Assembly: GCA_020631075.1 (NCBI GenBank)
Contig: JAHDHX010000002.1
Location: forward strand, 1 to 64,000
From: Candidatus Altimarinota bacterium
Lineage (GTDB): Bacteria; Patescibacteriota; Gracilibacteria; UBA4473
DNA: 64,000 bases
Direction of reading: 5' to 3'
The translations under genes were made by a program, and so were the position numbers. The notes beneath the pieces are model-generated. The model had not been told where the DNA came from. It ran no database searches and saw only the letters and a program-made list of their open reading frames with translations. How positions within the stretch are numbered: the first letter of the stretch is position 1; every line of letters begins with the position of its first letter. Positions 1-64,000 of the stretch are shown one piece after another.

Positions 1-11
1 GTGTGTGTGGA

Positions 12-70
12 TTTTGACATGGGATAAAGTGATAAAATCCCATTATTGTAGCATGAATTTTATGTCAAAA
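12..70. promoter_or_regulatory. Nested inverted repeats with a minus-strand promoter-like site
   Basis: TTTTGACAT at 12-20 is matched by ATGTCAAAA at 62-70. Inside it, ATGGGAT (19-25) pairs with ATCCCAT (37-43). Read on the minus strand, an extended -10 box (TGC-TACAAT, 45-53) points leftward out of the window, so this may be the promoter or operator of a gene beyond the left edge. The rest of 1-137 is AT-rich and holds no convincing gene. Confidence 0.4.
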
Positions 71-137
71 CAATGACCTTGCTGCCTGAAATGTGTTGTG
101 AATTGGTTTGTTTAATTTGAGGACTGAGCAGTGCTTT

Positions 138-1499
138 TCACTGTGAAAGATGGAGACCTGGGCCGATGGGCTGGGTGACTTTTGACGTGAGGTCGAGGCG
201 GTGGAGGTGAAACTGGGGCTGGTTATCGGGGGAAAAGTAGTCGTCGAGCAGGTCGGAGACGGGTGTGCTGGTGGTGGGGTCGGGTGCGCTGAGGGTCTGG
301 GTCTGGACGCCGTAGAGCAGAGCGTCGGAGTGCTGGGTGGGGTGGAGGGAGATGATCTCGTGGTCGGTGGTGAACTGGGTGAGCTGGGTGTGGGTGCTGT
401 CGGTGAGCGTGTAGCGGGAGATCTGGGTGATGCCTTGCGGGTCGCGGTGGGTGAAAAAGAGCTGGTCGGTGGAGGCGTCAAAGGTGGCGAGGAGGGGAGA
501 GAAGTCCTCCAAAATGGTCTGTGAGTCGCCTGACTGGGTGAACAGGGTGACTGCGGCCCGCCCCGTGAAAACGTCGCCGTCGGTGTAGGACTGAAAGCCG
601 ACGTAGGTGCCAGTGGGGCTGATGCCGATGGTGCGAAAGAAATTACCGATGGGGGTAAGGGCGGGGCCTGGCTGGGTGGGGGAAAGGGCGTAGCCCTGGG
701 TGTCGATGTCTATGCCGAGGAGCCAGGCGTTGTCAGGGGAGAAGATGAGTGACTCGCCCGCGCCGAAGTCGGGGTCGTGGTAGGGTTGCCAGGTGTCGGT
801 GGTGGTGTCGTAGAGCCAGAGTGTGTAGGGGGTGAAGCTGGCTGGTCGCTGGCGGTAGAGCCCGAGAAGCAGGCCGTCAGGAGAGAGGCTGAGGCCGCGC
901 ATGAGCCAGTCTTTGGCGTCTAGCAAAGTGTCAAGTTGCTGGGTGGTGCGGTCAAGCCGATAGAGTGACTGTGGGGGGTCGACGGGGGGGAAGGCGGCGG
1001 TGCTGGCTTCTGACTGGGGGAGGCCGAGGAGGTAGATAGCGGTGGGGGCGACTTGGTACTGGTTGACAATAAAGTCAGGGGGGGTGAGGAGCTGGGTGGT
1101 GCCAGACTGGAGACTGTGCTGGGCGAGCTGGCCACTGGGGGTGAGAAAGAAAGTGGATTCTTCGGGGATGGGGAGGGTAAGGGAGAGGTCGGTGGTGGTG
1201 TCTTGGAACCTGTTGGTGAGGGTCTGGAAATCAAGTGAAATGGGTTGGCCCGGGGGGAGAGGGGACTGGGGGCGGAGGTAGAGGTCGGGTCCGAGGACGT
1301 CAACGGTGAAATCGTCAGCCTGGTGGGGGGACAGGGTGGCGGTGCTGAGCGGGCCATTGGCCTGGAGCTGGATGAAGTCGGGGGTGGCCTGCGCCACGGA
1401 CAGGGTGACGGGGAGCTGAGTGAGCTGCAGCGTGACACCGCCCGCCACCCCGAGGAGCCCCACGGTGAGCAAGATGTAGACGGTGAGGAAGGAACGCAT
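138..1499 (-). CDS. Membrane-anchored beta-propeller-like surface protein
   Basis: A 453-residue protein with one N-terminal hydrophobic segment (about residues 5-25) and no cytoplasmic domain, so it is probably exported and anchored. From about residue 150 it shows repeated units of a sugar- or dipeptide-propeller type: a turn such as LSPDG, FSPDN or ISPTG followed by an LxxYD-like strand. These resemble TolB/WD40-like blades. No catalytic motif is visible and the function is unknown. It ends the minus-strand run that begins with the YraQ-type permease, 13 bases after the TIGR03943 gene. Its composition is rich in Thr, Pro and Gln, as expected from the C-rich coding strand. The start is the ATG before the hydrophobic segment; no ribosome binding site is visible. 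Confidence 0.6.
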   Translation of the reverse strand: MRSFLTVYILLTVGLLGVAGGVTLQLTQLPVTLSVAQATPDFIQLQANGPLSTATLSPHQADDFTVDVLGPDLYLRPQSPLPPGQPISLDFQTLTNRFQDTTTDLSLTLPIPEESTFFLTPSGQLAQHSLQSGTTQLLTPPDFIVNQYQVAPTAIYLLGLPQSEASTAAFPPVDPPQSLYRLDRTTQQLDTLLDAKDWLMRGLSLSPDGLLLGLYRQRPASFTPYTLWLYDTTTDTWQPYHDPDFGAGESLIFSPDNAWLLGIDIDTQGYALSPTQPGPALTPIGNFFRTIGISPTGTYVGFQSYTDGDVFTGRAAVTLFTQSGDSQTILEDFSPLLATFDASTDQLFFTHRDPQGITQISRYTLTDSTHTQLTQFTTDHEIISLHPTQHSDALLYGVQTQTLSAPDPTTSTPVSDLLDDYFSPDNQPQFHLHRLDLTSKVTQPIGPGLHLSQ

Positions 1500-1512
1500 T
1501 GGCTTATGTAGT

Positions 1513-2184
1513 TTAGATGTAGGGGTTGGGGGGGATGGGGGTGGGGCTCATGTCGGTGGCTTGGAGCTGGAGCTGGCCGTCGGGTCGGAGCTGCATGGTG
1601 CCAGTGACTTGCCACCAGCTGCTGGGGGTGACGTCTGTGTTGGGCGAAAGGAGGATGCCAATGGGGCGGCCGTCGGCGGCGCAGCAGGAGACTTGAAACC
1701 GAGTGAGGTAGGTGTCTGTGCCTTCGACGGTGATGAAGCCCGTGATGGAGGCAGTTTGCCCCGCAAACGTGGCGGGGTCAGCCGAGGAGTAGAGAATGCG
1801 GCCCCAGTCGGCAAAGGTGCGCTGGGAGCTGTCGACGGCGAAAGAAAAGGGGGCGGGGGTGAGGTAGGTGGGGAGGCGCTGGCCGAGGCCGCGCTGCAGG
1901 GCGGTGTCGGCGCTGAGCGGACGAGGGGGGACGCCAAACCCGAGCAAGAGCGGGAGGACGAGGCCTATGACTTGCCATGGCCTTACCGTGGCCCGAACGT
2001 GCTGTAGGGCGTGGGGGTAGAACAGCCCAGCAATGCCGAGGCCGACGAGAAACACGGCTCCGCTGGCCACTAGCCAGAGGTAGCGGTCGGCGACGTAGTA
2101 GATGAGTGTGCCGTCAAACCAGCGCAAGAGCACAAGCACGCCCAGCAGGGCAGGGGGGAGCAGGAGGGTGAGGCGGGTGAGCAT
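1513..2184 (-). CDS. TIGR03943 (YcgQ/DUF1980) family protein, permease partner
   Basis: About 223 residues. Two to four hydrophobic segments fill the N-terminal half, followed by an extracytoplasmic domain with the family hallmark RFQVSCCAADGRPIGI near the C-terminus (double Cys, Ala, Asp). The family is regularly encoded next to a YraQ/DUF318 permease, as here, and is treated as its partner subunit; the substrate is not established. An upstream in-frame extension exists, but it lies wholly inside the permease gene and reads as low-complexity Arg/His/Pro, so the ATG at 2184 was chosen. That leaves 20 bases after the permease stop. The start is preceded by a CU-rich stretch, not a Shine-Dalgarno site. 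Confidence 0.8.
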   Translation of the reverse strand: MLTRLTLLLPPALLGVLVLLRWFDGTLIYYVADRYLWLVASGAVFLVGLGIAGLFYPHALQHVRATVRPWQVIGLVLPLLLGFGVPPRPLSADTALQRGLGQRLPTYLTPAPFSFAVDSSQRTFADWGRILYSSADPATFAGQTASITGFITVEGTDTYLTRFQVSCCAADGRPIGILLSPNTDVTPSSWWQVTGTMQLRPDGQLQLQATDMSPTPIPPNPYI

Positions 2185-2204
2185 GAGTACAAAAAAGGTG
2201 AGGG

Positions 2205-3089
2205 TCAGAAGTGCCAGTAGAGGAGCATAGTCCCGATGTAGGTGAGGAGGCCGCTGAAGAGGGCCATCAGGGTGATGGCGGGGACGGTGAAGGTGGTGCG
2301 GAGCATGATGAGAGCTTTGATGTCCATCATGGGGCCCCAGACGAGGAAGCCGAGGAGCGCGGGCACAGGAAACAGCGGTGCGTAGGCGAGGGCGAAGAAG
2401 CTGTCGACGTTGCTGCAGATAGACACCACAAACGCCAAGAGCATGAGGCTGAGCACGGCGGTGGCGGGGTCGGTGGCGAGGGCGAGGATGGCTTCGCGGG
2501 GGATAAAGACCTGGGTCAGGGAGGCGAGCGCCCCACCGATGACCATGATGCCGCCCATTTCGAAGAATTCGGTCAGGGAGTGCTGGACGAGGCTTTCGGT
2601 AGGGGAGTGGTGGTGGTCGCACTCCGCGGGGGCGGCCGGTAGGGCCTGGGTGTGGGTGACGAAGATGCGTGGGGCAAGCGCGAACAGGGCGCCGACGGTC
2701 ACGGCGATGACAAAACTGAGCCCGATGCGGGCGAGGGTGATTTCGGGTTGGGAGGGGAAGGCGGCGATGGTCGCGGCGATGACGATAGGGTTAAGCACGG
2801 GGGCACCCAGCAGAAACGAAATAGCCACGCTGGGGGGGACGCCCTTGAGGAGGAGGCGGCGGGCAACGGGGATGTTGCCGCATTCGCAGACGGGAAACAA
2901 AAACCCGATGAGTGAGCCGTAGACCGAGGCGAAAAACACTCGCCGAGGGATGAACCGTAATAGGGTGTCGGGGGAGATGAACTGCTGGATGACGGAAGAG
3001 ACGATCACCCCGAGGAGAATGAAGGGGATGGCTTCAAAAAAGATGCCGAGGAAGATGGTGAGGGCGTCTTGCAGGAGGGAGAAATCCAT
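2205..3089 (-). CDS. YraQ-type (DUF318/ArsP_1) permease
   Basis: A polytopic membrane protein of about 294 residues with roughly eight hydrophobic segments. Family marks are the CECGNIPV motif early in the protein (Cys-x-Cys-Gly, followed by a ...LLKGVPPSVA stretch) and the matching SICSNVDSFFAL segment in the second half, giving the two-repeat architecture of this permease family. A His-rich loop (ECDHHH) sits between the repeats. The permease family is linked to export of small molecules or metalloids in some members, but the substrate cannot be told here. The start MDFSLLQDAL (3089) was preferred over the ATG 27 codons upstream, whose extra residues lack family character. It forms a pair with the downstream TIGR03943 gene. 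Confidence 0.8.
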   Translation of the reverse strand: MDFSLLQDALTIFLGIFFEAIPFILLGVIVSSVIQQFISPDTLLRFIPRRVFFASVYGSLIGFLFPVCECGNIPVARRLLLKGVPPSVAISFLLGAPVLNPIVIAATIAAFPSQPEITLARIGLSFVIAVTVGALFALAPRIFVTHTQALPAAPAECDHHHSPTESLVQHSLTEFFEMGGIMVIGGALASLTQVFIPREAILALATDPATAVLSLMLLAFVVSICSNVDSFFALAYAPLFPVPALLGFLVWGPMMDIKALIMLRTTFTVPAITLMALFSGLLTYIGTMLLYWHF

Positions 3090-3194
3090 CACGGTGAGTG
3101 TAGAGAGTGGCGGAAGTGGTGCCAAGAAGAGCGCCGAAGAAATGGTTCTTTTAGACTCTTGATTTCTCACGCAATTTTTGCTAGGGTTTTTTTA

Positions 3195-5864
3195 ATGAAC
3201 ATAGAATTTTCAAAATTGGTACAAGAGTCAGCGGAGCTGGTGCAGAAGGTGCTGACGGAGACCAAGACGGCTCTGGCGGGGTTGAAAAAAATAGTCGAAC
3301 AGGGGAGAGCGGTGTGGGGCGAAATAGAACAAGGGAAGGGGATGCTGAGAGGGTTGGCGAGTGGGGTGAAAAACTTCCTCGGCGGGGGGGCGGTGCTGGC
3401 GGCTGGTCTGGACGATGAAGCGGGAACAGCGGAAACAGCGGCGAGGAGCAGGAAAGAAGCCGTGCGCTGGGAGGGGCGGACGGGGGAAATGGAAGCGCTG
3501 AATGAAACGGCGGTGCGGGGGCTGGAAACGGTGGAGTACACTGTGAAAAAGGAGGACACGCTGATGGGGATTGCCCGTGCGATGTCCGGGAATGAAGATG
3601 ACCTGCTGGACAAAGTGCGCCTGCTGATGGTGGCCAATGGGTTGGAAGATACAGCGATTGCGGTGGGGCAAGCACTGCGGGTGCCTGTGCTGATGCTGAG
3701 TGTGGAGCAGGTGCGGGAACGGTACCTCCGTGGGCGTGAGGTGGAGTATGTGGCGCAGAAACAAGACAACATCACGAAGATCTTGCGGGAGCACGAAGTG
3801 CTGTCGGGGGAGAATGTGGCGGAATTTCAAGCGATAAACGGCTTGCCTGATGCCAAGATTGCGGTGGGGGAGGTGTATCGGGTGGCGGGTGTGTATGGGG
3901 TGGAATTCCATGAGAGTCTGTGGTCGACGCTGGAAGATGCGGGGTTTGACCCGCGGCACTATAAAGCGGTGTATGAGTATAACCGTCGGTTGAACCCTGA
4001 CTTTGCAGCGGTGGGGACGGTCAATGGGCCGTATGCGGCGGGGATGACGGTGATGGTGCCTGAGAAATTCTTGGAGACTTTTGACCCTGAGGCTCAGCCA
4101 GGGGGGGGCACCCCAGTGGTGGACAAACCCACTAAGCCCGTGGAGGACCAACCTGAGCCAGTGGAGGGTGAGGCGGTAGTGGGGCCGACGCAGCCCGGCG
4201 AGTATGTGCTGGGGGTGGATGTGCCCGGTGTGAACGGGACGTTTTATGAATTTGAAAAGGGGATTCGTAAAGTGAGTAACGAATTAGCGGGCAAACAATA
4301 TTTTCTTGACCCAGGGCATGGTGGAGACAATGCGCGGAGTGTATTCTGGGGGGTGCAGGAGCACGAAGTGGTGTATGACGTGACGAACCGTCTGTTTGTT
4401 TTGCTGAAGCAGCACGGGGCAGATGTGCACACGACGGTCGTGAGCCCGACGGGGCCACACGTGACGGATCAGACGAGCTTTAGGCCGCAGAAAAATGAGG
4501 TGTACTATGGCACGAATACTAAGGTTTTTAAACAAAAAAATGGAGACCCTCGTGAAAGAAGACGTGTTGTTAATGCAATGATTGATCCTTCGAAACCGTC
4601 AATGTTTTTGTCGATTCATACGAATGGAGCGTCCTCAGGGAGTAAACAAGGGCAAGCGCGCGGATTTGAGGTGCTTGTACGCCGTGGGTGTGATTATAAA
4701 ACAGCGGAAAGACTGCGGAAGCAGAAGAAGTACGAGGCGCTGCACGAAGCTGTGATGAGGGGCGAACAAGTGGATGCTGATGTGAAGTTTGCTCAGGCGC
4801 TGCTGGCGGCGGCGAAACAGCAAAAACAGCGAGTGCGTAGTGGACTACTTAAAGGAATAGACCCAGCGAAGGAGGGGATTCAGTTTTCTGGGACAGGTGT
4901 GCTCACTAATGATACTAATGCTCGCATCAAGGTTGATAAAAAAGCATTAGTAGAATTAGCATTCCATGATAATGAAAAAGATGCTAAATTATTATCTTCG
5001 CCAATAGAGCGGCAGCGGTATGCGGAGATGCTTTTTGATGGGATAGTGCGGTCGGAATTGGGAATAACGGCGGCGGAACTGCGTGCGCAGCAGGAAGGGG
5101 TGGCCCAAAATCAGCCACAGAGAGAAGTGGCCCCTGCGCCCGTGGGTGAAAATGTGGTTGAGGTGGGGGGGCCAGGGGATGTGAAATTTGATGCGGTGGG
5201 GGACAAGCGGCAGCTGGAAAAGCTGAACTATAAAACAGATGAGGCGGTGCGGGCGGCCCCCAAGGGGCTGACGACGGCGGAGATGGAACGAGTGACGACG
5301 TTGGATCGGACGTTTCAGGCGAACCGAGAACAAGCCGAACCGATGAGTGAAAAGGCGATGCTGGAGATGATATATCTGTACGCGAAGGAAGTAGAAGCGC
5401 AGTATGGGGTGCCGCTGGAGGTGTGCATGGTGCAGACGGTGCAAGAAAGTGGCTGGGGGAAGAACCAGTTGCAGAAGACGCATCTGAACTTCCATGGGCT
5501 GAAAGACCCGAACGGGAAACCGCACAACTCGCCCGAGGGGCCTGACGGAGACCAAATGGAGGTAAGTCTGTTTGGGGATTATGGGTCGGTGCTGGAGAGC
5601 TTTAGCCGCTATGGGGCGCGGCTGCGGTGGAAGGCGTATACTAATTCAACGGCACCGTTGTATGGGGAGGCTTTTGAGAAGACGACCCCACAAGCTTTCT
5701 TACAGACGATCGCGGACGTGGGGTATGCGGGGGATAAAAACTACGTCAAAAATTGTACGGCGGTGTGGGAGTCTATCGTCCGCGAAAACCGTATGCCTGA
5801 GCTGACCGCCAAGGGGTATGGAATGGAGCGGGTGATGAGTGCGGCGGCGATTGGCGGGTTGTAG
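3195..5864 (+). CDS. Three-module peptidoglycan hydrolase: LysM, amidase, glucosaminidase
   Basis: About 889 residues. After a coiled, Ala/Glu-rich N-terminus come two LysM-like repeats (about residues 113-165 and 181-230), then an Amidase_3 N-acetylmuramoyl-L-alanine amidase (about 365-625). The zinc ligands are recognisable: His in DPGHGG, Glu in the QEHEVV segment, His in SIHTNGA, and the catalytic Glu in LVELAFHDNE. The C-terminus (about 720-870) is a FlgJ/LytG-type glucosaminidase domain with the putative catalytic Glu in QTVQESGWG. No signal peptide is visible at the chosen ATG, so export is unexplained. The start at 3195 follows a U-rich stretch. The stop TAG begins a short palindromic repeat remnant. 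A role in wall turnover or cell separation is inferred. Confidence 0.88.
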   Translation: MNIEFSKLVQESAELVQKVLTETKTALAGLKKIVEQGRAVWGEIEQGKGMLRGLASGVKNFLGGGAVLAAGLDDEAGTAETAARSRKEAVRWEGRTGEMEALNETAVRGLETVEYTVKKEDTLMGIARAMSGNEDDLLDKVRLLMVANGLEDTAIAVGQALRVPVLMLSVEQVRERYLRGREVEYVAQKQDNITKILREHEVLSGENVAEFQAINGLPDAKIAVGEVYRVAGVYGVEFHESLWSTLEDAGFDPRHYKAVYEYNRRLNPDFAAVGTVNGPYAAGMTVMVPEKFLETFDPEAQPGGGTPVVDKPTKPVEDQPEPVEGEAVVGPTQPGEYVLGVDVPGVNGTFYEFEKGIRKVSNELAGKQYFLDPGHGGDNARSVFWGVQEHEVVYDVTNRLFVLLKQHGADVHTTVVSPTGPHVTDQTSFRPQKNEVYYGTNTKVFKQKNGDPRERRRVVNAMIDPSKPSMFLSIHTNGASSGSKQGQARGFEVLVRRGCDYKTAERLRKQKKYEALHEAVMRGEQVDADVKFAQALLAAAKQQKQRVRSGLLKGIDPAKEGIQFSGTGVLTNDTNARIKVDKKALVELAFHDNEKDAKLLSSPIERQRYAEMLFDGIVRSELGITAAELRAQQEGVAQNQPQREVAPAPVGENVVEVGGPGDVKFDAVGDKRQLEKLNYKTDEAVRAAPKGLTTAEMERVTTLDRTFQANREQAEPMSEKAMLEMIYLYAKEVEAQYGVPLEVCMVQTVQESGWGKNQLQKTHLNFHGLKDPNGKPHNSPEGPDGDQMEVSLFGDYGSVLESFSRYGARLRWKAYTNSTAPLYGEAFEKTTPQAFLQTIADVGYAGDKNYVKNCTAVWESIVRENRMPELTAKGYGMERVMSAAAIGGL

Positions 5865-5871
5865 GGAGTCT

Positions 5872-5923
5872 TAGGTAGTGTTCACAAATTGGAAAAAGTA
5901 GATTGATCTTGAAGTACTACCTA
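5872..5923. repeat. Truncated copy of the palindromic repeat family
   Basis: Begins TAGGTAGTGTTCACAAATTG and ends ACTACCTA, so the outer 8 bases form a perfect inverted repeat. The left half matches the left end of the full copy at 16310 almost base for base, but the central hairpin is missing. The stop codon of the preceding hydrolase gene (5862-5864) begins a TAGGGAGT sequence like the repeat terminus, 10 bases upstream. This is the shortest of three copies in the window. Confidence 0.7.
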
Positions 5924-6011
5924 GGGTTGGCAAAGGGGGAGGGGGGAGTATAAAGCTCTCTGATACTGGGGGCTTTTACTTGTAATATGTTTCAAAAATA
6001 TGGAGGAAAAT

Positions 6012-6811
6012 ATGCTGCTGGCGCTGGGGATAACGCTGTTTGCGGGGCTGTGCACGGGGATAGGGGGACTGGTGGGGGTGATGACGCGCCGAACAAATAC
6101 AAAATTTCTATCGGGGGCGTTGGGGTTTAGTGCGGGGGTGATGCTGTATGTGTCGTTTGTGGAGATCCTTGGGAAGGCGATAGATTCGCTGGCGGGGGTG
6201 TATGACGAAACGACAGCGACGTGGTATGGGGTGGGGGGATTTTTTGTCGGGATGGGGGTGATCATGCTTATAGACAAGCTGGTGCCCCATGACGACAACC
6301 CGCACGAAATGCACGCGCTGGAAGAACTGACCGAAGAGGCCCGCACGGAAGCCCGTAAGCGGGGGCTGATGCGGATGGGGCTGTTGTCGGCGTTGGCGAT
6401 CGGGCTGCACAACTTCCCTGAGGGGTTGGCGACCTTCTTAGCGACTTTAGAAGACCCTGGGCTGGGGATACGATTGGGCTGGCGATTGCGATCCATAACG
6501 TGCCCGAGGGGATAGCGGTGGCGGTGCCAGTGTATTACGCGACGGGGAGCCGACTGAAGGCGTTTTGGTATTCGTTTGCGTCGGGGGTGTTTGAGCCGAT
6601 CGGGGCGCTGGTGGGGTATTTTCTGCTGCGACAATTCATGACGGAGACGCTCTTTGGGGTGGTGTTTGCGGGAGTGGCGGGGATTATGGTGTTTATCTCG
6701 CTCGACCAGCTGCTGCCAGCGGCCGAGAAGTATGGGGAGCACCACACCAGTATGTATGGTGTGGTGGCGGGCATGGGGGTGATGGCGCTGAGTTTGTTGT
6801 TGTTTTTATAG
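6012..6811 (+). pseudogene. ZIP-family metal transporter, frameshifted
   Basis: Two adjacent reading frames together make one ZIP transporter of about 266 residues related to ZupT. The first frame covers the N-terminal segments and the TM4 metal-site motif HNFPEGLATF. The second carries the TM5 motif HNVPEGIAV and the C-terminal segments. Adding a single G to the GGGG run at 6464-6467 restores a continuous reading (GLG-DTIGLAIAIHNVPEG). Either the gene was recently broken or the base was lost in sequencing or assembly at a homopolymer. A GGAGG sits 5 bases before the ATG at 6012, one of very few Shine-Dalgarno-like sites in the window. Intact relatives move zinc or other divalent cations. Repeat copies flank the gene, and its stop codon is the first three bases of the downstream copy. 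Confidence 0.82.
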
Positions 6812-7002
6812 GGAGTGTTCACAAATTGGAAAAAAATATTGATCCTGAAGTATGAGGAGGGATTTGAGTGAAAAAAGAATCTTTTTGGCTGCAAAATGGT
6901 TGCGCATTTTTGCTTTGATCCATCAAGGCGGCAAATACGCGCCCATTTTTCGCTCAAAAATCTCTCTTTTTTCTCCTCAAACCAATTTGTCAACACTCCC
7001 TA
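6809..7002. repeat. Full-length palindromic repeat (MITE-like), copy A
   Basis: About 194 bases bounded by TAGGGAGTGTTCACAAATTGG on the left and its near-perfect inverse ending AACACTCCCTA on the right. The interior is itself a long imperfect hairpin: the TGGTTGCGCATTTTTGC arm pairs with GGCAAATACGCGCCCA around a TTGATCCATCAA apex. It is about 85-90 percent alike to the copy at 16310 by eye. It lies between convergent genes (ZIP transporter and cystathionine enzyme). A TA target duplication is possible, because TA borders both ends. No transposase gene is present in the window. Confidence 0.8.
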
Positions 7003-7024
7003 GGGAGGGTGATGTGTCAGATCT

Positions 7025-8173
7025 TTACTCGTAGGCGGCCAAGGCGGTGAGGATGTCAGCGGTGAGGTCGTCGGGGTGCTCGATGCCGACACTGAACCGA
7101 ACGAGGCCGTCGGTGAGGCCCTGCTGGGCGCGAATGTCGGCGGGGATGGACGCGTGGGTCATGGACGCGGGGTGGTTGACGAGGGACTCGACGCCGCCGA
7201 GGCTCTCGGCCAGGCGGAAGTAGGTGAAGGAACTGATGAGGGATTTCATCTGGTCGAGGGTGAGGTCGAACTCGATGCTGACCATGCCGCCGAAGCCGCC
7301 TGTCATCTGTCTTTGGGCGAGCTGGTGGTGGGGGTGACTCGGTAAACCCGGGTAGTGCACGGCCCGCACGAGGGGGTGGGATTGCAGGGTTTGGGCGATG
7401 TGGAGGGCGTTTGCGTTGTGCTGGGCGATGCGGAGGGGGAGAGTTTTGAGTGAGCGTTGGGTGAGCCAGACGTCAAACGGAGATGGGTTGAGCCCGAGAG
7501 ACAGGCGAGCGAAGAAGAACTGGTCGTTGAGGATTTGGTCGTTGGTGATGAGGGCGCCGCCGATGATGTCGGAGTGGCCGCCGATGTATTTGGTCAATGA
7601 ATGCCAGACGACGTCTGCCCCGAGGGTGAGGGGGTGCTGGTTTATGGGGCTGGCGAACGTATTGTCAACCACGGTGGTGACGCCGTGCTGCCGGGCGAGC
7701 TGGGTGATGGACTGGATGTCGGAAAGTCGCAGAAGGGGGTTGGTGGGGGTTTCGATGATGATGAGGTCGATGCCTCGCTGGAGGTGCTGCTCGACGGCTT
7801 TTCGGTCGTGCCAGTCAACTTGCAGGAGCTGGATGCCGAACTGGCCGAAGCTGCGGGTGAACATTCGGTAGGTGCCGCCGTAGAGGTCGTCGGAGGCGAG
7901 GACGCGAGCGCCTGGCTTCAGGGTGCTGAAAAGGGCGGTGCCTGCCCCTAGACCACTAGAAAACACGGTGGCGTGCTGACCGTGCTCGAGTGCGGCGAGG
8001 GTGGACTCAAGGTTGGTGAAGTTGGGGTTGCCTGCGCGAGTGTAGTCGTAGCCTTTGTCGATGCCTGGGTGGTCTTGGGCGTAGGTGGAGGTCATGTAAA
8101 TGGGGGGGACGACGGCGCCGAAGGTGGCTTCGGGGGTCTGGCCGATGTGGATGGCTTGGGTGTGGGAGTGCAT
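7025..8173 (-). CDS. Cystathionine gamma-synthase/lyase-type PLP enzyme
   Basis: 382 residues, the usual size for the Cys/Met-metabolism PLP family (fold type I). Seen directly: the substrate and PLP segments YDYTRAGNPNFTNLE and VFSSGLGAGTALF, the cofactor-contacting VDNTFASP, the PLP lysine in HSLTKYIGGHSD, and the C-terminal RFSVGIEHPDDL. The family covers cystathionine gamma-synthase, gamma-lyase, beta-lyase and related enzymes, which sequence reading alone cannot separate. Synthase or gamma-lyase is most likely. The start at 8173 (MHSHTQ) follows a CU-rich stretch; longer starts would run into the leader hairpin region. Expression is probably controlled by the attenuator-like leader described at 8199-8362. 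Confidence 0.85.
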   Translation of the reverse strand: MHSHTQAIHIGQTPEATFGAVVPPIYMTSTYAQDHPGIDKGYDYTRAGNPNFTNLESTLAALEHGQHATVFSSGLGAGTALFSTLKPGARVLASDDLYGGTYRMFTRSFGQFGIQLLQVDWHDRKAVEQHLQRGIDLIIIETPTNPLLRLSDIQSITQLARQHGVTTVVDNTFASPINQHPLTLGADVVWHSLTKYIGGHSDIIGGALITNDQILNDQFFFARLSLGLNPSPFDVWLTQRSLKTLPLRIAQHNANALHIAQTLQSHPLVRAVHYPGLPSHPHHQLAQRQMTGGFGGMVSIEFDLTLDQMKSLISSFTYFRLAESLGGVESLVNHPASMTHASIPADIRAQQGLTDGLVRFSVGIEHPDDLTADILTALAAYE

Positions 8174-8198
8174 GAGTAGAGAATGAAAAATGACAAGT

Positions 8199-8235
8199 AA
8201 AAAAAATGGCCTGAGGCTCGGGGGGGAGTCAGGCC
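8199..8235 (-). terminator. Intrinsic terminator inside the leader of the cystathionine gene
   Basis: On the minus strand GGCCTGA (8235-8229) pairs with TCAGGCC (8214-8208), followed by A and eight T (8206-8199). It sits about 25 bases before the start codon of the gene it precedes, so it can only act as an attenuator. Confidence 0.7.
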
Positions 8236-8362
8236 AGAGGGGAAGCAACGAGGTGGTGACGCGGGGTCGACACGGTGCGGGGGTGGGCTCTGGCTCAAAT
8301 GAGACAGCAGCAACAGCACACGGTGGCGGACAAAGAAATACGCATCAAGAGGTAGTATAGCA
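8233..8362 (-). promoter_or_regulatory. Leader RNA with promoter and antiterminator arm
   Basis: An extended -10 box (TGC-TATACT, top-strand 8354-8362) would start RNA near 8347, giving a leader of about 170 bases before the ATG at 8173. Within the leader, GCCAGAG (8294-8288) is perfectly complementary to CTCTGGC (8239-8233). The second element overlaps the 5' arm of the terminator hairpin, so the two pairings exclude each other. This is the layout of a riboswitch or attenuator. No known riboswitch class was recognised. The -35 region is weak. Confidence 0.5.
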
Positions 8363-8385
8363 GGGAAGGGGGCTTGTTGGTAGTA

Positions 8386-8862
8386 TTAGAGGGTTGCTTT
8401 GTATTCCTCTATTGTTGTATTGAATTGATCGAAAGCTGGCTTTTGAGTGTCTTTAAATGATTCAAGATGTGCATAATCCTCTTGGTGTACTAGGTTTTCA
8501 AAAATAGAGATAACTCCAGCAGAATACAACTCTTTATAAATATCTATGAGTGATTTTTTTTGGCTTATTTTCAACTGTATAAGGGCTTTTAACTTTGTGA
8601 GTGCTTGTAATGAGAGTGTGAAGTCACTGCCATTTTTTAAGACATCTTCTTGGTGAGTGATGTTGGTTTTAGTGAAATCTGGCACATAAACATTTTCGGC
8701 AATCTTCCTGACGTAGAATGGCCAAAATTCGACGCTATAACTCTGACAATGATTTTCAGCATTGTAGTAATTTATTCCGTATCCATTTTCATGGACATCT
8801 GAGTGGGTGATGTTGTCATCTTTCAGATGATCACTGTGATATTTTCTATTTAGGTTCATCAA
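8386..8862 (-). CDS. Hypothetical protein in an AT-rich island
   Basis: 158 residues, no recognised family. It is rich in Lys, Asn, Tyr and His, without a signal peptide or membrane segment, so it is probably cytoplasmic. The middle (about residues 75-110) looks helical and charged. The gene and its flanks (8386-8910) are far more AT-rich than the neighbours, with codons ending in A/T, which suggests transfer from elsewhere. The start may be either of two adjacent ATGs (8862 or 8859). It is placed as a gene because the composition is protein-like and the frame is intact over its length, not because of homology. Confidence 0.55.
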   Translation of the reverse strand: MMNLNRKYHSDHLKDDNITHSDVHENGYGINYYNAENHCQSYSVEFWPFYVRKIAENVYVPDFTKTNITHQEDVLKNGSDFTLSLQALTKLKALIQLKISQKKSLIDIYKELYSAGVISIFENLVHQEDYAHLESFKDTQKPAFDQFNTTIEEYKATL

Positions 8863-8910
8863 TTTTAAATTATTTTTTTAAATAAATAATGCAATTTTTT
8901 TGACTGTTGA

Positions 8911-10029
8911 TCAACGCGTGCGGGTGGTGATGCGCCAGCGGGCGTCGTGCTCTGACCAGACGTAGGCCCCCAAGAACAGCAATAAGACGGGGAACTGCCA
9001 GTGGCGGCCCGGGAGCGGGAGCTCAAGCATTAAGGTGAGGACGATGATGAGGAGGCCCTTCCAGTGGTGGATGAGCGGTGAGCGGGTGACGAGCACCCGC
9101 AGGCAGATCTGGCTGGCGATGAACAGGGCAACGCCGAGGGGCATGAGCGGGTCGATCTGGCCACTGGTGACGCTGGAGCTGACCCCACCAGAAAAGATGA
9201 GAACGCTGAAGAACAGGGGCAGGTGGCCGTAGACAAAGGGGATGATGTCTTGCCCGAGGGAGCGGCTGAGCTGGCGGTTGGCGAGCTCGAAATAGGACCA
9301 AAAGAAGAACAGGCAGGTGAGGAAAACGTAGAACATGATGAGGAGCTCGCTGAGCTGCAGGGTGCGGACGCCTTCGGTGGAAAGGATGAGCGAGATGAGT
9401 ACCTCGCCGATAACGAGGATGCCGAAGAGGCCGTAGCGTTCGGGGAGGTGCTCGAGGTGGTTGGGGAGGCGGTTGACTTTGGTGGGGTGGAAGAGGGGGA
9501 AGCCGAAGTCAGTCACAAAGGCGGCGAGCATAAACAGCAAGCGGAAGGGGCCGCTGACAAACAGGCTGCAGACCCAGAGGATGGTGGCGAGGCTGATGCT
9601 GTGGATGATGTAGGTGATGATGTCGCGGTGCTCGGGCCGAACGAGGTCGAGCTGCCGATAGAAGCACCAGAGCTGCACCGTGCGGGTGAGGACGTAGAAA
9701 AGGGTGAACAGCCATAGGGACGCGTAGGACTCCGGCACAGAGAGGGCCATGCCCATGACGAAGAACATTTGCACGAAGGTGGTCATCTGGAACCAGGTTT
9801 CGTGTTCGGTTTCGAAGCGGTTGGTGTAGTTGGTGTGGGTGACCCACGTCCAGGTGAGGAGAAGAAACATCCCCATGGCTTCGACGACACCGCGGGGGTC
9901 GAGGTGGGCTTTGAGGAAGAGGGAGAGCTTCATGATGGCGACGACGTAAACGAGGTCGAAGAAGAGCTCCAGCCAAGAGACCCGACGGAAGTCGAGGCAC
10001 GTGAAAAAACTGTGATCGTTTTTCTTCAT
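8911..10029 (-). CDS. LtrA (low temperature requirement A) family membrane protein
   Basis: 372 residues with about ten to twelve membrane segments. Family signatures are VSWLELFFDLVYVVAI near the N-terminus and ERYGLFGILVIGEVLIS in the middle. The family was named from a Listeria cold-growth mutant, but its molecular role is unknown. An AAGGAG sequence directly abuts the ATG with no spacer, so it is doubtful as a ribosome binding site. The gene begins 21 bases after the isopentenyl phosphate kinase stop, on the same strand, so it may be transcribed with the isoprenoid cluster. No functional link is known. Confidence 0.85.
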   Translation of the reverse strand: MKKNDHSFFTCLDFRRVSWLELFFDLVYVVAIMKLSLFLKAHLDPRGVVEAMGMFLLLTWTWVTHTNYTNRFETEHETWFQMTTFVQMFFVMGMALSVPESYASLWLFTLFYVLTRTVQLWCFYRQLDLVRPEHRDIITYIIHSISLATILWVCSLFVSGPFRLLFMLAAFVTDFGFPLFHPTKVNRLPNHLEHLPERYGLFGILVIGEVLISLILSTEGVRTLQLSELLIMFYVFLTCLFFFWSYFELANRQLSRSLGQDIIPFVYGHLPLFFSVLIFSGGVSSSVTSGQIDPLMPLGVALFIASQICLRVLVTRSPLIHHWKGLLIIVLTLMLELPLPGRHWQFPVLLLFLGAYVWSEHDARWRITTRTR

Positions 10030-10050
10030 CTCCTTAGATGGTAGGGATTT

Positions 10051-10791
10051 TTAGGATTTTGTCTCGGGAATCGGGGGGAAATAGTGCGTGCCCTGCACAA
10101 AACGGCCAGCGAGCCAGTCGCGTAGTAGGTGGGGGGGGGTGCCGCTGGCGATGGTGACCTGGGCGCGGAACTGCTGACAGAGGGTGAGGGCGTGGTGGTG
10201 TTTGCCAGACATGGCGCCAGAGACGTCGGGGGTGGGGGACTGGTGAAACACTGTGTCGGGGACGGTGTGCCCGTCGGGGATAGTCTGGCCGTGGGGGTCG
10301 AGAATGCCCGCGGTCTGGGTGAGGAGTAGGATGCGGGCTGGGCGAGGGAGGTGGGTGAGGGCGAGGTGGAGGAGGGGCTCTGTGCTGAGGATAGTGCCGT
10401 CAACCACGTCACCGTGGAGGAGCGGTAGAGTGGGGGAGTCGAGCAGGGACTGCCACCACTGGGGGGAGTGGAGCTGGGTGGCGTGCTGGTGCGGGTGAAC
10501 GGCGTGCAGAGGCAGGGGGAGTGGTTGGCCTGCGTCGACAATTAGCTGAGAAAGGTGCTGGAGGTCGGACTGGATCTGGCGGGCGTGCTGGGGGAGGCCC
10601 TGGGCCGCGAGGGTGTGGCCAAATGACCCTGCGCCGTGGAAAAGGAGTAGGGGGGGGAGGGGCGTGACGGTGGAGAGCTGCCGCAGGAGATTGCGAATGA
10701 CGCTGGGGCGGGGGGTAGCGTAGGTGGACTTGTCGGTGATGAGGCTGCCGCCGAATTTGATGAGGTGGAGGGGGATGGGGGTCTCTTTCAT
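10051..10791 (-). CDS. Isopentenyl phosphate kinase
   Basis: 246 residues of the amino acid kinase fold. It would phosphorylate isopentenyl phosphate to isopentenyl diphosphate with ATP. Visible motifs are the N-terminal KFGGSLITDK (the nucleotide-phosphate Lys and Gly loop), HGAGSFGH containing the catalytic His typical of IPK, LLHGDVVDG, and the late DVSGAMSGKHHHAL segment binding ATP. The archaeal-type enzyme is known from archaea, some Chloroflexi and plants. It is the last step of the alternative mevalonate pathway. It follows the decarboxylase gene by 34 bases, in one cluster with idi and uppS. The ATG at 10791 matches the family N-terminus; longer frames add unrelated sequence. Confidence 0.88.
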   Translation of the reverse strand: MKETPIPLHLIKFGGSLITDKSTYATPRPSVIRNLLRQLSTVTPLPPLLLFHGAGSFGHTLAAQGLPQHARQIQSDLQHLSQLIVDAGQPLPLPLHAVHPHQHATQLHSPQWWQSLLDSPTLPLLHGDVVDGTILSTEPLLHLALTHLPRPARILLLTQTAGILDPHGQTIPDGHTVPDTVFHQSPTPDVSGAMSGKHHHALTLCQQFRAQVTIASGTPPHLLRDWLAGRFVQGTHYFPPIPETKS

Positions 10792-10825
10792 TTTTGATAT
10801 AAAAAGTTGCTCTTGAGTATTTAAG

Positions 10826-11839
10826 TTATTCGATAGTATGGGCGCCGCGGGTGGGGGAATTAATGATGGTGTCGGTGACGCAGCTGAGCGGAGCAAGCGC
10901 CCGCAAAACGGTAGAGCGGGCGGTGGGAGGGCAGATGATGTGGAGGTTGGCGCCTGCGTCGAGGGTCCACGTGACGGGGTGGCCGTCGTGGGCGAGCTGG
11001 GTGATAGCGTTCATGACGGTGATGGTGCCAGCGTGCAGATAGCTGAGTGATGGCTGGCTGGTGAGCATAACCGCGTGGAGCCAGACGGCTTGGGTGAGGG
11101 TGATGGACGCGAAGCGGGGCCAGTCGCGCTGGGTGATGATGTCGGGGAGTTGGGTGAGGGCGTGAGTGGTGGCGGTGAGTCGGTCGGCCTGCAGTGGGGA
11201 GGTGTGGGCGGCGAGGTGGCCTTCCCAAGAGCCGTGGGACTTGGGGGTGGCGTCGACCACGGTGATGATGTCAAGCAGGGCCCAGTGGTCTGGGGCGGCG
11301 ATGGACTCGACGGTGAAGCCTGACTGGGGGGAGTGGGTGAGCTGGGTGAAGCCGTCGGCCAGTGAGCGCAGCGCAGAGAGGGAGCCGCCAAGGGCGCAGA
11401 GCTCGGGGAGGGTGGAGGCTGGGATGTGGGACTGGAACTCGGGTGGGAGGGCGGCGTGGAGGCCGAATGTAAGGGCGCTGAGGCCCGAGGCTGAGGAGGC
11501 GATGCCTGCGCCCGTGGGGAAGGAGTTGGTCGAGGTGATGGTGGCGTAGACGTTGGCTGGGAGCTGAGCGCGGCGCTTGACCGTGTCGATGAGGTGATAA
11601 CTGGCGCGGGCGCGGGGACTGATGTCGGGGCTAAGCGTGTGCGTGCCGCTGGGGTCGGTCAGCTGCAGGGTGTGCTGGCGGACGGTGTCTGACCACGTGA
11701 CGGTGGTGGTGGTGGTGCAGTGGGAGAGATTCATGGAGAGGCTGCCCGTGCGGGGAGTGACGGGGTCGGTGCTGGCGAGGCCCCAGTGCTTCACAAAGGC
11801 GATGTTGGCGGGAGCGGTGACGGTGGTGGTGGATTGCAT
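10826..11839 (-). CDS. Mevalonate (di)phosphate decarboxylase, GHMP family
   Basis: 337 residues, matching diphosphomevalonate decarboxylase in length and layout. Seen: APANIAFVKHWG (usual form KYWGK), the GHMP phosphate loop PTGAGIASSASG, GSLSALRSLADGF (usual form GSACRS; the Arg is kept), and the catalytic Asp in LDAGANLH. The lysine after WG is replaced by Leu, and Tyr by His. Because an isopentenyl phosphate kinase is encoded next in the cluster, this enzyme may decarboxylate mevalonate 5-phosphate (giving isopentenyl phosphate) and not the diphosphate. That choice is inference and cannot be settled from motifs alone. The start ATG is one base from the idi stop. Confidence 0.82.
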   Translation of the reverse strand: MQSTTTVTAPANIAFVKHWGLASTDPVTPRTGSLSMNLSHCTTTTTVTWSDTVRQHTLQLTDPSGTHTLSPDISPRARASYHLIDTVKRRAQLPANVYATITSTNSFPTGAGIASSASGLSALTFGLHAALPPEFQSHIPASTLPELCALGGSLSALRSLADGFTQLTHSPQSGFTVESIAAPDHWALLDIITVVDATPKSHGSWEGHLAAHTSPLQADRLTATTHALTQLPDIITQRDWPRFASITLTQAVWLHAVMLTSQPSLSYLHAGTITVMNAITQLAHDGHPVTWTLDAGANLHIICPPTARSTVLRALAPLSCVTDTIINSPTRGAHTIE

Positions 11840-11840
11840 A

Positions 11841-12428
11841 CTAACGGGGAAGGGTGATGTGGCGCTGCCACCAGGCCTGAAATTCTGAGGACTGGGTGAG
11901 GAGGGTGACTTCTTCCTGACACCAGATGGAGAAATGGTCGTAGGTGGTGTCGGTCGGGTTAATGATAGCGCGAGAAAAATCACCCCACGGGACGAGGTCG
12001 AGGGCTTGGACTTCTTCGGGGTTGGGGGTAGGGGAGTCTGTCAGGAGGCCGACGAACACGGGGCAGTGCTCGTGCTCGGTGATGCCCAGATGGGTGGCGT
12101 GGTACTGGTAGTGGGGCAAAATGCAGGTGAGGTGCTGGGCGCTGACGCGAAGCTCAAACCGAAGGCGGCGGACCACGGCGTCGGGGGTGGGTTCGCCGGG
12201 ACCTGGGTGGCCGCAGCAGGAGTTAGACCAGATGCTGGGCCAGGTGACCTTGTGCGCGGCGCGCTGCTGGAGCAGGAGCTGGCCGTCGGGCCGAAACAGA
12301 AAGCACGAAAAAGCCCGATGGAGCGGGGTGTCGGCGGTGTGGACGGTGGCTTTGGGGGCGGTGCCGCAGGGGTGCAGGTCGGGGGTGAGGAGCTCGACGA
12401 GTTCGGGGAGTGGGGGTGGGGTGGGCAT
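11841..12428 (-). CDS. idi: Isopentenyl-diphosphate delta-isomerase, type 1
   Basis: 195 residues of the NUDIX-fold type 1 IDI, which interconverts isopentenyl and dimethylallyl diphosphate. Motifs seen: HRAFSCFLF, the active-site Cys in SNSCCGHP with flanking Trp/Pro (VTWPSIW), and the metal-binding Glu pair in [10 protein letters not shown]. Length is normal. The start [14 protein letters not shown] at 12428 is preceded by CACTCCC-rich sequence and lies 22 bases after the uppS stop; the upstream extension is a shadow of uppS. With the kinase and decarboxylase it supplies both C5 units for the lipid carrier made by UppS. A separate short-chain prenyl synthase would be needed and is not in this window. 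Confidence 0.9.
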
Positions 12429-12450
12429 GGGGAGTTTTTGGGAGTGGGGG

Positions 12451-13110
12451 TCATTGCCCGAGGGTGCGGGTCTGCTGGTGGTACCAGTCGATGGCCTGCT
12501 GGGTGGCGGACTGGTCGAAGTCTGGCCAGAGGGTGGGGGTGAAGTAGAGCTCGGCGTAGGCGGCTTGATAGAGCATGAAGTTGGACAAGCGGTGGCGGCC
12601 CCCTGTCCGTACAACCAGGTCGAGCGGGGGGAGGTGGCCTGTGTCGAGGAGCTGGGGGAAGGACTGGTCGGGTGAGGTGTAGCGTAGGGCGGCGCGGTGG
12701 AGCTCGTCATGGGAGCCGTAGTTGAGCGCGAGGCACAGATGGCGGTCGGTGTAGTGCTGGGTCTGGCTGGTGAGGAGTGACAGCGTGGTGGTGACGCTGA
12801 GAGGGAGGCCGCGCGTGTGCCCTAGGTGATGGACGCGGATCTGTTGCTGGTGGCAGAGGTCGAGGTGTTTTTTGAACTCGGCGAAGAGGGTGAAGAGGTG
12901 CTGGAGTTCGGCGGGGGAGCGTTTGGTGAGGTTTTCGGTGGAGAGAGCGTAAAAGCTGAGCGTGGTGGCGCCAGCGTCGAAGCTGGTGTCTATGACCTCG
13001 TGAAGGCGGTCGAACCCTTGGCGGTGGCCGACCTCGGGCGGGAGGCCCTGGGCGCGGGCCCAGCGGCGGTTGCCGTCCATGATGAAGCCGATGTGCTGCA
13101 GGGTGGGCAT
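12451..13110 (-). CDS. uppS: Undecaprenyl (cis-prenyl) diphosphate synthase
   Basis: 219 residues, slightly shorter than the usual 245-250. It condenses isopentenyl diphosphate onto an allylic primer to make the C55 carrier for wall glycans. Seen: the diphosphate-binding MDGNRRWA with the catalytic Asp, SFYALSTEN, and the C-terminal [25 protein letters not shown] signature (usually RTGGE.RLSNFLLWQ; here His replaces the Glu). It leads the isoprenoid cluster, with idi 22 bases downstream. The start ATG at 13110 gives the family N-terminus directly. Upstream in-frame sequence reaches toward the tRNA-Val region and is not family-like. Confidence 0.9.
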
Positions 13111-13213
13111 GGGGAGTCGGTGGTCAGCATAGGCTTTGGCGGGGGGAGGGGAAATTTTTTGCTTGACTCGCCCAGGTGCCTGACGCACAATCGTGCGGCC
13201 CCAAACTGGTGAC

Positions 13214-13290
13214 GAGCGATTAGCTCAGTTGGCTAGAGCGCCTGCTTGACTCGCAGGAGGTCGGAGGTTCAAGTCCTCTATCGCTCACCA
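13214..13290 (+). tRNA. tRNA-Val (GAC)
   Basis: A complete cloverleaf: acceptor GAGCGAT/ATCGCTC, D arm GCTC/GAGC, anticodon stem CCTGC/GCAGG with loop TTGACTC, T arm GGAGG/CCTCT with loop TTCAAGT, discriminator A and encoded CCA. The anticodon is GAC. Base 37 is T, where a purine is normal. Confidence 0.9.
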
Positions 13291-13308
13291 GCTTTTTGGG
13301 GTGGGGGG

Positions 13309-14097
13309 TCAACGAGTGGCGCAGTAATTTCCAGAGCAGGTGCCTAGTCGTGAGATTTTTTCGCTTCCCTCGATGTGATCAACAAATATGTTTTCTATTT
13401 GGGCTCTCACCCCAAGGAGGTATTTGGCGATTAGTTTGCCCCAAAGGGCGGTTTCACGGTCTGTGCGGCTGTGGTCTTTTGACCAGAACCCTATTATCCA
13501 GTCATTGGCAGAGGGTTCACTTCCTGCGAGCATTTTTTTGTAGAGTTGTGCGTAGACTGAAGCGTAGACTCCAGCACAGTGCATTTGTTTGTTTGAACCT
13601 TCAGTAGTGATGGCTCGCTCGAAAAGTTGGAAGTCATCGCCGATAGCTTTTTTATCTTCTGTGAGATTTTTAAGTTTGTGGCTGTAGGCGTGTCTGAGTT
13701 TTGTTTCTGTGAAAACGTAAATGTCTTTCAGTTTTTCTAGTTCTTGGGAAAATACTTTGTGGTAGGGGGTTTGAACTTCGTCGGCCATTTCTGCGACAGT
13801 GGCGGACTGGCGATTAATTATTTTTCTGTTTGAAATTCCTTCCTGAAATAGTTGGTTTACTTTTTGGCTGGTTTCTTTGTGCATATCGATCGGGAGGCAC
13901 ATGGAAATGGCGTGCTGGGTGTCAGAGATTTCTTGATTGAAATTTCTCCCTTGAATGAAGGCATTGATTTGGGTGTCATGGATTATTTCACCCGTAGGAG
14001 AGAAGTCTATGGCTGGGTTGCCCATGACAATACCGACACGACCTGCAGGGGCTTGTTTTACTCTCTTGATCACGTTTTGCTGCCAAATTGATTTCAT
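13309..14097 (-). CDS. Hypothetical protein, cytoplasmic
   Basis: 262 residues, no family recognised. No signal peptide or membrane span; mixed helical composition with a central charged stretch (about residues 105-155). The stretch near residue 25 (VGIVMGNPAIDFSPTGEI) is beta-like. Codon use is more AT-rich than the surroundings, though less so than the islands at 8.4 and 23 kb. It ends 18 bases from tRNA-Val, and tRNA genes are common insertion sites, so acquisition by transfer is possible. No integrase or attachment repeat was found. Confidence 0.55.
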   Translation of the reverse strand: MKSIWQQNVIKRVKQAPAGRVGIVMGNPAIDFSPTGEIIHDTQINAFIQGRNFNQEISDTQHAISMCLPIDMHKETSQKVNQLFQEGISNRKIINRQSATVAEMADEVQTPYHKVFSQELEKLKDIYVFTETKLRHAYSHKLKNLTEDKKAIGDDFQLFERAITTEGSNKQMHCAGVYASVYAQLYKKMLAGSEPSANDWIIGFWSKDHSRTDRETALWGKLIAKYLLGVRAQIENIFVDHIEGSEKISRLGTCSGNYCATR

Positions 14098-14236
14098 TTA
14101 TTCTATTTTTATAAATTGATTTCACTTGGTCAATAACTTTGTACTTTTGCTATTTTCTGAAATTTGCCTGAAGAGTGATTATTTAAAATAAAAATAATTT
14201 TCATTACGATGAAATGTACTTCTTAATTTTAATCTT

Positions 14237-16228
14237 ATGTACAAATATTTTTCTTACTTATGGCTGGTCACGATGCTGTGGGGCACGGCCCAGGCGCAGA
14301 GTGTGACGCACTCTTACCATGACCAAAACGGTGGGGGGCTGACGGTGGGGGATGAGCTGACATACACCGTGACGCTGACCAATGACACGACCGACACGCT
14401 GTCGGCGGTGACACTGGAGGAGTCGGCCCCAGCGGGGACGGTGCTGGACGAGGGGAGTTTTGTGACTTCGAAGGGGAGCATAAGCGTGAATGACAAGAAG
14501 GTGCGCTTGATCACGCTGGATGTGGGGGAGATGGCTCCTGATGAGGTGGTCACCTTTCAATATGATGTTCAGCTCACTGGGAGTCCGATTTATTTTGTAA
14601 ACAGTGCATCGCCGCCTGCGATTTATCAACTGGACCCCAGCACGGGGCAGGCGAGCCATGTGGCGGATATGACCGGCCAGACGGCAGTGTATGGACTGGG
14701 GCTGACTTCCGACGCGAAGACGCTGTATGGGGTCAACAGTGCGACGGACTCGCTGGTGAAACTTGACCTGCGGACGAATGAAACCACGGTGGTGGGGCCG
14801 CTGAACCTGGGGCGGAATGTCGGGGTGCCGTGCCTGGACTTGACCCCGCAAGATGGGATATATGCGGCGGATAGTCGGAATGATACGTTTTTTCAGATTG
14901 ACCCTGAGACGGGGCAGGCGTTTGGGGAAACGTCGCTGAATCTGGACATCCGCGGGGGGGACTGTGCCTTTGCCGCTGACGGGCGGTTGCTGGTGATGTC
15001 AAACACGAACAACGGCAAGGGGGCGCTGTGGCGCAAGGACTTCGAGAATAACACGCACCAGTTGGTCGCGAATGTGAGTGATACGGAGTTTTTTACGGGG
15101 GTGGCGCTGGGCCACACGGGGCTGTACGCTTCGGGGACGGACACGGACTCGCTGTGGACGGTCAACCCGAGTGACGGCCAAGGGAGTGCGATCGGGAGTC
15201 TGGGGATAGCCCATGGGGGAGGGGACCTGGCGATGGCGGCCAGTCAGACCTTGCAGCTGCGGGTGACGGGGACGATGAAGTACAACGTGGATGGGGAAGT
15301 GCAAGACGAAATAGTGGCAGAAATAGTGGGGACGGTGCCCCCCGTGACCGACGGTGACAACCCCAACCAAACGGCCCCGATGGAAGACCCAGCGGGGATA
15401 TGCTATGACGATGGGAATGTGGTGTGCCACTTGCCAGCGAACTTTGCCAGTCGGATGCAGACGTATGTGAATGATGTGGTGAACCATCACTTCAGTGGGG
15501 TGGAGGACACCATGGGCAAAGAAGCGGCCCGACGTGAGCTGGAGGGAGATGGGGAGTCGGGGTACTTTAGTGATGCGTATGGGGTGATAAACCCCGCGCG
15601 AGCGCAGGCGCAGACGGATGCGGAGGCGATCGTGCAGGCGTTCATTACGCAGAATGACAATCAGCCTGGGTACTGCGAGCACGAGAGTGTGCTGATGAAA
15701 AGTGTGCGGGAGATGCTGACGTATCGCCAAGCGGTCACGGCGCTGGGGGTGCGTGGGGTGGGGGTGAGCCAAACCCATGCGTGCCAGCTGGAGGCGCAAG
15801 ACACGTTGATCCGATATGGGGACACGATCGCGCTGGGGTGGGACAGTGTGGGGGCGAGCATGAGTACGATCTCGCCCTATGTGGGGGACGTAACAGCGTC
15901 GGGGATGACGAGTATCCGCCCGCTGGAAACGACGACCTATAGCCTGGACGTCGGTGGGGGGGTGAACTGTAGTGTGCGCGTGGTGGTGGAACCTGCGTGT
16001 GATATTGGGTTTACCTCCATAGAGATAGCGCAGGGGCAGAGTACGCAGCTGATCTGGAATGCGGAGGGGAACGCTGCGGCGAGCATCAGCGGAGTGGGGG
16101 GGGTGCCGCTGAAAGGGGTGATGAGTGTGACCCCTGCGGAAACGACGACGTACACGCTGTCGACCGCCAGCGGGAAGGTGTGTAGCCGCACCGTCGAGGT
16201 GGTGGACCAGCTGAGCTGTGAGCAGTAG
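14237..16228 (+). CDS. Secreted protein: DUF11-like, beta-propeller and Ig-like domains
   Basis: 663 residues with a signal peptide (MYKYFSYLWLVTMLWGTAQA, cleavage after AQA). Residues about 22-115 resemble a DUF11/conserved repeat adhesin domain (TVTLTNDT, PAGTVL). Residues 118-330 form a propeller of YxxD/LDPSTG-type blades like those in lactonase or quinoprotein-like families. A cysteine-bearing helical region follows (about 385-510), and then two C-terminal Ig-like units (about 515-580 and 590-655), each ending in an ETTTYxL strand. No sorting motif or terminal membrane anchor is seen. A strong terminator follows. The likely role is at the cell surface, perhaps attachment; the ligand is unknown. 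The start ATG follows a CU-rich leader. Confidence 0.72.
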   Translation: MYKYFSYLWLVTMLWGTAQAQSVTHSYHDQNGGGLTVGDELTYTVTLTNDTTDTLSAVTLEESAPAGTVLDEGSFVTSKGSISVNDKKVRLITLDVGEMAPDEVVTFQYDVQLTGSPIYFVNSASPPAIYQLDPSTGQASHVADMTGQTAVYGLGLTSDAKTLYGVNSATDSLVKLDLRTNETTVVGPLNLGRNVGVPCLDLTPQDGIYAADSRNDTFFQIDPETGQAFGETSLNLDIRGGDCAFAADGRLLVMSNTNNGKGALWRKDFENNTHQLVANVSDTEFFTGVALGHTGLYASGTDTDSLWTVNPSDGQGSAIGSLGIAHGGGDLAMAASQTLQLRVTGTMKYNVDGEVQDEIVAEIVGTVPPVTDGDNPNQTAPMEDPAGICYDDGNVVCHLPANFASRMQTYVNDVVNHHFSGVEDTMGKEAARRELEGDGESGYFSDAYGVINPARAQAQTDAEAIVQAFITQNDNQPGYCEHESVLMKSVREMLTYRQAVTALGVRGVGVSQTHACQLEAQDTLIRYGDTIALGWDSVGASMSTISPYVGDVTASGMTSIRPLETTTYSLDVGGGVNCSVRVVVEPACDIGFTSIEIAQGQSTQLIWNAEGNAAASISGVGGVPLKGVMSVTPAETTTYTLSTASGKVCSRTVEVVDQLSCEQ

Positions 16229-16277
16229 ACACGCTCGTTTTAGTTGAGATGTATTTGCTGAAATTGTTACTCGTGAG

Positions 16278-16305
16278 CCCCCCTCCGCAGGAGGGGGTCT
16301 TTTTA
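16278..16305 (+). terminator. Rho-independent terminator
   Basis: CCCCCTCC-GCA-GGAGGGGG stem followed by TCTTTTT, 50 bases after the stop of the secreted propeller protein and just before the palindromic repeat. Confidence 0.85.
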
Positions 16306-16309
16306 GTTT

Positions 16310-16504
16310 TAGGTAGTGTTAACAAATTGGAAAAAACAGGTTGATACTGAAATATAAGGAGTGATTTGAGTGAAAAAAGAATCTTTTTGGCTGCAAAATG
16401 GTGGCGCATTTTTGCCTTGATCCATCAAGACGGCAAATATGCGCCCATTTTTCGCTCAAAAATCTCTCTTCTTTCTTCTCAAACCAATTTGTGAACACTC
16501 CCTA
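16310..16504. repeat. Full-length palindromic repeat (MITE-like), copy B
   Basis: About 195 bases, starting TAGGTAGTGTTAACAAATTG and ending with the inverse GTGAACACTCCCTA. It has the same internal hairpin as copy A, including the AAAGAATCTTTTTGGCTGCAA stretch and TTGATCCATCAA apex. It lies between convergent genes. Its last three bases (CTA) are, on the minus strand, the TAG stop of the EamA transporter gene. Confidence 0.82.
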
Positions 16505-17392
16505 GAGAAATTTTAGTCCGATGACACCCGCGACGACGATGGCCATGGCGATGAGGGAGCGCAGAGAGAGTCGCTCGCCGTAGAGCCACCAAGAGATGAG
16601 GGTGGAACTGACGATGGAGAGGTTGGCGATGGCGCCGAGCACCGAGACGGGGCCGAGGCTGGCGGCGATGATGTAGGCCCCAGTGCCGAGAAGTGTCCAG
16701 CTGGCCCAGCCGCCGATCTGGAGTTTTTGCTGGGTGGTGGTGGGGGCGAGTGGGGCTTGCCCCATGGCCCAGCGGCCGAGCAGCACCACGGCGAGTGGGA
16801 GGAGCATCCCGCATTCCCAGATGTAGGCGACGAGGTAGGGGCTGTGGCCGCGTTTGACGACTTCGCCGATCAAGGCGAAGCTGAGCGCGGCGAGGCTGGC
16901 GCTGCCGACGGCGTAGCTGACCCCGACCCAAAACTGGTCGTCGAGGTGGGCGAAGTCTTCTTTCCTGAGCACCAGAGTGCCGACCCCGAGCAGAATGACC
17001 CCGACCATGAGCCACTGGGGCCAGCGGAGGAATTCGTCGAATAGGAGGGCACCGAGGCCGATCATACACAAGGCGCCGAGGCCGCGCTTCAGCGTGACGC
17101 CAAGGGACACGGGGATGGAACGAACGCCCATGTAGCCGCAGTATTGGGAGACGATGGCGGTGAAGAGCGAACCGCTGTAGGCGAGTAGGGCGCGGGGGTC
17201 GGCCAAGAAGCCCTGCCAATCACCCCAGCTGGCCCACCAGAGAAACGGTAAAAAGGTGACGAAAAAGGAGACGTGCCGCCACCAGAGAACTGTCCAGACA
17301 TTGAGCTGGCGCCCGAAGCCAGAGAGCATGGTGCCCTGGACGGAGTAGCCGATGGGGGAGAGGACGGCGAGTAGAAAGAAGAGGGTGGACAT
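16502..17392 (-). CDS. EamA/DMT-family transporter
   Basis: 296 residues with ten hydrophobic segments arranged as two EamA repeats. This is the drug/metabolite transporter superfamily, whose members move amino acids, nucleotide sugars or drugs. The substrate cannot be assigned. The C-terminal repeat shows the typical GxxAYxxAASLGPVSVLGAI segment. The stop codon lies in the terminal bases of the adjacent palindromic repeat, so the native C-terminus may have been altered by its insertion, although the protein has full family length. The start at 17392 lies 3 bases from the stop of the upstream nucleotidyltransferase gene, so the two are probably cotranscribed. Confidence 0.8.
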   Translation of the reverse strand: MSTLFFLLAVLSPIGYSVQGTMLSGFGRQLNVWTVLWWRHVSFFVTFLPFLWWASWGDWQGFLADPRALLAYSGSLFTAIVSQYCGYMGVRSIPVSLGVTLKRGLGALCMIGLGALLFDEFLRWPQWLMVGVILLGVGTLVLRKEDFAHLDDQFWVGVSYAVGSASLAALSFALIGEVVKRGHSPYLVAYIWECGMLLPLAVVLLGRWAMGQAPLAPTTTQQKLQIGGWASWTLLGTGAYIIAASLGPVSVLGAIANLSIVSSTLISWWLYGERLSLRSLIAMAIVVAGVIGLKFL

Positions 17393-17395
17393 GGC

Positions 17396-18019
17396 TTAGG
17401 GCTGGGGGGGATGTGGTTGGTTTTTGGGCTGGGGGTGGAGGCGGATTTCGGTGTCGGTGATCCAGACTTTGGCCCCGCGGGGGAGGTGGGAACGGTGACG
17501 GTCGAGCTGCCAGACTTGTAGGCGGCGGAGGAGCGACTCAACCCAGTTGCCCAGCCGAGTGCGGCGCCATGCTGGTAGTGCTGCTGGGGCGGAGGCGGGC
17601 ACTTGAAAAGCGTAGCCGTGGGACTCGACCCAGGGACGGTTGGCCGTGACCCAATGGGCCCAGATGCCGTGTGGATCAGACAGGGGCACGCAGTGGGAAA
17701 AGAGCTGGGCGGCGTAGGGGTCTGTCTCAATGATATTGAGGTGGGGGAGGGCGATGAAGTGGTTGGGGCAGAGTTTGCCAGCGTGGTCGTGCGGGCGGGC
17801 CAGCTGCCCGAGTAAACGCAAGCAGCCCGTGACCCACCAGCGCGCCGTGCACAGTCGCCCTGGGCGGGCGACGAAAAACAGGTCGATGTCGGAGGCGGGA
17901 GTGCCCTGCCCACGGACGATCGACCCTGACCACCAGATGGCTGCGACCCCCGGGAGGCGGCCCAGCCAGCGGCCCCAGTGTTGGGCTTTGGTGGTGTGGG
18001 GCCAGGTGGGGTCTATCAT
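17396..18019 (-). CDS. Nucleotidyltransferase-fold protein
   Basis: 207 residues. Residues about 30-50 carry the Pol-beta-type motif GSIVRGQGTPASDIDLFFV (GS...SDxDL) with both metal-binding Asp residues. The rest is Trp/His-rich without another recognised domain. It is not long enough for CCA-adding or poly(A) enzymes. It could be a small-molecule or tRNA/protein nucleotidyltransferase, or the enzyme partner of a MNT/HEPN-like pair, but no HEPN neighbour is present. Its 3' end nearly abuts the EamA transporter gene. The start is preceded by CCCCCC-rich sequence. Confidence 0.7.
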   Translation of the reverse strand: MIDPTWPHTTKAQHWGRWLGRLPGVAAIWWSGSIVRGQGTPASDIDLFFVARPGRLCTARWWVTGCLRLLGQLARPHDHAGKLCPNHFIALPHLNIIETDPYAAQLFSHCVPLSDPHGIWAHWVTANRPWVESHGYAFQVPASAPAALPAWRRTRLGNWVESLLRRLQVWQLDRHRSHLPRGAKVWITDTEIRLHPQPKNQPHPPQP

Positions 18020-18034
18020 CGGGGGGACTGTACT

Positions 18035-18772
18035 TTAGGTGCCGAGCTGTGTCACGTCCCACACGGTGTGGTCGAGCACGGTGGGGGTGCCGGTGTCGTA
18101 CTCTTGGCCGTTGAAAACTGTCTGGCGGAGCCAGTGGTACTTGGCCCTGAGGAGTGGGTCGGTGACGGCGCGGCGGCGGAAGGCTCGGCCCTCCCACCGA
18201 TAGGCGGTGAGGGTTTCGGCAAAGTCCTCGTAGGGGCTGTGCTGGGCGTAACCGCTGACGAAGGCGTGGCGGCCACACTCGGGTTTGCGCTGGGTGTCGT
18301 TGACCCAACAGAGGCGGTAGAAGTCTAAACTGGGGTCGCCGTGGCGCACCCCTGCGCCGAGGTCGTGGAAGTCAGTGTCCAGTGGGCCCTGACCGACAAG
18401 CCAGCCACCGTCGATGACGTGGGCGAGCTCATGCGTGATGACGCGCTGGAGCTCGGGGCCGCTGGTGAATTCGCGGAGGTACAGGATCATCTGGCGGCTG
18501 CTGGCGCGGGCGCGGGTGTCGCTGGGTTGGCCCATGAGCCAGATGTGCTCGAGACTCGACCAGAGGTGTCGGGGGAGGGACTGGAGGCCTGCTTGGATCT
18601 GGGGGACTTGGGGGCGCATGGCGGCGCGGCCATAAGACGGAGTGGGGCGGACGTAGACCCGAAAGTCACGGGGGGTGATGCTGCGGGCGAAGGCGTGCTG
18701 GGTGGGGTGGCTACTGAGCACGGTGCCAGTGAAAACACCACCAAGGATGAGACAGAAGGTCAGCAGGCGCAT
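18035..18772 (-). CDS. Secreted zinc metallopeptidase-like protein (HExxH)
   Basis: About 245 residues. An N-terminal signal peptide (MRLLTFCLILGGVFTGTVLS) is followed by a peptidase-like domain with VITHELAHVIDGG (HExxH, about residue 115) and a downstream SPYEDFAETL helix whose Glu would be the third zinc ligand, as in gluzincins. The arrangement recalls Mlc-titration-factor/lethal-factor-like metallopeptidases. The substrate is unknown; a cell-envelope or extracellular role is inferred. A GTG two codons earlier is possible, but ATG at 18772 gives a typical signal peptide. The gene ends 15 bases before the nucleotidyltransferase gene. Confidence 0.72.
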   Translation of the reverse strand: MRLLTFCLILGGVFTGTVLSSHPTQHAFARSITPRDFRVYVRPTPSYGRAAMRPQVPQIQAGLQSLPRHLWSSLEHIWLMGQPSDTRARASSRQMILYLREFTSGPELQRVITHELAHVIDGGWLVGQGPLDTDFHDLGAGVRHGDPSLDFYRLCWVNDTQRKPECGRHAFVSGYAQHSPYEDFAETLTAYRWEGRAFRRRAVTDPLLRAKYHWLRQTVFNGQEYDTGTPTVLDHTVWDVTQLGT

Positions 18773-18921
18773 ACACACTTTTTTGCTATTTAATAATAAA
18801 TTGTGTGTATTTTTTTCTTTCTATAATTATTTAATAAAATGGTCAACCAAAAACGTTGCGGACTGGGGACGGCTGCGGTACGTTTGGCGGTGATATTTAG
18901 ATCGCTAATTGGATAATTGTG

Positions 18922-20373
18922 ATGCGTGGTTCTCGTTTTGGTTTCGCGTTGCAAGCATGGCTGACGGACTGGCGTGGGGTGGGGGTGCTGCTGTTGATAG
19001 CCGTGGGGCTGCGGTTTGCGTGGCTGGGGAGCTGGGCGGGGGAGTTTCGCCCTGCGGACGCGAAACTGGCGCTGGAGGCGCTGCAGATGGTGACGGTACC
19101 GCTGGAGTGGGGGGACTGGCTGGCGGAGCCTGACCGAGATATGCGCTGGGTGCTGGGGCAATGGCACGGGGTGCTGCCGCCGAGCTTGCTTACGCTGCGG
19201 TCGGTGTCGGCGGGGTTGGGGGTGGTGGTGTGTGCGCTGGTGCCGTGGTTTGTAGGGCGACTGACGCCTGCGTTTGGGCGTTCGCCTTGGGTGTGGGCGG
19301 CGCCGATGGGCGTAGTGTGCCTGAGCCTGACTGCGGTGCTGGTGAGTCGGGTGACGCTGCCGTTGCCGTTGGACTGGGTGCTGGCACTCCTGACGCTGGG
19401 GAGTTTTGCCCAGATGCTGCGACCACAAGCGGGCTGGTGGTGGGCGCCGTTGGCGGGGGTGATGGCAGGGGTAGCGCTGTATGGGTCACCTGTGCGCTGG
19501 GTGTGGGGGGTGGTGTTGCTGGTGATTTTGCTGAGTCATCGTCCGCAGTCGGGGAAATTCTTACTGTGGGGGGTGACGGCCGCCGTGGTGGGGGGGCCGA
19601 TGCTGAGTAGTTACTTTATTGGGGATGTGGGGGTGGACTTCTGGGTGATGCCGAGCTGGGCGGGGGTGCAGGAATATGTGCGGCAGCTTTTTTGGGAGAC
19701 GCCGCAGCGGTTTGGGCTGAGCTATGGCGGACGCGCCTTGCTGAGCCCATGGCTGGCAGGGCTGTGGCTATGTGGGGTGGGGGTGAGTGTGCTGGATGTA
19801 CTCCGCAAGGAAGTAGGGCGGTCGTATGGGGTGGTGTTGCTGGTCTGGTGGGGGGCGGGGCTGGGGTGGGGGGTGTGTCTGTCACCTGAGGTATTCCCTT
19901 TGGCGATGCCACGGGTGCTGCTGTTGCCGAGCTGGTTGCTGGCGGGGCATGGGCTGGGGGGGATAGTGCGGCGGTTGCCGACGGTGTGGCTGCAAAATGC
20001 GCTGTATGCTGGGGGGCTGGGGTGGATGCTGGTGAGTACGGTGTGGGGGTACTCTGGGGGGTATATGTCTGTGAAAGATGGGTCGCTGTATGACCACGCG
20101 CAGAAGCTGAAGCAGGTGGTGGAGGCGGAGGAGCCGTATCATATCGTCCAGCTGCAGCGTTCACCTAATCCTTTTAGTAACCCTGCGTTTCATTACTTTC
20201 TGAATGATCCGCAGGCGAAAATATTATCGCAACATACCTCCACGATGGCGGAATTTGAAAAAATGCCTCTGGAAGACTTCCCAGAGGGGACGCACTTTTT
20301 TGTGCCGCGGGCGTTTCGTCATGCTTTCCGTAAGAAAAAGATCGAACAGGAGCGGTTACATTTGTGGCATTAG
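18922..20373 (+). CDS. Polytopic membrane protein, GT-C glycosyltransferase-like
   Basis: 483 residues: about eleven membrane segments over the first 370 residues, then a soluble C-terminal domain (about 375-483). The layout (an early acidic loop after TM1, many helices, a C-terminal periplasmic domain) resembles GT-C enzymes such as ArnT/PMT-like transferases, which use polyprenyl-phosphate sugars. The usual DD/DE motif in the first loop is not clear (WAGEFRPADAKLALEAL is the candidate), so the call is tentative. It overlaps the convergent NUDIX gene by 18 bases at the 3' ends. A GATAAT sequence lies just before the start; a GTG one codon earlier is also possible. Confidence 0.55.
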   Translation: MRGSRFGFALQAWLTDWRGVGVLLLIAVGLRFAWLGSWAGEFRPADAKLALEALQMVTVPLEWGDWLAEPDRDMRWVLGQWHGVLPPSLLTLRSVSAGLGVVVCALVPWFVGRLTPAFGRSPWVWAAPMGVVCLSLTAVLVSRVTLPLPLDWVLALLTLGSFAQMLRPQAGWWWAPLAGVMAGVALYGSPVRWVWGVVLLVILLSHRPQSGKFLLWGVTAAVVGGPMLSSYFIGDVGVDFWVMPSWAGVQEYVRQLFWETPQRFGLSYGGRALLSPWLAGLWLCGVGVSVLDVLRKEVGRSYGVVLLVWWGAGLGWGVCLSPEVFPLAMPRVLLLPSWLLAGHGLGGIVRRLPTVWLQNALYAGGLGWMLVSTVWGYSGGYMSVKDGSLYDHAQKLKQVVEAEEPYHIVQLQRSPNPFSNPAFHYFLNDPQAKILSQHTSTMAEFEKMPLEDFPEGTHFFVPRAFRHAFRKKKIEQERLHLWH

Positions 20374-20913
20374 ATGTGTCTGTGCTAGTAGCACGGCGAG
20401 GAGCCCCGCGGCGGAGGTCTGGGGGGCTTGGCGGAGGGTCTGGGTGGCGGTGGGGAGGTCGGGGACGATGAGGGGGTGGATGACTTCGGCGGCGTCCCAT
20501 TGGGTGCCAGTGGCACACGGGGTGCAGCCCTGCGCTAGGTAGATGTGGTAGCGCATGATGGAGGCGGTTGGGTTGGCGGCAAGCACTTGCAGGAGCTGCC
20601 AGTCGGTACTCTGGAGGCCGATTTCTTCGCGGAGCTCGCGCTGGCCAGCGGTGAGAGGTTCTTCGCCCTGGTCTATCATGCCGGCGACGATTTCGGTGAT
20701 GACCTCACGCCGGCCGTGTTTGTATTGCTGCTGCAAAACCACCCGCCCGTCGGGCAGAAGGGGAACGACGAGCACGACGTCGCCGCCTGTGTGCACAAAC
20801 CAGTCGGTGAGCTGGCCGTCGGGCAGGCGGACGTGCTGGCGCTCGACGGGGAGGTAGGGGCCAGCGATGAGCGTCTCGCGGCTGAGGATCGTAAACGGCT
20901 GGATCTTTTTCAT
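20356..20913 (-). CDS. NUDIX hydrolase, ADP-ribose pyrophosphatase type
   Basis: 185 residues. The complete NUDIX box is present: G-x5-E-x7-RELREEIGL within residues about 87-109. The preceding HTGGDVVLVVPLLPDG and YKHGRREVITEIVAG segments match the ADP-ribose pyrophosphatase/NudF-like subgroup, which hydrolyses ADP-ribose or related nucleotide sugars to AMP and sugar phosphate. The exact substrate is uncertain. The start MKKIQPF at 20913 gives the usual family N-terminus; an ATG 31 codons upstream adds unrelated residues. The 3' end overlaps the membrane protein gene on the other strand. Confidence 0.82.
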   Translation of the reverse strand: MKKIQPFTILSRETLIAGPYLPVERQHVRLPDGQLTDWFVHTGGDVVLVVPLLPDGRVVLQQQYKHGRREVITEIVAGMIDQGEEPLTAGQRELREEIGLQSTDWQLLQVLAANPTASIMRYHIYLAQGCTPCATGTQWDAAEVIHPLIVPDLPTATQTLRQAPQTSAAGLLAVLLAQTHLMPQM

Positions 20914-21017
20914 AAATGGTATGGAAACATTGATAAACTCAAAAGGAGGTGAAAACAGTTGAGAAAGAGTCGCCACCAAAAAAGGATCTTTGGGGTGCTT
21001 TTTCACTCCAGAACCTT

Positions 21018-21039
21018 CACGGGGTCGAGAGACTCCGTG
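21018..21039. other. Hairpin between the NUDIX gene and tmRNA
   Basis: CACGGGGTC (21018-21026) pairs with GACTCCGTG (21031-21039) around a GAGA loop, flanked by direct AGAACCT repeats. It lies downstream of the tmRNA 3' end and upstream of the NUDIX gene on the minus strand. There is no T-run, so a terminator role is uncertain. Confidence 0.4.
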
Positions 21040-21118
21040 AGAACCTGTCGCAAAAAATCATCCCTAAATCCCTCTTTTTGTGATCAGCGAGAGTGTATCA
21101 GTGTTTCCATATGTGAGT

Positions 21119-21578
21119 TGGTGGAGGTGGCGGGAATCGAACCCGCGTCCGCCCGGGGAAACCTGAGAGCTCTACGTTCGTAGTTTCGTTTGGGGGGTGA
21201 CGTGGTGATAGAAACGAAACGAAAAGCCACCATGTCAGCGGACTGAGAGTACAGTACAGCAAGGTCAGTCGCACACCATTGCTATACCGAATGTCTTCAG
21301 AAATATGATGTCGGTGAGCGGGAGGAAGGCATTAGACTCCGCACTCTGACACCACTTAGGAGCGAAGCTCAACTAAGATTTAGGCAGCCATAGCGTAAGC
21401 AGGCTGTCGCAGTGAAGCGAGGAAGTCCGAAGCGGCTTTCGCAACACCTTTAGGGTTCAACTGTTTTGCAGTTATGTTTAGTTGGTCGTGGGGAAGGGTT
21501 GACCGGTGCCCCAAAAGAGACCGCACCGAGAACGCACTCGTCAGACTTCGCAGCCGAACGTCAAAGCCAAACACCCCC
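21119..21578 (-). ncRNA. ssrA: tmRNA (ssrA)
   Basis: 460 bases. The 5' end GGGGGTG pairs with the 3' CACCTCC of an Ala-like acceptor stem, including the G3-U70 wobble read by alanyl-tRNA synthetase. The T arm is GCGGG-TTCGATT-CCCGC and CCA is encoded. An internal reading frame from GCA at 21469 to TAA at 21380 gives the tag AKQLNPKGVAKA...AYAMAA, 29 residues including the coded Ala, much longer than the usual 8-20. It still ends in the AMAA-type degradation signal. tmRNA with SmpB frees stalled ribosomes and marks the products for proteolysis. It is divergent from prfA, which also serves termination. Confidence 0.93.
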
Positions 21579-21797
21579 GAAAGTAGGGTTGCATTGCTCA
21601 AAAGAACACTGAAGAAGTTAGAAAGAGAGTGAGGGAGTGTGCTTGAAAATAATCAATATACACTGCCTCGGCCGCAAAGATCGACAAAACTGAGAGGTGC
21701 CCTGACGACCAAGTGGAGGCAAGTGAACGTAGGGAGTAAATATTGCCTGAGAGGGGGTGGGCTTGTCAACTGGGGTTTGGGGGGTAGGCTCACCCAG

Positions 21798-22862
21798 ATG
21801 CAAGACAAAGCCCAAGCCGTCGTAGCCGAGTGGAAGGAAATAGAAGCCCAGCTGGCTGACCCGAGTGTGTACAGCGACCAAGAGCGGGTGATCAGCCTCG
21901 GGCAGCAACGCAAGGCGCTGGAGCCGAAGTATGTGCTGGCGGAGGGGTACTTGAAAGCGTGGGCGGGGAAGGTGGATGCGGAGGAGATCTTGACCCAAGA
22001 AAAAGACGAAGAGATGCGGGAACTGGCCAAAATGGAACTGGAGGAAGCGAAGGGTCAGCTGCCGAAGCTGGCGGAGGAGCTGAAGGTGGCGTTGATCCCG
22101 ACTGACCCTATAGATGACAACAATGCGATCGTAGAAGTGCGAGCGGGGGTGGGGGGGGATGAGTCGGCGCTGTTTACGGAAGAGGTTTCGCGGATGATAT
22201 TGCGGTTTGCGGAGAAGCTGGGGTTCCGCCATGAGCTGATGAGCACGTCGCCCAATGAGTCGGGGGGGCTGAAGGAGGGGATATTTCAGGTGATAGGGCA
22301 CGGGGCGTATGGGAAGCTGAAGTATGAGTCGGGGGTGCACCGTGTGCAGCGGATTCCTGCGACAGAAAGTCAGGGGCGGATACACACTTCGGCGATCAGC
22401 GTTGTGGTGATGCCAGAGGTGGAAGAAAAGGCGATCGACATTGACCCGAATGATGTGCGGGTGGATGTGTTTCGTGCGTCGGGAAACGGTGGACAGTCTG
22501 TCAACACGACGGACTCGGCGGTGAGGCTGACGCATGAGCCGTCGGGGATGGTGGTGACGTGTCAGGACGAAAAATCGCAGCTGAAGAACAAAAAGAAGGC
22601 CTTTGGGGTGCTGCGGTCGCGGCTGTTTGCGATCGAAGAAGAGAAGCGTCGCCAAGCGCTGGGCGAGAAGCGGTTGGCGTCTATTGGGTCGGGGGATCGG
22701 TCAGACAAGGTGCGGACGTATAATTTTCCTCAGGATAGGGTCACGGATCATCGCATTGGCCAGAACTTCAGTAATCTGCCGTCGATCTTGGACGGGAACC
22801 TCGACAAGGTGGTGGAGGCGTTGGCGCTGGAAGACCAAAAGTCGAAGCTGGGGGAGGGGTAG
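21798..22862 (+). CDS. prfA: Peptide chain release factor 1
   Basis: 354 residues, standard RF1 length, ending translation at UAA and UAG. The GGQ catalytic motif lies in [20 protein letters not shown]. The codon-recognition tripeptide is PAT in [20 protein letters not shown], the RF1 form, where RF2 would have SPF. The N-terminal coiled domain (residues 1-95) is present. The start [12 protein letters not shown] at 21798 matches the family; upstream in-frame codons are spurious. It is divergent from tmRNA with a 219-base spacer that holds no other gene. Confidence 0.93.
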
Positions 22863-22879
22863 GATTTATTTTTTTAAGA

Positions 22880-22888
22880 TGCTATAAT
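22880..22888 (+). promoter_or_regulatory. Extended -10 promoter, TGC-TATAAT
   Basis: TGCTATAAT ends 6 bases before the ATG at 22895. With normal spacing the transcript would begin at or next to the start codon, that is, leaderless. No -35 match is evident, which fits an extended -10 site. Confidence 0.6.
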
Positions 22889-22894
22889 AGAAAG

Positions 22895-23647
22895 ATGGAA
22901 AATCTTTCTGATTTGTTAGAAGTTTTGGAAAATAATAATGATAATGAGGTAAAGAATTTTTGGGGTAATCCTCATAATTTTGATGAATTTTGGGAAAAAT
23001 TAACTGGAGATGAGCGAAGAAAAGTGTTTGAAGTTTTTCCAGAAATTGGAAAGAAAATAAAAGAAGACGCTCTCTATGAGAACTTAATATCTTTATTGAA
23101 TACGTTGAAGGCTGAATATCCCCAAATTGCAGGAATATGTTTGACTGGATCTTATGCTAAAGGGTATTTTTCAGAGGAGAGTGATCTTGATTGTGCGATT
23201 ATTCTTTGTGAAGAAGCAGCCCCAGTAAAATCTGCTGATGGTAGTTTTTTGGATTATGAAAAAATCTTGAAAAATGATGTCGTTAATCCGTTGGGAATTA
23301 TGGGTTTGAATTTAGAAGTTGTGTTGCTACAGATGTCTGCAATAGATGATTGTTTAGAAAAATTTGAAAAAAAAGAATGTAATCAATTTCCTTGGGGCGA
23401 AGAAAATGATTTTTTAAATGAAAAAATTGTTCCATTGTTTTATAAATCTGTAGTAAATGATGAGAGGTTATTACAGTTTAGAAAAAAATTTTTAGACGGG
23501 ATACAGTCATTAGAAAATTCTGATAAAATGTATAAAATTTTTTATAATGCGGTGGCTTTTTTTGAAATTCACATTGAAAATTTAGATTTCCCTAAAAATT
23601 TGGCGGATGCTTATGATTCCTTCATAGAAAAAGAAGGGAAAAAATAA
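22895..23647 (+). CDS. Nucleotidyltransferase-domain protein in an AT-rich island
   Basis: 250 residues. The motif CLTGSYAKGYFSEESDLDCA (about residues 86-105) is the Pol-beta nucleotidyltransferase GS...DxD core. The surrounding sequence is acidic and helical, without other known domains. The gene is strongly AT-rich, unlike prfA and aroC on either side, suggesting recent acquisition. It has its own extended -10 promoter close to the ATG. It may be an antibiotic- or small-molecule-modifying nucleotidyltransferase or a standalone regulator. No HEPN or toxin partner adjoins it. Confidence 0.7.
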   Translation: MENLSDLLEVLENNNDNEVKNFWGNPHNFDEFWEKLTGDERRKVFEVFPEIGKKIKEDALYENLISLLNTLKAEYPQIAGICLTGSYAKGYFSEESDLDCAIILCEEAAPVKSADGSFLDYEKILKNDVVNPLGIMGLNLEVVLLQMSAIDDCLEKFEKKECNQFPWGEENDFLNEKIVPLFYKSVVNDERLLQFRKKFLDGIQSLENSDKMYKIFYNAVAFFEIHIENLDFPKNLADAYDSFIEKEGKK

Positions 23648-23683
23648 TTTCTGATTGGAAAGAAAACCATATGCTCTGTGGTG

Positions 23684-24775
23684 ATGAATACTTTTGGGCG
23701 ACTGTTTCGGATAACCAGCTGGGGGGAGAGCCATGGGCGGGGGATAGGGGTGGTGGTAGACGGTTGTCCGCCAGGGATTGCTTTAGATGAGAGTGTGATA
23801 CAGCCTTTCCTCGACCGTCGGCGACCTGGGCAAAGTGACCTGACGACGCCGCGGAGTGAAGCGGACCAGTGCGAGATACTCTCGGGGGTGTTTGACGGGG
23901 TGACGACGGGGCACCCGATCAGTGTGGTGGTGTGGAACACGAACCAGCGCAGTAAGGACTATGGTGACATAAAGGATGTGTATCGGCCGTCGCATAGTGA
24001 CTACACGTATCAGCAAAAGTATGGGGTGCGGGACTATCGCGGGGGGGGGCGCAGCAGTGGCCGTGAAACGGTGGCGCGGGTGATAGGCGGGGCGGTCGCC
24101 CAGCAAGTGTGGCGACGAGCGGGCGGGGGGGAGGTGTATGGGTTTACGCAGGCGGTAGCGGGGGTGGAGTATGCGGGGTGTGAGCGGGAATTTATAGAAG
24201 AAAACCCGTTACGGATGGGGGACCGTGCGGGGTATGACCAGGCGCTGGCCACGGTGCAGGCACTCAAGGCTGCGGGTGACAGTGCGGGCGGGGTGGTGGA
24301 GGTGCGCGTGGAGGGAGTGCCGGTGGGGTTGGGGAGTCCTGCCTTTGGGAAACTGGAGGGGGATCTGGCCCGAGCGTGCCTGAGTGTGGGGGCGACGAAG
24401 GGTTTTGCGATGGGGGAAGGGTTTGGGTTGGCGGGGAAACCCGGGAGTGCGGCGAATGATCCTTTTGTGCAGACGGAAATGGGGATAGGCACAGAGCGGA
24501 ATGCCAACGGAGGGGTGCTGGGGGGGATAAGCACGGGGGAGCGGGTGTGGTTTCGGGTGGCGGTCAAGCCGACGAGCTCGATCAGCCAAAGGCAGACTAC
24601 CGTCAATGCGCAGGGGGAAACCGTGGAGATAGCGGTGCAAGGGCGGCATGATCCGATTATTGTGCCGCGGGTGGTGCCTGTGCTGGAGGCGATGACGATG
24701 CTGGTGCTGGTGGATCACTTACTGCTGCACCAAGCGCAGTGTGGGGACTGGCTGGGGAGTGTGGGGGGGGGATAA
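23684..24775 (+). CDS. aroC: Chorismate synthase
   Basis: 363 residues, full length. It converts 5-enolpyruvylshikimate 3-phosphate to chorismate using reduced FMN, the last shikimate step. All three family signatures are visible: GESHGRGIGVVVDGCPPG near the N-terminus, the RGGGRSSGRETVARVIGGA segment (about residue 117), and the C-terminal QGRHDPIIVPRVVPVLEAM with its catalytic His/Asp. The ATG at 23684 is chosen over two GTG codons just before it because the family begins MNTFG. aroE lies 15 kb downstream, so the pathway genes are dispersed. It marks return to G-rich sequence after the AT-rich island. Confidence 0.93.
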   Translation: MNTFGRLFRITSWGESHGRGIGVVVDGCPPGIALDESVIQPFLDRRRPGQSDLTTPRSEADQCEILSGVFDGVTTGHPISVVVWNTNQRSKDYGDIKDVYRPSHSDYTYQQKYGVRDYRGGGRSSGRETVARVIGGAVAQQVWRRAGGGEVYGFTQAVAGVEYAGCEREFIEENPLRMGDRAGYDQALATVQALKAAGDSAGGVVEVRVEGVPVGLGSPAFGKLEGDLARACLSVGATKGFAMGEGFGLAGKPGSAANDPFVQTEMGIGTERNANGGVLGGISTGERVWFRVAVKPTSSISQRQTTVNAQGETVEIAVQGRHDPIIVPRVVPVLEAMTMLVLVDHLLLHQAQCGDWLGSVGGG

Positions 24776-24822
24776 CAGAACGAAGTAAAGAGCGTGATAA
24801 ACGGAAAAAATGCTTCCTTAAA

Positions 24823-25386
24823 ATGCAAAACATGACTTTCCCTTCGTTGCCGATAGATGAGCGGTTGAGCTTAGACCCGATCACGCATGAAGACGCGATG
24901 GGGGCGTTTATGTTGCTGAGTACTTACCCTGAAATCTGTGCGCACGTGACCTTTACGCCGCCGAAGAAAGTGGATGAGACGGCGGGGTACTTTGACTGGG
25001 TGCTGCGGGTGGGGCCGAGCAAAGAGCGGGTTTGGAAAATTTGCCTCGATGGTGAACTAATAGGGATGATTGGGTTGCATGACATTCGCCGTCGTGACCA
25101 AGCGCTGCGGCTAGACCGTGCGGAGGTGGGGTATTGGCTGGGGCCGGCGCACCAGCGACAAGGCGTGATGACCAAGGCGCTCAACCGTGTGCTGGAGTAT
25201 AGCTTTGGGGAATTTGGTTTGCGGAAGGTGGTGGCGGAGCATTTTGTGGTAAATGAGGCTTCGGGGAACCTGCTGCGAAAAGTGGGCTTTGCCACGGTGG
25301 GGGTGATGCGTGACCACGTCGAAAAACAAGGGCAGCTGCATGATGTGGTGCTGCTAGAGTTGCTGGGGAGTGCATATGCTGTTTGA
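24823..25386 (+). CDS. GNAT N-acetyltransferase, RimJ/RimL-like
   Basis: About 187 residues. The fold is shown by the order LDPITHEDA (beta1-alpha1), the central GELIGMIGLHDI strand, EVGYWLGPAHQRQGVMTKAL (acetyl-CoA pyrophosphate loop of the form Q-x-x-G-x-M) and the late VVNEASGNLLRKVGFATVG typical of the RimL/Acetyltransf_3 subgroup. Members acetylate N-termini of ribosomal proteins, other proteins or small molecules; the substrate is unassigned. The start at 24823 follows a GCTTCCTT-rich stretch; the ATG at 24832 is also possible. It lies 47 bases downstream of aroC. Confidence 0.8.
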   Translation: MQNMTFPSLPIDERLSLDPITHEDAMGAFMLLSTYPEICAHVTFTPPKKVDETAGYFDWVLRVGPSKERVWKICLDGELIGMIGLHDIRRRDQALRLDRAEVGYWLGPAHQRQGVMTKALNRVLEYSFGEFGLRKVVAEHFVVNEASGNLLRKVGFATVGVMRDHVEKQGQLHDVVLLELLGSAYAV

Positions 25387-25441
25387 GAGCAGGGAACGTG
25401 ATGTGCAAAAAAAGCCACATGGGAAGTAGTGACTGTATGAG

Positions 25442-25526
25442 TGGTGCCAAAGGAGGGACTCGAACCCTCACGTCCGAAGACACACGCCCCTGAAACGTGC
25501 GCGTCTACCAATTCCGCCACTTTGGC
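25442..25526 (-). tRNA. tRNA-Leu (CAG)
   Basis: Acceptor GCCAAAG/CTTTGGC, long variable arm (TGTCTTCGGACGT) as in class II tRNAs, anticodon stem CACGT/GCGTG with loop TTCAGGG, T arm GAGGG-TTCGAGT-CCCTC and encoded CCA. It reads CUG, an abundant codon in the plus-strand genes here. Confidence 0.93.
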
Positions 25527-25581
25527 ACGAGCTATGAAGTAGCGAAGGAGAATGTAGGCAGTCGGGGGGATGGGGGCAAGT

Positions 25582-26505
<924 letters not shown>

Positions 26506-26511
26506 CTGGGT

Positions 26512-26520
26512 AGTATAGCA
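26512..26520 (-). promoter_or_regulatory. Extended -10 promoter, TGC-TATACT, for the MscS gene
   Basis: On the minus strand TGCTATACT is followed after 6 bases by the ATG at 26505, the same spacing as at 22880. The RNA would start at or beside the start codon. Confidence 0.6.
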
Positions 26521-26558
26521 AAAAACCACCGCTGCTGGCGAGTGAATGATGTTGCGGG

Positions 26559-26633
26559 TGGTACCCCCACCAGGAATCGAACCTGGATTATCGCCTTAGA
26601 AGGGCGCCGTTCTATCCGTTGAACTATAGGGGC
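26559..26633 (-). tRNA. tRNA-Arg (TCT)
   Basis: Acceptor GCCCCTA/TGGGGGT (with G-U pairs), D arm GTTC/GAAC, anticodon loop CTTCTAA reading TCT, T arm CCAGG-TTCGATT-CCTGG and encoded CCA. The first anticodon-stem pair is G-A, a mismatch. Confidence 0.9.
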
Positions 26634-26726
26634 GTCGGCTGAAAGTATATCGTGGGTGGGGTGGGGCTGGCAATGGCGAAATGTTCTGGAAGATTTTTGT
26701 GAAATGTTTTTTGAATGTGTGGTGGA

Positions 26727-26755
26727 TTGTTTTGTAGGCAGAGAGGGGGTATAAT
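26727..26755 (+). promoter_or_regulatory. Sigma70-type promoter
   Basis: TTGTTT (26727-26732), 17 bases, then TATAAT (26750-26755). The RNA would start near 26762, only a few bases before the ATG at 26765 of the coiled-coil protein. Confidence 0.65.
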
Positions 26756-26764
26756 AACGATGAA

Positions 26765-27280
26765 ATGTCTGAAAGTATGCCAGCGGCGCCAGGGGGGATA
26801 GAGAGTGTCTCGCAGTCGCTGGGGGGGGCACCTGCGAAAGGGAGTGGAGTGCGGGAGAGCTTGGGGGAGAGTGCGGAGCGGGTGGGGGAGATCGTTGGGG
26901 AGAGTGCTCCAGCGGACGTAACAACGGGTGGAGATGCAGGAGCCGCACCAGGGAAGGGGGGGATTTTGGGGCTTTTTTCAGACAGTGTGGCGGGGGTGCT
27001 GGGGCGACGAAAGGTGGAAGAGGTGGTAGTGATACCCCCAGTGGAGGAGCAGATAGCGCAGATTACGTCTGAGCTGACGAGGCAGATAGAGAAGTTGCAG
27101 ATCAAAGTGAAGCGAGTGCGGGGGCGGGGGGAGTATAAAGCCCACCAAATAGAGGATTTGTATCGGCAGATACGCCACTATCGGCAGCTGATAACCGAGG
27201 CGGTGCACATGGCGAAAGAAGCGCTGGAGGGGTTGTATCGGCAGTATGTGCTGCGGGAAAAGCCTTCTGGGAAAAACTGA
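26765..27280 (+). CDS. Hypothetical coiled-coil protein
   Basis: 171 residues. The N-terminal half (1-70) is Gly/Ser/Ala/Pro-rich and probably disordered. The C-terminal half (about 88-160) is a charged amphipathic helix (EEQIAQITSELTRQIEKLQI...) likely to form a coiled coil. No signal peptide or membrane segment. It carries its own good promoter and lies 116 bases upstream of the penicillin-binding protein gene, in the same direction. A link to wall synthesis or division is possible from position alone. Confidence 0.6.
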   Translation: MSESMPAAPGGIESVSQSLGGAPAKGSGVRESLGESAERVGEIVGESAPADVTTGGDAGAAPGKGGILGLFSDSVAGVLGRRKVEEVVVIPPVEEQIAQITSELTRQIEKLQIKVKRVRGRGEYKAHQIEDLYRQIRHYRQLITEAVHMAKEALEGLYRQYVLREKPSGKN

Positions 27281-27396
27281 AAAAGCGGAGAAAGTGTGGA
27301 GAAAAAAGTCTGAGGAAAGGTTTGATGATGTTTTCATCCTCAAGCAGAGAGAATGCTTGCCCCGTGGGAGTGGGGTTCTATACTCCGCGGTGATAT

Positions 27397-29601
27397 ATGA
27401 GTGCTTCCCTCCCGCCGTCGCGTATTCGCTTTCTCCGATGGTTTTTCCTTGGGGTGGTGGCGGTGTTTGGGGTGCGGCTGTTTCAGCTGCAGGTGCTGGA
27501 CCATGAGCAATATCTGGCGGAAGCGAAGGAGCAGCATTTGAATAAGTCTATCCTGCCGGCGCGGCGAGGGAAGATCTATGTGAAAAAAAATCGACTGTCG
27601 GACGAGTTGACCCCGCTGGCGACCAACAACACGCTCAAGATGCTGTTTGTGGACCCGGTGGTGATCAATTACCCGAAGTTTGACCCGAATAAAGACCTGA
27701 GCGAGCAAGAACGGGGTGACCCGCGGGCGGTGGCGGAGCTGCTGGCGCCCTTACTGATACACGCGCACTGTGAGGTGATAGATGGGTGTGAGATCAAGAT
27801 AGATCAATCAGAGTGGTCGGACACGGAACGAACGGCGATCAGCGCGTATGCGAAGGAGCTGGAGCGGATATTGACTGAGGTGGAGGTGCGCAAGGCGGTG
27901 ATAGCCACGGAGGTGGCGGCGTCGCGCTTGCAGGAGGTGTCTGAGCTGGGGCTGGCGGGGGTGTACATTGACGTAGACTCTGTCTGGGTGAACCCGACCG
28001 AGGTGGAAGACCGTGACGTGGTGGCGGAGCAGCTCTCAGAGTTGCTGAATCAAGAGGCGGATGACATAAAATATAACATACGGCGGCGGCCGCGGCGGTA
28101 CATAGAGGTGATAAAGAAAATCATACCTGAGGTGTCAGACCGTATAGAAAACCTGAAGCAGGATGAGCGCTATAAACGAATGCTGCGGGGGGTGGTGCTG
28201 GCGGATGAGCACTGGCGGTATTACCCCGAGAAGGAACTGGCGTCGCAGATAGTGGGGTTCGTGGACCATGCGGGGAATGGGCAGTACGGCGTAGAAGAGC
28301 GGTTTGATCAAGAGCTGAAAGGGAATGAGGGGCATATATTTGGGGCGACGAATGCGGATAATCAGTTCATCAGTGCGGCGGGTGGGTCGCTGGGGATAGA
28401 GCAAGCGGAAGATGGAGTGGACGTGGTGCTGTCGATCGATCGGATGATACAGGGGGAGGTGGAGCGGATACTCCAAGATGAGGTGGATAGGTACAAAGCC
28501 GATAGTGGGCAGGTGCTGGTGGTGGAACCAAAAACAGGAAAAATCCTCGCGATGGCGCACGCGCCGAGCTTTGACCCGAATGAGTTTGCGCGGGCGTACC
28601 AACGGTATGAGATCTCGCCCGAGCAGGCGCAGGCCAACGCGCAAGACCAGACCTTTAATCGGCGGATACCGACGATCGAAAATGAGGGAAAATATTTTCG
28701 TTACTACAACACGTGGGGGCCAGATGTTTTCCGTAATAAGATCATTACTGACCCGTATGAGCCTGGGTCGGTGATGAAGGCGCTGACGGTGGCGGCGGGG
28801 ATAAACAGTAATGAGATTACGCCGCGGACACTCTATGATGATGATGGGCCGATCGAGGTGGCGAATTTCCGTATTCGGAATGCGGATAACATCTATGCGG
28901 GGCTGACGACGATCGTGACGGGGTTGATCAAGTCACGCAACACGATGATTGCTTATGTGACAAAAAAAATGGGCTCGCAGCTGTGGCATAAATATCTGGT
29001 GGATTGGGGGTTTGGGGAGCCGACGGACATCCCGCTGGATGGGGAAAGTGGTGGGCGGCTCGAACACTGGCAGACGTGGGACGAGACGGAGCTGATCACC
29101 CGTGGGTTTGGCCAGGGAGTTTCGGTGACGCCGTTGCAGATGGTGATGGCGTTTGCGTCGCTGGCGAATGGAGGTGACCTGATGGAGCCGATCCTGATAG
29201 AGAAACTGATTCACCCTGATGGGCGGGAAGAAGTGAAAAACCCGCGGGTGGTGCGGAAGGTGATCAACGATGAGGCGTATCAACAAACGAAGGCGATGTT
29301 GCTGACGTCTGTGCAGAGTGGGTATGCGGAGAAGGCCCAAGTGCCAGGGTACAACGTAGCGGGGAAAACGGGCACGTCGCAGACGTATAGAAACGGGCGG
29401 GCGCTGCGCGGGGTGGGGACGACGATTGCCAGTTTTGGTGGGTTTGGGCCCGTGAAAGACCCGCAGTTTGTGGTGCTGGTGAAATTTGATTACACCAAAA
29501 CCTCGCCGTGGGGGTCCGACACGGCGGCGGTGACATTTCGACGGATAGCGTCGTTTCTCTTTGACCATATGGGGATACCGCCTGATTTCGCAGTGGAATG
29601 A
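27397..29601 (+). CDS. Class B penicillin-binding protein (FtsI/PBP2-like transpeptidase)
   Basis: 734 residues. One N-terminal membrane anchor (about 8-28), a PBP dimer domain (about 40-330), then the transpeptidase domain with all three active-site motifs: SVMK (SxxK, about residue 457) in YEPGSVMKALTVAAG, SRN (SxN, about 512) and KTGT (about 655) in VAGKTGTSQ. It crosslinks peptidoglycan stem peptides at the outer membrane face. It is longer than most FtsI proteins because of the insertion at about 90-200 in the dimer domain. The last four bases overlap the lspA start (ATGA), indicating translational coupling. A TATACT box lies 12 bases before the start. Confidence 0.9.
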   Translation: MSASLPPSRIRFLRWFFLGVVAVFGVRLFQLQVLDHEQYLAEAKEQHLNKSILPARRGKIYVKKNRLSDELTPLATNNTLKMLFVDPVVINYPKFDPNKDLSEQERGDPRAVAELLAPLLIHAHCEVIDGCEIKIDQSEWSDTERTAISAYAKELERILTEVEVRKAVIATEVAASRLQEVSELGLAGVYIDVDSVWVNPTEVEDRDVVAEQLSELLNQEADDIKYNIRRRPRRYIEVIKKIIPEVSDRIENLKQDERYKRMLRGVVLADEHWRYYPEKELASQIVGFVDHAGNGQYGVEERFDQELKGNEGHIFGATNADNQFISAAGGSLGIEQAEDGVDVVLSIDRMIQGEVERILQDEVDRYKADSGQVLVVEPKTGKILAMAHAPSFDPNEFARAYQRYEISPEQAQANAQDQTFNRRIPTIENEGKYFRYYNTWGPDVFRNKIITDPYEPGSVMKALTVAAGINSNEITPRTLYDDDGPIEVANFRIRNADNIYAGLTTIVTGLIKSRNTMIAYVTKKMGSQLWHKYLVDWGFGEPTDIPLDGESGGRLEHWQTWDETELITRGFGQGVSVTPLQMVMAFASLANGGDLMEPILIEKLIHPDGREEVKNPRVVRKVINDEAYQQTKAMLLTSVQSGYAEKAQVPGYNVAGKTGTSQTYRNGRALRGVGTTIASFGGFGPVKDPQFVVLVKFDYTKTSPWGSDTAAVTFRRIASFLFDHMGIPPDFAVE

Positions 29602-30041
29602 GGCTCAAACACTGGCTAATGATCGGACTGGGGCTGGCCCTTGACTGGGGGACGAAGTGGTGGGCGGTGGCCGCGCTGACCAGCAAGGGTGCGGTGGTCG
29701 TGGTGCCCGAGTGGCTGAGCTGGTATTTGACGTATAACACGGGGGTGGCCTTCAGCCTGCCTGTGCCTGGGGGGGTGCTGGGGGTGTTTATCCCGCTGGT
29801 GGTGGGGTACTTGCTCTGGATGCTGGTGACGCAGACGCTGCCCGAATGGGAGCGGTGGGGGTATAGCGCGGTGCTGTGTGGGGCGGTGGGCAACGGAGTT
29901 GACCGCCTGCTGGATGGGGCGGTGGTGGATATGATCGCGGTGGGGTGGTGGCCGGTGTTTAACCTCGCGGATGTGTGGATAGTGCTGGGGGTGGTGTGGC
30001 TGGTGGGGATGAGTGTCTGGGCGGACAGAAAAGCCGTGTAA
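29598..30041 (+). CDS. lspA: Lipoprotein signal peptidase (signal peptidase II)
   Basis: 147 residues, four membrane segments. The two catalytic Asp residues lie in GAVGNGVDRLLDGAVVDMI and FNLADVWIVLG, and NTGVAFSLP matches the conserved N-x-G-x-A-F-S. It cleaves prolipoproteins before the lipidated Cys. At least two lipoproteins with suitable lipoboxes are encoded nearby (30680-31198 and 32750-33583). The gene overlaps the PBP stop by four bases. Confidence 0.93.
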   Translation: MRLKHWLMIGLGLALDWGTKWWAVAALTSKGAVVVVPEWLSWYLTYNTGVAFSLPVPGGVLGVFIPLVVGYLLWMLVTQTLPEWERWGYSAVLCGAVGNGVDRLLDGAVVDMIAVGWWPVFNLADVWIVLGVVWLVGMSVWADRKAV

Positions 30042-30048
30042 ACAAAAA

Positions 30049-30070
30049 CACCGTCAGATGAGTGACGGTG
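30049..30070 (+). terminator. Hairpin after lspA
   Basis: CACCGTCA-GATGAG-TGACGGTG stem right after the lspA stop. The following TGTTGATTACT is only weakly T-rich, so it may be a transcript-end hairpin and not a classical intrinsic terminator. Confidence 0.5.
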
Positions 30071-30116
30071 TGTTGATTACTCAATGTATAGTTTGCCGTA
30101 AGAGAGCGAGCGGGAT

Positions 30117-30389
30117 TTACCTCACGCCTGCGGCAGCTTTGAGGTATTTGACGAGGTTTGACTTCTTTCGGGCGGCGGTGTTGCCGTGGAGGATATTTTT
30201 TTTGTCGGCGACGTCGATGGCTTTTTGGGCTTGGGGGTAGAGCTCGCGGGCTTCTTTGTGCTTGCCGTCGTCGGCGAGAGATTTGACCTCCTTAATGAGG
30301 GCTTTGTAGCCGCGGCTGATGACTAAGTTTCGTTTGCGTCGTTTCTCTGACTGGCGGACGCGTTTCTTGGCGGATTTGATAATAGGCAT
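30117..30389 (-). CDS. rpsT: 30S ribosomal protein S20
   Basis: 90 residues, very basic, matching S20: N-terminal MPIIKSAKKRVRQSEKRR, central helices, and the C-terminal NTAARKKSNLVKYLKA (the usual form is ...AARKKSRL). It binds 16S rRNA in the small subunit. A promoter (TTGACA, 17 bases, TAGTTT) precedes it with a short leader of about 20 bases. It is followed by the convergent lspA. Confidence 0.94.
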   Translation of the reverse strand: MPIIKSAKKRVRQSEKRRKRNLVISRGYKALIKEVKSLADDGKHKEARELYPQAQKAIDVADKKNILHGNTAARKKSNLVKYLKAAAGVR

Positions 30390-30415
30390 GAAGTGGGGGG
30401 GTGATTTCGTGGGGG

Positions 30416-30444
30416 AAACTAAACGGGGGGGCGGGGGCTGTCAA
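30416..30444 (-). promoter_or_regulatory. rpsT promoter
   Basis: On the minus strand TTGACA (30444-30439), 17 bases, then TAGTTT (30421-30416). A perfect 8-base inverted repeat (ACTTCAGC/GCTGAAGT, about 30448-30468) lies just upstream and could be an operator or the end of an upstream transcript. Confidence 0.6.
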
Positions 30445-30507
30445 ACGACTTCAGCAGGGGGCTGAAGTGTGCAGCTGGGCCCCGAAAAAATGTGAACCAA
30501 GTAAAGG

Positions 30508-30581
30508 TGGAGGCGCCACCCGGAATCGAACCGGGGTACAAGGCTTTGCAGGCCTCTGCGTAACCACTCCGCCATAGCGCC
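30508..30581 (-). tRNA. tRNA-Cys (GCA)
   Basis: Acceptor GGCGCTA/TGGCGCC, anticodon loop CTGCAAA (GCA), T arm CCCGG-TTCGATT-CCGGG, discriminator T as expected for Cys, and encoded CCA. Confidence 0.93.
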
Positions 30582-30679
30582 TCACAGGAGATGAATGGAC
30601 TGCGGGAAAACCCTGCAGCTGGGTACGCGAGGGTGACTGTATCTGAGCGGGGGGGGGGTGTCTAACGGAAATTTTAGAA

Positions 30680-31198
30680 TTATTGCAGTTGCCAGCTGCT
30701 GAGGGCTTGCTGGCAGAAACTGACGGCGGTGGGCACCGTGACGCTGCAGCTGGCCAGAAAGTCGATGGGTTGGGTGGGGGACTGCAGCTGCCGAAGCTGG
30801 TAGTAGCGGAGGGGGGAGGTGGCTGACTCTTGCCCTTGGAATGAGTCGGGGCCGAGGGGCTCGGCGAAGTGGAAGCCTGCGGTGGCGCCTTGAATGAGGT
30901 CGGTGACGGTTTGCTCTTTACGGACTTTGGGGAGGATGACGAGTGAGCCTTCGAGGCCTTTGGCGAGGAAGGATTTTTCGTTGGATTCGTCCATCAGCGT
31001 CCAGTGGGCGGGAAGGGAGATGGTCTGGGGCTGGCTGGTGAGGGTAAAAGACTGAGGCAGATAAACGGTGTTGCCGGTGGCTGGAGTGGTGGGGTCGGGG
31101 TTGCTGGTGGTGCTGGTGGGGGTGTCGTCACCCGAGCCGAAGCAACCACTGAGCAAGGAGGCAATAAGGAGGGCGAAGATGGATTTGCGTAGGGGCAT
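30680..31198 (-). CDS. Lipoprotein of unknown function
   Basis: 172 residues. The signal peptide ends in a lipobox LLSGC (Cys at about residue 19), followed by a Ser/Thr/Pro-rich linker of about 30 residues and a small domain (about 55-172) with no recognised family. The later part has two Cys residues that could pair. It is probably anchored on the outer face of the membrane after processing by LspA. The start at 31198 (MPLRKSIF) gives a normal signal peptide; longer frames do not. It is divergent from rlmH with only 19 bases between starts. Confidence 0.75.
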   Translation of the reverse strand: MPLRKSIFALLIASLLSGCFGSGDDTPTSTTSNPDPTTPATGNTVYLPQSFTLTSQPQTISLPAHWTLMDESNEKSFLAKGLEGSLVILPKVRKEQTVTDLIQGATAGFHFAEPLGPDSFQGQESATSPLRYYQLRQLQSPTQPIDFLASCSVTVPTAVSFCQQALSSWQLQ

Positions 31199-31217
31199 GG
31201 GGTGGGGCAAGCTGTAG

Positions 31218-31676
31218 ATGATGAAAGTGTATATTGTCTCGGTCAGAAAACCACGGGATGTGACTGCGTGGGAGGAGAAATTATGGAAAAAGATACAACA
31301 CGGGGTCGAGCTGCAGCACGTGGTGGTGGCGCCAGAAGGAAACCGTGATGAGCGCGTCAACACGGAGCGGGAGGGAGAGCGGATACTCACAAAACTGGAA
31401 AAAATAGCGGCCCACAGAGTGGCGTGTGATGAACGGGGGACGCAGATGGGGAGTGTGGAGTGGAGTGAATTTATGTATAAAAAAATTGAACAGAGGGGGG
31501 CGGTATGTCTGGTGGTCGGGGGGGCGAATGGCCTGAGTGAGGCGGTGAAGGCAGCGTGTGAGAGCCGACTATCGCTGGGGAAAATGGTCTGGACGCACGA
31601 CCTGGCCCGACTGATGGTGACAGAGCAGGTGTATCGGGCGGTGATGATCCGCCGTGGGGGGCGGTATCATAAATGA
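31218..31676 (+). CDS. rlmH: 23S rRNA (pseudouridine1915-N3)-methyltransferase
   Basis: 152 residues of the SPOUT/RlmH family, methylating pseudouridine 1915 in helix 69 of 23S rRNA with S-adenosylmethionine. Seen: the knot segment CLVVGGANGLSEAV, the LSLGKMVWTHDLARLMVTEQ block and the C-terminal YRAVMIRRGGRYHK, all strongly conserved. The length is normal. Either of two adjacent ATGs may be used. Confidence 0.9.
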   Translation: MMKVYIVSVRKPRDVTAWEEKLWKKIQHGVELQHVVVAPEGNRDERVNTEREGERILTKLEKIAAHRVACDERGTQMGSVEWSEFMYKKIEQRGAVCLVVGGANGLSEAVKAACESRLSLGKMVWTHDLARLMVTEQVYRAVMIRRGGRYHK

Positions 31677-31685
31677 GGGGGGGAT

Positions 31686-32666
31686 TTACTGGTACTGGTG
31701 GCGGATGAGGTCCGAGCTGGTTTCTTTGATACGGCCAAGGTCGAGGGTGTCGATGATCTGGGCGATGCCGTCGGTGAGCTCGACGGTGGGGGCGTAGCCA
31801 AGGGTCTGTGAGATGAGACTGATGTCGGCGTGTTGGCCTTTGACGTAGCCTTCCTTGACGGGGTTGGGTATGTAGATGGGGGTGATGTCGGACTGGAGCT
31901 GCTGCTGGATGACGGTGAAGATGTCATTAAAGGAGGTGCTCTGGCCGCGGCCGATATTAAACACGGGGGTGCCGAGGGGGGTGGGGTGCTCAATGCTGAG
32001 CTGGAGGGCTTGGATGATGTCGCGGACGTTGGTGAAGTCGCGGAACTGGTCGCCGTCGCCGTAGATGACGGGGGGGAGGCCGCGGGCGATGTCCCACACG
32101 AATTGGGAGATCATGTTGGCGTATTGGCCTTTGGCTTCTTCATTGGGGCCGTAGATGGACATGAAACGGAAGCCGATGATGTCGAGCTGGGGGTAGACAC
32201 GGTGGTAGCACTCGGCGCAGAGCTCGTAGCAGAATTTGGTGACGGAGTAGTGGTTGGGGGGGCGGACGGCTTGGGACTCCAGCAGGGGGATGGGGTTGTT
32301 GCCGTAGAGCGAAGACGTGGAGGCGTAGAGCACGCGTTGGGCCCCACAGCGGCGGGCGAATTCGAGGACTTGGCAGAAGCTGCTGATGGCGTTTTGGTAG
32401 GCCCAGGCGAAATTGTCGCCATTAAACATGGGGGCGGAACTGGTGCCAGCGAGGTGCACAATGGCGTCAAACTGGTCACCACACTGGGCGAGGTCGCTGG
32501 GCTGGGTGCAGTCGCCTTTAACAAAGTGGGTGGCGGGGGTGAGGTTGGCGGGGTCGCCCAGATAGAGCGAGTCAAGAGCGGTAAGGTCGTAGTGCTCTGA
32601 CAGGAGGTTGCAGAAGTTGGAGCCGATGAAGCCAGCGCCGCCAGTGACGAGAATGCGTTTTTTCAT
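31686..32666 (-). CDS. NAD-dependent sugar-nucleotide epimerase/dehydratase
   Basis: 326 residues of the extended short-chain dehydrogenase family. The Rossmann motif GGAGFIGSN is at residues 9-17, the catalytic triad includes Tyr and Lys in NHYSVTKF (about residue 140), and a Thr/Ser in YASTSSLYG. RFMSIYGPNEEAKGQYANM matches GalE/RfbB-type proteins. It probably acts on a UDP- or dTDP-sugar for surface polysaccharide. The exact sugar is not assigned. It is convergent with rlmH, 9 bases apart. Upstream, a TACACT box lies 10 bases before the ATG. Confidence 0.85.
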   Translation of the reverse strand: MKKRILVTGGAGFIGSNFCNLLSEHYDLTALDSLYLGDPANLTPATHFVKGDCTQPSDLAQCGDQFDAIVHLAGTSSAPMFNGDNFAWAYQNAISSFCQVLEFARRCGAQRVLYASTSSLYGNNPIPLLESQAVRPPNHYSVTKFCYELCAECYHRVYPQLDIIGFRFMSIYGPNEEAKGQYANMISQFVWDIARGLPPVIYGDGDQFRDFTNVRDIIQALQLSIEHPTPLGTPVFNIGRGQSTSFNDIFTVIQQQLQSDITPIYIPNPVKEGYVKGQHADISLISQTLGYAPTVELTDGIAQIIDTLDLGRIKETSSDLIRHQYQ

Positions 32667-32749
32667 AAGTAGTGATAGTGTAGGACGAGTGGTAGGGGTT
32701 GTCTATATGAGCTGGGTGGGAGGGCTTCAGACTTGGCACGGGGGCAAAA

Positions 32750-33583
32750 ATGGGCATGATGAGGGGGATGAACCGAAATATGCTGACTGGTGCTGGACGA
32801 ATGTGGCTGGGGGTGGCTCTTCTGCTGGGGCTGGTGGGGTGTGGTGGCGACCCTGCAGCGCAGCGGTATGACGAACTGGAGGTGTCGATCTTAGAAAATT
32901 CGCCGAGTGACTTTGAGTCGGGGGGGGCGGAATTCTTAACGGATACGTACTGGGGTGAATCAGTGCGGAGGGGGTTTGAGACGGAGCCGTTTCGGTACAA
33001 TGCGATCACGCCGCCGAGTCAGCCTTACAGCGGGGTGGTGATCTATATGCATGAGGCAGGGGGGCGCCGTGAGCAGGGGATGCGCGATGACATTTATGGG
33101 GGGACGTTTCGGCGACTGAAAGATCATTTGCAGGCAAAAAACTGGGTGTACCTGACGCCTGACACGACGGACTATGAGCAAGCGGGGGGGCAAAACCTGC
33201 GGCGGCTGGCGCAGCACGCGCAGGCGAAATATCGCACGGATCGGGTGTATCTGGTGGGGGCTTCGGCGGGGGGGCGGACGGTGCTGCACGCGGCGCTGTT
33301 GGACGCGCAGAGCTCTGACCCTGTGCTGACGCAGGTGCTGGCGCTGGCCCCAGCGTGGAATAGTAACATATATGTCGCGCCTGAGCCCAGCACGCCGCAA
33401 AACTTGCTGGTGGTGCAGGGGACAGCCGACCGAACGATCTCGCACCGAGCCAATAGCCTGATCACCCAGCGGTTGATAGAGGCGGGGCACAGTGTGACAA
33501 CGCTGGAAATACCCGACGGGGGGCACAACACGCCACTGGAGCAGGCGGACTGGGTGACGTGGCTGGGGTCGCTGGACGAGTAG
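32750..33583 (+). CDS. Lipoprotein with alpha/beta-hydrolase fold
   Basis: 277 residues. The N-terminal signal sequence ends in a lipobox (LGLVGC, Cys about residue 31). The hydrolase core shows the nucleophile elbow VGASAGG (about residue 166), a VVQGTADRTISH segment for the acidic residue and GGHNTPLE for the catalytic His. An oxyanion-side HEAG motif (about 100) resembles acetyl-esterase or feruloyl-esterase-like enzymes. The substrate is unknown; it is exposed outside the membrane. Several in-frame ATGs lie close together (32750, 32768 and others), so the exact start is uncertain. Confidence 0.75.
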   Translation: MGMMRGMNRNMLTGAGRMWLGVALLLGLVGCGGDPAAQRYDELEVSILENSPSDFESGGAEFLTDTYWGESVRRGFETEPFRYNAITPPSQPYSGVVIYMHEAGGRREQGMRDDIYGGTFRRLKDHLQAKNWVYLTPDTTDYEQAGGQNLRRLAQHAQAKYRTDRVYLVGASAGGRTVLHAALLDAQSSDPVLTQVLALAPAWNSNIYVAPEPSTPQNLLVVQGTADRTISHRANSLITQRLIEAGHSVTTLEIPDGGHNTPLEQADWVTWLGSLDE

Positions 33584-33593
33584 ACTGAAAAAA

Positions 33594-33678
33594 GGGGGGA
33601 GAGTGTTTGACAAATATAAAAAAATAGATAAAAATAAAATCTAAGTTTGCTTTGTCAAACGCACTCTATCTCCTCCCA
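33594..33678. promoter_or_regulatory. Large inverted repeat with facing TTTGACA boxes
   Basis: GAGTGTTTGACAAA (33601-33614) is mirrored by TTTGTCAAACGCACTC (33651-33666), and the flanking GGGGGGAGA/TCTCCTCCC extends the match. The AT-rich centre could supply -10 boxes for the TTGACA on either strand. It overlaps the leader of the DHH gene. The arms resemble both the termini of the palindromic repeat family (GTGTT-GACAAAT) and the repeat at 12-70. Confidence 0.5.
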
Positions 33679-33681
33679 ACT

Positions 33682-34695
33682 ATGACGGACATCTCGAACC
33701 CGATCGTGCAACAACTGACGGAAGCCTGGCTGAGTGAGCTGCAGGCGACTCTGGATGAGGCGGGGCACATCCTTGTGGTGACGCACGCCAACCCAGATGG
33801 GGACGCTATTGGGTCGATGCTGGGGCTGACACTGGGGTTGCGGAGTCTGGGGCACCGTGTGACGCCTTGCTGTAAGGACGGGGTGCCGAAGGCGTTTGCG
33901 TTTGCTGCGGGGGCGGCGGACGTGGTGAAGGTGCCCGACATGGCGGCTGTGGACACGGTGTGCATCGTTGACTGTGGGTCGAAGTATATGACGCGGTTGC
34001 ATGAGGCGCACCCTGAAATCTTGACGGGAGAAGCGCACCGACGGGTGAACATTGATCATCATCCATCCAATGATGATTTCGGGGATGTGAACCTGGTCGT
34101 GACGGAGGCGGCGTCGGCGTCGCAGATAATCTACCATGTGTTGCGGGGCCTGGGGGCGACGATCACGCCTGAGATAGCGACAGCGTTGCTGATGGGGATA
34201 TACACCGACACGGGGGCCTTCATGCACCAAAACACCCAGCCGCATGTGCTGGCGGACGCGGCGGCGCTGGTGCGGCGGGGGGGGGCGGTGCGCCAGATAG
34301 CGCAGCATATTTTTCATACGCGGCCATTTCGAACCTTGAAACTGTGGGGGCAGGTGCTGACGGATCTGCACGTGACGGAGGAGGGAGCGGCCATCGTGGG
34401 GGTGCACCGATCGGAGTATGAGTCGCTGGGGGCGCAGCGGTCTGACCTTGGGGGGGTGATAGACTATGTGAATTCGCTGCCAGAGGCGAAATATAGCGTG
34501 GTGTTGTCGGAAGATGAAAAAGGCAATGTGAAGGGGTCGCTGCGGACGCGGCGTGATGACGTGGATGTCAAAGCGCTGGCGGAGCAGTTTGGCGGAGGGG
34601 GGCACGTGAAGGCGGCGGGCTTTACCATCCCGCGGGGGCGACTGAAAAAAAGTGTGTCGTGGCAGATCATCACCGAAGAAGAGGCGGTAGAGTAG
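33682..34695 (+). CDS. DHH-family phosphoesterase, NrnA-like
   Basis: 337 residues. All DHH motifs are intact: HANPDGDAIGS (motif I, about residue 35), CIVDCG (II), NIDHHPSND (III, about 125), an IYTDTGAF segment (IV), and the DHHA1 signature GGGGHVKAAGF near the C-terminus. NrnA-type enzymes degrade short oligoribonucleotides and dephosphorylate pAp or cleave cyclic dinucleotides. The start ATG at 33682 follows a strongly pyrimidine-rich leader (CTCCTCCCAACT). It is convergent with the CPA1 antiporter gene. A second, motif-poor family member lies at 58451-59815. Confidence 0.88.
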   Translation: MTDISNPIVQQLTEAWLSELQATLDEAGHILVVTHANPDGDAIGSMLGLTLGLRSLGHRVTPCCKDGVPKAFAFAAGAADVVKVPDMAAVDTVCIVDCGSKYMTRLHEAHPEILTGEAHRRVNIDHHPSNDDFGDVNLVVTEAASASQIIYHVLRGLGATITPEIATALLMGIYTDTGAFMHQNTQPHVLADAAALVRRGGAVRQIAQHIFHTRPFRTLKLWGQVLTDLHVTEEGAAIVGVHRSEYESLGAQRSDLGGVIDYVNSLPEAKYSVVLSEDEKGNVKGSLRTRRDDVDVKALAEQFGGGGHVKAAGFTIPRGRLKKSVSWQIITEEEAVE

Positions 34696-34723
34696 GGGGC
34701 TGCGGGCCGTGTGGTGTGACCTG

Positions 34724-36796
34724 TCAGCGGCGGAGGTTGCGGCGGACGCGCTGGGCGATGTCGGTCTGTCGGTCGCGGTGGACCCGAGCGGAGATAAGCC
34801 CTTTGCGGTAGAAGTCTTCTTCGATGCGGATTTCTTTTTGCAGGCAGGAGTGCTCGGCCATTTGGATTTCGGCCTGATGGGCGACGTCAGCGAAGGCACC
34901 ACGGATGCCTTGGAGCTTGCGTTCGGCGTTGCGGTTCCACTTGCGGTAGCGGTTGATGATTTTCTGGATGATCTTGGCTTCGATGTGGAAATTTTGGTTG
35001 GCGAGGAGCTCGGAGAATTCTTCGATGACGTCGTTGCTGGCGATCTTGCGGGCGCGGTAGTGCTGGAGCCGTTCGCGGATGAGGCGGTCGCGTCGGGCGA
35101 CCCACCAACGGTGCGGGATGCCCCACAGGGTGGTAGGTGCCCACTGACAGGACTGCGGGATGACGGGGGCAAATTTAGCTTTGGACTGGCGCTCTTGTGG
35201 AAGTTCGTCTCTTTCGAGGCGTTCACGCTGGCGGAGGATGCTCTCAACAAGGACGAGGTAGCGTTGCTCGGAGATCTCGTAGCGGTCGAAGAGTTGGCGG
35301 TAGGTTTGGCCCTCGATGCCCAGAGCGTGGTAGGACAGGATTTTTTCGATCTCACGCGTGCCGCGGCGGCTGAGTTTTTCTTGGATTTCACTTAAACGGA
35401 GAACGGCGTCGACTTCTTTTTGCTCGTAGGCGACTTTGAGTTTTTGGTGCACAGGGGTGGGGATGAATTTGCGCTGGTGCATACGGTCGAGCTGGCGCAC
35501 GACGGCTTCGTCGATGAGGATTTCGGCTTCGAGTTGCTGGATGCGCTCCGACAGGGTGAAGTCGGTGATGTGGAGCCTTTTTAGGAGCCACTTCATGGTG
35601 GTGGCGTTGAGGAAGAAGCTGGCGCCGATGACGCCAGTGGTCATGATTTGCAGGGGTTCGGCGAAGGGGTAGGTGTCAGGGATGAGCAAGACGGCGGCGG
35701 CGGACAGCGTGCCGCGCAGGCCGCCCCAGATGATGATGCTCTGGGTGGCCAGCGGGGTGCGGTGGTGAGGGCGACGGAGGCGGTTGCTGACCCCGAAGAC
35801 GCTGAGCACGCTGATGGGGCGGGCGACAAACAGGGTGATGACGATCGAAACGAGCAAGATGGGCCAGTTGCCGAAGAGGTCGATCTGGGCGAGGCGGACG
35901 CCGAGGAGCAAGAAGACGAGGCTGTTGCTGACGAAGCCCATGAAGTCCCAGATGCCGTCAAACTGTTGGCGCTCTTGCTCGTGCAGACGCCGAACGCCGA
36001 CGTTGCCGACGATGATGCCTGCGGCCATGGTGGCGAGAATGCCAGACATATGCAGGAAGCCTTCGGCGAGGATGAAGGTGAGGTGGGCGAGAATGAGACT
36101 GAGGGTGAGCTGGACCCCACGCTGGCCAGTGCGGCTGATGGCGGCGCTGAACAGCCAGCCGAGGATGGCCCCGACGCTGAGGCTCAGGACGATGACGGCG
36201 ATGAGGGCGCCTGCCTGGCCCAGGGCGGTCTGGGGCGTGATGGTCAGGGTGGAGTCGACGTAGAGGCTAATAAGTACGCCGAAGATGACGAGGGCGGTGG
36301 CGTCGTTGATGAGGCTTTCGCCTTCGACGATGGTGGAGAGGCGCTTGGGGACGCGGAGTTCCTTAAAAATGGCGAGGACGGAAACGGGGTCAGTGGCGGA
36401 AATGAGCACGCCGAAGATGAGGGCGGCGCCCCAGTCGAGCTGCAACAAAGTGCTGAGTCCGAGCGCGATGACAAGGGCGGAAAGGCCAAGACCGAGGGTG
36501 GCGAGGAGTGAGACTTCGGGGAGGACGCGCCGAAACTGTCGAAAGTCAAGCTGGTAGGCGGACTCAAAAATGATGGTGGGGAGGAAGACGTAGAAGACGA
36601 GCTCGGGCGAGAAGACAAACTGCAGCTGGTCGATAGCACCAAGGAACTGCAAGCCACCGCCCAGCAGGCCCCCCGCCGCCAGCAGCCCAACCGCGAACGG
36701 AAACCCAGCCCGTCGGCAAAGGTCAGACACGACGACCGCCACGGTGAGGAGGCTGAAGAGGGTCATAGCGCCGCCGAGGAAGGCTGCTTGCTCCAT
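34724..36796 (-). CDS. CPA1-family Na+(K+)/H+ antiporter
   Basis: 690 residues. About twelve membrane segments (1-400) include the diagnostic SATDPVSVLAIFKELRV (ion-binding Asp) and EGESLINDATALVIFG. A large cytosolic C-terminal part (about 415-690) is rich in Arg/Glu helices and may sense pH or bind a regulator. The family exchanges cytosolic Na+ or K+ for protons. The start at 36796 is preceded by a pyrimidine-rich CTTCCCTTCTT. The stop is 28 bases from the convergent phosphoesterase gene. The length is greater than NhaP because of the tail. Confidence 0.87.
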   Translation of the reverse strand: MEQAAFLGGAMTLFSLLTVAVVVSDLCRRAGFPFAVGLLAAGGLLGGGLQFLGAIDQLQFVFSPELVFYVFLPTIIFESAYQLDFRQFRRVLPEVSLLATLGLGLSALVIALGLSTLLQLDWGAALIFGVLISATDPVSVLAIFKELRVPKRLSTIVEGESLINDATALVIFGVLISLYVDSTLTITPQTALGQAGALIAVIVLSLSVGAILGWLFSAAISRTGQRGVQLTLSLILAHLTFILAEGFLHMSGILATMAAGIIVGNVGVRRLHEQERQQFDGIWDFMGFVSNSLVFLLLGVRLAQIDLFGNWPILLVSIVITLFVARPISVLSVFGVSNRLRRPHHRTPLATQSIIIWGGLRGTLSAAAVLLIPDTYPFAEPLQIMTTGVIGASFFLNATTMKWLLKRLHITDFTLSERIQQLEAEILIDEAVVRQLDRMHQRKFIPTPVHQKLKVAYEQKEVDAVLRLSEIQEKLSRRGTREIEKILSYHALGIEGQTYRQLFDRYEISEQRYLVLVESILRQRERLERDELPQERQSKAKFAPVIPQSCQWAPTTLWGIPHRWWVARRDRLIRERLQHYRARKIASNDVIEEFSELLANQNFHIEAKIIQKIINRYRKWNRNAERKLQGIRGAFADVAHQAEIQMAEHSCLQKEIRIEEDFYRKGLISARVHRDRQTDIAQRVRRNLRR

Positions 36797-36879
36797 AAGA
36801 AGGGAAGACTACATATGACGGCTGAGAAAGGAGCCACCAGAATGAAAAAGCGTTTTGGGAACGGGTGCTTGGGCTTCAA

Positions 36880-36924
36880 ATTTTCCGTAGTGAGCGAAAG
36901 CGGTTGGCTTCGCCGGTGGGAAAT
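36880..36924 (+). other. Possible structured leader upstream of carB2
   Basis: ATTTTCC (36880-36886) pairs with GGGAAAT (36918-36924). Inside are two small hairpins, GC-GAAA-GC and GGC-TTC-GCC, giving a possible three-way junction. It lies in the 264-base spacer between the divergent antiporter and carB2 genes, which holds no other gene. No known RNA class was recognised. Confidence 0.35.
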
Positions 36925-37060
36925 GATGGGTGATTTATAGAGGAAAAGGAGAGGTTGGCAATTCTAGATGAAAGGAAAATTAAGGGAAATTGGCTCGCGG
37001 GGGGGGGGAGTTTGGCTTAGGATGCTGCAGATAATTTTACTTCTCTCGCTGCCAAAGTAG

Positions 37061-38623
37061 ATGACAGGGACTGCGCGTACGATCTTGGTGATTGGTTCGG
37101 GGCCGTATTGTATAGGGTCTTCGGTAGAGTTTGACTGGTGCGGGGTGCAGGTGCTGCGGACGCTGCGCCGACTGGGGCACCGAACAATTTTCATTAACTC
37201 GAACCCTGAAACAGTGTCGACGGACTTTGATGAGTGTGATCGGTTGTATTTCGACGAGCTGACAGTGGAGCGGGTGCTGGACGTATTCCACGCGGAGAAA
37301 CCAGATGGGGTGATCATCTCGACTGGGGGGCAGATAGCACAAAACATGGTGCGGGAACTGGAAGCGGCGGGGTTGCCTATCATGGGGACGGCGGTGGACT
37401 CGATAGAGTCGTGCGAAGATCGGGAGCGGTTTAGTGCGCTGTGTGACGAGCTGGGGATAGACCAACCACGTTGGCAGTCATTTGCTGATCAAGCGGAGGC
37501 GTTTGCCTTTGCACGGGAGGTGGGGTACCCCGTGTTGGTGCGGCCGAGCTTTGTGCTGTCGGGGGCGGCGATGGCGGTGGCCAACAGTGAAGAGAGCCTC
37601 AAGGAATACCTCGAAATTGCGGTGGGGTCGACCGATGCGTCGGTGGTGATTTCAAAGTTTGAGCAAAATGCGAAAGAAATCGAGTGTGATGGGGTGGCGC
37701 AAAACGGAGAAATAATCTGTCTGGCGCTGGCGGAGCATATAGAAAATGCGGGGGTGCACTCGGGTGATGCGACGATCGTGCTGCCGCCACAGACGCTTTA
37801 CACTGAAACGGTGCGTCGGGTGCGTGAGATTGCGGCGCAGCTGTGTGCGAAACTGAATATCTCGGGGCCGTTTAATATTCAGTTTTTGGCGCGGTCAAAT
37901 GAAATCAAGGTGATAGAGTGTAATCTGCGGGCGTCACGTTCGTTTCCGTTTGCTTCGAAAGTGTTGGGGCAGAATTTCATCGATATAGCGACGCGGATCA
38001 TGCTGGGGGAAGAACTGGAGCCGCAGATAGTAGACCCAGCGACGATCCGTTCGGTGGGGGTGAAGGCGGCGCAGTTTTCATTCTCACGCCTCAAGGGGGC
38101 TGACCCGATGCTGGGGGTGGAGATGTCCTCAACGGGGGAGGTGGCGTGCTTTGGTGATAGCCTTGAGGAGGCGTTTCTGAAGTCTTTGATCTCGGTGGGG
38201 ATACGCTTGCCTGAGGCGAACACGAAGATCTTGATCACGCTGGGGAAGCTGGAAGATAAGATTGATTTTGTGCCGGTGGCGCAGTCGCTGGTCGAGCAAG
38301 GGTTTAGCCTGGCGGCGACGGAAGGCACGGCGGTGATATTCCGTGAGCATGGGGTAGCGTGTGACACGGTGCACAAACTGTCGAGTGACCAGCACCCGTC
38401 GGTGATAGACCTGATCAACGAAAAGGCGGTGAGTATGGTGATCAACACGCCGAATAAGTTTTCGCATGAGGAGCTGTCAGACGGGTATCGGATCCGTCGG
38501 ACGGCGATCGATAATAACATTCCGCTGCTGACAAACATCCAGCTGGCGAAGCTGTTTTTCCGTAGTTTGAAGAAATTTCCGCGGGCGGAACTGTTGCCAG
38601 TGTTTGCCTATGATGAGCGGTAG
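37061..38623 (+). CDS. carB: Carbamoyl-phosphate synthase large chain, C-terminal half (separate gene)
   Basis: 520 residues equal to the second half of a normal CarB. A carbamate-phosphorylating synthetase unit (about 1-380) begins VIGSGPYCIGSSVEFDW, with NSNPETVSTDFDECDRLYF and the ATP-grasp segment VLVRPSFVLSGAAM. It is followed by the MGS-like allosteric domain (about 390-515, VINTPNK...YRIRRTAIDNNIPLLTN). The start methionine precedes the domain boundary directly, so this is a gene split and not a truncation. Sequence details resemble Bacteroidetes/eukaryote-type enzymes more than the enterobacterial form. The N-terminal half is encoded at 50949-52592 on the other strand. A terminator follows. 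Confidence 0.9.
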   Translation: MTGTARTILVIGSGPYCIGSSVEFDWCGVQVLRTLRRLGHRTIFINSNPETVSTDFDECDRLYFDELTVERVLDVFHAEKPDGVIISTGGQIAQNMVRELEAAGLPIMGTAVDSIESCEDRERFSALCDELGIDQPRWQSFADQAEAFAFAREVGYPVLVRPSFVLSGAAMAVANSEESLKEYLEIAVGSTDASVVISKFEQNAKEIECDGVAQNGEIICLALAEHIENAGVHSGDATIVLPPQTLYTETVRRVREIAAQLCAKLNISGPFNIQFLARSNEIKVIECNLRASRSFPFASKVLGQNFIDIATRIMLGEELEPQIVDPATIRSVGVKAAQFSFSRLKGADPMLGVEMSSTGEVACFGDSLEEAFLKSLISVGIRLPEANTKILITLGKLEDKIDFVPVAQSLVEQGFSLAATEGTAVIFREHGVACDTVHKLSSDQHPSVIDLINEKAVSMVINTPNKFSHEELSDGYRIRRTAIDNNIPLLTNIQLAKLFFRSLKKFPRAELLPVFAYDER

Positions 38624-38647
38624 AAAATTTGTCTTTATTTTGAAGTT

Positions 38648-38680
38648 AAAAAGAGGTTTCAAGCCTCTTTTTTCCTTTTT
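38648..38680. terminator. Terminator between carB2 and aroE
   Basis: AAAAAGAGG-TTTCAAG-CCTCTTTTTT hairpin with a T-run (CCTTTTT) on the plus side and A-rich flank on the other, serving the two convergent genes. Confidence 0.8.
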
Positions 38681-38696
38681 AGTGAACTAGATTGAT

Positions 38697-39494
38697 TTAC
38701 ATGCTCTCATTGAAAAAGGCTTCGCCCATGACCTCGGGGGCGATGGGGACACTGTGCCAGAGAGTGAACTGAGCGACGGCCTGATGCACGAGCATGGTGT
38801 CGCCCGTGAGGGTGACGGCGCCAGCGGTGGCGGCTTCACGTAGGAAGCGGGTTTCGAGGGGGTCGTAGACGATGTCGAAGGCGGTGTGGGTGCGGCGCCA
38901 CCACTGGGCGGGGAGGAGGGAGACGTCGGTGCGGAGGCCGACGGTGGTGGTGTTGATGATGATGTCGTAGTCGGCCGGGTCAGCCAGTGTCAGGTCGGCG
39001 AGGGTGTTGATCCCGAGGTCGGTGCTGAGCTGGCGGGCGCGGTCGAGGCTGCGGTTCCAGATTTTGACTTTGGCTTCGGCGGTGGTGAGAGCGTAGGCCA
39101 CTGCTCGAGCGGCCCCACCCGCGCCGAGCACCAGCACGCGTTTGTCGGTAGGGTCGATGACGCTGCGCAGGGCGGCTAGGGCGCCGAGGCCGTCGGTGTT
39201 GGTGCCTTGGAGACGGCCGTCGTGATTGGTGATGGTGTTGACGGCGCCGATGCGGTCGGCGGCTTCGGTGAGGTCGTCGAGCAGGGGGATAATGGTTTGC
39301 TTGTAGGGTTTGGTGATGGCGGCGCCAGTGTAGTCACGCCGAAAGGGGCCAGTGATGAAGTCGGTGAATTGCTCGGGGGGGAGGTCGATGACTTCGAACT
39401 GACCGTCGAGCTCGAGCTCGGTCATGGCGGCGAGGTGCATCCTCGGGGAGGCGCTGTAGCTGATGTCGTGACCGATGATGGCGAATTTTTTCAT
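38697..39494 (-). CDS. aroE: Shikimate dehydrogenase
   Basis: 265 residues, standard length; reduces 3-dehydroshikimate with NADPH. Seen: the substrate-binding SYSASPRMH near residue 15, the catalytic-lysine region ITKPYKQTI, GAVNTITNHDGRLQGTNTDG (the Asp and Asn contacting shikimate), the dinucleotide loop GAGGAARAV and NRSLDRA. The start MKKFAIIGHDISYSASP at 39494 fits; upstream codons in frame are not family-like. Divergent from the WecA-like gene, 70 bases between starts. With aroC it indicates a shikimate pathway. Confidence 0.92.
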   Translation of the reverse strand: MKKFAIIGHDISYSASPRMHLAAMTELELDGQFEVIDLPPEQFTDFITGPFRRDYTGAAITKPYKQTIIPLLDDLTEAADRIGAVNTITNHDGRLQGTNTDGLGALAALRSVIDPTDKRVLVLGAGGAARAVAYALTTAEAKVKIWNRSLDRARQLSTDLGINTLADLTLADPADYDIIINTTTVGLRTDVSLLPAQWWRRTHTAFDIVYDPLETRFLREAATAGAVTLTGDTMLVHQAVAQFTLWHSVPIAPEVMGEAFFNESM

Positions 39495-39564
39495 GTGGGG
39501 TGATCTTGGCAGATTGGCCGAAAGGTGACAACTGGGCTGGGTTTGATTATTTTGCGGGAGAATT

Positions 39565-40569
39565 ATGACGATCAATCTCTTTTGGCTGGGGCTGTGGCTG
39601 GGGGGGGGGCTGACACTGGCGGCCTTGCGCTGGATGCCGCGGGTGGGTTTGCGGGATTACCCAGAGCGGTATGGGCTGACGCGGGCGCCAGTGGCTTACC
39701 CTCTGGGACTGGTGGCGGTGGGGTTGAGCCTGTGCCTGCCGCTGCTGGATCAGCAATTTTTGCCATTATTCGGGCCGATAGCGGTGCTGACGGTGGTGAA
39801 TTTTATTGATGATCGTCGGCAATTACCTGCCTGGCTGCGGTTGGGGTGCTTTGTGGGGGTCGCGCTCTACACCGTGCTGGGGTTGGGGGTGGTGGTCGGC
39901 ACGGTGGGGCACCCGATGCTGCCGACAAACATAACACTGCCGATGTGGCTGGCGGTGCCGCTGACGGTGGGGTGGATCCTCACTTTGCAGCAGGCGATGA
40001 ACTTTTTTGACGGTTTGTCGGGTCTGTCGGTGGGGCTGAGTGTGACGGGGTTTATACTCTTGGGGATGTTGTCGGTGCTGCGGCCAGAGTTACTCCTTGA
40101 CCCGAGCCACGCACCGCTGACGGGGGTGTACTTTTGGCTGGGGGGGGGGCTGCTGCCTCTGACGGTGGCGTTGCTGTTGCAGCGGGGGGTGCTGGGGGAT
40201 ACGGGGTCGCAGCTGCTGGGGTACTTACTGGCGGTGCTGTCGCTGTGGTCGGGGGCGAAGATCGCAACGACGCTCTTGATCTTGACTTTGCCGTTGCTGG
40301 ATATTGCCTTCACGGTGGGGCGGCGGCTGGCTAGGGGGCAGTCACCTGTGGTGGGGGATTATCAGCATTTTCACCATAACCTCTGGCGACGTTGGGGGCG
40401 GCTGCGGACGGCGTTATTTTTACTCGGGGTGAGCCTGCTGTGTGGGGTGATCGGGGTGCTGGGGACGCGGCCAGTGAAGTTGCTGTGGCTGGGGGTGATG
40501 AGTCTGGGGCTGCTGGGGGTGATGGGGTGGGTGTGGCGTGAAAATGGGGGAGAGAATGGGCATCCTTAG
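39565..40569 (+). CDS. WecA/MraY-family glycosyl-1-phosphate transferase
   Basis: 334 residues with about ten membrane segments. Family motifs: the FIDDRRQLPAW (DD pair, about residue 75), QQAMNFFDGLSGL (about 150), LGDTGSQLLGYLLA (about 215) and a QHFHHNLWRRWG cytoplasmic loop (HxxHHxL-like, about 270). These enzymes put a UDP-sugar phosphate on undecaprenyl phosphate to start surface polysaccharide or teichoic-acid type polymers. The His loop favours the WecA/TagO branch over MraY. It would use the lipid carrier produced through UppS. Confidence 0.87.
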   Translation: MTINLFWLGLWLGGGLTLAALRWMPRVGLRDYPERYGLTRAPVAYPLGLVAVGLSLCLPLLDQQFLPLFGPIAVLTVVNFIDDRRQLPAWLRLGCFVGVALYTVLGLGVVVGTVGHPMLPTNITLPMWLAVPLTVGWILTLQQAMNFFDGLSGLSVGLSVTGFILLGMLSVLRPELLLDPSHAPLTGVYFWLGGGLLPLTVALLLQRGVLGDTGSQLLGYLLAVLSLWSGAKIATTLLILTLPLLDIAFTVGRRLARGQSPVVGDYQHFHHNLWRRWGRLRTALFLLGVSLLCGVIGVLGTRPVKLLWLGVMSLGLLGVMGWVWRENGGENGHP

Positions 40570-40674
40570 TGAGTTTGCAAAAATTGGGAAAGTTGAGCTG
40601 GGGAGGGAAAAGGAGTAGAAGGGGGGTGAATCGGTGTTTTTGTTTGCAGTATTTCTGCTTTGCTTTCCTCCTGT

Positions 40675-42054
40675 ATGCCTGACGCTCGTAATGTGACGTA
40701 TGACTCGAAAATGATGCCGACGGCCAATGAGGCGGAGCGGTCGGTGCTGGGGTGTCTTCTCTTGGATAAAGATGCGTTTTATAAGGTGGGGGATCTGCTG
40801 GAGGTGGATGATTTTTATCATGATCATCACCAGTATGTGTATAGCGCGATCGTGACACTGGCGCAGAAGGCGCAGCCGATAGACATGGTGACGGTGGCGA
40901 CCCAGCTGGAAGCGGACGGGAAGCTGGACCTGGTGGGGGGGCCAGAGCTGTTGGCGGAGGTGCAAAATGAGGTGCCGTTGCCGACGCATATTTTTCAGTA
41001 TGCGCAGCTGGTCAAGCATCGTTCGACTCTGCGGCGGCTGATCAGGGCGGGGACGGAGGTGGCGGAGCTGGGGTACCAGGCGGACAAGCCAGCGGAAGAG
41101 TTGCTGGAGGCAGCTGAAAAACGGATATTTTCGATTTCGCAGACGTTTCTGAAGGATCGGTTTGTGCATTTGAAAGAAATCCTCAATGCGAGCTACGAAA
41201 AGTTTGCGGAAATACACGAAAACCCAGAGCTGGCGACCAAAAACCGCATACCGACGGGGCTGCGTGACCTCGACCAGCGGGTTAATGGTGGTTTTAATCC
41301 TTCGGATCTGGTGATAGTGGCGGCGCGGCCGAGTATGGGGAAGACGGCGCTGGCGCTGGAGTTTGCGCAGCACGCGGCGGTCAACCAAGGGAAGAAGGTG
41401 GGGATTATGTCACTGGAGATGTCGAAAGAGCAGCTGGTGGAAAGGATGTTTTGTGCGCAGCTGGAAATAGACAGTTGGAAGCTGCAGAAGGGGAAGTTGT
41501 CGGAGTCGGATTTTGACCGTATGGGGCCCGTGATGGACCGCATGGGGTCGGCGCCGATATACATAGATGATAGTATGGGAAGCAGTCTGGTGGAATTGCG
41601 CGCGAAAGTGCGACGGCTGCAGATGGAACAGGGGTTGGATATGCTCTTGATTGACTACCTGCAGCTGATGTCGGTGGGGGGGAGTAGTGGGTTTGCGTCG
41701 ACCAATCGGGTGCAGGAGATCTCGGAAATTTCGCGGAGCCTGAAGCAGCTGGCGCGGGAGCTGCACATTCCTGTGGTGGCGCTGTCACAGCTGTCGCGTG
41801 GGGTGGAGGCGCGGGACGACAAACGCCCGAGGCTCAGCGACTTGCGGGACAGTGGGGCGATCGAACAGGATGCCGATGTGGTGATGATGCTGTATCGTGA
41901 TGATTACTATAACCCAGAGTCTGACCAGCAAAATCAACTAGAGGTCAATGTGATCAAACACCGAAACGGGAGTGTGGGCAAAGAGGTGATATTTTTTGAT
42001 CGGGCGCGGATGAAATTTGCTGATCTGGAGAAAGGGATGGTGAATATGTATTAG
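40675..42054 (+). CDS. dnaB: Replicative DNA helicase
   Basis: 459 residues, RecA-fold hexameric helicase. N-terminal primase-binding domain (about 10-115; PTANEAERSVLGCLLLD), linker, then the motor with Walker A ARPSMGKTA (about 215), Walker B LLIDYLQLM (about 320) and the LSRGVEARDDKRPRLSDLRDSG arginine-finger/DNA loop segment. No intein. The start MPDARN at 40675 follows a TTTCCTCCTGT stretch. It begins about 105 bases after the WecA-like gene. Confidence 0.93.
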   Translation: MPDARNVTYDSKMMPTANEAERSVLGCLLLDKDAFYKVGDLLEVDDFYHDHHQYVYSAIVTLAQKAQPIDMVTVATQLEADGKLDLVGGPELLAEVQNEVPLPTHIFQYAQLVKHRSTLRRLIRAGTEVAELGYQADKPAEELLEAAEKRIFSISQTFLKDRFVHLKEILNASYEKFAEIHENPELATKNRIPTGLRDLDQRVNGGFNPSDLVIVAARPSMGKTALALEFAQHAAVNQGKKVGIMSLEMSKEQLVERMFCAQLEIDSWKLQKGKLSESDFDRMGPVMDRMGSAPIYIDDSMGSSLVELRAKVRRLQMEQGLDMLLIDYLQLMSVGGSSGFASTNRVQEISEISRSLKQLARELHIPVVALSQLSRGVEARDDKRPRLSDLRDSGAIEQDADVVMMLYRDDYYNPESDQQNQLEVNVIKHRNGSVGKEVIFFDRARMKFADLEKGMVNMY

Positions 42055-42183
42055 ATCGGGTTGGCGGTGAGGGGGGAGGGGGGTAGAGTGGGGGTGGTTT
42101 TGGGTGGAGGCTGTGTGCTGTGAATGTACTGGAAGCCTTGCCCGAGCTTGTAGAGCTTATACATCTCTCAGCATATCCTCCCC

Positions 42184-43599
42184 ATGGAACTGGAAGTCGT
42201 GATCGGTTTGGAAATCCACGCGCAGCTGTCGACGAAGTCGAAGATGTTTTGTGGGTGTGATAATGATGCCTTTGGTGCGGAGCCCAACACGCGGGTGTGC
42301 CCGATCTGTATGGGGTTCCCAGGGACGCTGCCGGCGGTCAATGCGCAGGCCGTGCAAAAAGGGGCGCGAGCGGCGCTGGTGCTGGGGTGTGAACTCAAGC
42401 CATTTAGTAAGTTTGACCGCAAGAATTACTTTTACCCTGATCTGCCGATGGGGTTTCAGATATCGCAGTATGATCAGCCGATCTCAGAAAATGGGGCGGT
42501 GGAAATAGAGGTGGATGGGGCGACGAAGACGGTGCGGATCACGCGGTTGCACCTCGAAAATGATGCGGGGAAGCTGACCCACACGGCGGGAGGGACGCTG
42601 TGTGACTATAACCGAGCGGGGAGCCCGCTGGCGGAGATAGTGACGGAGCCCGATATGCGGAGCCCAGAGCAGGCGGTGGCGCTGGCGAAGGAAATTCAAA
42701 AGATAGTGCGCTGCACGGATGCGTCGGACGCCGACATGGAAAAGGGGATGATGCGTTTTGACGCTTCGGTGAGTATGCGGCCGCTGGGGGATGAGCAGCT
42801 CTACCCTCGGGCGGAGATAAAGAATTTGAATTCGTTTACTTCGCTGGGGAAGGCGATCAAGTATGAAATCAAGCGGCAACGGAAGCTGTGGGAGGCGGGA
42901 ACGCCCCTTGACCAAGAGCAAACCGTGGGGTGGCTGGACGACGCGGAAAAAACGCAGGTGCTGCGGGACAAAGAGTCGGCCAATGATTATCGGTACTTTC
43001 CTGAGCCCGATTTGCCGCCGATTATATTCACGGAGAATGAAATTGCTGAACTGAAAAAAACGGTGCCTGAGCTGCCGCTGGCGCGGAAGCGGCGGTATGT
43101 GGAAACGCACGGACTGGCCGCGGAAGCGGCGGGAACGCTGGCGGATGACCCGCAGCTGGCGGAGATGTTTGACGAGGCGGCGGCCAAAGCGACCCCGAAA
43201 AAAGTGGCGGGATTGCTGCTCTCAACCGTGCTGGGAGAAACGGGGTGGAAGCAATCGCAGATTACGCCACTGGTGCTGTCACAAACGGTGAAGCTGATGG
43301 AAGGGGGTGAGGTGTCGAGCTCGGGCGGGAAAGAGATAGTGCTGCACGCGATGGTGCACGGGGGGAAAGCGGGAGAAATCATGGAGCAGCTGGGACTGAA
43401 GCAAAACAATGACACGGGGCAGTTGGAAACTTGGGTCAAAGACGTGATAGCGGCCAACCCGCAGTCGGTCGAAGACATCAAGGCGGGGAAGATGAAGGCG
43501 ATGCAGTTCCTGATGGGGCAGGTGATGAAGGTGTCACGCGGGGCGGCGAACCCACCGATGGTGATGGCGATGCTGCGGTCGGAACTGGGGGTGGAGTAG
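42184..43599 (+). CDS. gatB: Asp-tRNA(Asn)/Glu-tRNA(Gln) amidotransferase subunit B
   Basis: 471 residues, full length. GatB activates the carboxyl of mischarged Asp or Glu on tRNA with ATP and receives ammonia from GatA. Seen: VIGLEIHAQLSTKSKMFC at the N-terminus, CPICMGFPGTLPAVN, KNYFYPDLPMGFQISQYD and HLENDAGKL (the kinase core), and the C-terminal helical and YqeY-like tail. The start ATG follows CATATCCTCCCC, pyrimidine-rich. It lies apart from gatA and gatC (53.8-55.6 kb). Confidence 0.94.
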   Translation: MELEVVIGLEIHAQLSTKSKMFCGCDNDAFGAEPNTRVCPICMGFPGTLPAVNAQAVQKGARAALVLGCELKPFSKFDRKNYFYPDLPMGFQISQYDQPISENGAVEIEVDGATKTVRITRLHLENDAGKLTHTAGGTLCDYNRAGSPLAEIVTEPDMRSPEQAVALAKEIQKIVRCTDASDADMEKGMMRFDASVSMRPLGDEQLYPRAEIKNLNSFTSLGKAIKYEIKRQRKLWEAGTPLDQEQTVGWLDDAEKTQVLRDKESANDYRYFPEPDLPPIIFTENEIAELKKTVPELPLARKRRYVETHGLAAEAAGTLADDPQLAEMFDEAAAKATPKKVAGLLLSTVLGETGWKQSQITPLVLSQTVKLMEGGEVSSSGGKEIVLHAMVHGGKAGEIMEQLGLKQNNDTGQLETWVKDVIAANPQSVEDIKAGKMKAMQFLMGQVMKVSRGAANPPMVMAMLRSELGVE

Positions 43600-43631
43600 G
43601 GAGTGTGCGCGGAGAGAAATAATACGCAAAA

Positions 43632-44825
43632 GTGATGTGGACGTATGCAGCGGCTGTGGCGTGGACGGATGAGCTGGCGAGTGAATCGCAGTTTTTTGCC
43701 CGTGGTCAGATGCCCGCGACGGAGGTGGTGAATGCGATATTGGACCATTGGGGGAGGCCCGACGCGCAGTATGACTGGCGCGTGGTGGTGACCGGCACGG
43801 CTGGGAAAGGGACGGTGTGTCGGAAGGTGGAGCAGATATTGACTGCGGCGGGGAAGCGAGTGACGACGCTGGTGTCGCCGCACATACAGGTGGTCAACGA
43901 ACGGGTGCGCCATGATGGCCGACTGATCAGCTGTGCGATGTACGCCGCGGGGATGGCGAAAGTGAAAGCGGCGGCGGAGGCGCTGGGGCTGCGGCCGTCT
44001 TACTTTGAGGTGCATGTGTTGCTGGGGATCTTGACCGGAGCGGAGCAGGGAAGTGAAGTGCTGGTGGGGGAGATCGGGATCGGGGGTGATAAAGACGCGG
44101 TGAATGTGTTGCGGGGAAAACGAATAGCGGCTTTAACTTTCGTGGGGGATGATCATTTGGGAATGTTTGGTGGATCGCGGGAGAAACTGATGGAAGCGAA
44201 GGCGGGGATTTTCACCGATGAGACGGTGTATGGCCTGACGTTTGATAAAAAAGTGTACTCAAGATATATAGAAAGAAAATTTCCTGAATATGAATATGTA
44301 AAAGGGATTGAAGACAAGCTGTGCAAAAAAGTTGCACAAAAAATTTGTAAAAAAATTCTTAAAAATGAGCTGCCTATTGTGCCACATAAACTCGGCCCTG
44401 CGCGTTGGGAAAAGGTGGCAGAGCGGGTGATTCTTGACGGAGCACATTCGGGGCCACGGTTTGAATTTTTAGCGCGGCGATTGCAAAAAATTCGGCGACC
44501 AATTGTGGGGCTGGGGGCCATGGGGGCGAATCATGACGCTAACACATTTGGTGCAATCATGGACAAGGTGGAGGCGTGGGTGTGGACGGATTTCCCGAGT
44601 GAGCGGCGGGGGCATGACCCAGCTTGGCTGGCGGAAAACTTTGGTGGAGAAGTTGAGAGAGACCTGAAGAAAGCGCTGGAGAGAGCGCAAGCAATAGCGA
44701 AACAGCGAGATGGGGTGGTGCTGGTGACGGGGAGTTTTTACTTGTGTGGGGCGGTGAGAGAGTGGTTTGTTCCGTCGGAGTTGATTTTGGAGCAGGGGAC
44801 TGAGTTTCCGCGGATATTGGTTTAG
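43632..44825 (+). CDS. FolC-like Mur ligase (folylpolyglutamate synthase family)
   Basis: 397 residues. ATP loop VVVTGTAGKGTVCRK (about residue 52), LVSPHIQVVNERVR, and EIGIGGDKDAVNVL match FolC/dihydrofolate synthase, as does VILDGAHSG in the C-terminal domain and the closing GSFYLCGAVREW. The canonical enzyme adds Glu to folate; in CPR relatives the substrate is unproven. The middle (about 205-255; 44240-44400) is AT-rich and Lys-rich, unlike the rest, and replaces part of the usual linker. It overlaps the convergent gene by 4 bases. Confidence 0.8.
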   Translation: MMWTYAAAVAWTDELASESQFFARGQMPATEVVNAILDHWGRPDAQYDWRVVVTGTAGKGTVCRKVEQILTAAGKRVTTLVSPHIQVVNERVRHDGRLISCAMYAAGMAKVKAAAEALGLRPSYFEVHVLLGILTGAEQGSEVLVGEIGIGGDKDAVNVLRGKRIAALTFVGDDHLGMFGGSREKLMEAKAGIFTDETVYGLTFDKKVYSRYIERKFPEYEYVKGIEDKLCKKVAQKICKKILKNELPIVPHKLGPARWEKVAERVILDGAHSGPRFEFLARRLQKIRRPIVGLGAMGANHDANTFGAIMDKVEAWVWTDFPSERRGHDPAWLAENFGGEVERDLKKALERAQAIAKQRDGVVLVTGSFYLCGAVREWFVPSELILEQGTEFPRILV

Positions 44826-45385
44826 GATGTGGACTTTAAATCTGGGTCATTGGTAAGTTTGATGTAGCGAGCACCATCTAAAGAAGGATCAGTGTGCGCC
44901 ACTGTTCCGTATTGATGGAAGCCGTTTTTGAGATGAGCTTTATATGTGATTGTCTGAGGTGAAGCGGCGGTTTTTGAGTAAATGACTTGTTTTATTTCGG
45001 CAGATTTCTTTGCAATTAGTTGGCTTCTTTGGTTATTGAGTTCGTTCCATACTTTATTTTCTTTGTAAGGATCTATTACTCGACTTCCACCAAGGTGTGC
45101 ATAAGTTTTTTCACCTTCTTGCAAAAAGAATAGTTTGGCTGTTCCAATGATTTCTTCATTTTTTTCTTCGTTAATGATGAATGCTACGAGCCAAACGGTG
45201 TCCATCATTATTCTTTCCATAAATAACCCATCTATTTGATAATAATCATCGTATTCTTTTTTGTAAATTCCACTATTTAATTCATTGTAGGTGTAATTTT
45301 CTTCCATTATTTTCCATATTTTTTTTCCATATTTTTCAATATTTGGAGTGTTTTTATCTATAATCTTTGTTTCAAATTTCTTCAT
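44822..45385 (-). CDS. Hypothetical protein, possibly GNAT-like, AT-rich
   Basis: 187 residues. The central part (about 65-115) has a strand pattern VAFIINEEKNEEIIGTAKLFFL followed by a Gly-containing turn and helix that could be a GNAT acetyltransferase fold, but the acetyl-CoA loop is not clear. No signal or membrane segment. The gene is strongly AT-rich compared with gatB and proS around it, so transfer is likely. Function unknown. The start at 45385 is followed by Lys-rich MKKFETKIIDKN. Confidence 0.55.
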   Translation of the reverse strand: MKKFETKIIDKNTPNIEKYGKKIWKIMEENYTYNELNSGIYKKEYDDYYQIDGLFMERIMMDTVWLVAFIINEEKNEEIIGTAKLFFLQEGEKTYAHLGGSRVIDPYKENKVWNELNNQRSQLIAKKSAEIKQVIYSKTAASPQTITYKAHLKNGFHQYGTVAHTDPSLDGARYIKLTNDPDLKSTS

Positions 45386-45421
45386 ATTTTAAAATTATGT
45401 ATTTATTCTGCTTAAATCAAA

Positions 45422-45880
45422 TCATTGGTCGAGAACGTGATTAACGATGCTGTCTGCGACGCGGTTTTTCTCGCGGCGGACGTGTTGGTAGTCTATGCTC
45501 TTAAACTGGTCAGACAGAGCACGGGCGGTGGCGTAGAGCTTTTTCATATCGGGGTGCTTGACCCGCCAGATACCATTGAGCTGGTGAACGATGAGTTGGG
45601 AGTCAAGGCGGACGCTGAGGTGGGTGATGTCGTGCTGGAGGGCGACTTTGAGTCCGAGGATGAGGCCGTGATATTCGGCGACGTTGTTGGTGGCGTGGCC
45701 ACAGTGGGTGCCAGCGCGTTCGAGCTCTTGCCTTTCGGCGTCATACACGACTGCGCCACCCGCGGCGGGGCCTGGGTTGCCCCGAGAGCCGCCGTCGGCG
45801 TAGAGGGTGCCGACTCGCTTGGGTTTGGGGGGAAGGGGGGATGCAGTGGAGGGTGTGGAAAAAAGGTTGGACTGACTCAT
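45422..45880 (-). CDS. Ribonuclease HI family protein
   Basis: 152 residues. The catalytic carboxylates are visible: Asp in YADGGSRGNPGP (about 28), Glu in TNNVAEYHGLI (about 69), Asp in RLDSQLIV (about 93), and a late Asp in RVADSIVNH. The form ADGGSRGNPGPAAGG with TNNxAEY is the archaeal/Bacillus YpdQ-like type. It would cut RNA in RNA-DNA hybrids. About 22 N-terminal Ser/Pro-rich residues precede the domain. It overlaps the proS stop by four bases (ATGA), so the two are coupled. Confidence 0.87.
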   Translation of the reverse strand: MSQSNLFSTPSTASPLPPKPKRVGTLYADGGSRGNPGPAAGGAVVYDAERQELERAGTHCGHATNNVAEYHGLILGLKVALQHDITHLSVRLDSQLIVHQLNGIWRVKHPDMKKLYATARALSDQFKSIDYQHVRREKNRVADSIVNHVLDQ

Positions 45881-47598
45881 GCGTGGCGCTGGATGAGGCG
45901 GTCGAGGGTGGTACTGAGCTCACTGAGTGCGACGTGATGAGTGTTGCCGTTGGCGCGTTCGACGATTTCGCATTGTTGCTGCTCAAGGGTGCGTTTGGAG
46001 ATGACTACGCGCACGGGCAAGCCGATGAGCTCGTGGTCGGCGAATTTTTGGCCTGGGCCGACTTTTTTCTCTCGGCGGTCGTCGAGTAGAACTTCAAAGC
46101 CAGCGTTTTGGAGTTCCGTGTAGAGCTGCTCGGCGATGGTGTAGGGGGCGTCGCTGCGGCCGATGGGGGCGAGGTAGACGTGAAAGGGGGCGAGGTGATG
46201 GGGCCAGCGGATGCCTTGGTCGTCGTGGTGTGTTTCGACGATGACGCCCATAAGGCGGGAAACACCGATGCCGTAGCAGCCCATGAGGACGTCGGTGGGT
46301 TTGCCGTCGGGGCCTGGCACGCGGTAGCTGAAGGGGGCGGAGTACTTGTTTTTGAGTTTGAAAATGTTGCCGACCTCGGCGGCGGGGCGGATGACGAGTG
46401 GGTTGCCCGCGAGTGAAGTGAAGTCGGTGGTCGGGACGGCGAAGTTGGCCCAGTGGTCGGGGTGGAAGTCACGGTCGACATTGGCGTGGAAGTAGTCACG
46501 GTGCGGGGCGTTGGCACCGGTGATGAAGTTGTGCACGGTTTTGAGGGATTGGTCGGCGATGACGACGCACTGGCTGGCCAGTGAATCGGGGAGGTTTATG
46601 GGAGAAATGAAGCCGTGAACGAAGCCTGTGGTGGTTAATTCTTCACGAGAAACTTCTGTTAATTTTTGATCAATAAAGTTGCTCAATAGTAAGGGATTGA
46701 CTTCGAGATCACCGCGGATGCAGGCCAAAAGAAATTGGCCGTCTTCGAGGCGGTAGACGACTGTTTTGAGAACTTGCCACGCCTGACAGTCGCAGGTGTC
46801 GACACTGGCTTGTATACTGGGGCCGCGTTCGATAGTTCGCTCTTCGAGAGGGAGGAGGGCTTCGCCAGTATTTTTATTATCGGGTAAACCTTGAGCAATT
46901 TCTTTGTTCCAGTGCTCTTGGGTGACGGTGTCGGTGTAGATGTCGTCTTCGCCGACGTCGCACAGAGTCTGAAACTCATGTGAGAATTTGGCAAAGGTGC
47001 CGCCTGAGGCTTTGGTGAGGAGGGTGATGTCGCCTAAGCCTAGTCGCTGAAAAATGCGAATGTAAGCCTCAGTCATGGCCTGGTAGTACTCATCAAGGCA
47101 TTCGGTCGAGGTGTGGAAGGAGTAGGCATCTTTCATGATGAATTCACGACCGCGGAGGACACCTGATTTAGCGCGGGGTTCGTTGCGAAACTTGGTTTGG
47201 ATCTGGTAGACGCAGGCGGGAAAGTGCTTGGGGCTGGACAGGTAGCGTTGTACAAGTGGGGTGACGGTTTCCTCATGGGTGGGGGAGAGGGCAATCTCGC
47301 CGTGGGAGGCTTCGACCTGATAGAGCACGTCGAGCTCTGACCAGCGGCCAGTTCTTTCCCAATTTTCACGCGGGCAGATGCTGGACATGAGTAACTCAAG
47401 ACTCTGCACGGCGGCCATTTCCTCTTGTATAACTTTTTTGATCTTTGATAAAGTCCTGAGTCCAAAGGGCATGTAAGAATAAACTCCTGCGAGTTCCTTG
47501 TGCACAAATCCTGCTCGAATAAGAAGTTGGGCATTGGTGGCGGTTTCGCCGCTGGGGGTGTCTTTGCTGGTGACGGGGAAGAGTTGTGAGATTTTCAT
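45877..47598 (-). CDS. proS: Prolyl-tRNA synthetase, bacterial (ProS) type
   Basis: 573 residues. Class II motifs: motif 1 in IKKVIQEEMAAVQSLELLM, motif 2 in QIQTKFRNEPRAKSGVLRGREF, and motif 3 in LMGCYGIGVSRLMGV. A YbaK-like editing insertion lies at about 220-390 (VKT-like stretch VLKTVVYRL). The C-terminal anticodon-binding domain (about 465-573) has DDRREKKVGPGQKFAD. It charges tRNA-Pro and would clear Ala-tRNA-Pro by its insertion. The start at 47598 follows CACTC. It leads a two-gene unit with the RNase H gene. Confidence 0.93.
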   Translation of the reverse strand: MKISQLFPVTSKDTPSGETATNAQLLIRAGFVHKELAGVYSYMPFGLRTLSKIKKVIQEEMAAVQSLELLMSSICPRENWERTGRWSELDVLYQVEASHGEIALSPTHEETVTPLVQRYLSSPKHFPACVYQIQTKFRNEPRAKSGVLRGREFIMKDAYSFHTSTECLDEYYQAMTEAYIRIFQRLGLGDITLLTKASGGTFAKFSHEFQTLCDVGEDDIYTDTVTQEHWNKEIAQGLPDNKNTGEALLPLEERTIERGPSIQASVDTCDCQAWQVLKTVVYRLEDGQFLLACIRGDLEVNPLLLSNFIDQKLTEVSREELTTTGFVHGFISPINLPDSLASQCVVIADQSLKTVHNFITGANAPHRDYFHANVDRDFHPDHWANFAVPTTDFTSLAGNPLVIRPAAEVGNIFKLKNKYSAPFSYRVPGPDGKPTDVLMGCYGIGVSRLMGVIVETHHDDQGIRWPHHLAPFHVYLAPIGRSDAPYTIAEQLYTELQNAGFEVLLDDRREKKVGPGQKFADHELIGLPVRVVISKRTLEQQQCEIVERANGNTHHVALSELSTTLDRLIQRHA

Positions 47599-47774
47599 GA
47601 GTGATGGAGTCTAGATGATGAAAGTAAAGAGAAATGACTTTGGCTTATGTTCTTACCCATGGTAGTGGAGCAGGGGACTGGTGGCGAGGGGAAATTTGCT
47701 GACTGCTTGACCTGACTGACGGAGGGGATAGCTTGGGCGCGATCTGTCCTTTTTTAATCATTTTCTAACGACAC

Positions 47775-49052
47775 ATGGCAAACTATAAGATGCTTCCTGG
47801 CTCGCAGGTGCAATTTACGCTGACGCTGAGCAAAGAGGAAATCCGCAACACGGAGCCACAAGTGCTCAACAAGCTTCGTCAGAATGCAAAAATTCCTGGT
47901 TTTCGTCCTGGTAAAGCTTCAGACGCAGTGCTCAAAGAGCACTTTGGAGCGGGGTTGATCGGGTACCAAACCACTGAACAGGCTATCAATAATGTGTTTC
48001 GGGCGTTCATTAAAAAAGAGGGCATTAAGCCGATTAGTCAGCCGCAGCTCGACGCCAAGCCCGACTCAGACCCGATGGAGTTAGAATTCACGGTGGAGGT
48101 GGAGCCAGAGATTACGGTCAAGGGGTGGGAGAAATTTGCCGTGAAAAAGGCAGACATAACCGTGAGTGCGGATGAAGTAACGGCAGCCATGGAAGAAGCC
48201 GTCAAAGAGGCCGGCAAAGGCAAAGCGGTTGACCGCGCGGCGCAGGACGGGGACACGGTGGTGGTGGCATTCCGTGGAAAGGGGGAAGACGGGAATGTGC
48301 TGCCTGGTACGGATAGTGAACGGTCGATCTTCACGGTGGGGGCAGGGCAGTTTTTGCCTGATCTAGAGGCGGCGTTTGCGGGGATGAAGGCTGGTGAGAA
48401 AAAGGCCGATGTGGGGGTTGATTTCCCGAAAGAGTACCATGCGCCTGATTTTGCGGGGAAGACGGTACCGTTTGACATTGAGCTGCTGGAGGTGCTGGAG
48501 CCTGACTTGGAGGCTTTGACGGCTGAAGACCTGCAGGCGTTGACTGGGCGGGAAGAGGTGACACTGGAAAATTGGCGGGTTGAAACGGAGGAACGGCTGA
48601 AAATGCGCTTGGGGCAAGAAGCGCGGCAAGAGCAGATTACCGAATTACAAGACCTGATAGTCAAAGGTATGACTGGGGTGGAGTTGCCCGCCTCATGGGT
48701 TGAGCGTGAGTACGAAGATCGTTTGCAGCGGATGGAAGACTCTGGTTCGCACAAGGCTGACCCTGAAGGGTTTTGGACGCGACTGGGAGGAAAGGAAGAG
48801 TGGGAGAAGAAAACGCGGGCGGAGATTGATCGGGGGATACGTGTGATGCTGGGGATGGGACATATCTTTGACCAAGTGCCAGACACGGTGACGCTGCCCG
48901 AGGAGGAGCAGCGGATGGCGGAAATTAAGGCGCAGTTTAGCCTGGCCCAGCGGGGACAAGACCCGTCCGACAAGGAAGCACTGGGGTCGCTGGCGCGTCG
49001 GTTTGCCTTTGACGCGCAGGTGGAGAAGTATCTGCAGTCGATCGAGCAGTAG
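47775..49052 (+). CDS. tig: Trigger factor
   Basis: 425 residues. The ribosome-binding N-domain carries the signature IPGFRPGKAS (about residue 40). A PPIase FKBP-like domain (about 140-230) includes DGDTVVVAFRG and the later FPKEYHAPDFAGKTVPFDIELLEV segment. The C-terminal chaperone domain (about 235-425) is helical. It binds nascent chains at the exit tunnel. The ATG at 47775 follows AACGACAC. A TTGACC box about 65 bases upstream may be part of its promoter. A strong terminator follows. Confidence 0.92.
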   Translation: MANYKMLPGSQVQFTLTLSKEEIRNTEPQVLNKLRQNAKIPGFRPGKASDAVLKEHFGAGLIGYQTTEQAINNVFRAFIKKEGIKPISQPQLDAKPDSDPMELEFTVEVEPEITVKGWEKFAVKKADITVSADEVTAAMEEAVKEAGKGKAVDRAAQDGDTVVVAFRGKGEDGNVLPGTDSERSIFTVGAGQFLPDLEAAFAGMKAGEKKADVGVDFPKEYHAPDFAGKTVPFDIELLEVLEPDLEALTAEDLQALTGREEVTLENWRVETEERLKMRLGQEARQEQITELQDLIVKGMTGVELPASWVEREYEDRLQRMEDSGSHKADPEGFWTRLGGKEEWEKKTRAEIDRGIRVMLGMGHIFDQVPDTVTLPEEEQRMAEIKAQFSLAQRGQDPSDKEALGSLARRFAFDAQVEKYLQSIEQ

Positions 49053-49076
49053 GGGGGAGCGGGGAACTTGATTGGT

Positions 49077-49108
49077 ACGTCTGGCGCAGTGCGTCAGGCG
49101 TATTTTTT
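49077..49108 (+). terminator. Rho-independent terminator after tig
   Basis: ACGTCTGGCGCA-G-TGCGTCAGGCGT stem (with G-U pairs) followed by ATTTTTT, 25 bases after the trigger factor stop. Confidence 0.85.
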
Positions 49109-49185
49109 ATGCTGTGAAATTTAACTTGGTGGCTTTGGTGTGGTGGGGGCTATGAATGGAGTGAGAAATGGTGTATAATGAAATG

Positions 49186-49419
49186 ATGAAAAAGATATAT
49201 ATGATCTTGGCGTCGGCGGCGGGGTTGTTTGGGCTGATAATCTGCTTTGAAAATGTGTCGATGACGGCACCAATTTTGGTGCTTTTCTCGACCATCAATT
49301 CTTCGCTCTTCTTCCCACTATTTTTGGTGATGATGGTTGGTTTTGTGTCAGGATTCTTTGCAGCGATGGCCCTGAAGGAGAGGAGTGATGACTTCTTAGA
49401 TGACGGTGATTTTGTATAA
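49186..49419 (+). CDS. Small two-span membrane protein, LapA/DUF1049-like
   Basis: About 77 residues with two hydrophobic segments (about 3-25 and 36-62) and an acidic tail (ERSDDFLDDGDF). The layout, with a FENVSMTAPILVLF stretch between spans, resembles LapA/DUF1049 small membrane proteins. In-frame ATGs exist at 49168, 49183 and 49186. A TATAAT box at 49174-49179 lies 6 bases before 49186, which favours that start on a leaderless RNA and excludes 49168. Function unknown. Confidence 0.6.
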   Translation: MKKIYMILASAAGLFGLIICFENVSMTAPILVLFSTINSSLFFPLFLVMMVGFVSGFFAAMALKERSDDFLDDGDFV

Positions 49420-49570
49420 TAAATTTGAACAATAGTTTTAAATTATTTGTGCGTGGTGATTTTTTTTGTGCTGATATTTCTTTTTGTGCTGCGCTTCTCT
49501 CTGGCTTGGGGTGATTATGTTTTGACTTTTTTTCTTGGAATGGGTACTAAAGTTGTGCTACTATATTTTG

Positions 49571-49595
49571 ATCAACAAATTTGATCCTTGTTGAT
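49571..49595. promoter_or_regulatory. Inverted repeat upstream of the HTH-nucleotidyltransferase gene
   Basis: ATCAACAA (49571-49578) and TTGTTGAT (49588-49595) form a perfect inverted repeat with a 9-base spacer. A promoter-like TTGACT, 17 bases, TACTAA lies just upstream (about 49523-49551). The repeat is a candidate operator, perhaps for the HTH protein itself. The spacer 49420-49693 contains no convincing gene. Confidence 0.45.
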
Positions 49596-49693
49596 TCTCA
49601 GTCAGAAGCGCTCAATGACGGACACTCTGAAAAGTGTCGCTGCATTCTCGGCTGCTCCTCACACAATTTTTCTTCTTTTCACACAGACACATT

Positions 49694-50278
49694 ATGATGT
49701 TGAAAAAAATTTTTGGTTCGGGGGCGCGGGTAAAACTATTTCGGCAATTTTTGACTCACCCAGAGGAGGAATTTTTTATTCGCCAGCTGACACGGATCCT
49801 CGATGAGCAGATTAACTCGCTCCGACGGGAGCTCGAAAATTTGGAGAAAATCGGGATGCTGAAATCGAAAGAGAAGAATCGGAAAAAATATTATCGTGTG
49901 AATCCACACTTCCCTCTGTTGTCCGAACTCTCGTCGATCGTCCGCAAGACGAATGAGGAAAATGAGGCGTTGCTGAAACAGCTCAATAAAGTGGGGGATG
50001 TGTCGATTGCGATTTTGGGGGGGCACTTTGTCGGGGACGCGCAGGCTGATGTGGATATTTTCCTGGTGGGGGACGTGGATAAGTCGGAACTCGAAGCGTT
50101 GCTGGAAAAGCGATTCCCTGAGGCGGAACTGCGATATAACGCGATGTCGAAGGAGGATTTTTTGTACCGCATCACGCTGAAGGATAAGTTTGTGCAGACA
50201 ATTTTTGGGCAGAGTGCGAACTTGATCCTCAAAAATAAAATGAAGAAGGACACAGAGCAGTTGCTGGCGACTTTGTGA
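49694..50278 (+). CDS. Winged-helix protein fused to a nucleotidyltransferase-like domain
   Basis: About 194 residues. Residues 1-80 form an ArsR-like winged helix (KLFRQFLTHPEEEFFIRQLTRILD...INSLRRELENLEKIGMLKSKE...KKYYRVN). Residues about 100-194 resemble a degenerate nucleotidyltransferase domain: GGHFVGDAQADVDIFLVG keeps the DxD but lacks the usual GSxARG turn. It is likely a DNA-binding regulator. The ATG pair at 49694/49697 was chosen; longer starts add unrelated residues. An inverted repeat about 100 bases upstream may be its operator. Confidence 0.65.
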   Translation: MMLKKIFGSGARVKLFRQFLTHPEEEFFIRQLTRILDEQINSLRRELENLEKIGMLKSKEKNRKKYYRVNPHFPLLSELSSIVRKTNEENEALLKQLNKVGDVSIAILGGHFVGDAQADVDIFLVGDVDKSELEALLEKRFPEAELRYNAMSKEDFLYRITLKDKFVQTIFGQSANLILKNKMKKDTEQLLATL

Positions 50279-50316
50279 TTTTGTAATTCGGAGGGAATTT
50301 TAGTTTGCGCTGGAGG

Positions 50317-50346
50317 ATAAACCCGTCTATAAAAGGCGGGATTTAT
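50317..50346 (+). promoter_or_regulatory. Hairpin in the rplS leader
   Basis: ATAAACCCG pairs with CGGGATTTAT (one bulge) around TCTATAAAAGG, ending 15 bases before the rplS ATG. It could end the upstream transcript or take part in L19 control. The downstream ATTTATTTAA is only moderately T-rich. Confidence 0.45.
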
Positions 50347-50361
50347 TTAACTCTCGGAAAA

Positions 50362-50835
50362 ATGACGCATACGTTAATCCAAGAATTTGAGGCACAGTAC
50401 ACCAAGAGCTCCGTGCCGAAAATTAAAACGGGGTACCACGTGCGGGTACACCAAAAAATTAAAGAAGGCTCGAAAGAACGAGTACAGGTCTTCGAAGGGA
50501 TGGTGATTTCGGTTAATCCTGGAAATGGTTTGAACCAAACCTTCACGGTGCGAAAGATCTCGAATGGGGTGGGAGTGGAAAAGACTTTTATGATTCACTC
50601 GCCGAACATTGTGAAGATCGAAGTCAAGCGAGCGCACAAGGTGCGTCGAGCGAAGATTAACTACATGCGAGAACGGTCAGGGAAAGCACTGCGCCTGAAA
50701 GAGGTGCCGCTGGCGCTGGAAACGCTGGAGTTTGCTGACCCGACACCTGTGGCGAAAGCCGAAGTAGCAGCAGAACCTGCGGCTGAAACAGCAGCAGCCA
50801 CTGACGAAGCAGAAGTGGCAGAAGCAGCGGCGTAG
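50362..50835 (+). CDS. rplS: 50S ribosomal protein L19
   Basis: 157 residues. The core (about 1-120) is typical L19: YHVRVHQKIKEGSKERVQVFEGMVI, FTVRKISNGVGVEKTF and HSPNIVKIEVKRAHKVRRAKINYMRE, located at the 30S-50S interface. An Ala/Glu-rich C-terminal tail of about 35 residues (AEVAAEPAAETAAATDEAEV) extends beyond the usual 115-residue length, a feature often seen in ribosomal proteins of CPR bacteria. The start MTHTLIQEF at 50362 fits. A terminator follows. Confidence 0.93.
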   Translation: MTHTLIQEFEAQYTKSSVPKIKTGYHVRVHQKIKEGSKERVQVFEGMVISVNPGNGLNQTFTVRKISNGVGVEKTFMIHSPNIVKIEVKRAHKVRRAKINYMRERSGKALRLKEVPLALETLEFADPTPVAKAEVAAEPAAETAAATDEAEVAEAAA

Positions 50836-50860
50836 TGATCTGGTAATAACTTTGAAAAAA

Positions 50861-50886
50861 GCCACTTCGGCGGAAGTGGCTTTTTT
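50861..50886. terminator. Bidirectional terminator between rplS and carB1
   Basis: AAAAAAGCCACTTC-GGCG-GAAGTGGCTTTTTT: an 8-bp GC-rich stem flanked by A6 and T6, working for both convergent genes. Confidence 0.9.
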
Positions 50887-50948
50887 GATGGTGGATTTCT
50901 TGCCCCTTGTTTTTGAATATCTTGTGCGCTTAGAAAAGCAGGGGACTG

Positions 50949-52592
50949 CTAGATGTCTGAGTGTTGGCCGAGGTAGGTGGTGTAGAGGTAGTTTGTCTGG
51001 GCGGGGAACTCGGCGGCGAGGGTGTCGATCTGTTTGGTGACGGGGTTGATCTGTGCGTCTTGGCGGAGGGCGCGGACTGACTCGAGTGACTGGCCACTGA
51101 GGCGGGCGAGTTCACGGTCAGAGAATCCGAGAACTTTTCCCTCAGCAATGGTTTTGGCATCGAGGGTGGTGCTTTGCAGGGTTTGGGCGAAGTCGGTGAT
51201 GCGCTGGAGCTGGGTCAAAAACCAGCGGTCAATTTTGGTCAATTCCCAAATTTCTTCGACCGTGATGTGGTGCTCAAACAAAGCGGCGGCAACGGCGAAC
51301 AAGCGCAACGGTGAGGCAACACGGAGTGACTCGATGACGTGGTCGCGGTCGCGGAAGGGTTCGGGCGGGGTGAGGAGACCGTCGCACCCGATGGCCAGCA
51401 TCCGGACGGCTTTCTGAATGCATTCGGGGAAGTTGCGCCCGAGAGCCATGACTTCACCGACTGATTTCATTTCGGTCCCGATGGAGTGGGAGACTTTGCG
51501 AAATTTTTTGAGATCCCAGCGGGGGATTTTGAGCGCGACGTAGTCGAGGGCGGGTTCAAAGAAGGCAGAGGTGACCTGTGTGATGGCGTTTTTGATCTCT
51601 GGGAGGGGGTGGCCGAGCATGATCTCGGCCGCGACGGCGGCCAGCGGGTAGCCAGTGGCTTTGGACGCGAGGGCGGAGGAACGCGAAAGGCGAGCGTTGA
51701 CTTCGATAACGCGGTACTCGCGGTCGTCCCACGGGCAAAGGGCAAATTGGATGTTGCATTCGCCGATGATACCGAGGTGGCGGATGGTTTTGAGTGAGAC
51801 GCTGCGGAGCATATTGTACTCGCGGTTGGCGAGGGTCATGGAAGGGGAAATGACGATTGACTCGCCTGTGTGGATGCCGAGGGGGTCGAAGTTTTCCATG
51901 TTGACGACGGTGATGGCGTTGTCGTCATTGTCACGGACGATTTCGTACTCGACTTCTTTCCAGCCGCGGAGGTCTTCTTCGATCAAAATTTGGGGGCTGA
52001 AATTAAACGCTTCGCTGGCGCGGGCTTCGAAGTCCTCGAGGCACTCGCAGAACCCTGAACCCTGCCCCCCGAGCGTGAACCCAGCACGGATGATAACGGG
52101 AAAGCCGATCTCGGTCGCGGCGGCGGTGGCGGCGGCCATCGAGCGGGCGGCAATAGACCGTGGAGTTTTGATGTCGATCTCGGTTAGTTTTTGGACGAAA
52201 ATCTCACGGTCTTCGGTGTATTGAATGGACTGGACGGGGGAGCCCAGCACGGTGACATTATGCTGGTCGAGGACGCCGAGCTCACGCAGTTGCAGGCCGC
52301 AGTTGAGTGCGGTCTGACCCCCGAAGGAGAGCGCGAGGGCGTCGGGTTTTTCCTTCTCGATGACTTTGGTGACGAAGGTGGGGTTGACGGGGAGGAAATA
52401 GATCTTGTCGGCGGTGATGTCGCTGCCGCTAAATTCGGCGGGGTCGGTCTGGATGGTGGCGATGTTGGGGTTGATCAAAATGACTTCGTGGCCGTAGCGT
52501 TTGAAGGTTTTGATGGCTTGGGAGCCTGAGTAGTCAAATTCGCCAGCTTCACCGATCTTGAGTGCGCCAGAGCCGAGGAGGAGGATTTTCAT
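50949..52592 (-). CDS. carB: Carbamoyl-phosphate synthase large chain, N-terminal half (separate gene)
   Basis: 547 residues equal to the first half of CarB: the carboxyphosphate-forming ATP-grasp unit (about 1-380) and the oligomerization domain (about 390-545). It ends where the second synthetase unit would begin. Seen: LGSGALKIGEAGEFDYSGSQ, INPNIATIQT, FGGQTALNCG, NMENFDPLGIHTGESIV, EVNARLSRSSALASKATGYP and EPALDYVALKIPRWDLKKF. These phrases match the Bacteroidetes/eukaryote (CAD-like) form, not the usual bacterial one. It follows carA by 45 bases. The start is preceded by CCCTCCCCTC. The C-terminal half is encoded at 37061-38623. Confidence 0.92.
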   Translation of the reverse strand: MKILLLGSGALKIGEAGEFDYSGSQAIKTFKRYGHEVILINPNIATIQTDPAEFSGSDITADKIYFLPVNPTFVTKVIEKEKPDALALSFGGQTALNCGLQLRELGVLDQHNVTVLGSPVQSIQYTEDREIFVQKLTEIDIKTPRSIAARSMAAATAAATEIGFPVIIRAGFTLGGQGSGFCECLEDFEARASEAFNFSPQILIEEDLRGWKEVEYEIVRDNDDNAITVVNMENFDPLGIHTGESIVISPSMTLANREYNMLRSVSLKTIRHLGIIGECNIQFALCPWDDREYRVIEVNARLSRSSALASKATGYPLAAVAAEIMLGHPLPEIKNAITQVTSAFFEPALDYVALKIPRWDLKKFRKVSHSIGTEMKSVGEVMALGRNFPECIQKAVRMLAIGCDGLLTPPEPFRDRDHVIESLRVASPLRLFAVAAALFEHHITVEEIWELTKIDRWFLTQLQRITDFAQTLQSTTLDAKTIAEGKVLGFSDRELARLSGQSLESVRALRQDAQINPVTKQIDTLAAEFPAQTNYLYTTYLGQHSDI

Positions 52593-52637
52593 GAGGGGAG
52601 GGGACTGGGGAGGGCGGGAGCCTGTGTGCGTGGGGGG

Positions 52638-53714
52638 CTAGAGTTGGGCGATGAATTCGTCGAAGAGGTACTGCGCGTCTTCGGGCCCTGCGCAGGCTTC
52701 GGGGTGGAACTGCACGGCACGAACGGGTTTGGTCTTGTGCGCGATGCCTTCGAGGGTGTCGTCGTTGAGGTTTTTCATCCAAACTTGCCAGTCGCTGGGC
52801 AAGGTGCTGGGGTCGACCATGTACCCATGGTTTTGGGTGGTGATCATGCACCGTTGGTGGAGGACGTCTTGGACGGGTTGGTTCACGCCACGGTGTCCGT
52901 ATTTCATTTTCTTGGTTTGGGCGCCAGCGGCGAGGGCGAGGATCTGCACCCCGAGGCAGATGCCAAAGGTCGGAATGTCAGACTCTAGCACATCTTTGGC
53001 CACTTGGATGGTTTCGGTCATGGTGGCGGGGTCGCCTGGGCCATTGGAGAAGAAGACGCCGTGGATCTCTTCGCCGAGGGTGAGTGGGCTGACCCCATAG
53101 GGGACGCGGACGATGCGCACGCCGCGCTGGAGGAAATTACGCAGGATGCCGTTTTTGGCGCCGCAATCAACAAAGCCGATGGTTTTGCCGATGGGGTTTT
53201 GGGGTTCGAGGATCTCTACACTGGTGGGGGAGACTTCGGGGACATAGCGACCAGCGAGTGGGTCGCTGAAGTCGCTGGGGGGCGCGGTGCCGAGGTGCCC
53301 CATGAGTACGCCGTGCTCCCGCAGGGACTGGGTGAGGGCGCGGGTGTCGACACCACTCAGCGCAGGGATGCCCTGTGATTGCAGCCACTGGGCGAAGGCG
53401 GTGGTGCCGAGCTCGTGACTGTGCTGGGTGCTGTGCTCCGCGAGGATGACCCCTTTGACCCAAATCTTTTGGGATTCGTAGACATCATCAACGGTGTTGA
53501 AGTGATCTTGAAAGGCTTGGGGGTCAAAGACGCCGTAGTTGCCGATCAACGGAAAGGTGAAGACGACGATCTGACCGTAGTAGCTGGGGTCAGTGAGGAC
53601 TTCGAGGTAGCCAGTCATGGCAGTCGTGAAAACGACCTCACCCGAAGCGGGGAGGTCGGCGCCAAAACTCGTGCCTGTGACTTGGGTGCCGTCAGCCAGA
53701 TAGAGGGTGTGCAT
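52638..53714 (-). CDS. carA: Carbamoyl-phosphate synthase small chain (glutaminase)
   Basis: 358 residues. N-terminal CarA domain (SFGADLPASGEVVFTTAMTGY) and C-terminal class I glutamine amidotransferase with the catalytic Cys in FGICLGVQILALAAGA (about residue 248), HGVFFSNGPGDPA, NHGYMV and the His-Glu in QFHPEACAGPED. The usual His after the Cys loop (FGICLGHQ) is Val here. It supplies ammonia to the CarB subunits through a tunnel. A TACACT box lies 9 bases before the ATG. Downstream of gatA, upstream of carB1, all minus strand. Confidence 0.93.
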   Translation of the reverse strand: MHTLYLADGTQVTGTSFGADLPASGEVVFTTAMTGYLEVLTDPSYYGQIVVFTFPLIGNYGVFDPQAFQDHFNTVDDVYESQKIWVKGVILAEHSTQHSHELGTTAFAQWLQSQGIPALSGVDTRALTQSLREHGVLMGHLGTAPPSDFSDPLAGRYVPEVSPTSVEILEPQNPIGKTIGFVDCGAKNGILRNFLQRGVRIVRVPYGVSPLTLGEEIHGVFFSNGPGDPATMTETIQVAKDVLESDIPTFGICLGVQILALAAGAQTKKMKYGHRGVNQPVQDVLHQRCMITTQNHGYMVDPSTLPSDWQVWMKNLNDDTLEGIAHKTKPVRAVQFHPEACAGPEDAQYLFDEFIAQL

Positions 53715-53790
53715 ATCTGCGACAGTGTAGTGTGCGTGGCGGGTGGGGGGAAGTCAAAGTCTGAGAATTTTTCTTCCTTGGGGGCGGCTA

Positions 53791-55233
53791 TTACTGCTTG
53801 GAAAGGTCAAAGTGGTGGGCGACGCGCAGCACGGTGCCTTCGTCGAAGGCTTTGCCGAGGATCTGCACGCCGATGGGGAGTCCGCTCTGGCTCTGGCCCA
53901 AGGGGGACGAGACACCACAGTTGCCCGCGAGGTTGGCGGAGGCGGTGAAGATGTCTTCGAGGTACATCTGGACGGGGTCGCTGGAGTTTTCGCCGACTTT
54001 GAAAGCGGGGCGAGGCGTGGTGGGGGTGAGGATGACGTCGACTTTTTGGTAGGCTTGGTCGAAGTCTTGCCGAATGAGCGTGCGGACGCGCTGGGCTTGG
54101 CGGTAGTAGGCGTCGTAGTAGCCTGCGGACAGGGCGTAGGTGCCGACCATGATACGGCGTTTGACTTCGGGGCCGAATCCTTGGGCGCGGGAGGACTTAT
54201 AGAGGTCGATGAGGTCGGTGGTGTCGGGGGCTTTGTGCCCAAACCGAATAGAGTCAAACCGTGAGAGGTTGGCGCTGATCTCGCTGGGGTTGATAACGTA
54301 GTAGCAGGGGATGGCGTACTGCGTGTGGGGCAAGGAGATGTCGATGATCTGGGCGCCTGCTTCGGTGAGGATGGCTTTGGCGCTCTGGAACACGGCCAAG
54401 ACTTCGGGGTCGATGCCGTCGATGAGGTACTCTGTCGGGATGCCAACCCGTAGGCCCGTGAGTGGGCGACGGAGGGATTCCAAATAGTCGGTGACGGGGA
54501 CGTCGGGGGTGGTGGAGTCGTGGGGGTCGTGCCCAGCCATATACATGAGGAGTAGTCCGCAGTCGGCGGCTGTCTGGGCGAAGGGGCCGACGGAGTCGAG
54601 GCTCGACGCCATGGGCATGACGCCGTAGCGAGAAACACGGCCGTAGCTGACCTTGAGCCCAGTGATGCCACAAAAGGCGGCGGGTTGGCGGATTGACCCG
54701 CCCGTGTCGGTGCCGACAGACCCAGCGCACATATGCGCGGCGACGCTGGCGGCCGACCCGCCCGACGACCCACCAGCGACTCGGTCGGTGTCGTGTGGGT
54801 TGCGGGTGACACCGAAGTGTGAGGTCTGGGTCGACGCCCCCATGGTAAATTCGTCGGTGTTGACCTTGCCGAGGAGGACAGTGCCCGCGGCTTTGAGTTT
54901 TTGCCAGACGGTGGCGTCGTAGGGGGGCACGAAGTCTTCGAGCATTTTGGAGCAGGCGGTCGTGCGCACGCCCGTGGTGCAGACGACGTCTTTGAGTGAA
55001 ATAGGGATGCCGTCGAGAGGCGAGAGGGGACTGCCGCTGGCGCGGCGTGAGTCGCTGGCGTCGGCCATCTGGCGGGCGAGGTCAAAGGTGGTGGTGACGT
55101 AGGCGTTGATGGTTTTGTCTTGGGCTTGGATCTGCTGGATGTAGGCGTCGGTGAGCTCGCGGGAGGTGAAGTCACCCGCGGTGAGGTGGGTGGAGAGCTC
55201 GGTCAATGGGCGGGTGGTGATGTCGGTGGTCAT
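53791..55233 (-). CDS. gatA: Asp-tRNA(Asn)/Glu-tRNA(Gln) amidotransferase subunit A
   Basis: 480 residues, amidase-signature family. The Ser-cisSer-Lys triad is visible: Lys in ISLKDVVCTTGV, and the Ser residues in VAGGSSGGSAASVA and GTDTGGSIRQPAAFCG. It releases ammonia from glutamine for transfer by GatB. The start at 55233 precedes MTTDITTRPLTEL. gatC lies 58 bases upstream on the same strand, and carA follows 76 bases downstream. Confidence 0.94.
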   Translation of the reverse strand: MTTDITTRPLTELSTHLTAGDFTSRELTDAYIQQIQAQDKTINAYVTTTFDLARQMADASDSRRASGSPLSPLDGIPISLKDVVCTTGVRTTACSKMLEDFVPPYDATVWQKLKAAGTVLLGKVNTDEFTMGASTQTSHFGVTRNPHDTDRVAGGSSGGSAASVAAHMCAGSVGTDTGGSIRQPAAFCGITGLKVSYGRVSRYGVMPMASSLDSVGPFAQTAADCGLLLMYMAGHDPHDSTTPDVPVTDYLESLRRPLTGLRVGIPTEYLIDGIDPEVLAVFQSAKAILTEAGAQIIDISLPHTQYAIPCYYVINPSEISANLSRFDSIRFGHKAPDTTDLIDLYKSSRAQGFGPEVKRRIMVGTYALSAGYYDAYYRQAQRVRTLIRQDFDQAYQKVDVILTPTTPRPAFKVGENSSDPVQMYLEDIFTASANLAGNCGVSSPLGQSQSGLPIGVQILGKAFDEGTVLRVAHHFDLSKQ

Positions 55234-55291
55234 ATATATGTATCAAAAAAGGAGTGGAGGCAGGGTGGGGGACTGAAAGAAGGCTGAGCCT

Positions 55292-55579
55292 TTACATGAC
55301 TCTGGGGACGGTGACGCTGTGCTGGGTGATGGGGTGGGGGGAGCACTGCAGGAGGGCGTCGGGGTTTTCGCATGGGGTGATGATGTCGGGGCGGGTGACA
55401 TTTTGCAGGCCCGTGACTTGGGCGGTTTCGGTGACGCCAGTGGTGTCAACCGCTTGCAGCTGGTCGACCATGTCGAGGATGAGCGAGAGCTCGCCCGTGA
55501 TGGTGTCAAGCTCATCATCGGACAATGACAGGCGGGCGAGGTGGGCGATGTGAGCGGCTTGGTCGCGGGTGATGGCCAT
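55292..55579 (-). CDS. gatC: Asp-tRNA(Asn)/Glu-tRNA(Gln) amidotransferase subunit C
   Basis: 95 residues, normal size. The family pattern is clear: HIAHLARLSLSDDELDTITGELSLILDMVDQLQAVDT near the N-terminus, and the later RPDIITPCENPDALLQCSPH (usual form LR.D.v........l..nAP). It wraps the GatA-GatB interface. The ATG at 55579 follows CCTTCTGCCTTCTACCT, a pyrimidine-rich leader. It starts the minus-strand gatC-gatA-carA-carB1 run and is divergent from the cytidylyltransferase-like gene. Confidence 0.9.
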   Translation of the reverse strand: MAITRDQAAHIAHLARLSLSDDELDTITGELSLILDMVDQLQAVDTTGVTETAQVTGLQNVTRPDIITPCENPDALLQCSPHPITQHSVTVPRVM

Positions 55580-55684
55580 AGGTAGAAGGCAGAAGGCAAG
55601 GATTTCGTAGTGTATGGTAGAGCACTGGGCGGGGGCTGAAAAGATAAAGTAGTCAGAAGTCAGGTGGGGGGTAGAGTGGCGGCG

Positions 55685-56098
55685 ATGAAGCTGCTGTGTG
55701 CGGGCACGTTTGACTACTTTCACCTCGGGCACCAGTGGACACTCTGGCAGGCGGTGTCACGGGCGGAAGCGTTGTCAGGCGGACTGCTGGTGGTGGTGGC
55801 CCGAGACGCAACGGTGAGGAGGCTGAAAGGGTTTTGGCCTGCGGGGGACGAGCAGGAACGGTGGCAGCGAGTGCAGACCGAAATGGAGCGGGTACCGTGG
55901 GTGAGGGTGCGGCTGGGGCGAGCGGATGGGGACTTTGTGCGGTTGCTGGAGGAGGAAGCGGTGACGGCCATCTGGGCGGGGTATGACCAGCGGATCCCTG
56001 AAATGGTAGCCCAAAAATGGCTGGTGGAGCGGTCGGAGGCGTATCATCCGCGGTATTTTAAGTCTTCTTACTTCCGCTCGGGGAGGGGTGTGGTATAG
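55685..56098 (+). CDS. Cytidylyltransferase-like (HxGH) nucleotidyltransferase
   Basis: 137 residues. The N-terminal LLCAGTFDYFHLGHQWTL contains the HxGH motif of the CTP_transf_like family, and the C-terminal part has a Ser-rich KSSYFRSG stretch in place of the usual ISSTxxR. Relatives include glycerol-3-phosphate cytidylyltransferase (TagD), archaeal FAD synthetase RibL and CoaD; the present protein fits the pantetheine/TagD-sized group but cannot be assigned. The start MKLLCAGTFD at 55685 fits the fold. ftsX follows 8 bases downstream. Confidence 0.75.
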   Translation: MKLLCAGTFDYFHLGHQWTLWQAVSRAEALSGGLLVVVARDATVRRLKGFWPAGDEQERWQRVQTEMERVPWVRVRLGRADGDFVRLLEEEAVTAIWAGYDQRIPEMVAQKWLVERSEAYHPRYFKSSYFRSGRGVV

Positions 56099-56106
56099 TC
56101 ACGACT

Positions 56107-56961
56107 GTGAAAGAAAACTGGAGTCGGTGGTGGCGGATGATGCAAGCGGCGGCCAGCACGGCGCTGCGTAACCTGTGGCGTCAGCGGACACTGGTGGGGA
56201 CGACGCTTTTGCTGGGGGCGATTATTCTCTTGCTGCTGTTGCTGGTTTTTGGGCTGCGACACGCGGCGGACCAGACACTCCAGTCACTCGAGCAGCGGGC
56301 GGAGTTCTCGCTGTTGTTGCGGGAGCCATACAATACGTTTGAGGCGCAGGCGCTGCAGTCGGGGTTGAACCAAATCGGAGTAGAGTCGGAGATTTACCCC
56401 GCGGAAACGTGGGAGGGGGTGGCGATCCCGCCGCGGATGCGGGTGACTTTCCGTGACCTTGAGGCGGTGGAGCCAGCGTTTGAGCAGCTGAAGAATCCGC
56501 GTTATGACCAAGTGGTCGGCGACTGGAACGAGGCTGAAGAGGGGGGATTTGTGACGGTCGTGATGCGGATGCTGGAGATACGTTCGTTTTTAGACAGTTT
56601 GAGTTTTTGGTTGTCGGTGCTTTTCTCGATCGGGGGTGGGGTGCTGACGAGTAATACGTTTGCGTTGCTGCTGTATGCGCGTCGGGACGAGGTGGCTGTC
56701 AGCCAGCTGGTGGGGGCGGAGCCGCTAGCGATCGCGTTGCCCTTTGTGGTGGAGGGGGTGCTGCTGGGACTCGGGGCGACGGTGCTCTCGGGGGTAATCT
56801 TAGTAGTATTATTGGTGCAGGTGACGGCGCTGCCCGGGGCGACGATGCTCCCCTACATTATAGACACTATCATTGTGCCCTTAGGGCTGGTGGCGGGACT
56901 GGTGGCGGGGCTGGGGGCGCTGCTAGCGGTGCGGCGGTACCTCCGAGCGACGCCGTTGTAG
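56107..56961 (+). CDS. ftsX: FtsX-like cell-division permease
   Basis: 284 residues. One N-terminal membrane helix (about 28-50), an extracytoplasmic loop domain (about 52-150, starting with the LLREPYNTFEAQAL segment) and three C-terminal helices, matching FtsX. FtsX with the ATPase FtsE controls peptidoglycan hydrolases at division; ftsE is not adjacent here, which is unusual. The likely target could be the LysM/amidase hydrolase at 3.2 kb, but that is inference. It starts with GTG and ends 26 bases before recO. Confidence 0.8.
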   Translation: MKENWSRWWRMMQAAASTALRNLWRQRTLVGTTLLLGAIILLLLLLVFGLRHAADQTLQSLEQRAEFSLLLREPYNTFEAQALQSGLNQIGVESEIYPAETWEGVAIPPRMRVTFRDLEAVEPAFEQLKNPRYDQVVGDWNEAEEGGFVTVVMRMLEIRSFLDSLSFWLSVLFSIGGGVLTSNTFALLLYARRDEVAVSQLVGAEPLAIALPFVVEGVLLGLGATVLSGVILVVLLVQVTALPGATMLPYIIDTIIVPLGLVAGLVAGLGALLAVRRYLRATPL

Positions 56962-56987
56962 GTTGTGTTTTCATTGCTTTGCGCCTG

Positions 56988-57641
56988 ATGTCAGTTGAAT
57001 TGCGAGTGCGGGAGGGGTGGCTGCTGCGGCGGACAGTGCTGCCCAGTGGTACAGCGATCTGTGAGGTGCTGACCGCGGAACACGGCAAGCTGACGGTGAC
57101 GTGTCGGGGGTACGCCAAGAGTCGGAAACGATATGTGGGGTTTGAGCACTGGACGCCGCTGGAGCTGCTCCTGCGGGGGCGAACGGCGGAGCGGTTGAGC
57201 GTGGTGGAGGTGCGGACAGGAGTGCCGCTCTGGCACATTCGTGAGGACTATGCGTTGCAACAGCTGGGGGCGGAGCTGCTGCAATGGCTGACGTATGTGC
57301 TGCCGACGGCGGAGCCGATGCCACAGGTGCACCGATGGTGGAGTGAGCACTTGGCGGTGCTGGATGGGCAAAACCTAGAACTGTGGCGGGTGCGGATACG
57401 CCTGGGGGTGCTGAGCTTGCTGGGGGGGTGGGGGACGGTGGCTTCGGCGGCGGGGTGGGCGGACTTCTGCCAGCAATGGCCGCAATATGTAGGGGAGTCT
57501 GAAGACTTGCGGCGCACGCTGGTGTGGCTGGAGGGGGCGGATATGGAGCTTTTTTTAAGTATGCGGGAGCGCGTGCCAGCAGAAATTGTAGCGAAAGTGG
57601 CAGAAATCGTGACAGAGTGTGAAGCCCTCTATGTACAGTGA
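56988..57641 (+). CDS. recO: RecO-like recombination mediator
   Basis: About 217 residues. The OB-fold start is recognisable (EGWLLRRTVLPSGTAICEVLTAEHGKLTVTCRGYAKSRKR), followed by a helical domain of RecO type. The four-Cys zinc site of some RecO proteins is absent, as in other zinc-free members. RecO loads RecA on SSB-coated DNA. The ATG at 56988 is preferred over a TTG three codons earlier. It is the last gene of a cytidylyltransferase-ftsX-recO run. Confidence 0.78.
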   Translation: MSVELRVREGWLLRRTVLPSGTAICEVLTAEHGKLTVTCRGYAKSRKRYVGFEHWTPLELLLRGRTAERLSVVEVRTGVPLWHIREDYALQQLGAELLQWLTYVLPTAEPMPQVHRWWSEHLAVLDGQNLELWRVRIRLGVLSLLGGWGTVASAAGWADFCQQWPQYVGESEDLRRTLVWLEGADMELFLSMRERVPAEIVAKVAEIVTECEALYVQ

Positions 57642-57774
57642 TTTAAGTTTTTTGTGCACTAAAATTGCTCTACTTAATATTAAATACAAATTGTGCGCAA
57701 TGATAAACTTTTGACTCACGAACACAAAATAAGAACACTTGATTTCGAACATTTACTCATTTCTTTTTTCTCAC

Positions 57775-58380
57775 ATGAAAAAGCTCCTCTTTGCTCTGGC
57801 GGCCATCGTGGCGCCGTTGACTGTATCTGCCCAGGCTTTGCCGACTGGCCTGACTGACGGTGTTAATTATGACTTTACGGTGCTTAATATCTCGCAAGGA
57901 AACAAAGACGCGACGCAGATCGGTGCCCGAGCGGGTGACGTGCTGCGATATGAAGTGCGCGTGTCATCAGAGACTGACGACGTGAAAGACTTTATCACTT
58001 CGGTTGATGTATCTGAGATCACGAAAGTGGCTGATATTATTGACTCTGGACTGGGGAAAGTAGACGGCATGACGCTGACTTACCCTGCATTCTCTCACTT
58101 AGCGCCTTGTGACAAGACGTTTACATTCTTTGCTCGAGTGAAAAAAGACTGTGGCACCATGAGTGGTGTGAAAGTAATCGCCAACGATGTGGCGACCCTG
58201 AACGTACAATTGAACTGTGAAGAAAAAGCGCCAGCAGCGGCGCCAGTAGAAACTGAAATCCCTGAAGATGCACCTTTGGTCCAAGTGGGTCCAAACGGTA
58301 ACTGGATGATTGCCTTCATCGGCTTTCTCTGCATCTTGCTGGTGATCCAGTTCGCCTCCCGCAAAGAGGGTGGGGCGTAA
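57775..58380 (+). CDS. Exported protein with C-terminal membrane anchor
   Basis: About 201 residues. A signal peptide (MKKLLFALAAIVAPLTVSAQA) leads to a beta-rich domain (about 25-135; VLRYEVRVSSETDDVKDF and three Cys residues), then an Ala/Pro/Glu linker and a C-terminal membrane helix (about 178-196) followed by RKEGGA. It resembles DUF11-type surface proteins anchored in the membrane. The function is unknown. The gene is more balanced in base composition than its neighbours. The start at 57775 follows a pyrimidine-rich stretch TTCTTTTTTCTCAC. Confidence 0.65.
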   Translation: MKKLLFALAAIVAPLTVSAQALPTGLTDGVNYDFTVLNISQGNKDATQIGARAGDVLRYEVRVSSETDDVKDFITSVDVSEITKVADIIDSGLGKVDGMTLTYPAFSHLAPCDKTFTFFARVKKDCGTMSGVKVIANDVATLNVQLNCEEKAPAAAPVETEIPEDAPLVQVGPNGNWMIAFIGFLCILLVIQFASRKEGGA

Positions 58381-58420
58381 AAGACCTTTACATTGCTCTC
58401 GAAAGAGAGGAGAGGAGAGA

Positions 58421-58448
58421 GAGGTTCCTTCGGGAGCCTCTTTTTTTT
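58421..58448 (+). terminator. Rho-independent terminator
   Basis: GAGGTTCC-TTCG-GGAGCCTC stem with a stable UUCG tetraloop followed by eight T, 40 bases after the exported-protein stop. Confidence 0.93.
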
Positions 58449-58450
58449 GT

Positions 58451-59815
58451 TTATGCGCGGCTCTCCTGCGTGATGGTCTGGAAGGGGACACTGGCGGGGG
58501 CACTGGGGGTGCTGGAGCCTTGGGCTGGAGCGGTGACGGCACTGAAAGCGGCCATGACTGGGGCGAGTGGCGTGCTGTGTGCGGGGGGGAGCTGCACGCT
58601 GATGGGGGAGAGGGTAATGGAGGAGTCCAGCTGGAGGCGGTGCTGCATAAACGACTGGAGGGACTGCAAAAAGGCAGCCTGGACGTGGTCAAACGAGCCG
58701 TCGGGTATGATCAAATCAACCCCATGATGACGAGCCACCCGCTTGTGTGGGGTGCTGGCCGTCAGGGCGTGGAAGAGGTGGGCACGACCGCTCGCTCGGA
58801 CTTCGATGGTGTGCTCGGTTTGGCCCTCGCGGAAGAGGACAACCACGTCGGCGCCGTCGATGTGGCGGAGGAGCTCGTCGGTGATGTTGCCCAGACTGAG
58901 CCCTGCGGGGGTGAGGTCGTTGAGGCGGACGCTCGACCAGGCACAGCGCAGGACAGGGTCAAACTGCAGGCGAGAGAGGATCGCGCCCCAGAGCTTCAGG
59001 GTGGGGAGGGATTTTTGTTTGTAGAGGTGATCGATGATTTCGGTGTGCTGGGCGCCGAGGGCTTGGAGCTGGGCGGCGGTGTTGAGGGCGTGAGCGGTGG
59101 TGTGGGGTTCGAGAAAGCGGCCAGTGTGTGAAATGACCCCCGTGAGGAGGAGTGAGAGGCTCGTGGGGGAGAGGTTTTTGGGTCTCTGCATATGTTTGAG
59201 CCATTCCCAAACGACTTCGCAGGTGGTGGAATAGTGTGGTTCGATGAGGTTGGTGGTGCCGTAGTCTTGGTTTTTGGGGTTGGCGCTGAGGTTGAGAATG
59301 GGGGTCTGGGCCCAAAGGTCGGTGTGCTGGGTGTAGAGCGGCCCCATGTCAGCGGGGGACTGGCAGTCGAGCGTGATGATGAGGTCGTACTGATCGATAG
59401 AGGTCAGCACTTCGGTGTTGTGGTCGAGGAATTGGCCTTCCTTCGGGGTGAGGTGGATGTGCACAAAGCCGTCGTCGACGGTGTACTTGATGCGGTCGAG
59501 CTCGGCCTGCGAGGTGGCGACACGGATGATGAGCTCGCGCCCTTCGGCGAGCTTGGTGCGGATGTCGTCGGACTGGGGGAGGAATTGCTGTTCGCGCGGG
59601 ATGGGGGCCAGTGAGACGATGGTGAGGTGCTGGTCTGTGTGCTGGGCTAGCTGCCGCAGGCACAGGGCGGCGGCCAGTGAGTCAATGGTTTCGGTGGGGC
59701 GGCAGACAACCAGAATGCTCTGGGCGCGTTGCCAGAGTGCCGTGGCGTGGTCGTAGTCGCTGACGGGGGCTTCGTGGGGGAGGACGTCGAGGAAGTGGTG
59801 GTCGGGGGTGGGCAT
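58451..59815 (-). CDS. DHH-fold protein lacking catalytic motifs
   Basis: 454 residues aligned by eye with the NrnA-like protein at 33.7 kb (LPTLKLWGAILSRLQFD corresponds to FRTLKLWGQVLTDLHVT there). The catalytic motifs are gone: HANPDGDAIGS is replaced by CRPTETIDSLAAAL, the DHH triplet (NIDHHPSND) by NLSANPKNQD, and YTDTG by ISHTG. It is therefore probably not a metal-dependent phosphoesterase. The last 60 residues are Ser/Pro/Ala-rich. It may be a binding or regulatory paralogue. Its start at 59815 is close to serS, in the opposite direction. Confidence 0.75.
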   Translation of the reverse strand: MPTPDHHFLDVLPHEAPVSDYDHATALWQRAQSILVVCRPTETIDSLAAALCLRQLAQHTDQHLTIVSLAPIPREQQFLPQSDDIRTKLAEGRELIIRVATSQAELDRIKYTVDDGFVHIHLTPKEGQFLDHNTEVLTSIDQYDLIITLDCQSPADMGPLYTQHTDLWAQTPILNLSANPKNQDYGTTNLIEPHYSTTCEVVWEWLKHMQRPKNLSPTSLSLLLTGVISHTGRFLEPHTTAHALNTAAQLQALGAQHTEIIDHLYKQKSLPTLKLWGAILSRLQFDPVLRCAWSSVRLNDLTPAGLSLGNITDELLRHIDGADVVVLFREGQTEHTIEVRASGRAHLFHALTASTPHKRVARHHGVDLIIPDGSFDHVQAAFLQSLQSFMQHRLQLDSSITLSPISVQLPPAHSTPLAPVMAAFSAVTAPAQGSSTPSAPASVPFQTITQESRA

Positions 59816-59979
59816 GGTGTTGACGATTCTAAATTTTAGACTTTATATTAAAATATTATATGAGTGTGTGTCAACAAGAATTGGGGTTGTTTGTGTTGGT
59901 TTTTTGGAGTGGTTTTGGTTTCACCATAGAGAGAGATGGCGTAGAGTACAGTTGAATTATTTTTTAAGTGGGTGACGCG

Positions 59980-61245
59980 ATGATTGACCTGAAACAATTG
60001 CGGGCTGCGAGTGGGGAGTATAAAGCAGCGCTGGCGCGGAAGGGGTACGCGGGGAGTCAGATAGATGAATTGCTCAAGCTCGATGAGCGGCGCCGAGCTC
60101 TGCAGACAGACACAGAAACCCTCAAAGCGCGTCAAAATGAAGCCAGTAAATTGATTCCGACCCTTGCGGGGGACGCCAAAGCCAAGCTGTTGGGTGAGAT
60201 GAAAGAGTTGTCGGCGGAGCGAAAAGCCAAGGGAGCGGAGCTGGAAACGGTGACGGCGCAGTGGCAGTCTTTTCTTGAGACGGTGCCCAACCCACCACAC
60301 CCTGAAGCCCCAGACGGAGCGAGTGATGAAGACAATGTGGTGCTGCGGACGTGGGGGGAAAAGCCTGTGTTTGATTTTGCCCCGCGTGACCACGCGGAGG
60401 TTGCAGCGGCTTTGGGGATCCTTGATATGGAACGCGGAGCGAAGGTGAGTGGGTCGCGGTTTTATTACCTGCGGAACGAACTGGCGGTGATGTCACGGGC
60501 GCTGATGCACTGGGCGTTTTTGCAGCTGGTGCAGCGGGGGTACTCAGCGACTATTCCGCCCTTTATGACGCGTGAGCCTGCGATCTATGGCACGGGTTAC
60601 TTGGCCAAGGATGAGAACTATGTGATCAACCCTGGGGAAGATGACCTGTATCTGATCGGGACGAGTGAAGTGCCGATGGTGAGTTACCATAGTGATGAAA
60701 TCCTTGAAGCGGGAGACTTGCCGTTGCGTTATGTCTCTTATTCGCCGTGTTTTCGCCGTGAAGCGGGGTCGTATGGGAAGGATACGTCGGGGATTTTCCG
60801 TGTGCACCAGTTTGAAAAGATTGAGATGGTGATCTTTGGGCAGGAGGCTGACAACGCGCAGCTGCACCAAGAGATACTGGAAATAGAAGAAGACCTGTTG
60901 CAGCAGCTGGGGATCCACTATCAGGTGGTGGACGTGTGCTGTGGTGACCTGGGGGTGAGTGCGGCCAAGAAGTATGACCTCGAAGCGTGGTTGCCGGGGC
61001 AGGGGAAATATCGGGAGATGACGTCGACGTCGATCTGCACTGACTGGCAGGCACGGCGGATAGGGGCTCGGGTCCGACAGGCGGACGGTTCGCTGACGTA
61101 TGCGCACATCCTAAATGGGACGGCGGTCAGTAGTCGACCACTGGTGGCGATTTTAGAGAATTATCAACAGGCGGATGGCAGTGTGATCGTGCCTGAGGTG
61201 CTGCGTGAACTGTGTGGTTTTGCAGAAATCCGCCCGAAGGGGTAA
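59980..61245 (+). CDS. serS: Seryl-tRNA synthetase
   Basis: 421 residues. The N-terminal antiparallel coiled coil (about 25-105) binds the long variable arm of tRNA-Ser. Class II motifs: motif 2 in CFRREAGSYGKDTSGIFRVHQFEK and motif 3 in LNGTAVSSRPLVAILENYQ. ATG at 59980 (MIDLKQLR) is the typical start; a GTG four codons earlier also lies in frame. Confidence 0.94.
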   Translation: MIDLKQLRAASGEYKAALARKGYAGSQIDELLKLDERRRALQTDTETLKARQNEASKLIPTLAGDAKAKLLGEMKELSAERKAKGAELETVTAQWQSFLETVPNPPHPEAPDGASDEDNVVLRTWGEKPVFDFAPRDHAEVAAALGILDMERGAKVSGSRFYYLRNELAVMSRALMHWAFLQLVQRGYSATIPPFMTREPAIYGTGYLAKDENYVINPGEDDLYLIGTSEVPMVSYHSDEILEAGDLPLRYVSYSPCFRREAGSYGKDTSGIFRVHQFEKIEMVIFGQEADNAQLHQEILEIEEDLLQQLGIHYQVVDVCCGDLGVSAAKKYDLEAWLPGQGKYREMTSTSICTDWQARRIGARVRQADGSLTYAHILNGTAVSSRPLVAILENYQQADGSVIVPEVLRELCGFAEIRPKG

Positions 61246-61264
61246 AAATACGGAAAAGTGAGTG

Positions 61265-61735
61265 CTAAAAAGTGATCTCGCGGCGGCTAATGAGGCTGGA
61301 GCAGGCTTTGCCGATGACAATAAAGGCCACCAAACACTGGAGGGGGATGGTGATGAAGCCGAAGTATTTGACTTTGAGTGCGTCGCAGGGGTTACTTAGG
61401 CTGCAGGCGAAGCTGGTTTCGGTGGGAACCATCTGGATGTAGTAGTGGTAGAGCTCGAGCCCGATGCCCGCGAGCACGAGGGGGACGACATAGTACACGA
61501 AGTCATATTGCTTACGCAGGAGGGCCACGACTGAGATAGGGAAAATGGGGTACATAAAGATGCGAGCCCACCAGCACAGCTGACAGGGGGCCAGGGCGTT
61601 GGCGGGGTCAAACAATTGGCCGGCGGTGAGGTTGACGGCGTAGTCGCCGAAGTTGGAGTAGTAGAGTGAGCCTAAGATGGCCAGTAGTGACTGGATGCAG
61701 ATGACCCATGTGAGCTGTCGGGGGGTGAATTTCAT
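61265..61735 (-). CDS. Disulfide bond formation protein DsbB/BdbC-like
   Basis: 156 residues with four membrane segments. CQLC in APCQLCWWARI after the first two helices and a second Cys pair in SFACSLSNPCDALK between the later helices match the DsbB redox pairs that reoxidise a DsbA-type thiol oxidase through quinone. Its presence suggests disulfide formation in exported proteins. The start MKFTPRQLTW at 61735 was preferred over an ATG eight codons earlier. It lies between serS (convergent) and rpoD. Confidence 0.87.
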   Translation of the reverse strand: MKFTPRQLTWVICIQSLLAILGSLYYSNFGDYAVNLTAGQLFDPANALAPCQLCWWARIFMYPIFPISVVALLRKQYDFVYYVVPLVLAGIGLELYHYYIQMVPTETSFACSLSNPCDALKVKYFGFITIPLQCLVAFIVIGKACSSLISRREITF

Positions 61736-61769
61736 GTGTGTGGGGTGGGGGAGTCTCAACCGTGATGCT

Positions 61770-62936
61770 CTACTCGGTGATTTTCACGGACATAGGGTGT
61801 TCGCGCATTTTTTCGAGGACTTTGCCTTCGATCTGACGGATGCGCTCCCGTGTGACGCCGAACTCGCGGCCGACTTCCTCCAGCGTGTGGGGGATGCCGT
61901 CGTCGAGGCCAAACCGCATACGGATGATTTTTTGCTCACGGGCGGAGAGGTACTGCAACATGAACTGGATGTTTTCCTTGATCATGTTACGGTGGGCGGA
62001 CTCAAAGGGGCTCATGGCGGATTCGTCCTCGATGAAGTCAGACAATTTTGAGTCTTCCTCTGTGCCGACGGGGGCTTCGAGGGAGACGATGTCTTGTGAG
62101 ATCTTCATGATGTAGTTGACCTTTTTGAGGTCCATGTCCATCTCGGCGGCGATTTCTTCGGGGAGGGGCTGGCGTCCGAGCTCTTGCTGCAGGCGGCGTT
62201 GAGTGTAGCGAAGTTTGTTGATGGTTTCGACCATGTGAACGGGGATCCGAATGGTGCGGGCTTGGTCAGCGATGGCGCGGGTGATGGCTTGGCGGATCCA
62301 CCACGTGGCGTAGGTGGAGAACTTAAAGCCTTTGCGGTAGTCAAACTTTTCAACGGCGCGGAGGAGGCCGAAGTTGCCCTCTTGCATGAGGTCGAGGAAG
62401 GGCAGGCCACGCCCGATGTAGCGCTTAGCGATCGAGACGACGAGACGGAGGTTGGACTCGGCGAGTTTTTGTTTGGCGGAGAGGTCACCCATCTCGATCC
62501 GTTTGGCGAGGGAGACTTCTTGCTCGGCATTCAGCAACGGGATGCGTCCGATCTCGTTGAGATACATCCGTACGGAGTCGTTGGAGATTTCCGACAAGTC
62601 GACGGATTGCCGCTCTTTGTCTTTCTTAGGGCTGATGGGTTCGTCGTCTTTTTTCTCTTCGCTGGCACGGATGACTTTTTTCTTGTCAGCGGCGGCGAGT
62701 TTTTCTCGCCAGAGTTTTTCTTCACGGACGTCGATGACCTCCACCGAGAGGTCGAAGAGGAGCTCGTAGAGCTCATCGACGAGGTTGAGGTTGTCCTCAA
62801 TGTCGGGGACGACTTTCATGAGCTCTTGCTCGGTGATGAATCGTTGCTCGCGGCCTTTTTGGATTAATTGTTGGACTTCTTTGGGGAACTTAACGATGCG
62901 TTTTTGGAGGCTGAAGTTTGATTTGCCTTTTGACAT
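61770..62936 (-). CDS. rpoD: RNA polymerase primary sigma factor (sigma70)
   Basis: 388 residues. A short basic N-terminus holds a region 1.1-like segment (about 15-60), then region 1.2 ([20 protein letters not shown]), region 2 ([26 protein letters not shown] and [13 protein letters not shown]), region 3 and region 4 with the HTH ([20 protein letters not shown]). The TATAAT-type boxes found across the window fit its -10 specificity. The start [10 protein letters not shown] at 62936 is preceded by CTCACGTCTTCCC, pyrimidine-rich; upstream codons in frame are not conserved. Confidence 0.94.
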
Positions 62937-63050
62937 GGGGAAGACGTGAGAGCGAAAGAAGGGGAGCAACCGACGGGGCTTACCAAAAGCGCCCAAATGA
63001 TCGAGCGCTAATATAAGCGGGAGAGGGCTGAAACGAAAACGTTTTTTTCG

Positions 63051-64000
63051 CTATTTTTGGCCGCTGAATTTCTGCAAAAAGGTGGTGTCGGTGCTAAAGA
63101 GGAGCCGTATGTCTGGCACGGCGTAGCGGAGCATGGCCAAGCGGGTGAGCCCGATGCCGAAGGCAAACCCGCTGTAGACACTGGGGTCGATGCCGCAGTG
63201 GCGGAGTACATTGGGGTGGACCATGCCTGCGCCGAGCATTTCCATCCAGTCGCTGGTGTGGGTCACGCCGTGCTCGTCGGTGCTGGTGGTGCGCATATCG
63301 ACCTCCAGCCCTGGTTCGACAAACGGGAAGTAGCCAGGGCGAAAGCGGGTCTCGGCGGTGTCGCCAAAAAGCTCTTTCATCAACTGACTAAGGGTGGCTT
63401 TGAGATGAGCGAGGGAGATATCCTTGTCGACGACGAGGCCTTCGAGCTGGTAGAATGTGGAGTCATGCGTGCGGTCGACGGCTTCGTTGCGGAAGACCCG
63501 CCCAGGGGCGATCATCCGCACGGGGGCGCCATGCTCGACCATCATGCGGATCTGGGCGTTTGACGTTTGGGTGCGGGCGACGAAATTATGATGAGGGGAG
63601 GGACTGTCTTTTTTGATCCAGAAGGTGTCTTGCATATCCCGTGCGGGGTGACTTTCGGGGATGTCGAGGGCGTCAAAATTATGCCATTCGGTTTCGATCT
63701 CGGGCGCGTCGGCGATCTCGTACCCGAGGCTGATGAAAAAGTCTTCGACCTGACTCTGGATGAGGGTGATGGGGTGCTGTGACCCGATGTGAACAGGGCT
63801 GGGGGTGGTGACGTCAAACCAGTCGGCGTCGAGCGTGGAGGCGGCTTGGGCTTGCTGAAGAGACTGACGATGGGCTTGCAGGGCGGTCTGCAGGCGTTGC
63901 TTTTGCTGGCCGATGGCGGCGGCGTGGGCGCGCTTCTCTTCGGGGGAAAGACTTTTGAGGGACTTGAAAAGGGCGGTGAGTTCAGATTTCTTACTGGTGT
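63051..64000 (-). CDS. pheS: Phenylalanyl-tRNA synthetase alpha chain, truncated by window edge
   Basis: At least 316 residues; the 5' end lies beyond the right edge. The N-terminal coiled region (SELTALFKSLKSLSPEEKRA...) leads to the class II catalytic core with HPITLIQSQVEDFF, FRNEAVDRTHDSTFYQLEG (motif 2) and GMVHPNVLRHCG...YSGFAFGIGLTRLAMLRY (motif 3), ending normally. It forms the alpha2beta2 enzyme with PheT, whose gene is not in view. In-frame sequence continues to the window edge without a stop. It precedes rpoD by about 114 bases on the same strand. Confidence 0.94.
   Translation of the reverse strand, partial: TSKKSELTALFKSLKSLSPEEKRAHAAAIGQQKQRLQTALQAHRQSLQQAQAASTLDADWFDVTTPSPVHIGSQHPITLIQSQVEDFFISLGYEIADAPEIETEWHNFDALDIPESHPARDMQDTFWIKKDSPSPHHNFVARTQTSNAQIRMMVEHGAPVRMIAPGRVFRNEAVDRTHDSTFYQLEGLVVDKDISLAHLKATLSQLMKELFGDTAETRFRPGYFPFVEPGLEVDMRTTSTDEHGVTHTSDWMEMLGAGMVHPNVLRHCGIDPSVYSGFAFGIGLTRLAMLRYAVPDIRLLFSTDTTFLQKFSGQK

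Follow-up and report, generated by a model that had tools for sequence, protein, structure and literature searches.

A probable cysteine-sensing attenuator before a cystathionine gamma-lyase family gene in a Patescibacteria genome, and similar leaders elsewhere in the phylum

Introduction

In the window (the whole 64,000-nt stretch of DNA that was analysed, from contig JAHDHX010000002.1 of a Candidatus Altimarinota bacterium), a gene for an enzyme of sulfur amino acid metabolism is preceded by a short leader with an intrinsic terminator. Does this leader control the gene, and if so, what does it sense? To our knowledge, little is known about nutrient sensing in CPR bacteria, which have tiny genomes and are probably host-dependent, and a full-text search of the openly accessible literature found no report of leader-peptide attenuation in Patescibacteria/CPR. 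We propose that the leader is very probably a ribosome-mediated transcription attenuator that senses the supply of cysteine, as charged tRNA-Cys. This type of attenuator is already known; the lineage seems undescribed for it, and it is apparently widespread there.

Results and Discussion

Anatomy of the leader

The features that matter are as follows.

8386-8862, minus strand: upstream ORF of 158 amino acids, AT-rich in a GC-rich neighbourhood, no Pfam match
8362-8354, minus strand: extended -10 element TGCTATACT (TGC-TATACT), by direct reading, with no good -35
8345-8295, minus strand: leader ORF of 16 codons, translated as MRISLSATVCCCCCLI and then a stop
8304-8318, minus strand: five consecutive Cys codons (TGC TGT TGC TGC TGT), the proposed stalling site, from the sequence
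8294-8288, minus strand: candidate antiterminator 5' arm GCCAGAG, directly 3' of the leader's TGA stop, from the sequence
8239-8233, minus strand: candidate antiterminator 3' arm CTCTGGC, from the sequence and constrained folds
8208-8235, minus strand: intrinsic terminator hairpin GGCCTGACTC.../GAGCCTCAGGCC, arms 8235-8226 and 8219-8208, fold about -15 kcal/mol
8206-8199, minus strand: U-tract of the terminator, eight T, from the sequence
7025-8173, minus strand: PLP enzyme of the cystathionine gamma-lyase/gamma-synthase family, 382 amino acids (Pfam PF01053, E 6e-134)

The promoter-like sequence, leader, terminator, and complementary segments described in the earlier note are thus all present, on the minus strand. 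The terminator is as strong and as close to the gene as had been claimed: the gene's ATG (8173-8171, minus strand) lies about 25 nt past the end of the T run. GCCAGAG is exactly complementary to CTCTGGC across a spacer of 48 nt, and the last three bases of CTCTGGC are shared with the first arm of the terminator. What the earlier note overlooked is the leader ORF with its five Cys codons, which lies between the promoter element and the gene, where an attenuator would have it.

The leader ATG is 8 nt past the -10 hexamer, so the mRNA is expected to start at or just before it, and the transcript should be leaderless or nearly so. TGA should be read as a stop in this ORF because the genome encodes RF2. 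As GCCAGAG immediately follows the stop codon, a ribosome at the stop would be predicted to cover it. (Elsewhere in the class, four cysK homologues, L112, L114, L130, and L131, contain 2 to 20 in-frame TGA codons, which is consistent with some members of the class translating TGA as an amino acid.)

The regulated gene is a PLP enzyme of cysteine and methionine metabolism, which fits the amino acid that we propose is sensed. Its top NCBIfam matches were cystathionine gamma-synthase and bifunctional gamma-lyase/homocysteine desulfhydrase, all below the cut-off, and its best PDB matches were cystathionine gamma-lyases. CBS was not detectable in the window genome (1.46 Mb in 50 contigs, 95.9% complete), and the leader directly precedes the gamma-lyase gene itself. 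Given the lack of a detectable CBS, any exact role of the enzyme in cysteine supply is putative. (This genome also lacks ribosomal protein uL30, which is present in 13 of 14 control genomes; along with its small size and the in-frame TGA codons of some class members, this suggests a member of the CPR/Patescibacteria close to Gracilibacteria. A tmRNA at 21119-21578 of the window, minus strand, is 460 nt long as compared to 374 positions in the Rfam model, which suggests an insertion.)

Proposed mechanism

Transcription would start about 7-8 nt past TATACT, at or beside the leader ATG, and a ribosome trailing the RNA polymerase would begin to translate the 16-codon ORF. A shortage of charged tRNA-Cys would stall this ribosome on the five Cys codons and leave GCCAGAG unoccupied, so that it could pair with CTCTGGC. 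The terminator stem would then lose its base, beside the U-tract, and the polymerase would read on into the gene for the gamma-lyase. With ample cysteine, the ribosome would go on to the stop codon and cover GCCAGAG, the terminator would form, and transcription would end before the gene. We have clearly less confidence in the exact GCCAGAG/CTCTGGC pairing as the switch than in the general identity of the leader, and lean only slightly towards it.

Could the leader arise by chance?

The leader (193 nt) has a folding energy of -43.1 kcal/mol (z = -3.3, none of 200 shuffles as good), and a hairpin of about -15 kcal/mol followed by eight T stands between the leader ORF and the gene, as expected of an attenuator. 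(The hairpin was not among the hits of a consensus terminator scan.) The 7-base complement is modest when taken alone, as it was equalled in 103 of 5,000 mononucleotide shuffles. The Cys-run ORF (8345-8295) is a more improbable part of the leader than any element in the earlier note: in 5,000 dinucleotide shuffles of the upstream region (180 nt), no ATG ORF containing five successive Cys codons was obtained. The window genome does not have more runs of TGY codons than of the reversed pattern, and with no such enrichment the Cys run is no proof on its own. As the complement is only moderately improbable as well, the window by itself leaves doubt, and relatives are needed.

One alternative is that the hairpin merely terminates transcription of the 158-amino-acid gene upstream, or is a constitutive structure in the 5' UTR, and that the Cys codons lie in a frame that is open only by chance. 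The upstream gene is on the same strand and stops at 8386, 24 nt 5' of the -10 element, and both the lack of enrichment of TGY runs and the lack of an equilibrium switch in this leader (see below) fit this explanation. Nevertheless, we think it improbable, because a Cys-run ORF and a terminator recur in the same position before related operons and before many cysK genes, far more often than in shuffled sequences.

Leaders of related operons

Among 353 genomes of the class, only three (G033, G263, and G318) have an enzyme at 58-62% identity. Each of the three has it in second position in an operon, together with a CBS/cysteine-synthase-like gene, and upstream of every one of these operons lie a Cys-run ORF and a terminator of the intrinsic type. 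The leader peptides are MIPTASCICCCTIEHCSRAT, MKNKFKIFACCRALKG, and MIYSQLISNCCCLSKEAPLES, respectively, each ended by a stop codon. A phylum-wide search for the enzyme returned only the window genome. A search for close relatives elsewhere found only enzymes from other phyla, at 59% identity or less, which served as negative controls; a locus from a Chlorobi-labelled MAG (L011), whose enzyme is 59% identical, has no Cys leader.

To cover more of the phylum, we used 38 cysK/CBS loci, which are homologues from the class and from a sample of the phylum. A Cys-run leader ORF lies upstream in 16 of these, including three outside of the class (G358, G446, and G609). Counted as ATG ORFs, those with two successive Cys codons occur at 16 of the 38 loci (shuffles: mean 1.15, maximum 6) and those with three at 12 (shuffles: mean 0.04, maximum 1). 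Cys was the amino acid with the most triple runs at these loci; the next was Leu, with 3. Within 180 nt upstream of 80 enzyme loci from other phyla, a Cys pair was found at 2 and a Cys triplet at 0. About half of the cysK/CBS loci have no Cys leader.

Nearly every leader that we examined contains an intrinsic terminator candidate, and in nearly all of them the leader stop is 14-58 nt from the terminator. In several relatives, a -10-like hexamer stands 7-9 nt 5' of the leader ATG, and by eye the spacing resembles that in the window in G025, G239, G280, G311, and the first leader of G609; the 5' ends are longer in G318 and G263. The leaders of relatives have the Cys ORF and the terminator in common and no obvious common sequence or visible common fold. 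A class-wide scan for TATAAT followed by ATG and TGYTGYTGY did not help: most matches were out of frame, the in-frame share was by our estimate no higher than chance, and the three that we followed up were noise.

Two loci appear to have more than one such unit. At L140 (G609), two successive units of Cys leader plus terminator, with peptides MNKYLNLKQNCCCTNSL and MKYILKNLKIQFCCCKDPPCCS, lie about 263 to 63 nt before a cysK-like gene and are apparently a tandem attenuator. The ATG of a second Cys-run ORF in the window genome (MHPHTLSCCCCLTSPAGAGATAQCPVG; L149, G000:C8:197232, minus strand) is preceded at 9 nt by TACACT, which is -10-like, and the ORF is followed by a terminator-like hairpin. 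Next come a further ORF, which encodes CCCPC, and another terminator. Downstream of all of these are a 149-amino-acid ORF with no Pfam match and, after it, a ribonucleotide reductase gene. The L149 terminators had probabilities of about 0.7-1.0 throughout the fold test described below, and the locus may be a set of tandem cysteine attenuators.

Does ribosome stalling switch the terminator?

For each leader, we computed folds in which the RNA was masked to 10 nt past the A-site codon, and compared a ribosome on a Cys codon to a ribosome on the stop codon. For the three related operons, the probability of the terminator was low with the ribosome stalled at Cys and high with it at the stop: 0.11 versus 0.97 in G033 (1 of 400 spacer shuffles as good), 0.23 versus 0.99 in G263 (4 of 400), and 0.00 versus 0.90 in G318 (0 of 400). 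With the stall codon predetermined, 9 of 18 leaders (the window's and those of relatives) switched by at least 0.5, as compared to 0.8 on average and at most 4 per set of shuffles, and the mean switch was 0.45 versus 0.05 in shuffles. The outcome for a single leader varies with the terminator chosen and with the length of the mask (G033 needs 10 nt, and G446 switches only at 8). The figures are given as computed, including those for which the automatic picker chose wrong or doubtful hairpins (G263 and G042 in one run each, and G347 in two).

The window's own leader did not switch in this test. Its GC-rich terminator prevails at equilibrium at every ribosome position (probability 0.93-0.98). 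When the ribosome sits on a Cys codon, the forced antiterminator is at -20.5 kcal/mol versus -24.1 kcal/mol, a cost of about 3.6 kcal/mol, and a shortened hairpin persists about five bases from the U-tract. Thus, the mutually exclusive pairing in the earlier note is half right: both arms exist, and the 5' arm abuts the stop codon, yet the antiterminator loses to the terminator at equilibrium, and we reject an equilibrium GCCAGAG/CTCTGGC switch in this genome. The switch here must therefore be kinetic, partial, or via another pairing. It would require that the antiterminator, being the first to form, outlast the short passage of the polymerase over the U-tract, or that another pairing act. That the relatives compute cleanly helps us to infer a switch in the window.

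A second alternative is that the leader ORF does sense cysteine, by polarity and Rho-dependent control or by translational coupling, and the hairpin is secondary. This would account for the missing equilibrium switch, and the polycysteine leaders of mycobacteria have no obvious terminator (PMC1262725). Against it, the ORF and the gene are separated, in the window and in relatives, by a good intrinsic terminator that has a U-tract, and the relatives have a computed antiterminator. We doubt this explanation about as strongly as the first alternative.

Finally, a metabolite riboswitch or T-box, in which the RNA itself binds SAM, methionine, cysteine, or a tRNA and the terminator is the expression platform, would suit a structured leader (z of -3.3) before a sulfur amino acid gene, but it is very improbable, because Rfam gave no match at the gathering threshold or to E 10 except for a chance match to STnc450 (E 9.9), the relatives' leaders share no visible fold, the 14-58 nt between the leader stop and the terminator is short for an aptamer, and the Cys leader ORF accounts for the anatomy. 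So, the earlier note was right to place an attenuator before a sulfur amino acid gene and to recognise no known class in it, and its riboswitch or T-box option found no support; of the signals that it listed, cysteine, as charged tRNA-Cys, is the best supported.

Implications

Taken together, we think it likely that cysteine leader-peptide attenuators, often leaderless or nearly so, are a recurrent control of cysteine synthesis genes across several classes of this phylum of reduced genomes, a lineage for which we found no report of amino acid attenuation. The genes that they precede vary (cysK, a CBS-like gene with CGL, or CGL alone), and one arrangement is apparently in tandem. If they do recur across families and classes, then CPR bacteria would couple translation to transcription and monitor charged tRNA-Cys, and cysteine synthesis would be tuned by a few dozen bases without a protein regulator. 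The element can be tested and transplanted, and a Cys-run mini-ORF followed by a terminator is a search rule for finding more of them.

Comparison with known systems

The trp, his, and leu leaders of proteobacteria are the classical ribosome-mediated attenuators. Like them, the window's leader has a short ORF in which codons for the product amino acid are repeated, a candidate antiterminator arm at the end of the ORF, and, ahead of the gene, an intrinsic terminator. Unlike them, its amino acid is cysteine, its ORF is apparently leaderless or nearly so, it is from another phylum, and it matches no Rfam leader model.

Cys leader peptides have been described in Actinobacteria and Rhodobacterales. 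In Rhodobacterales, the uORFC-8-2 motif before cysS has a pair of Cys codons in a uORF and then an intrinsic terminator, and stalling is predicted when charged tRNA-Cys is lacking (PMC8632094). The window's leader is similar in that the Cys codons of a uORF are followed by a terminator and charged tRNA-Cys would be sensed. The two differ in that uORFC-8-2 precedes the gene for cysteinyl-tRNA synthetase, whereas the leaders of the present phylum precede cysteine synthesis genes, and in that uORFC-8-2 is a conserved structured motif (PMC8632094), whereas the present leaders have no obvious common sequence.

In Actinobacteria, Cys leader peptides were predicted before the cys operons of Mycobacterium and before cbs of B. 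longum (PMC1262725; for these polycysteine leader ORFs see also PMC4633059), and leaderless polycysteine ORFs in mycobacteria are the subject of Canestrari 2020, going by its title as cited in PMC13236596. Polarity and Rho-dependent control or translational coupling was proposed for the mycobacterial ORFs. These leaders resemble the present ones in being short Cys-run ORFs before sulfur genes, including cbs, and, in mycobacteria, in being leaderless (PMC1262725, PMC4633059). The 2005 survey found no terminator hairpins in them (PMC1262725); in contrast, nearly every leader examined here has a candidate intrinsic terminator.
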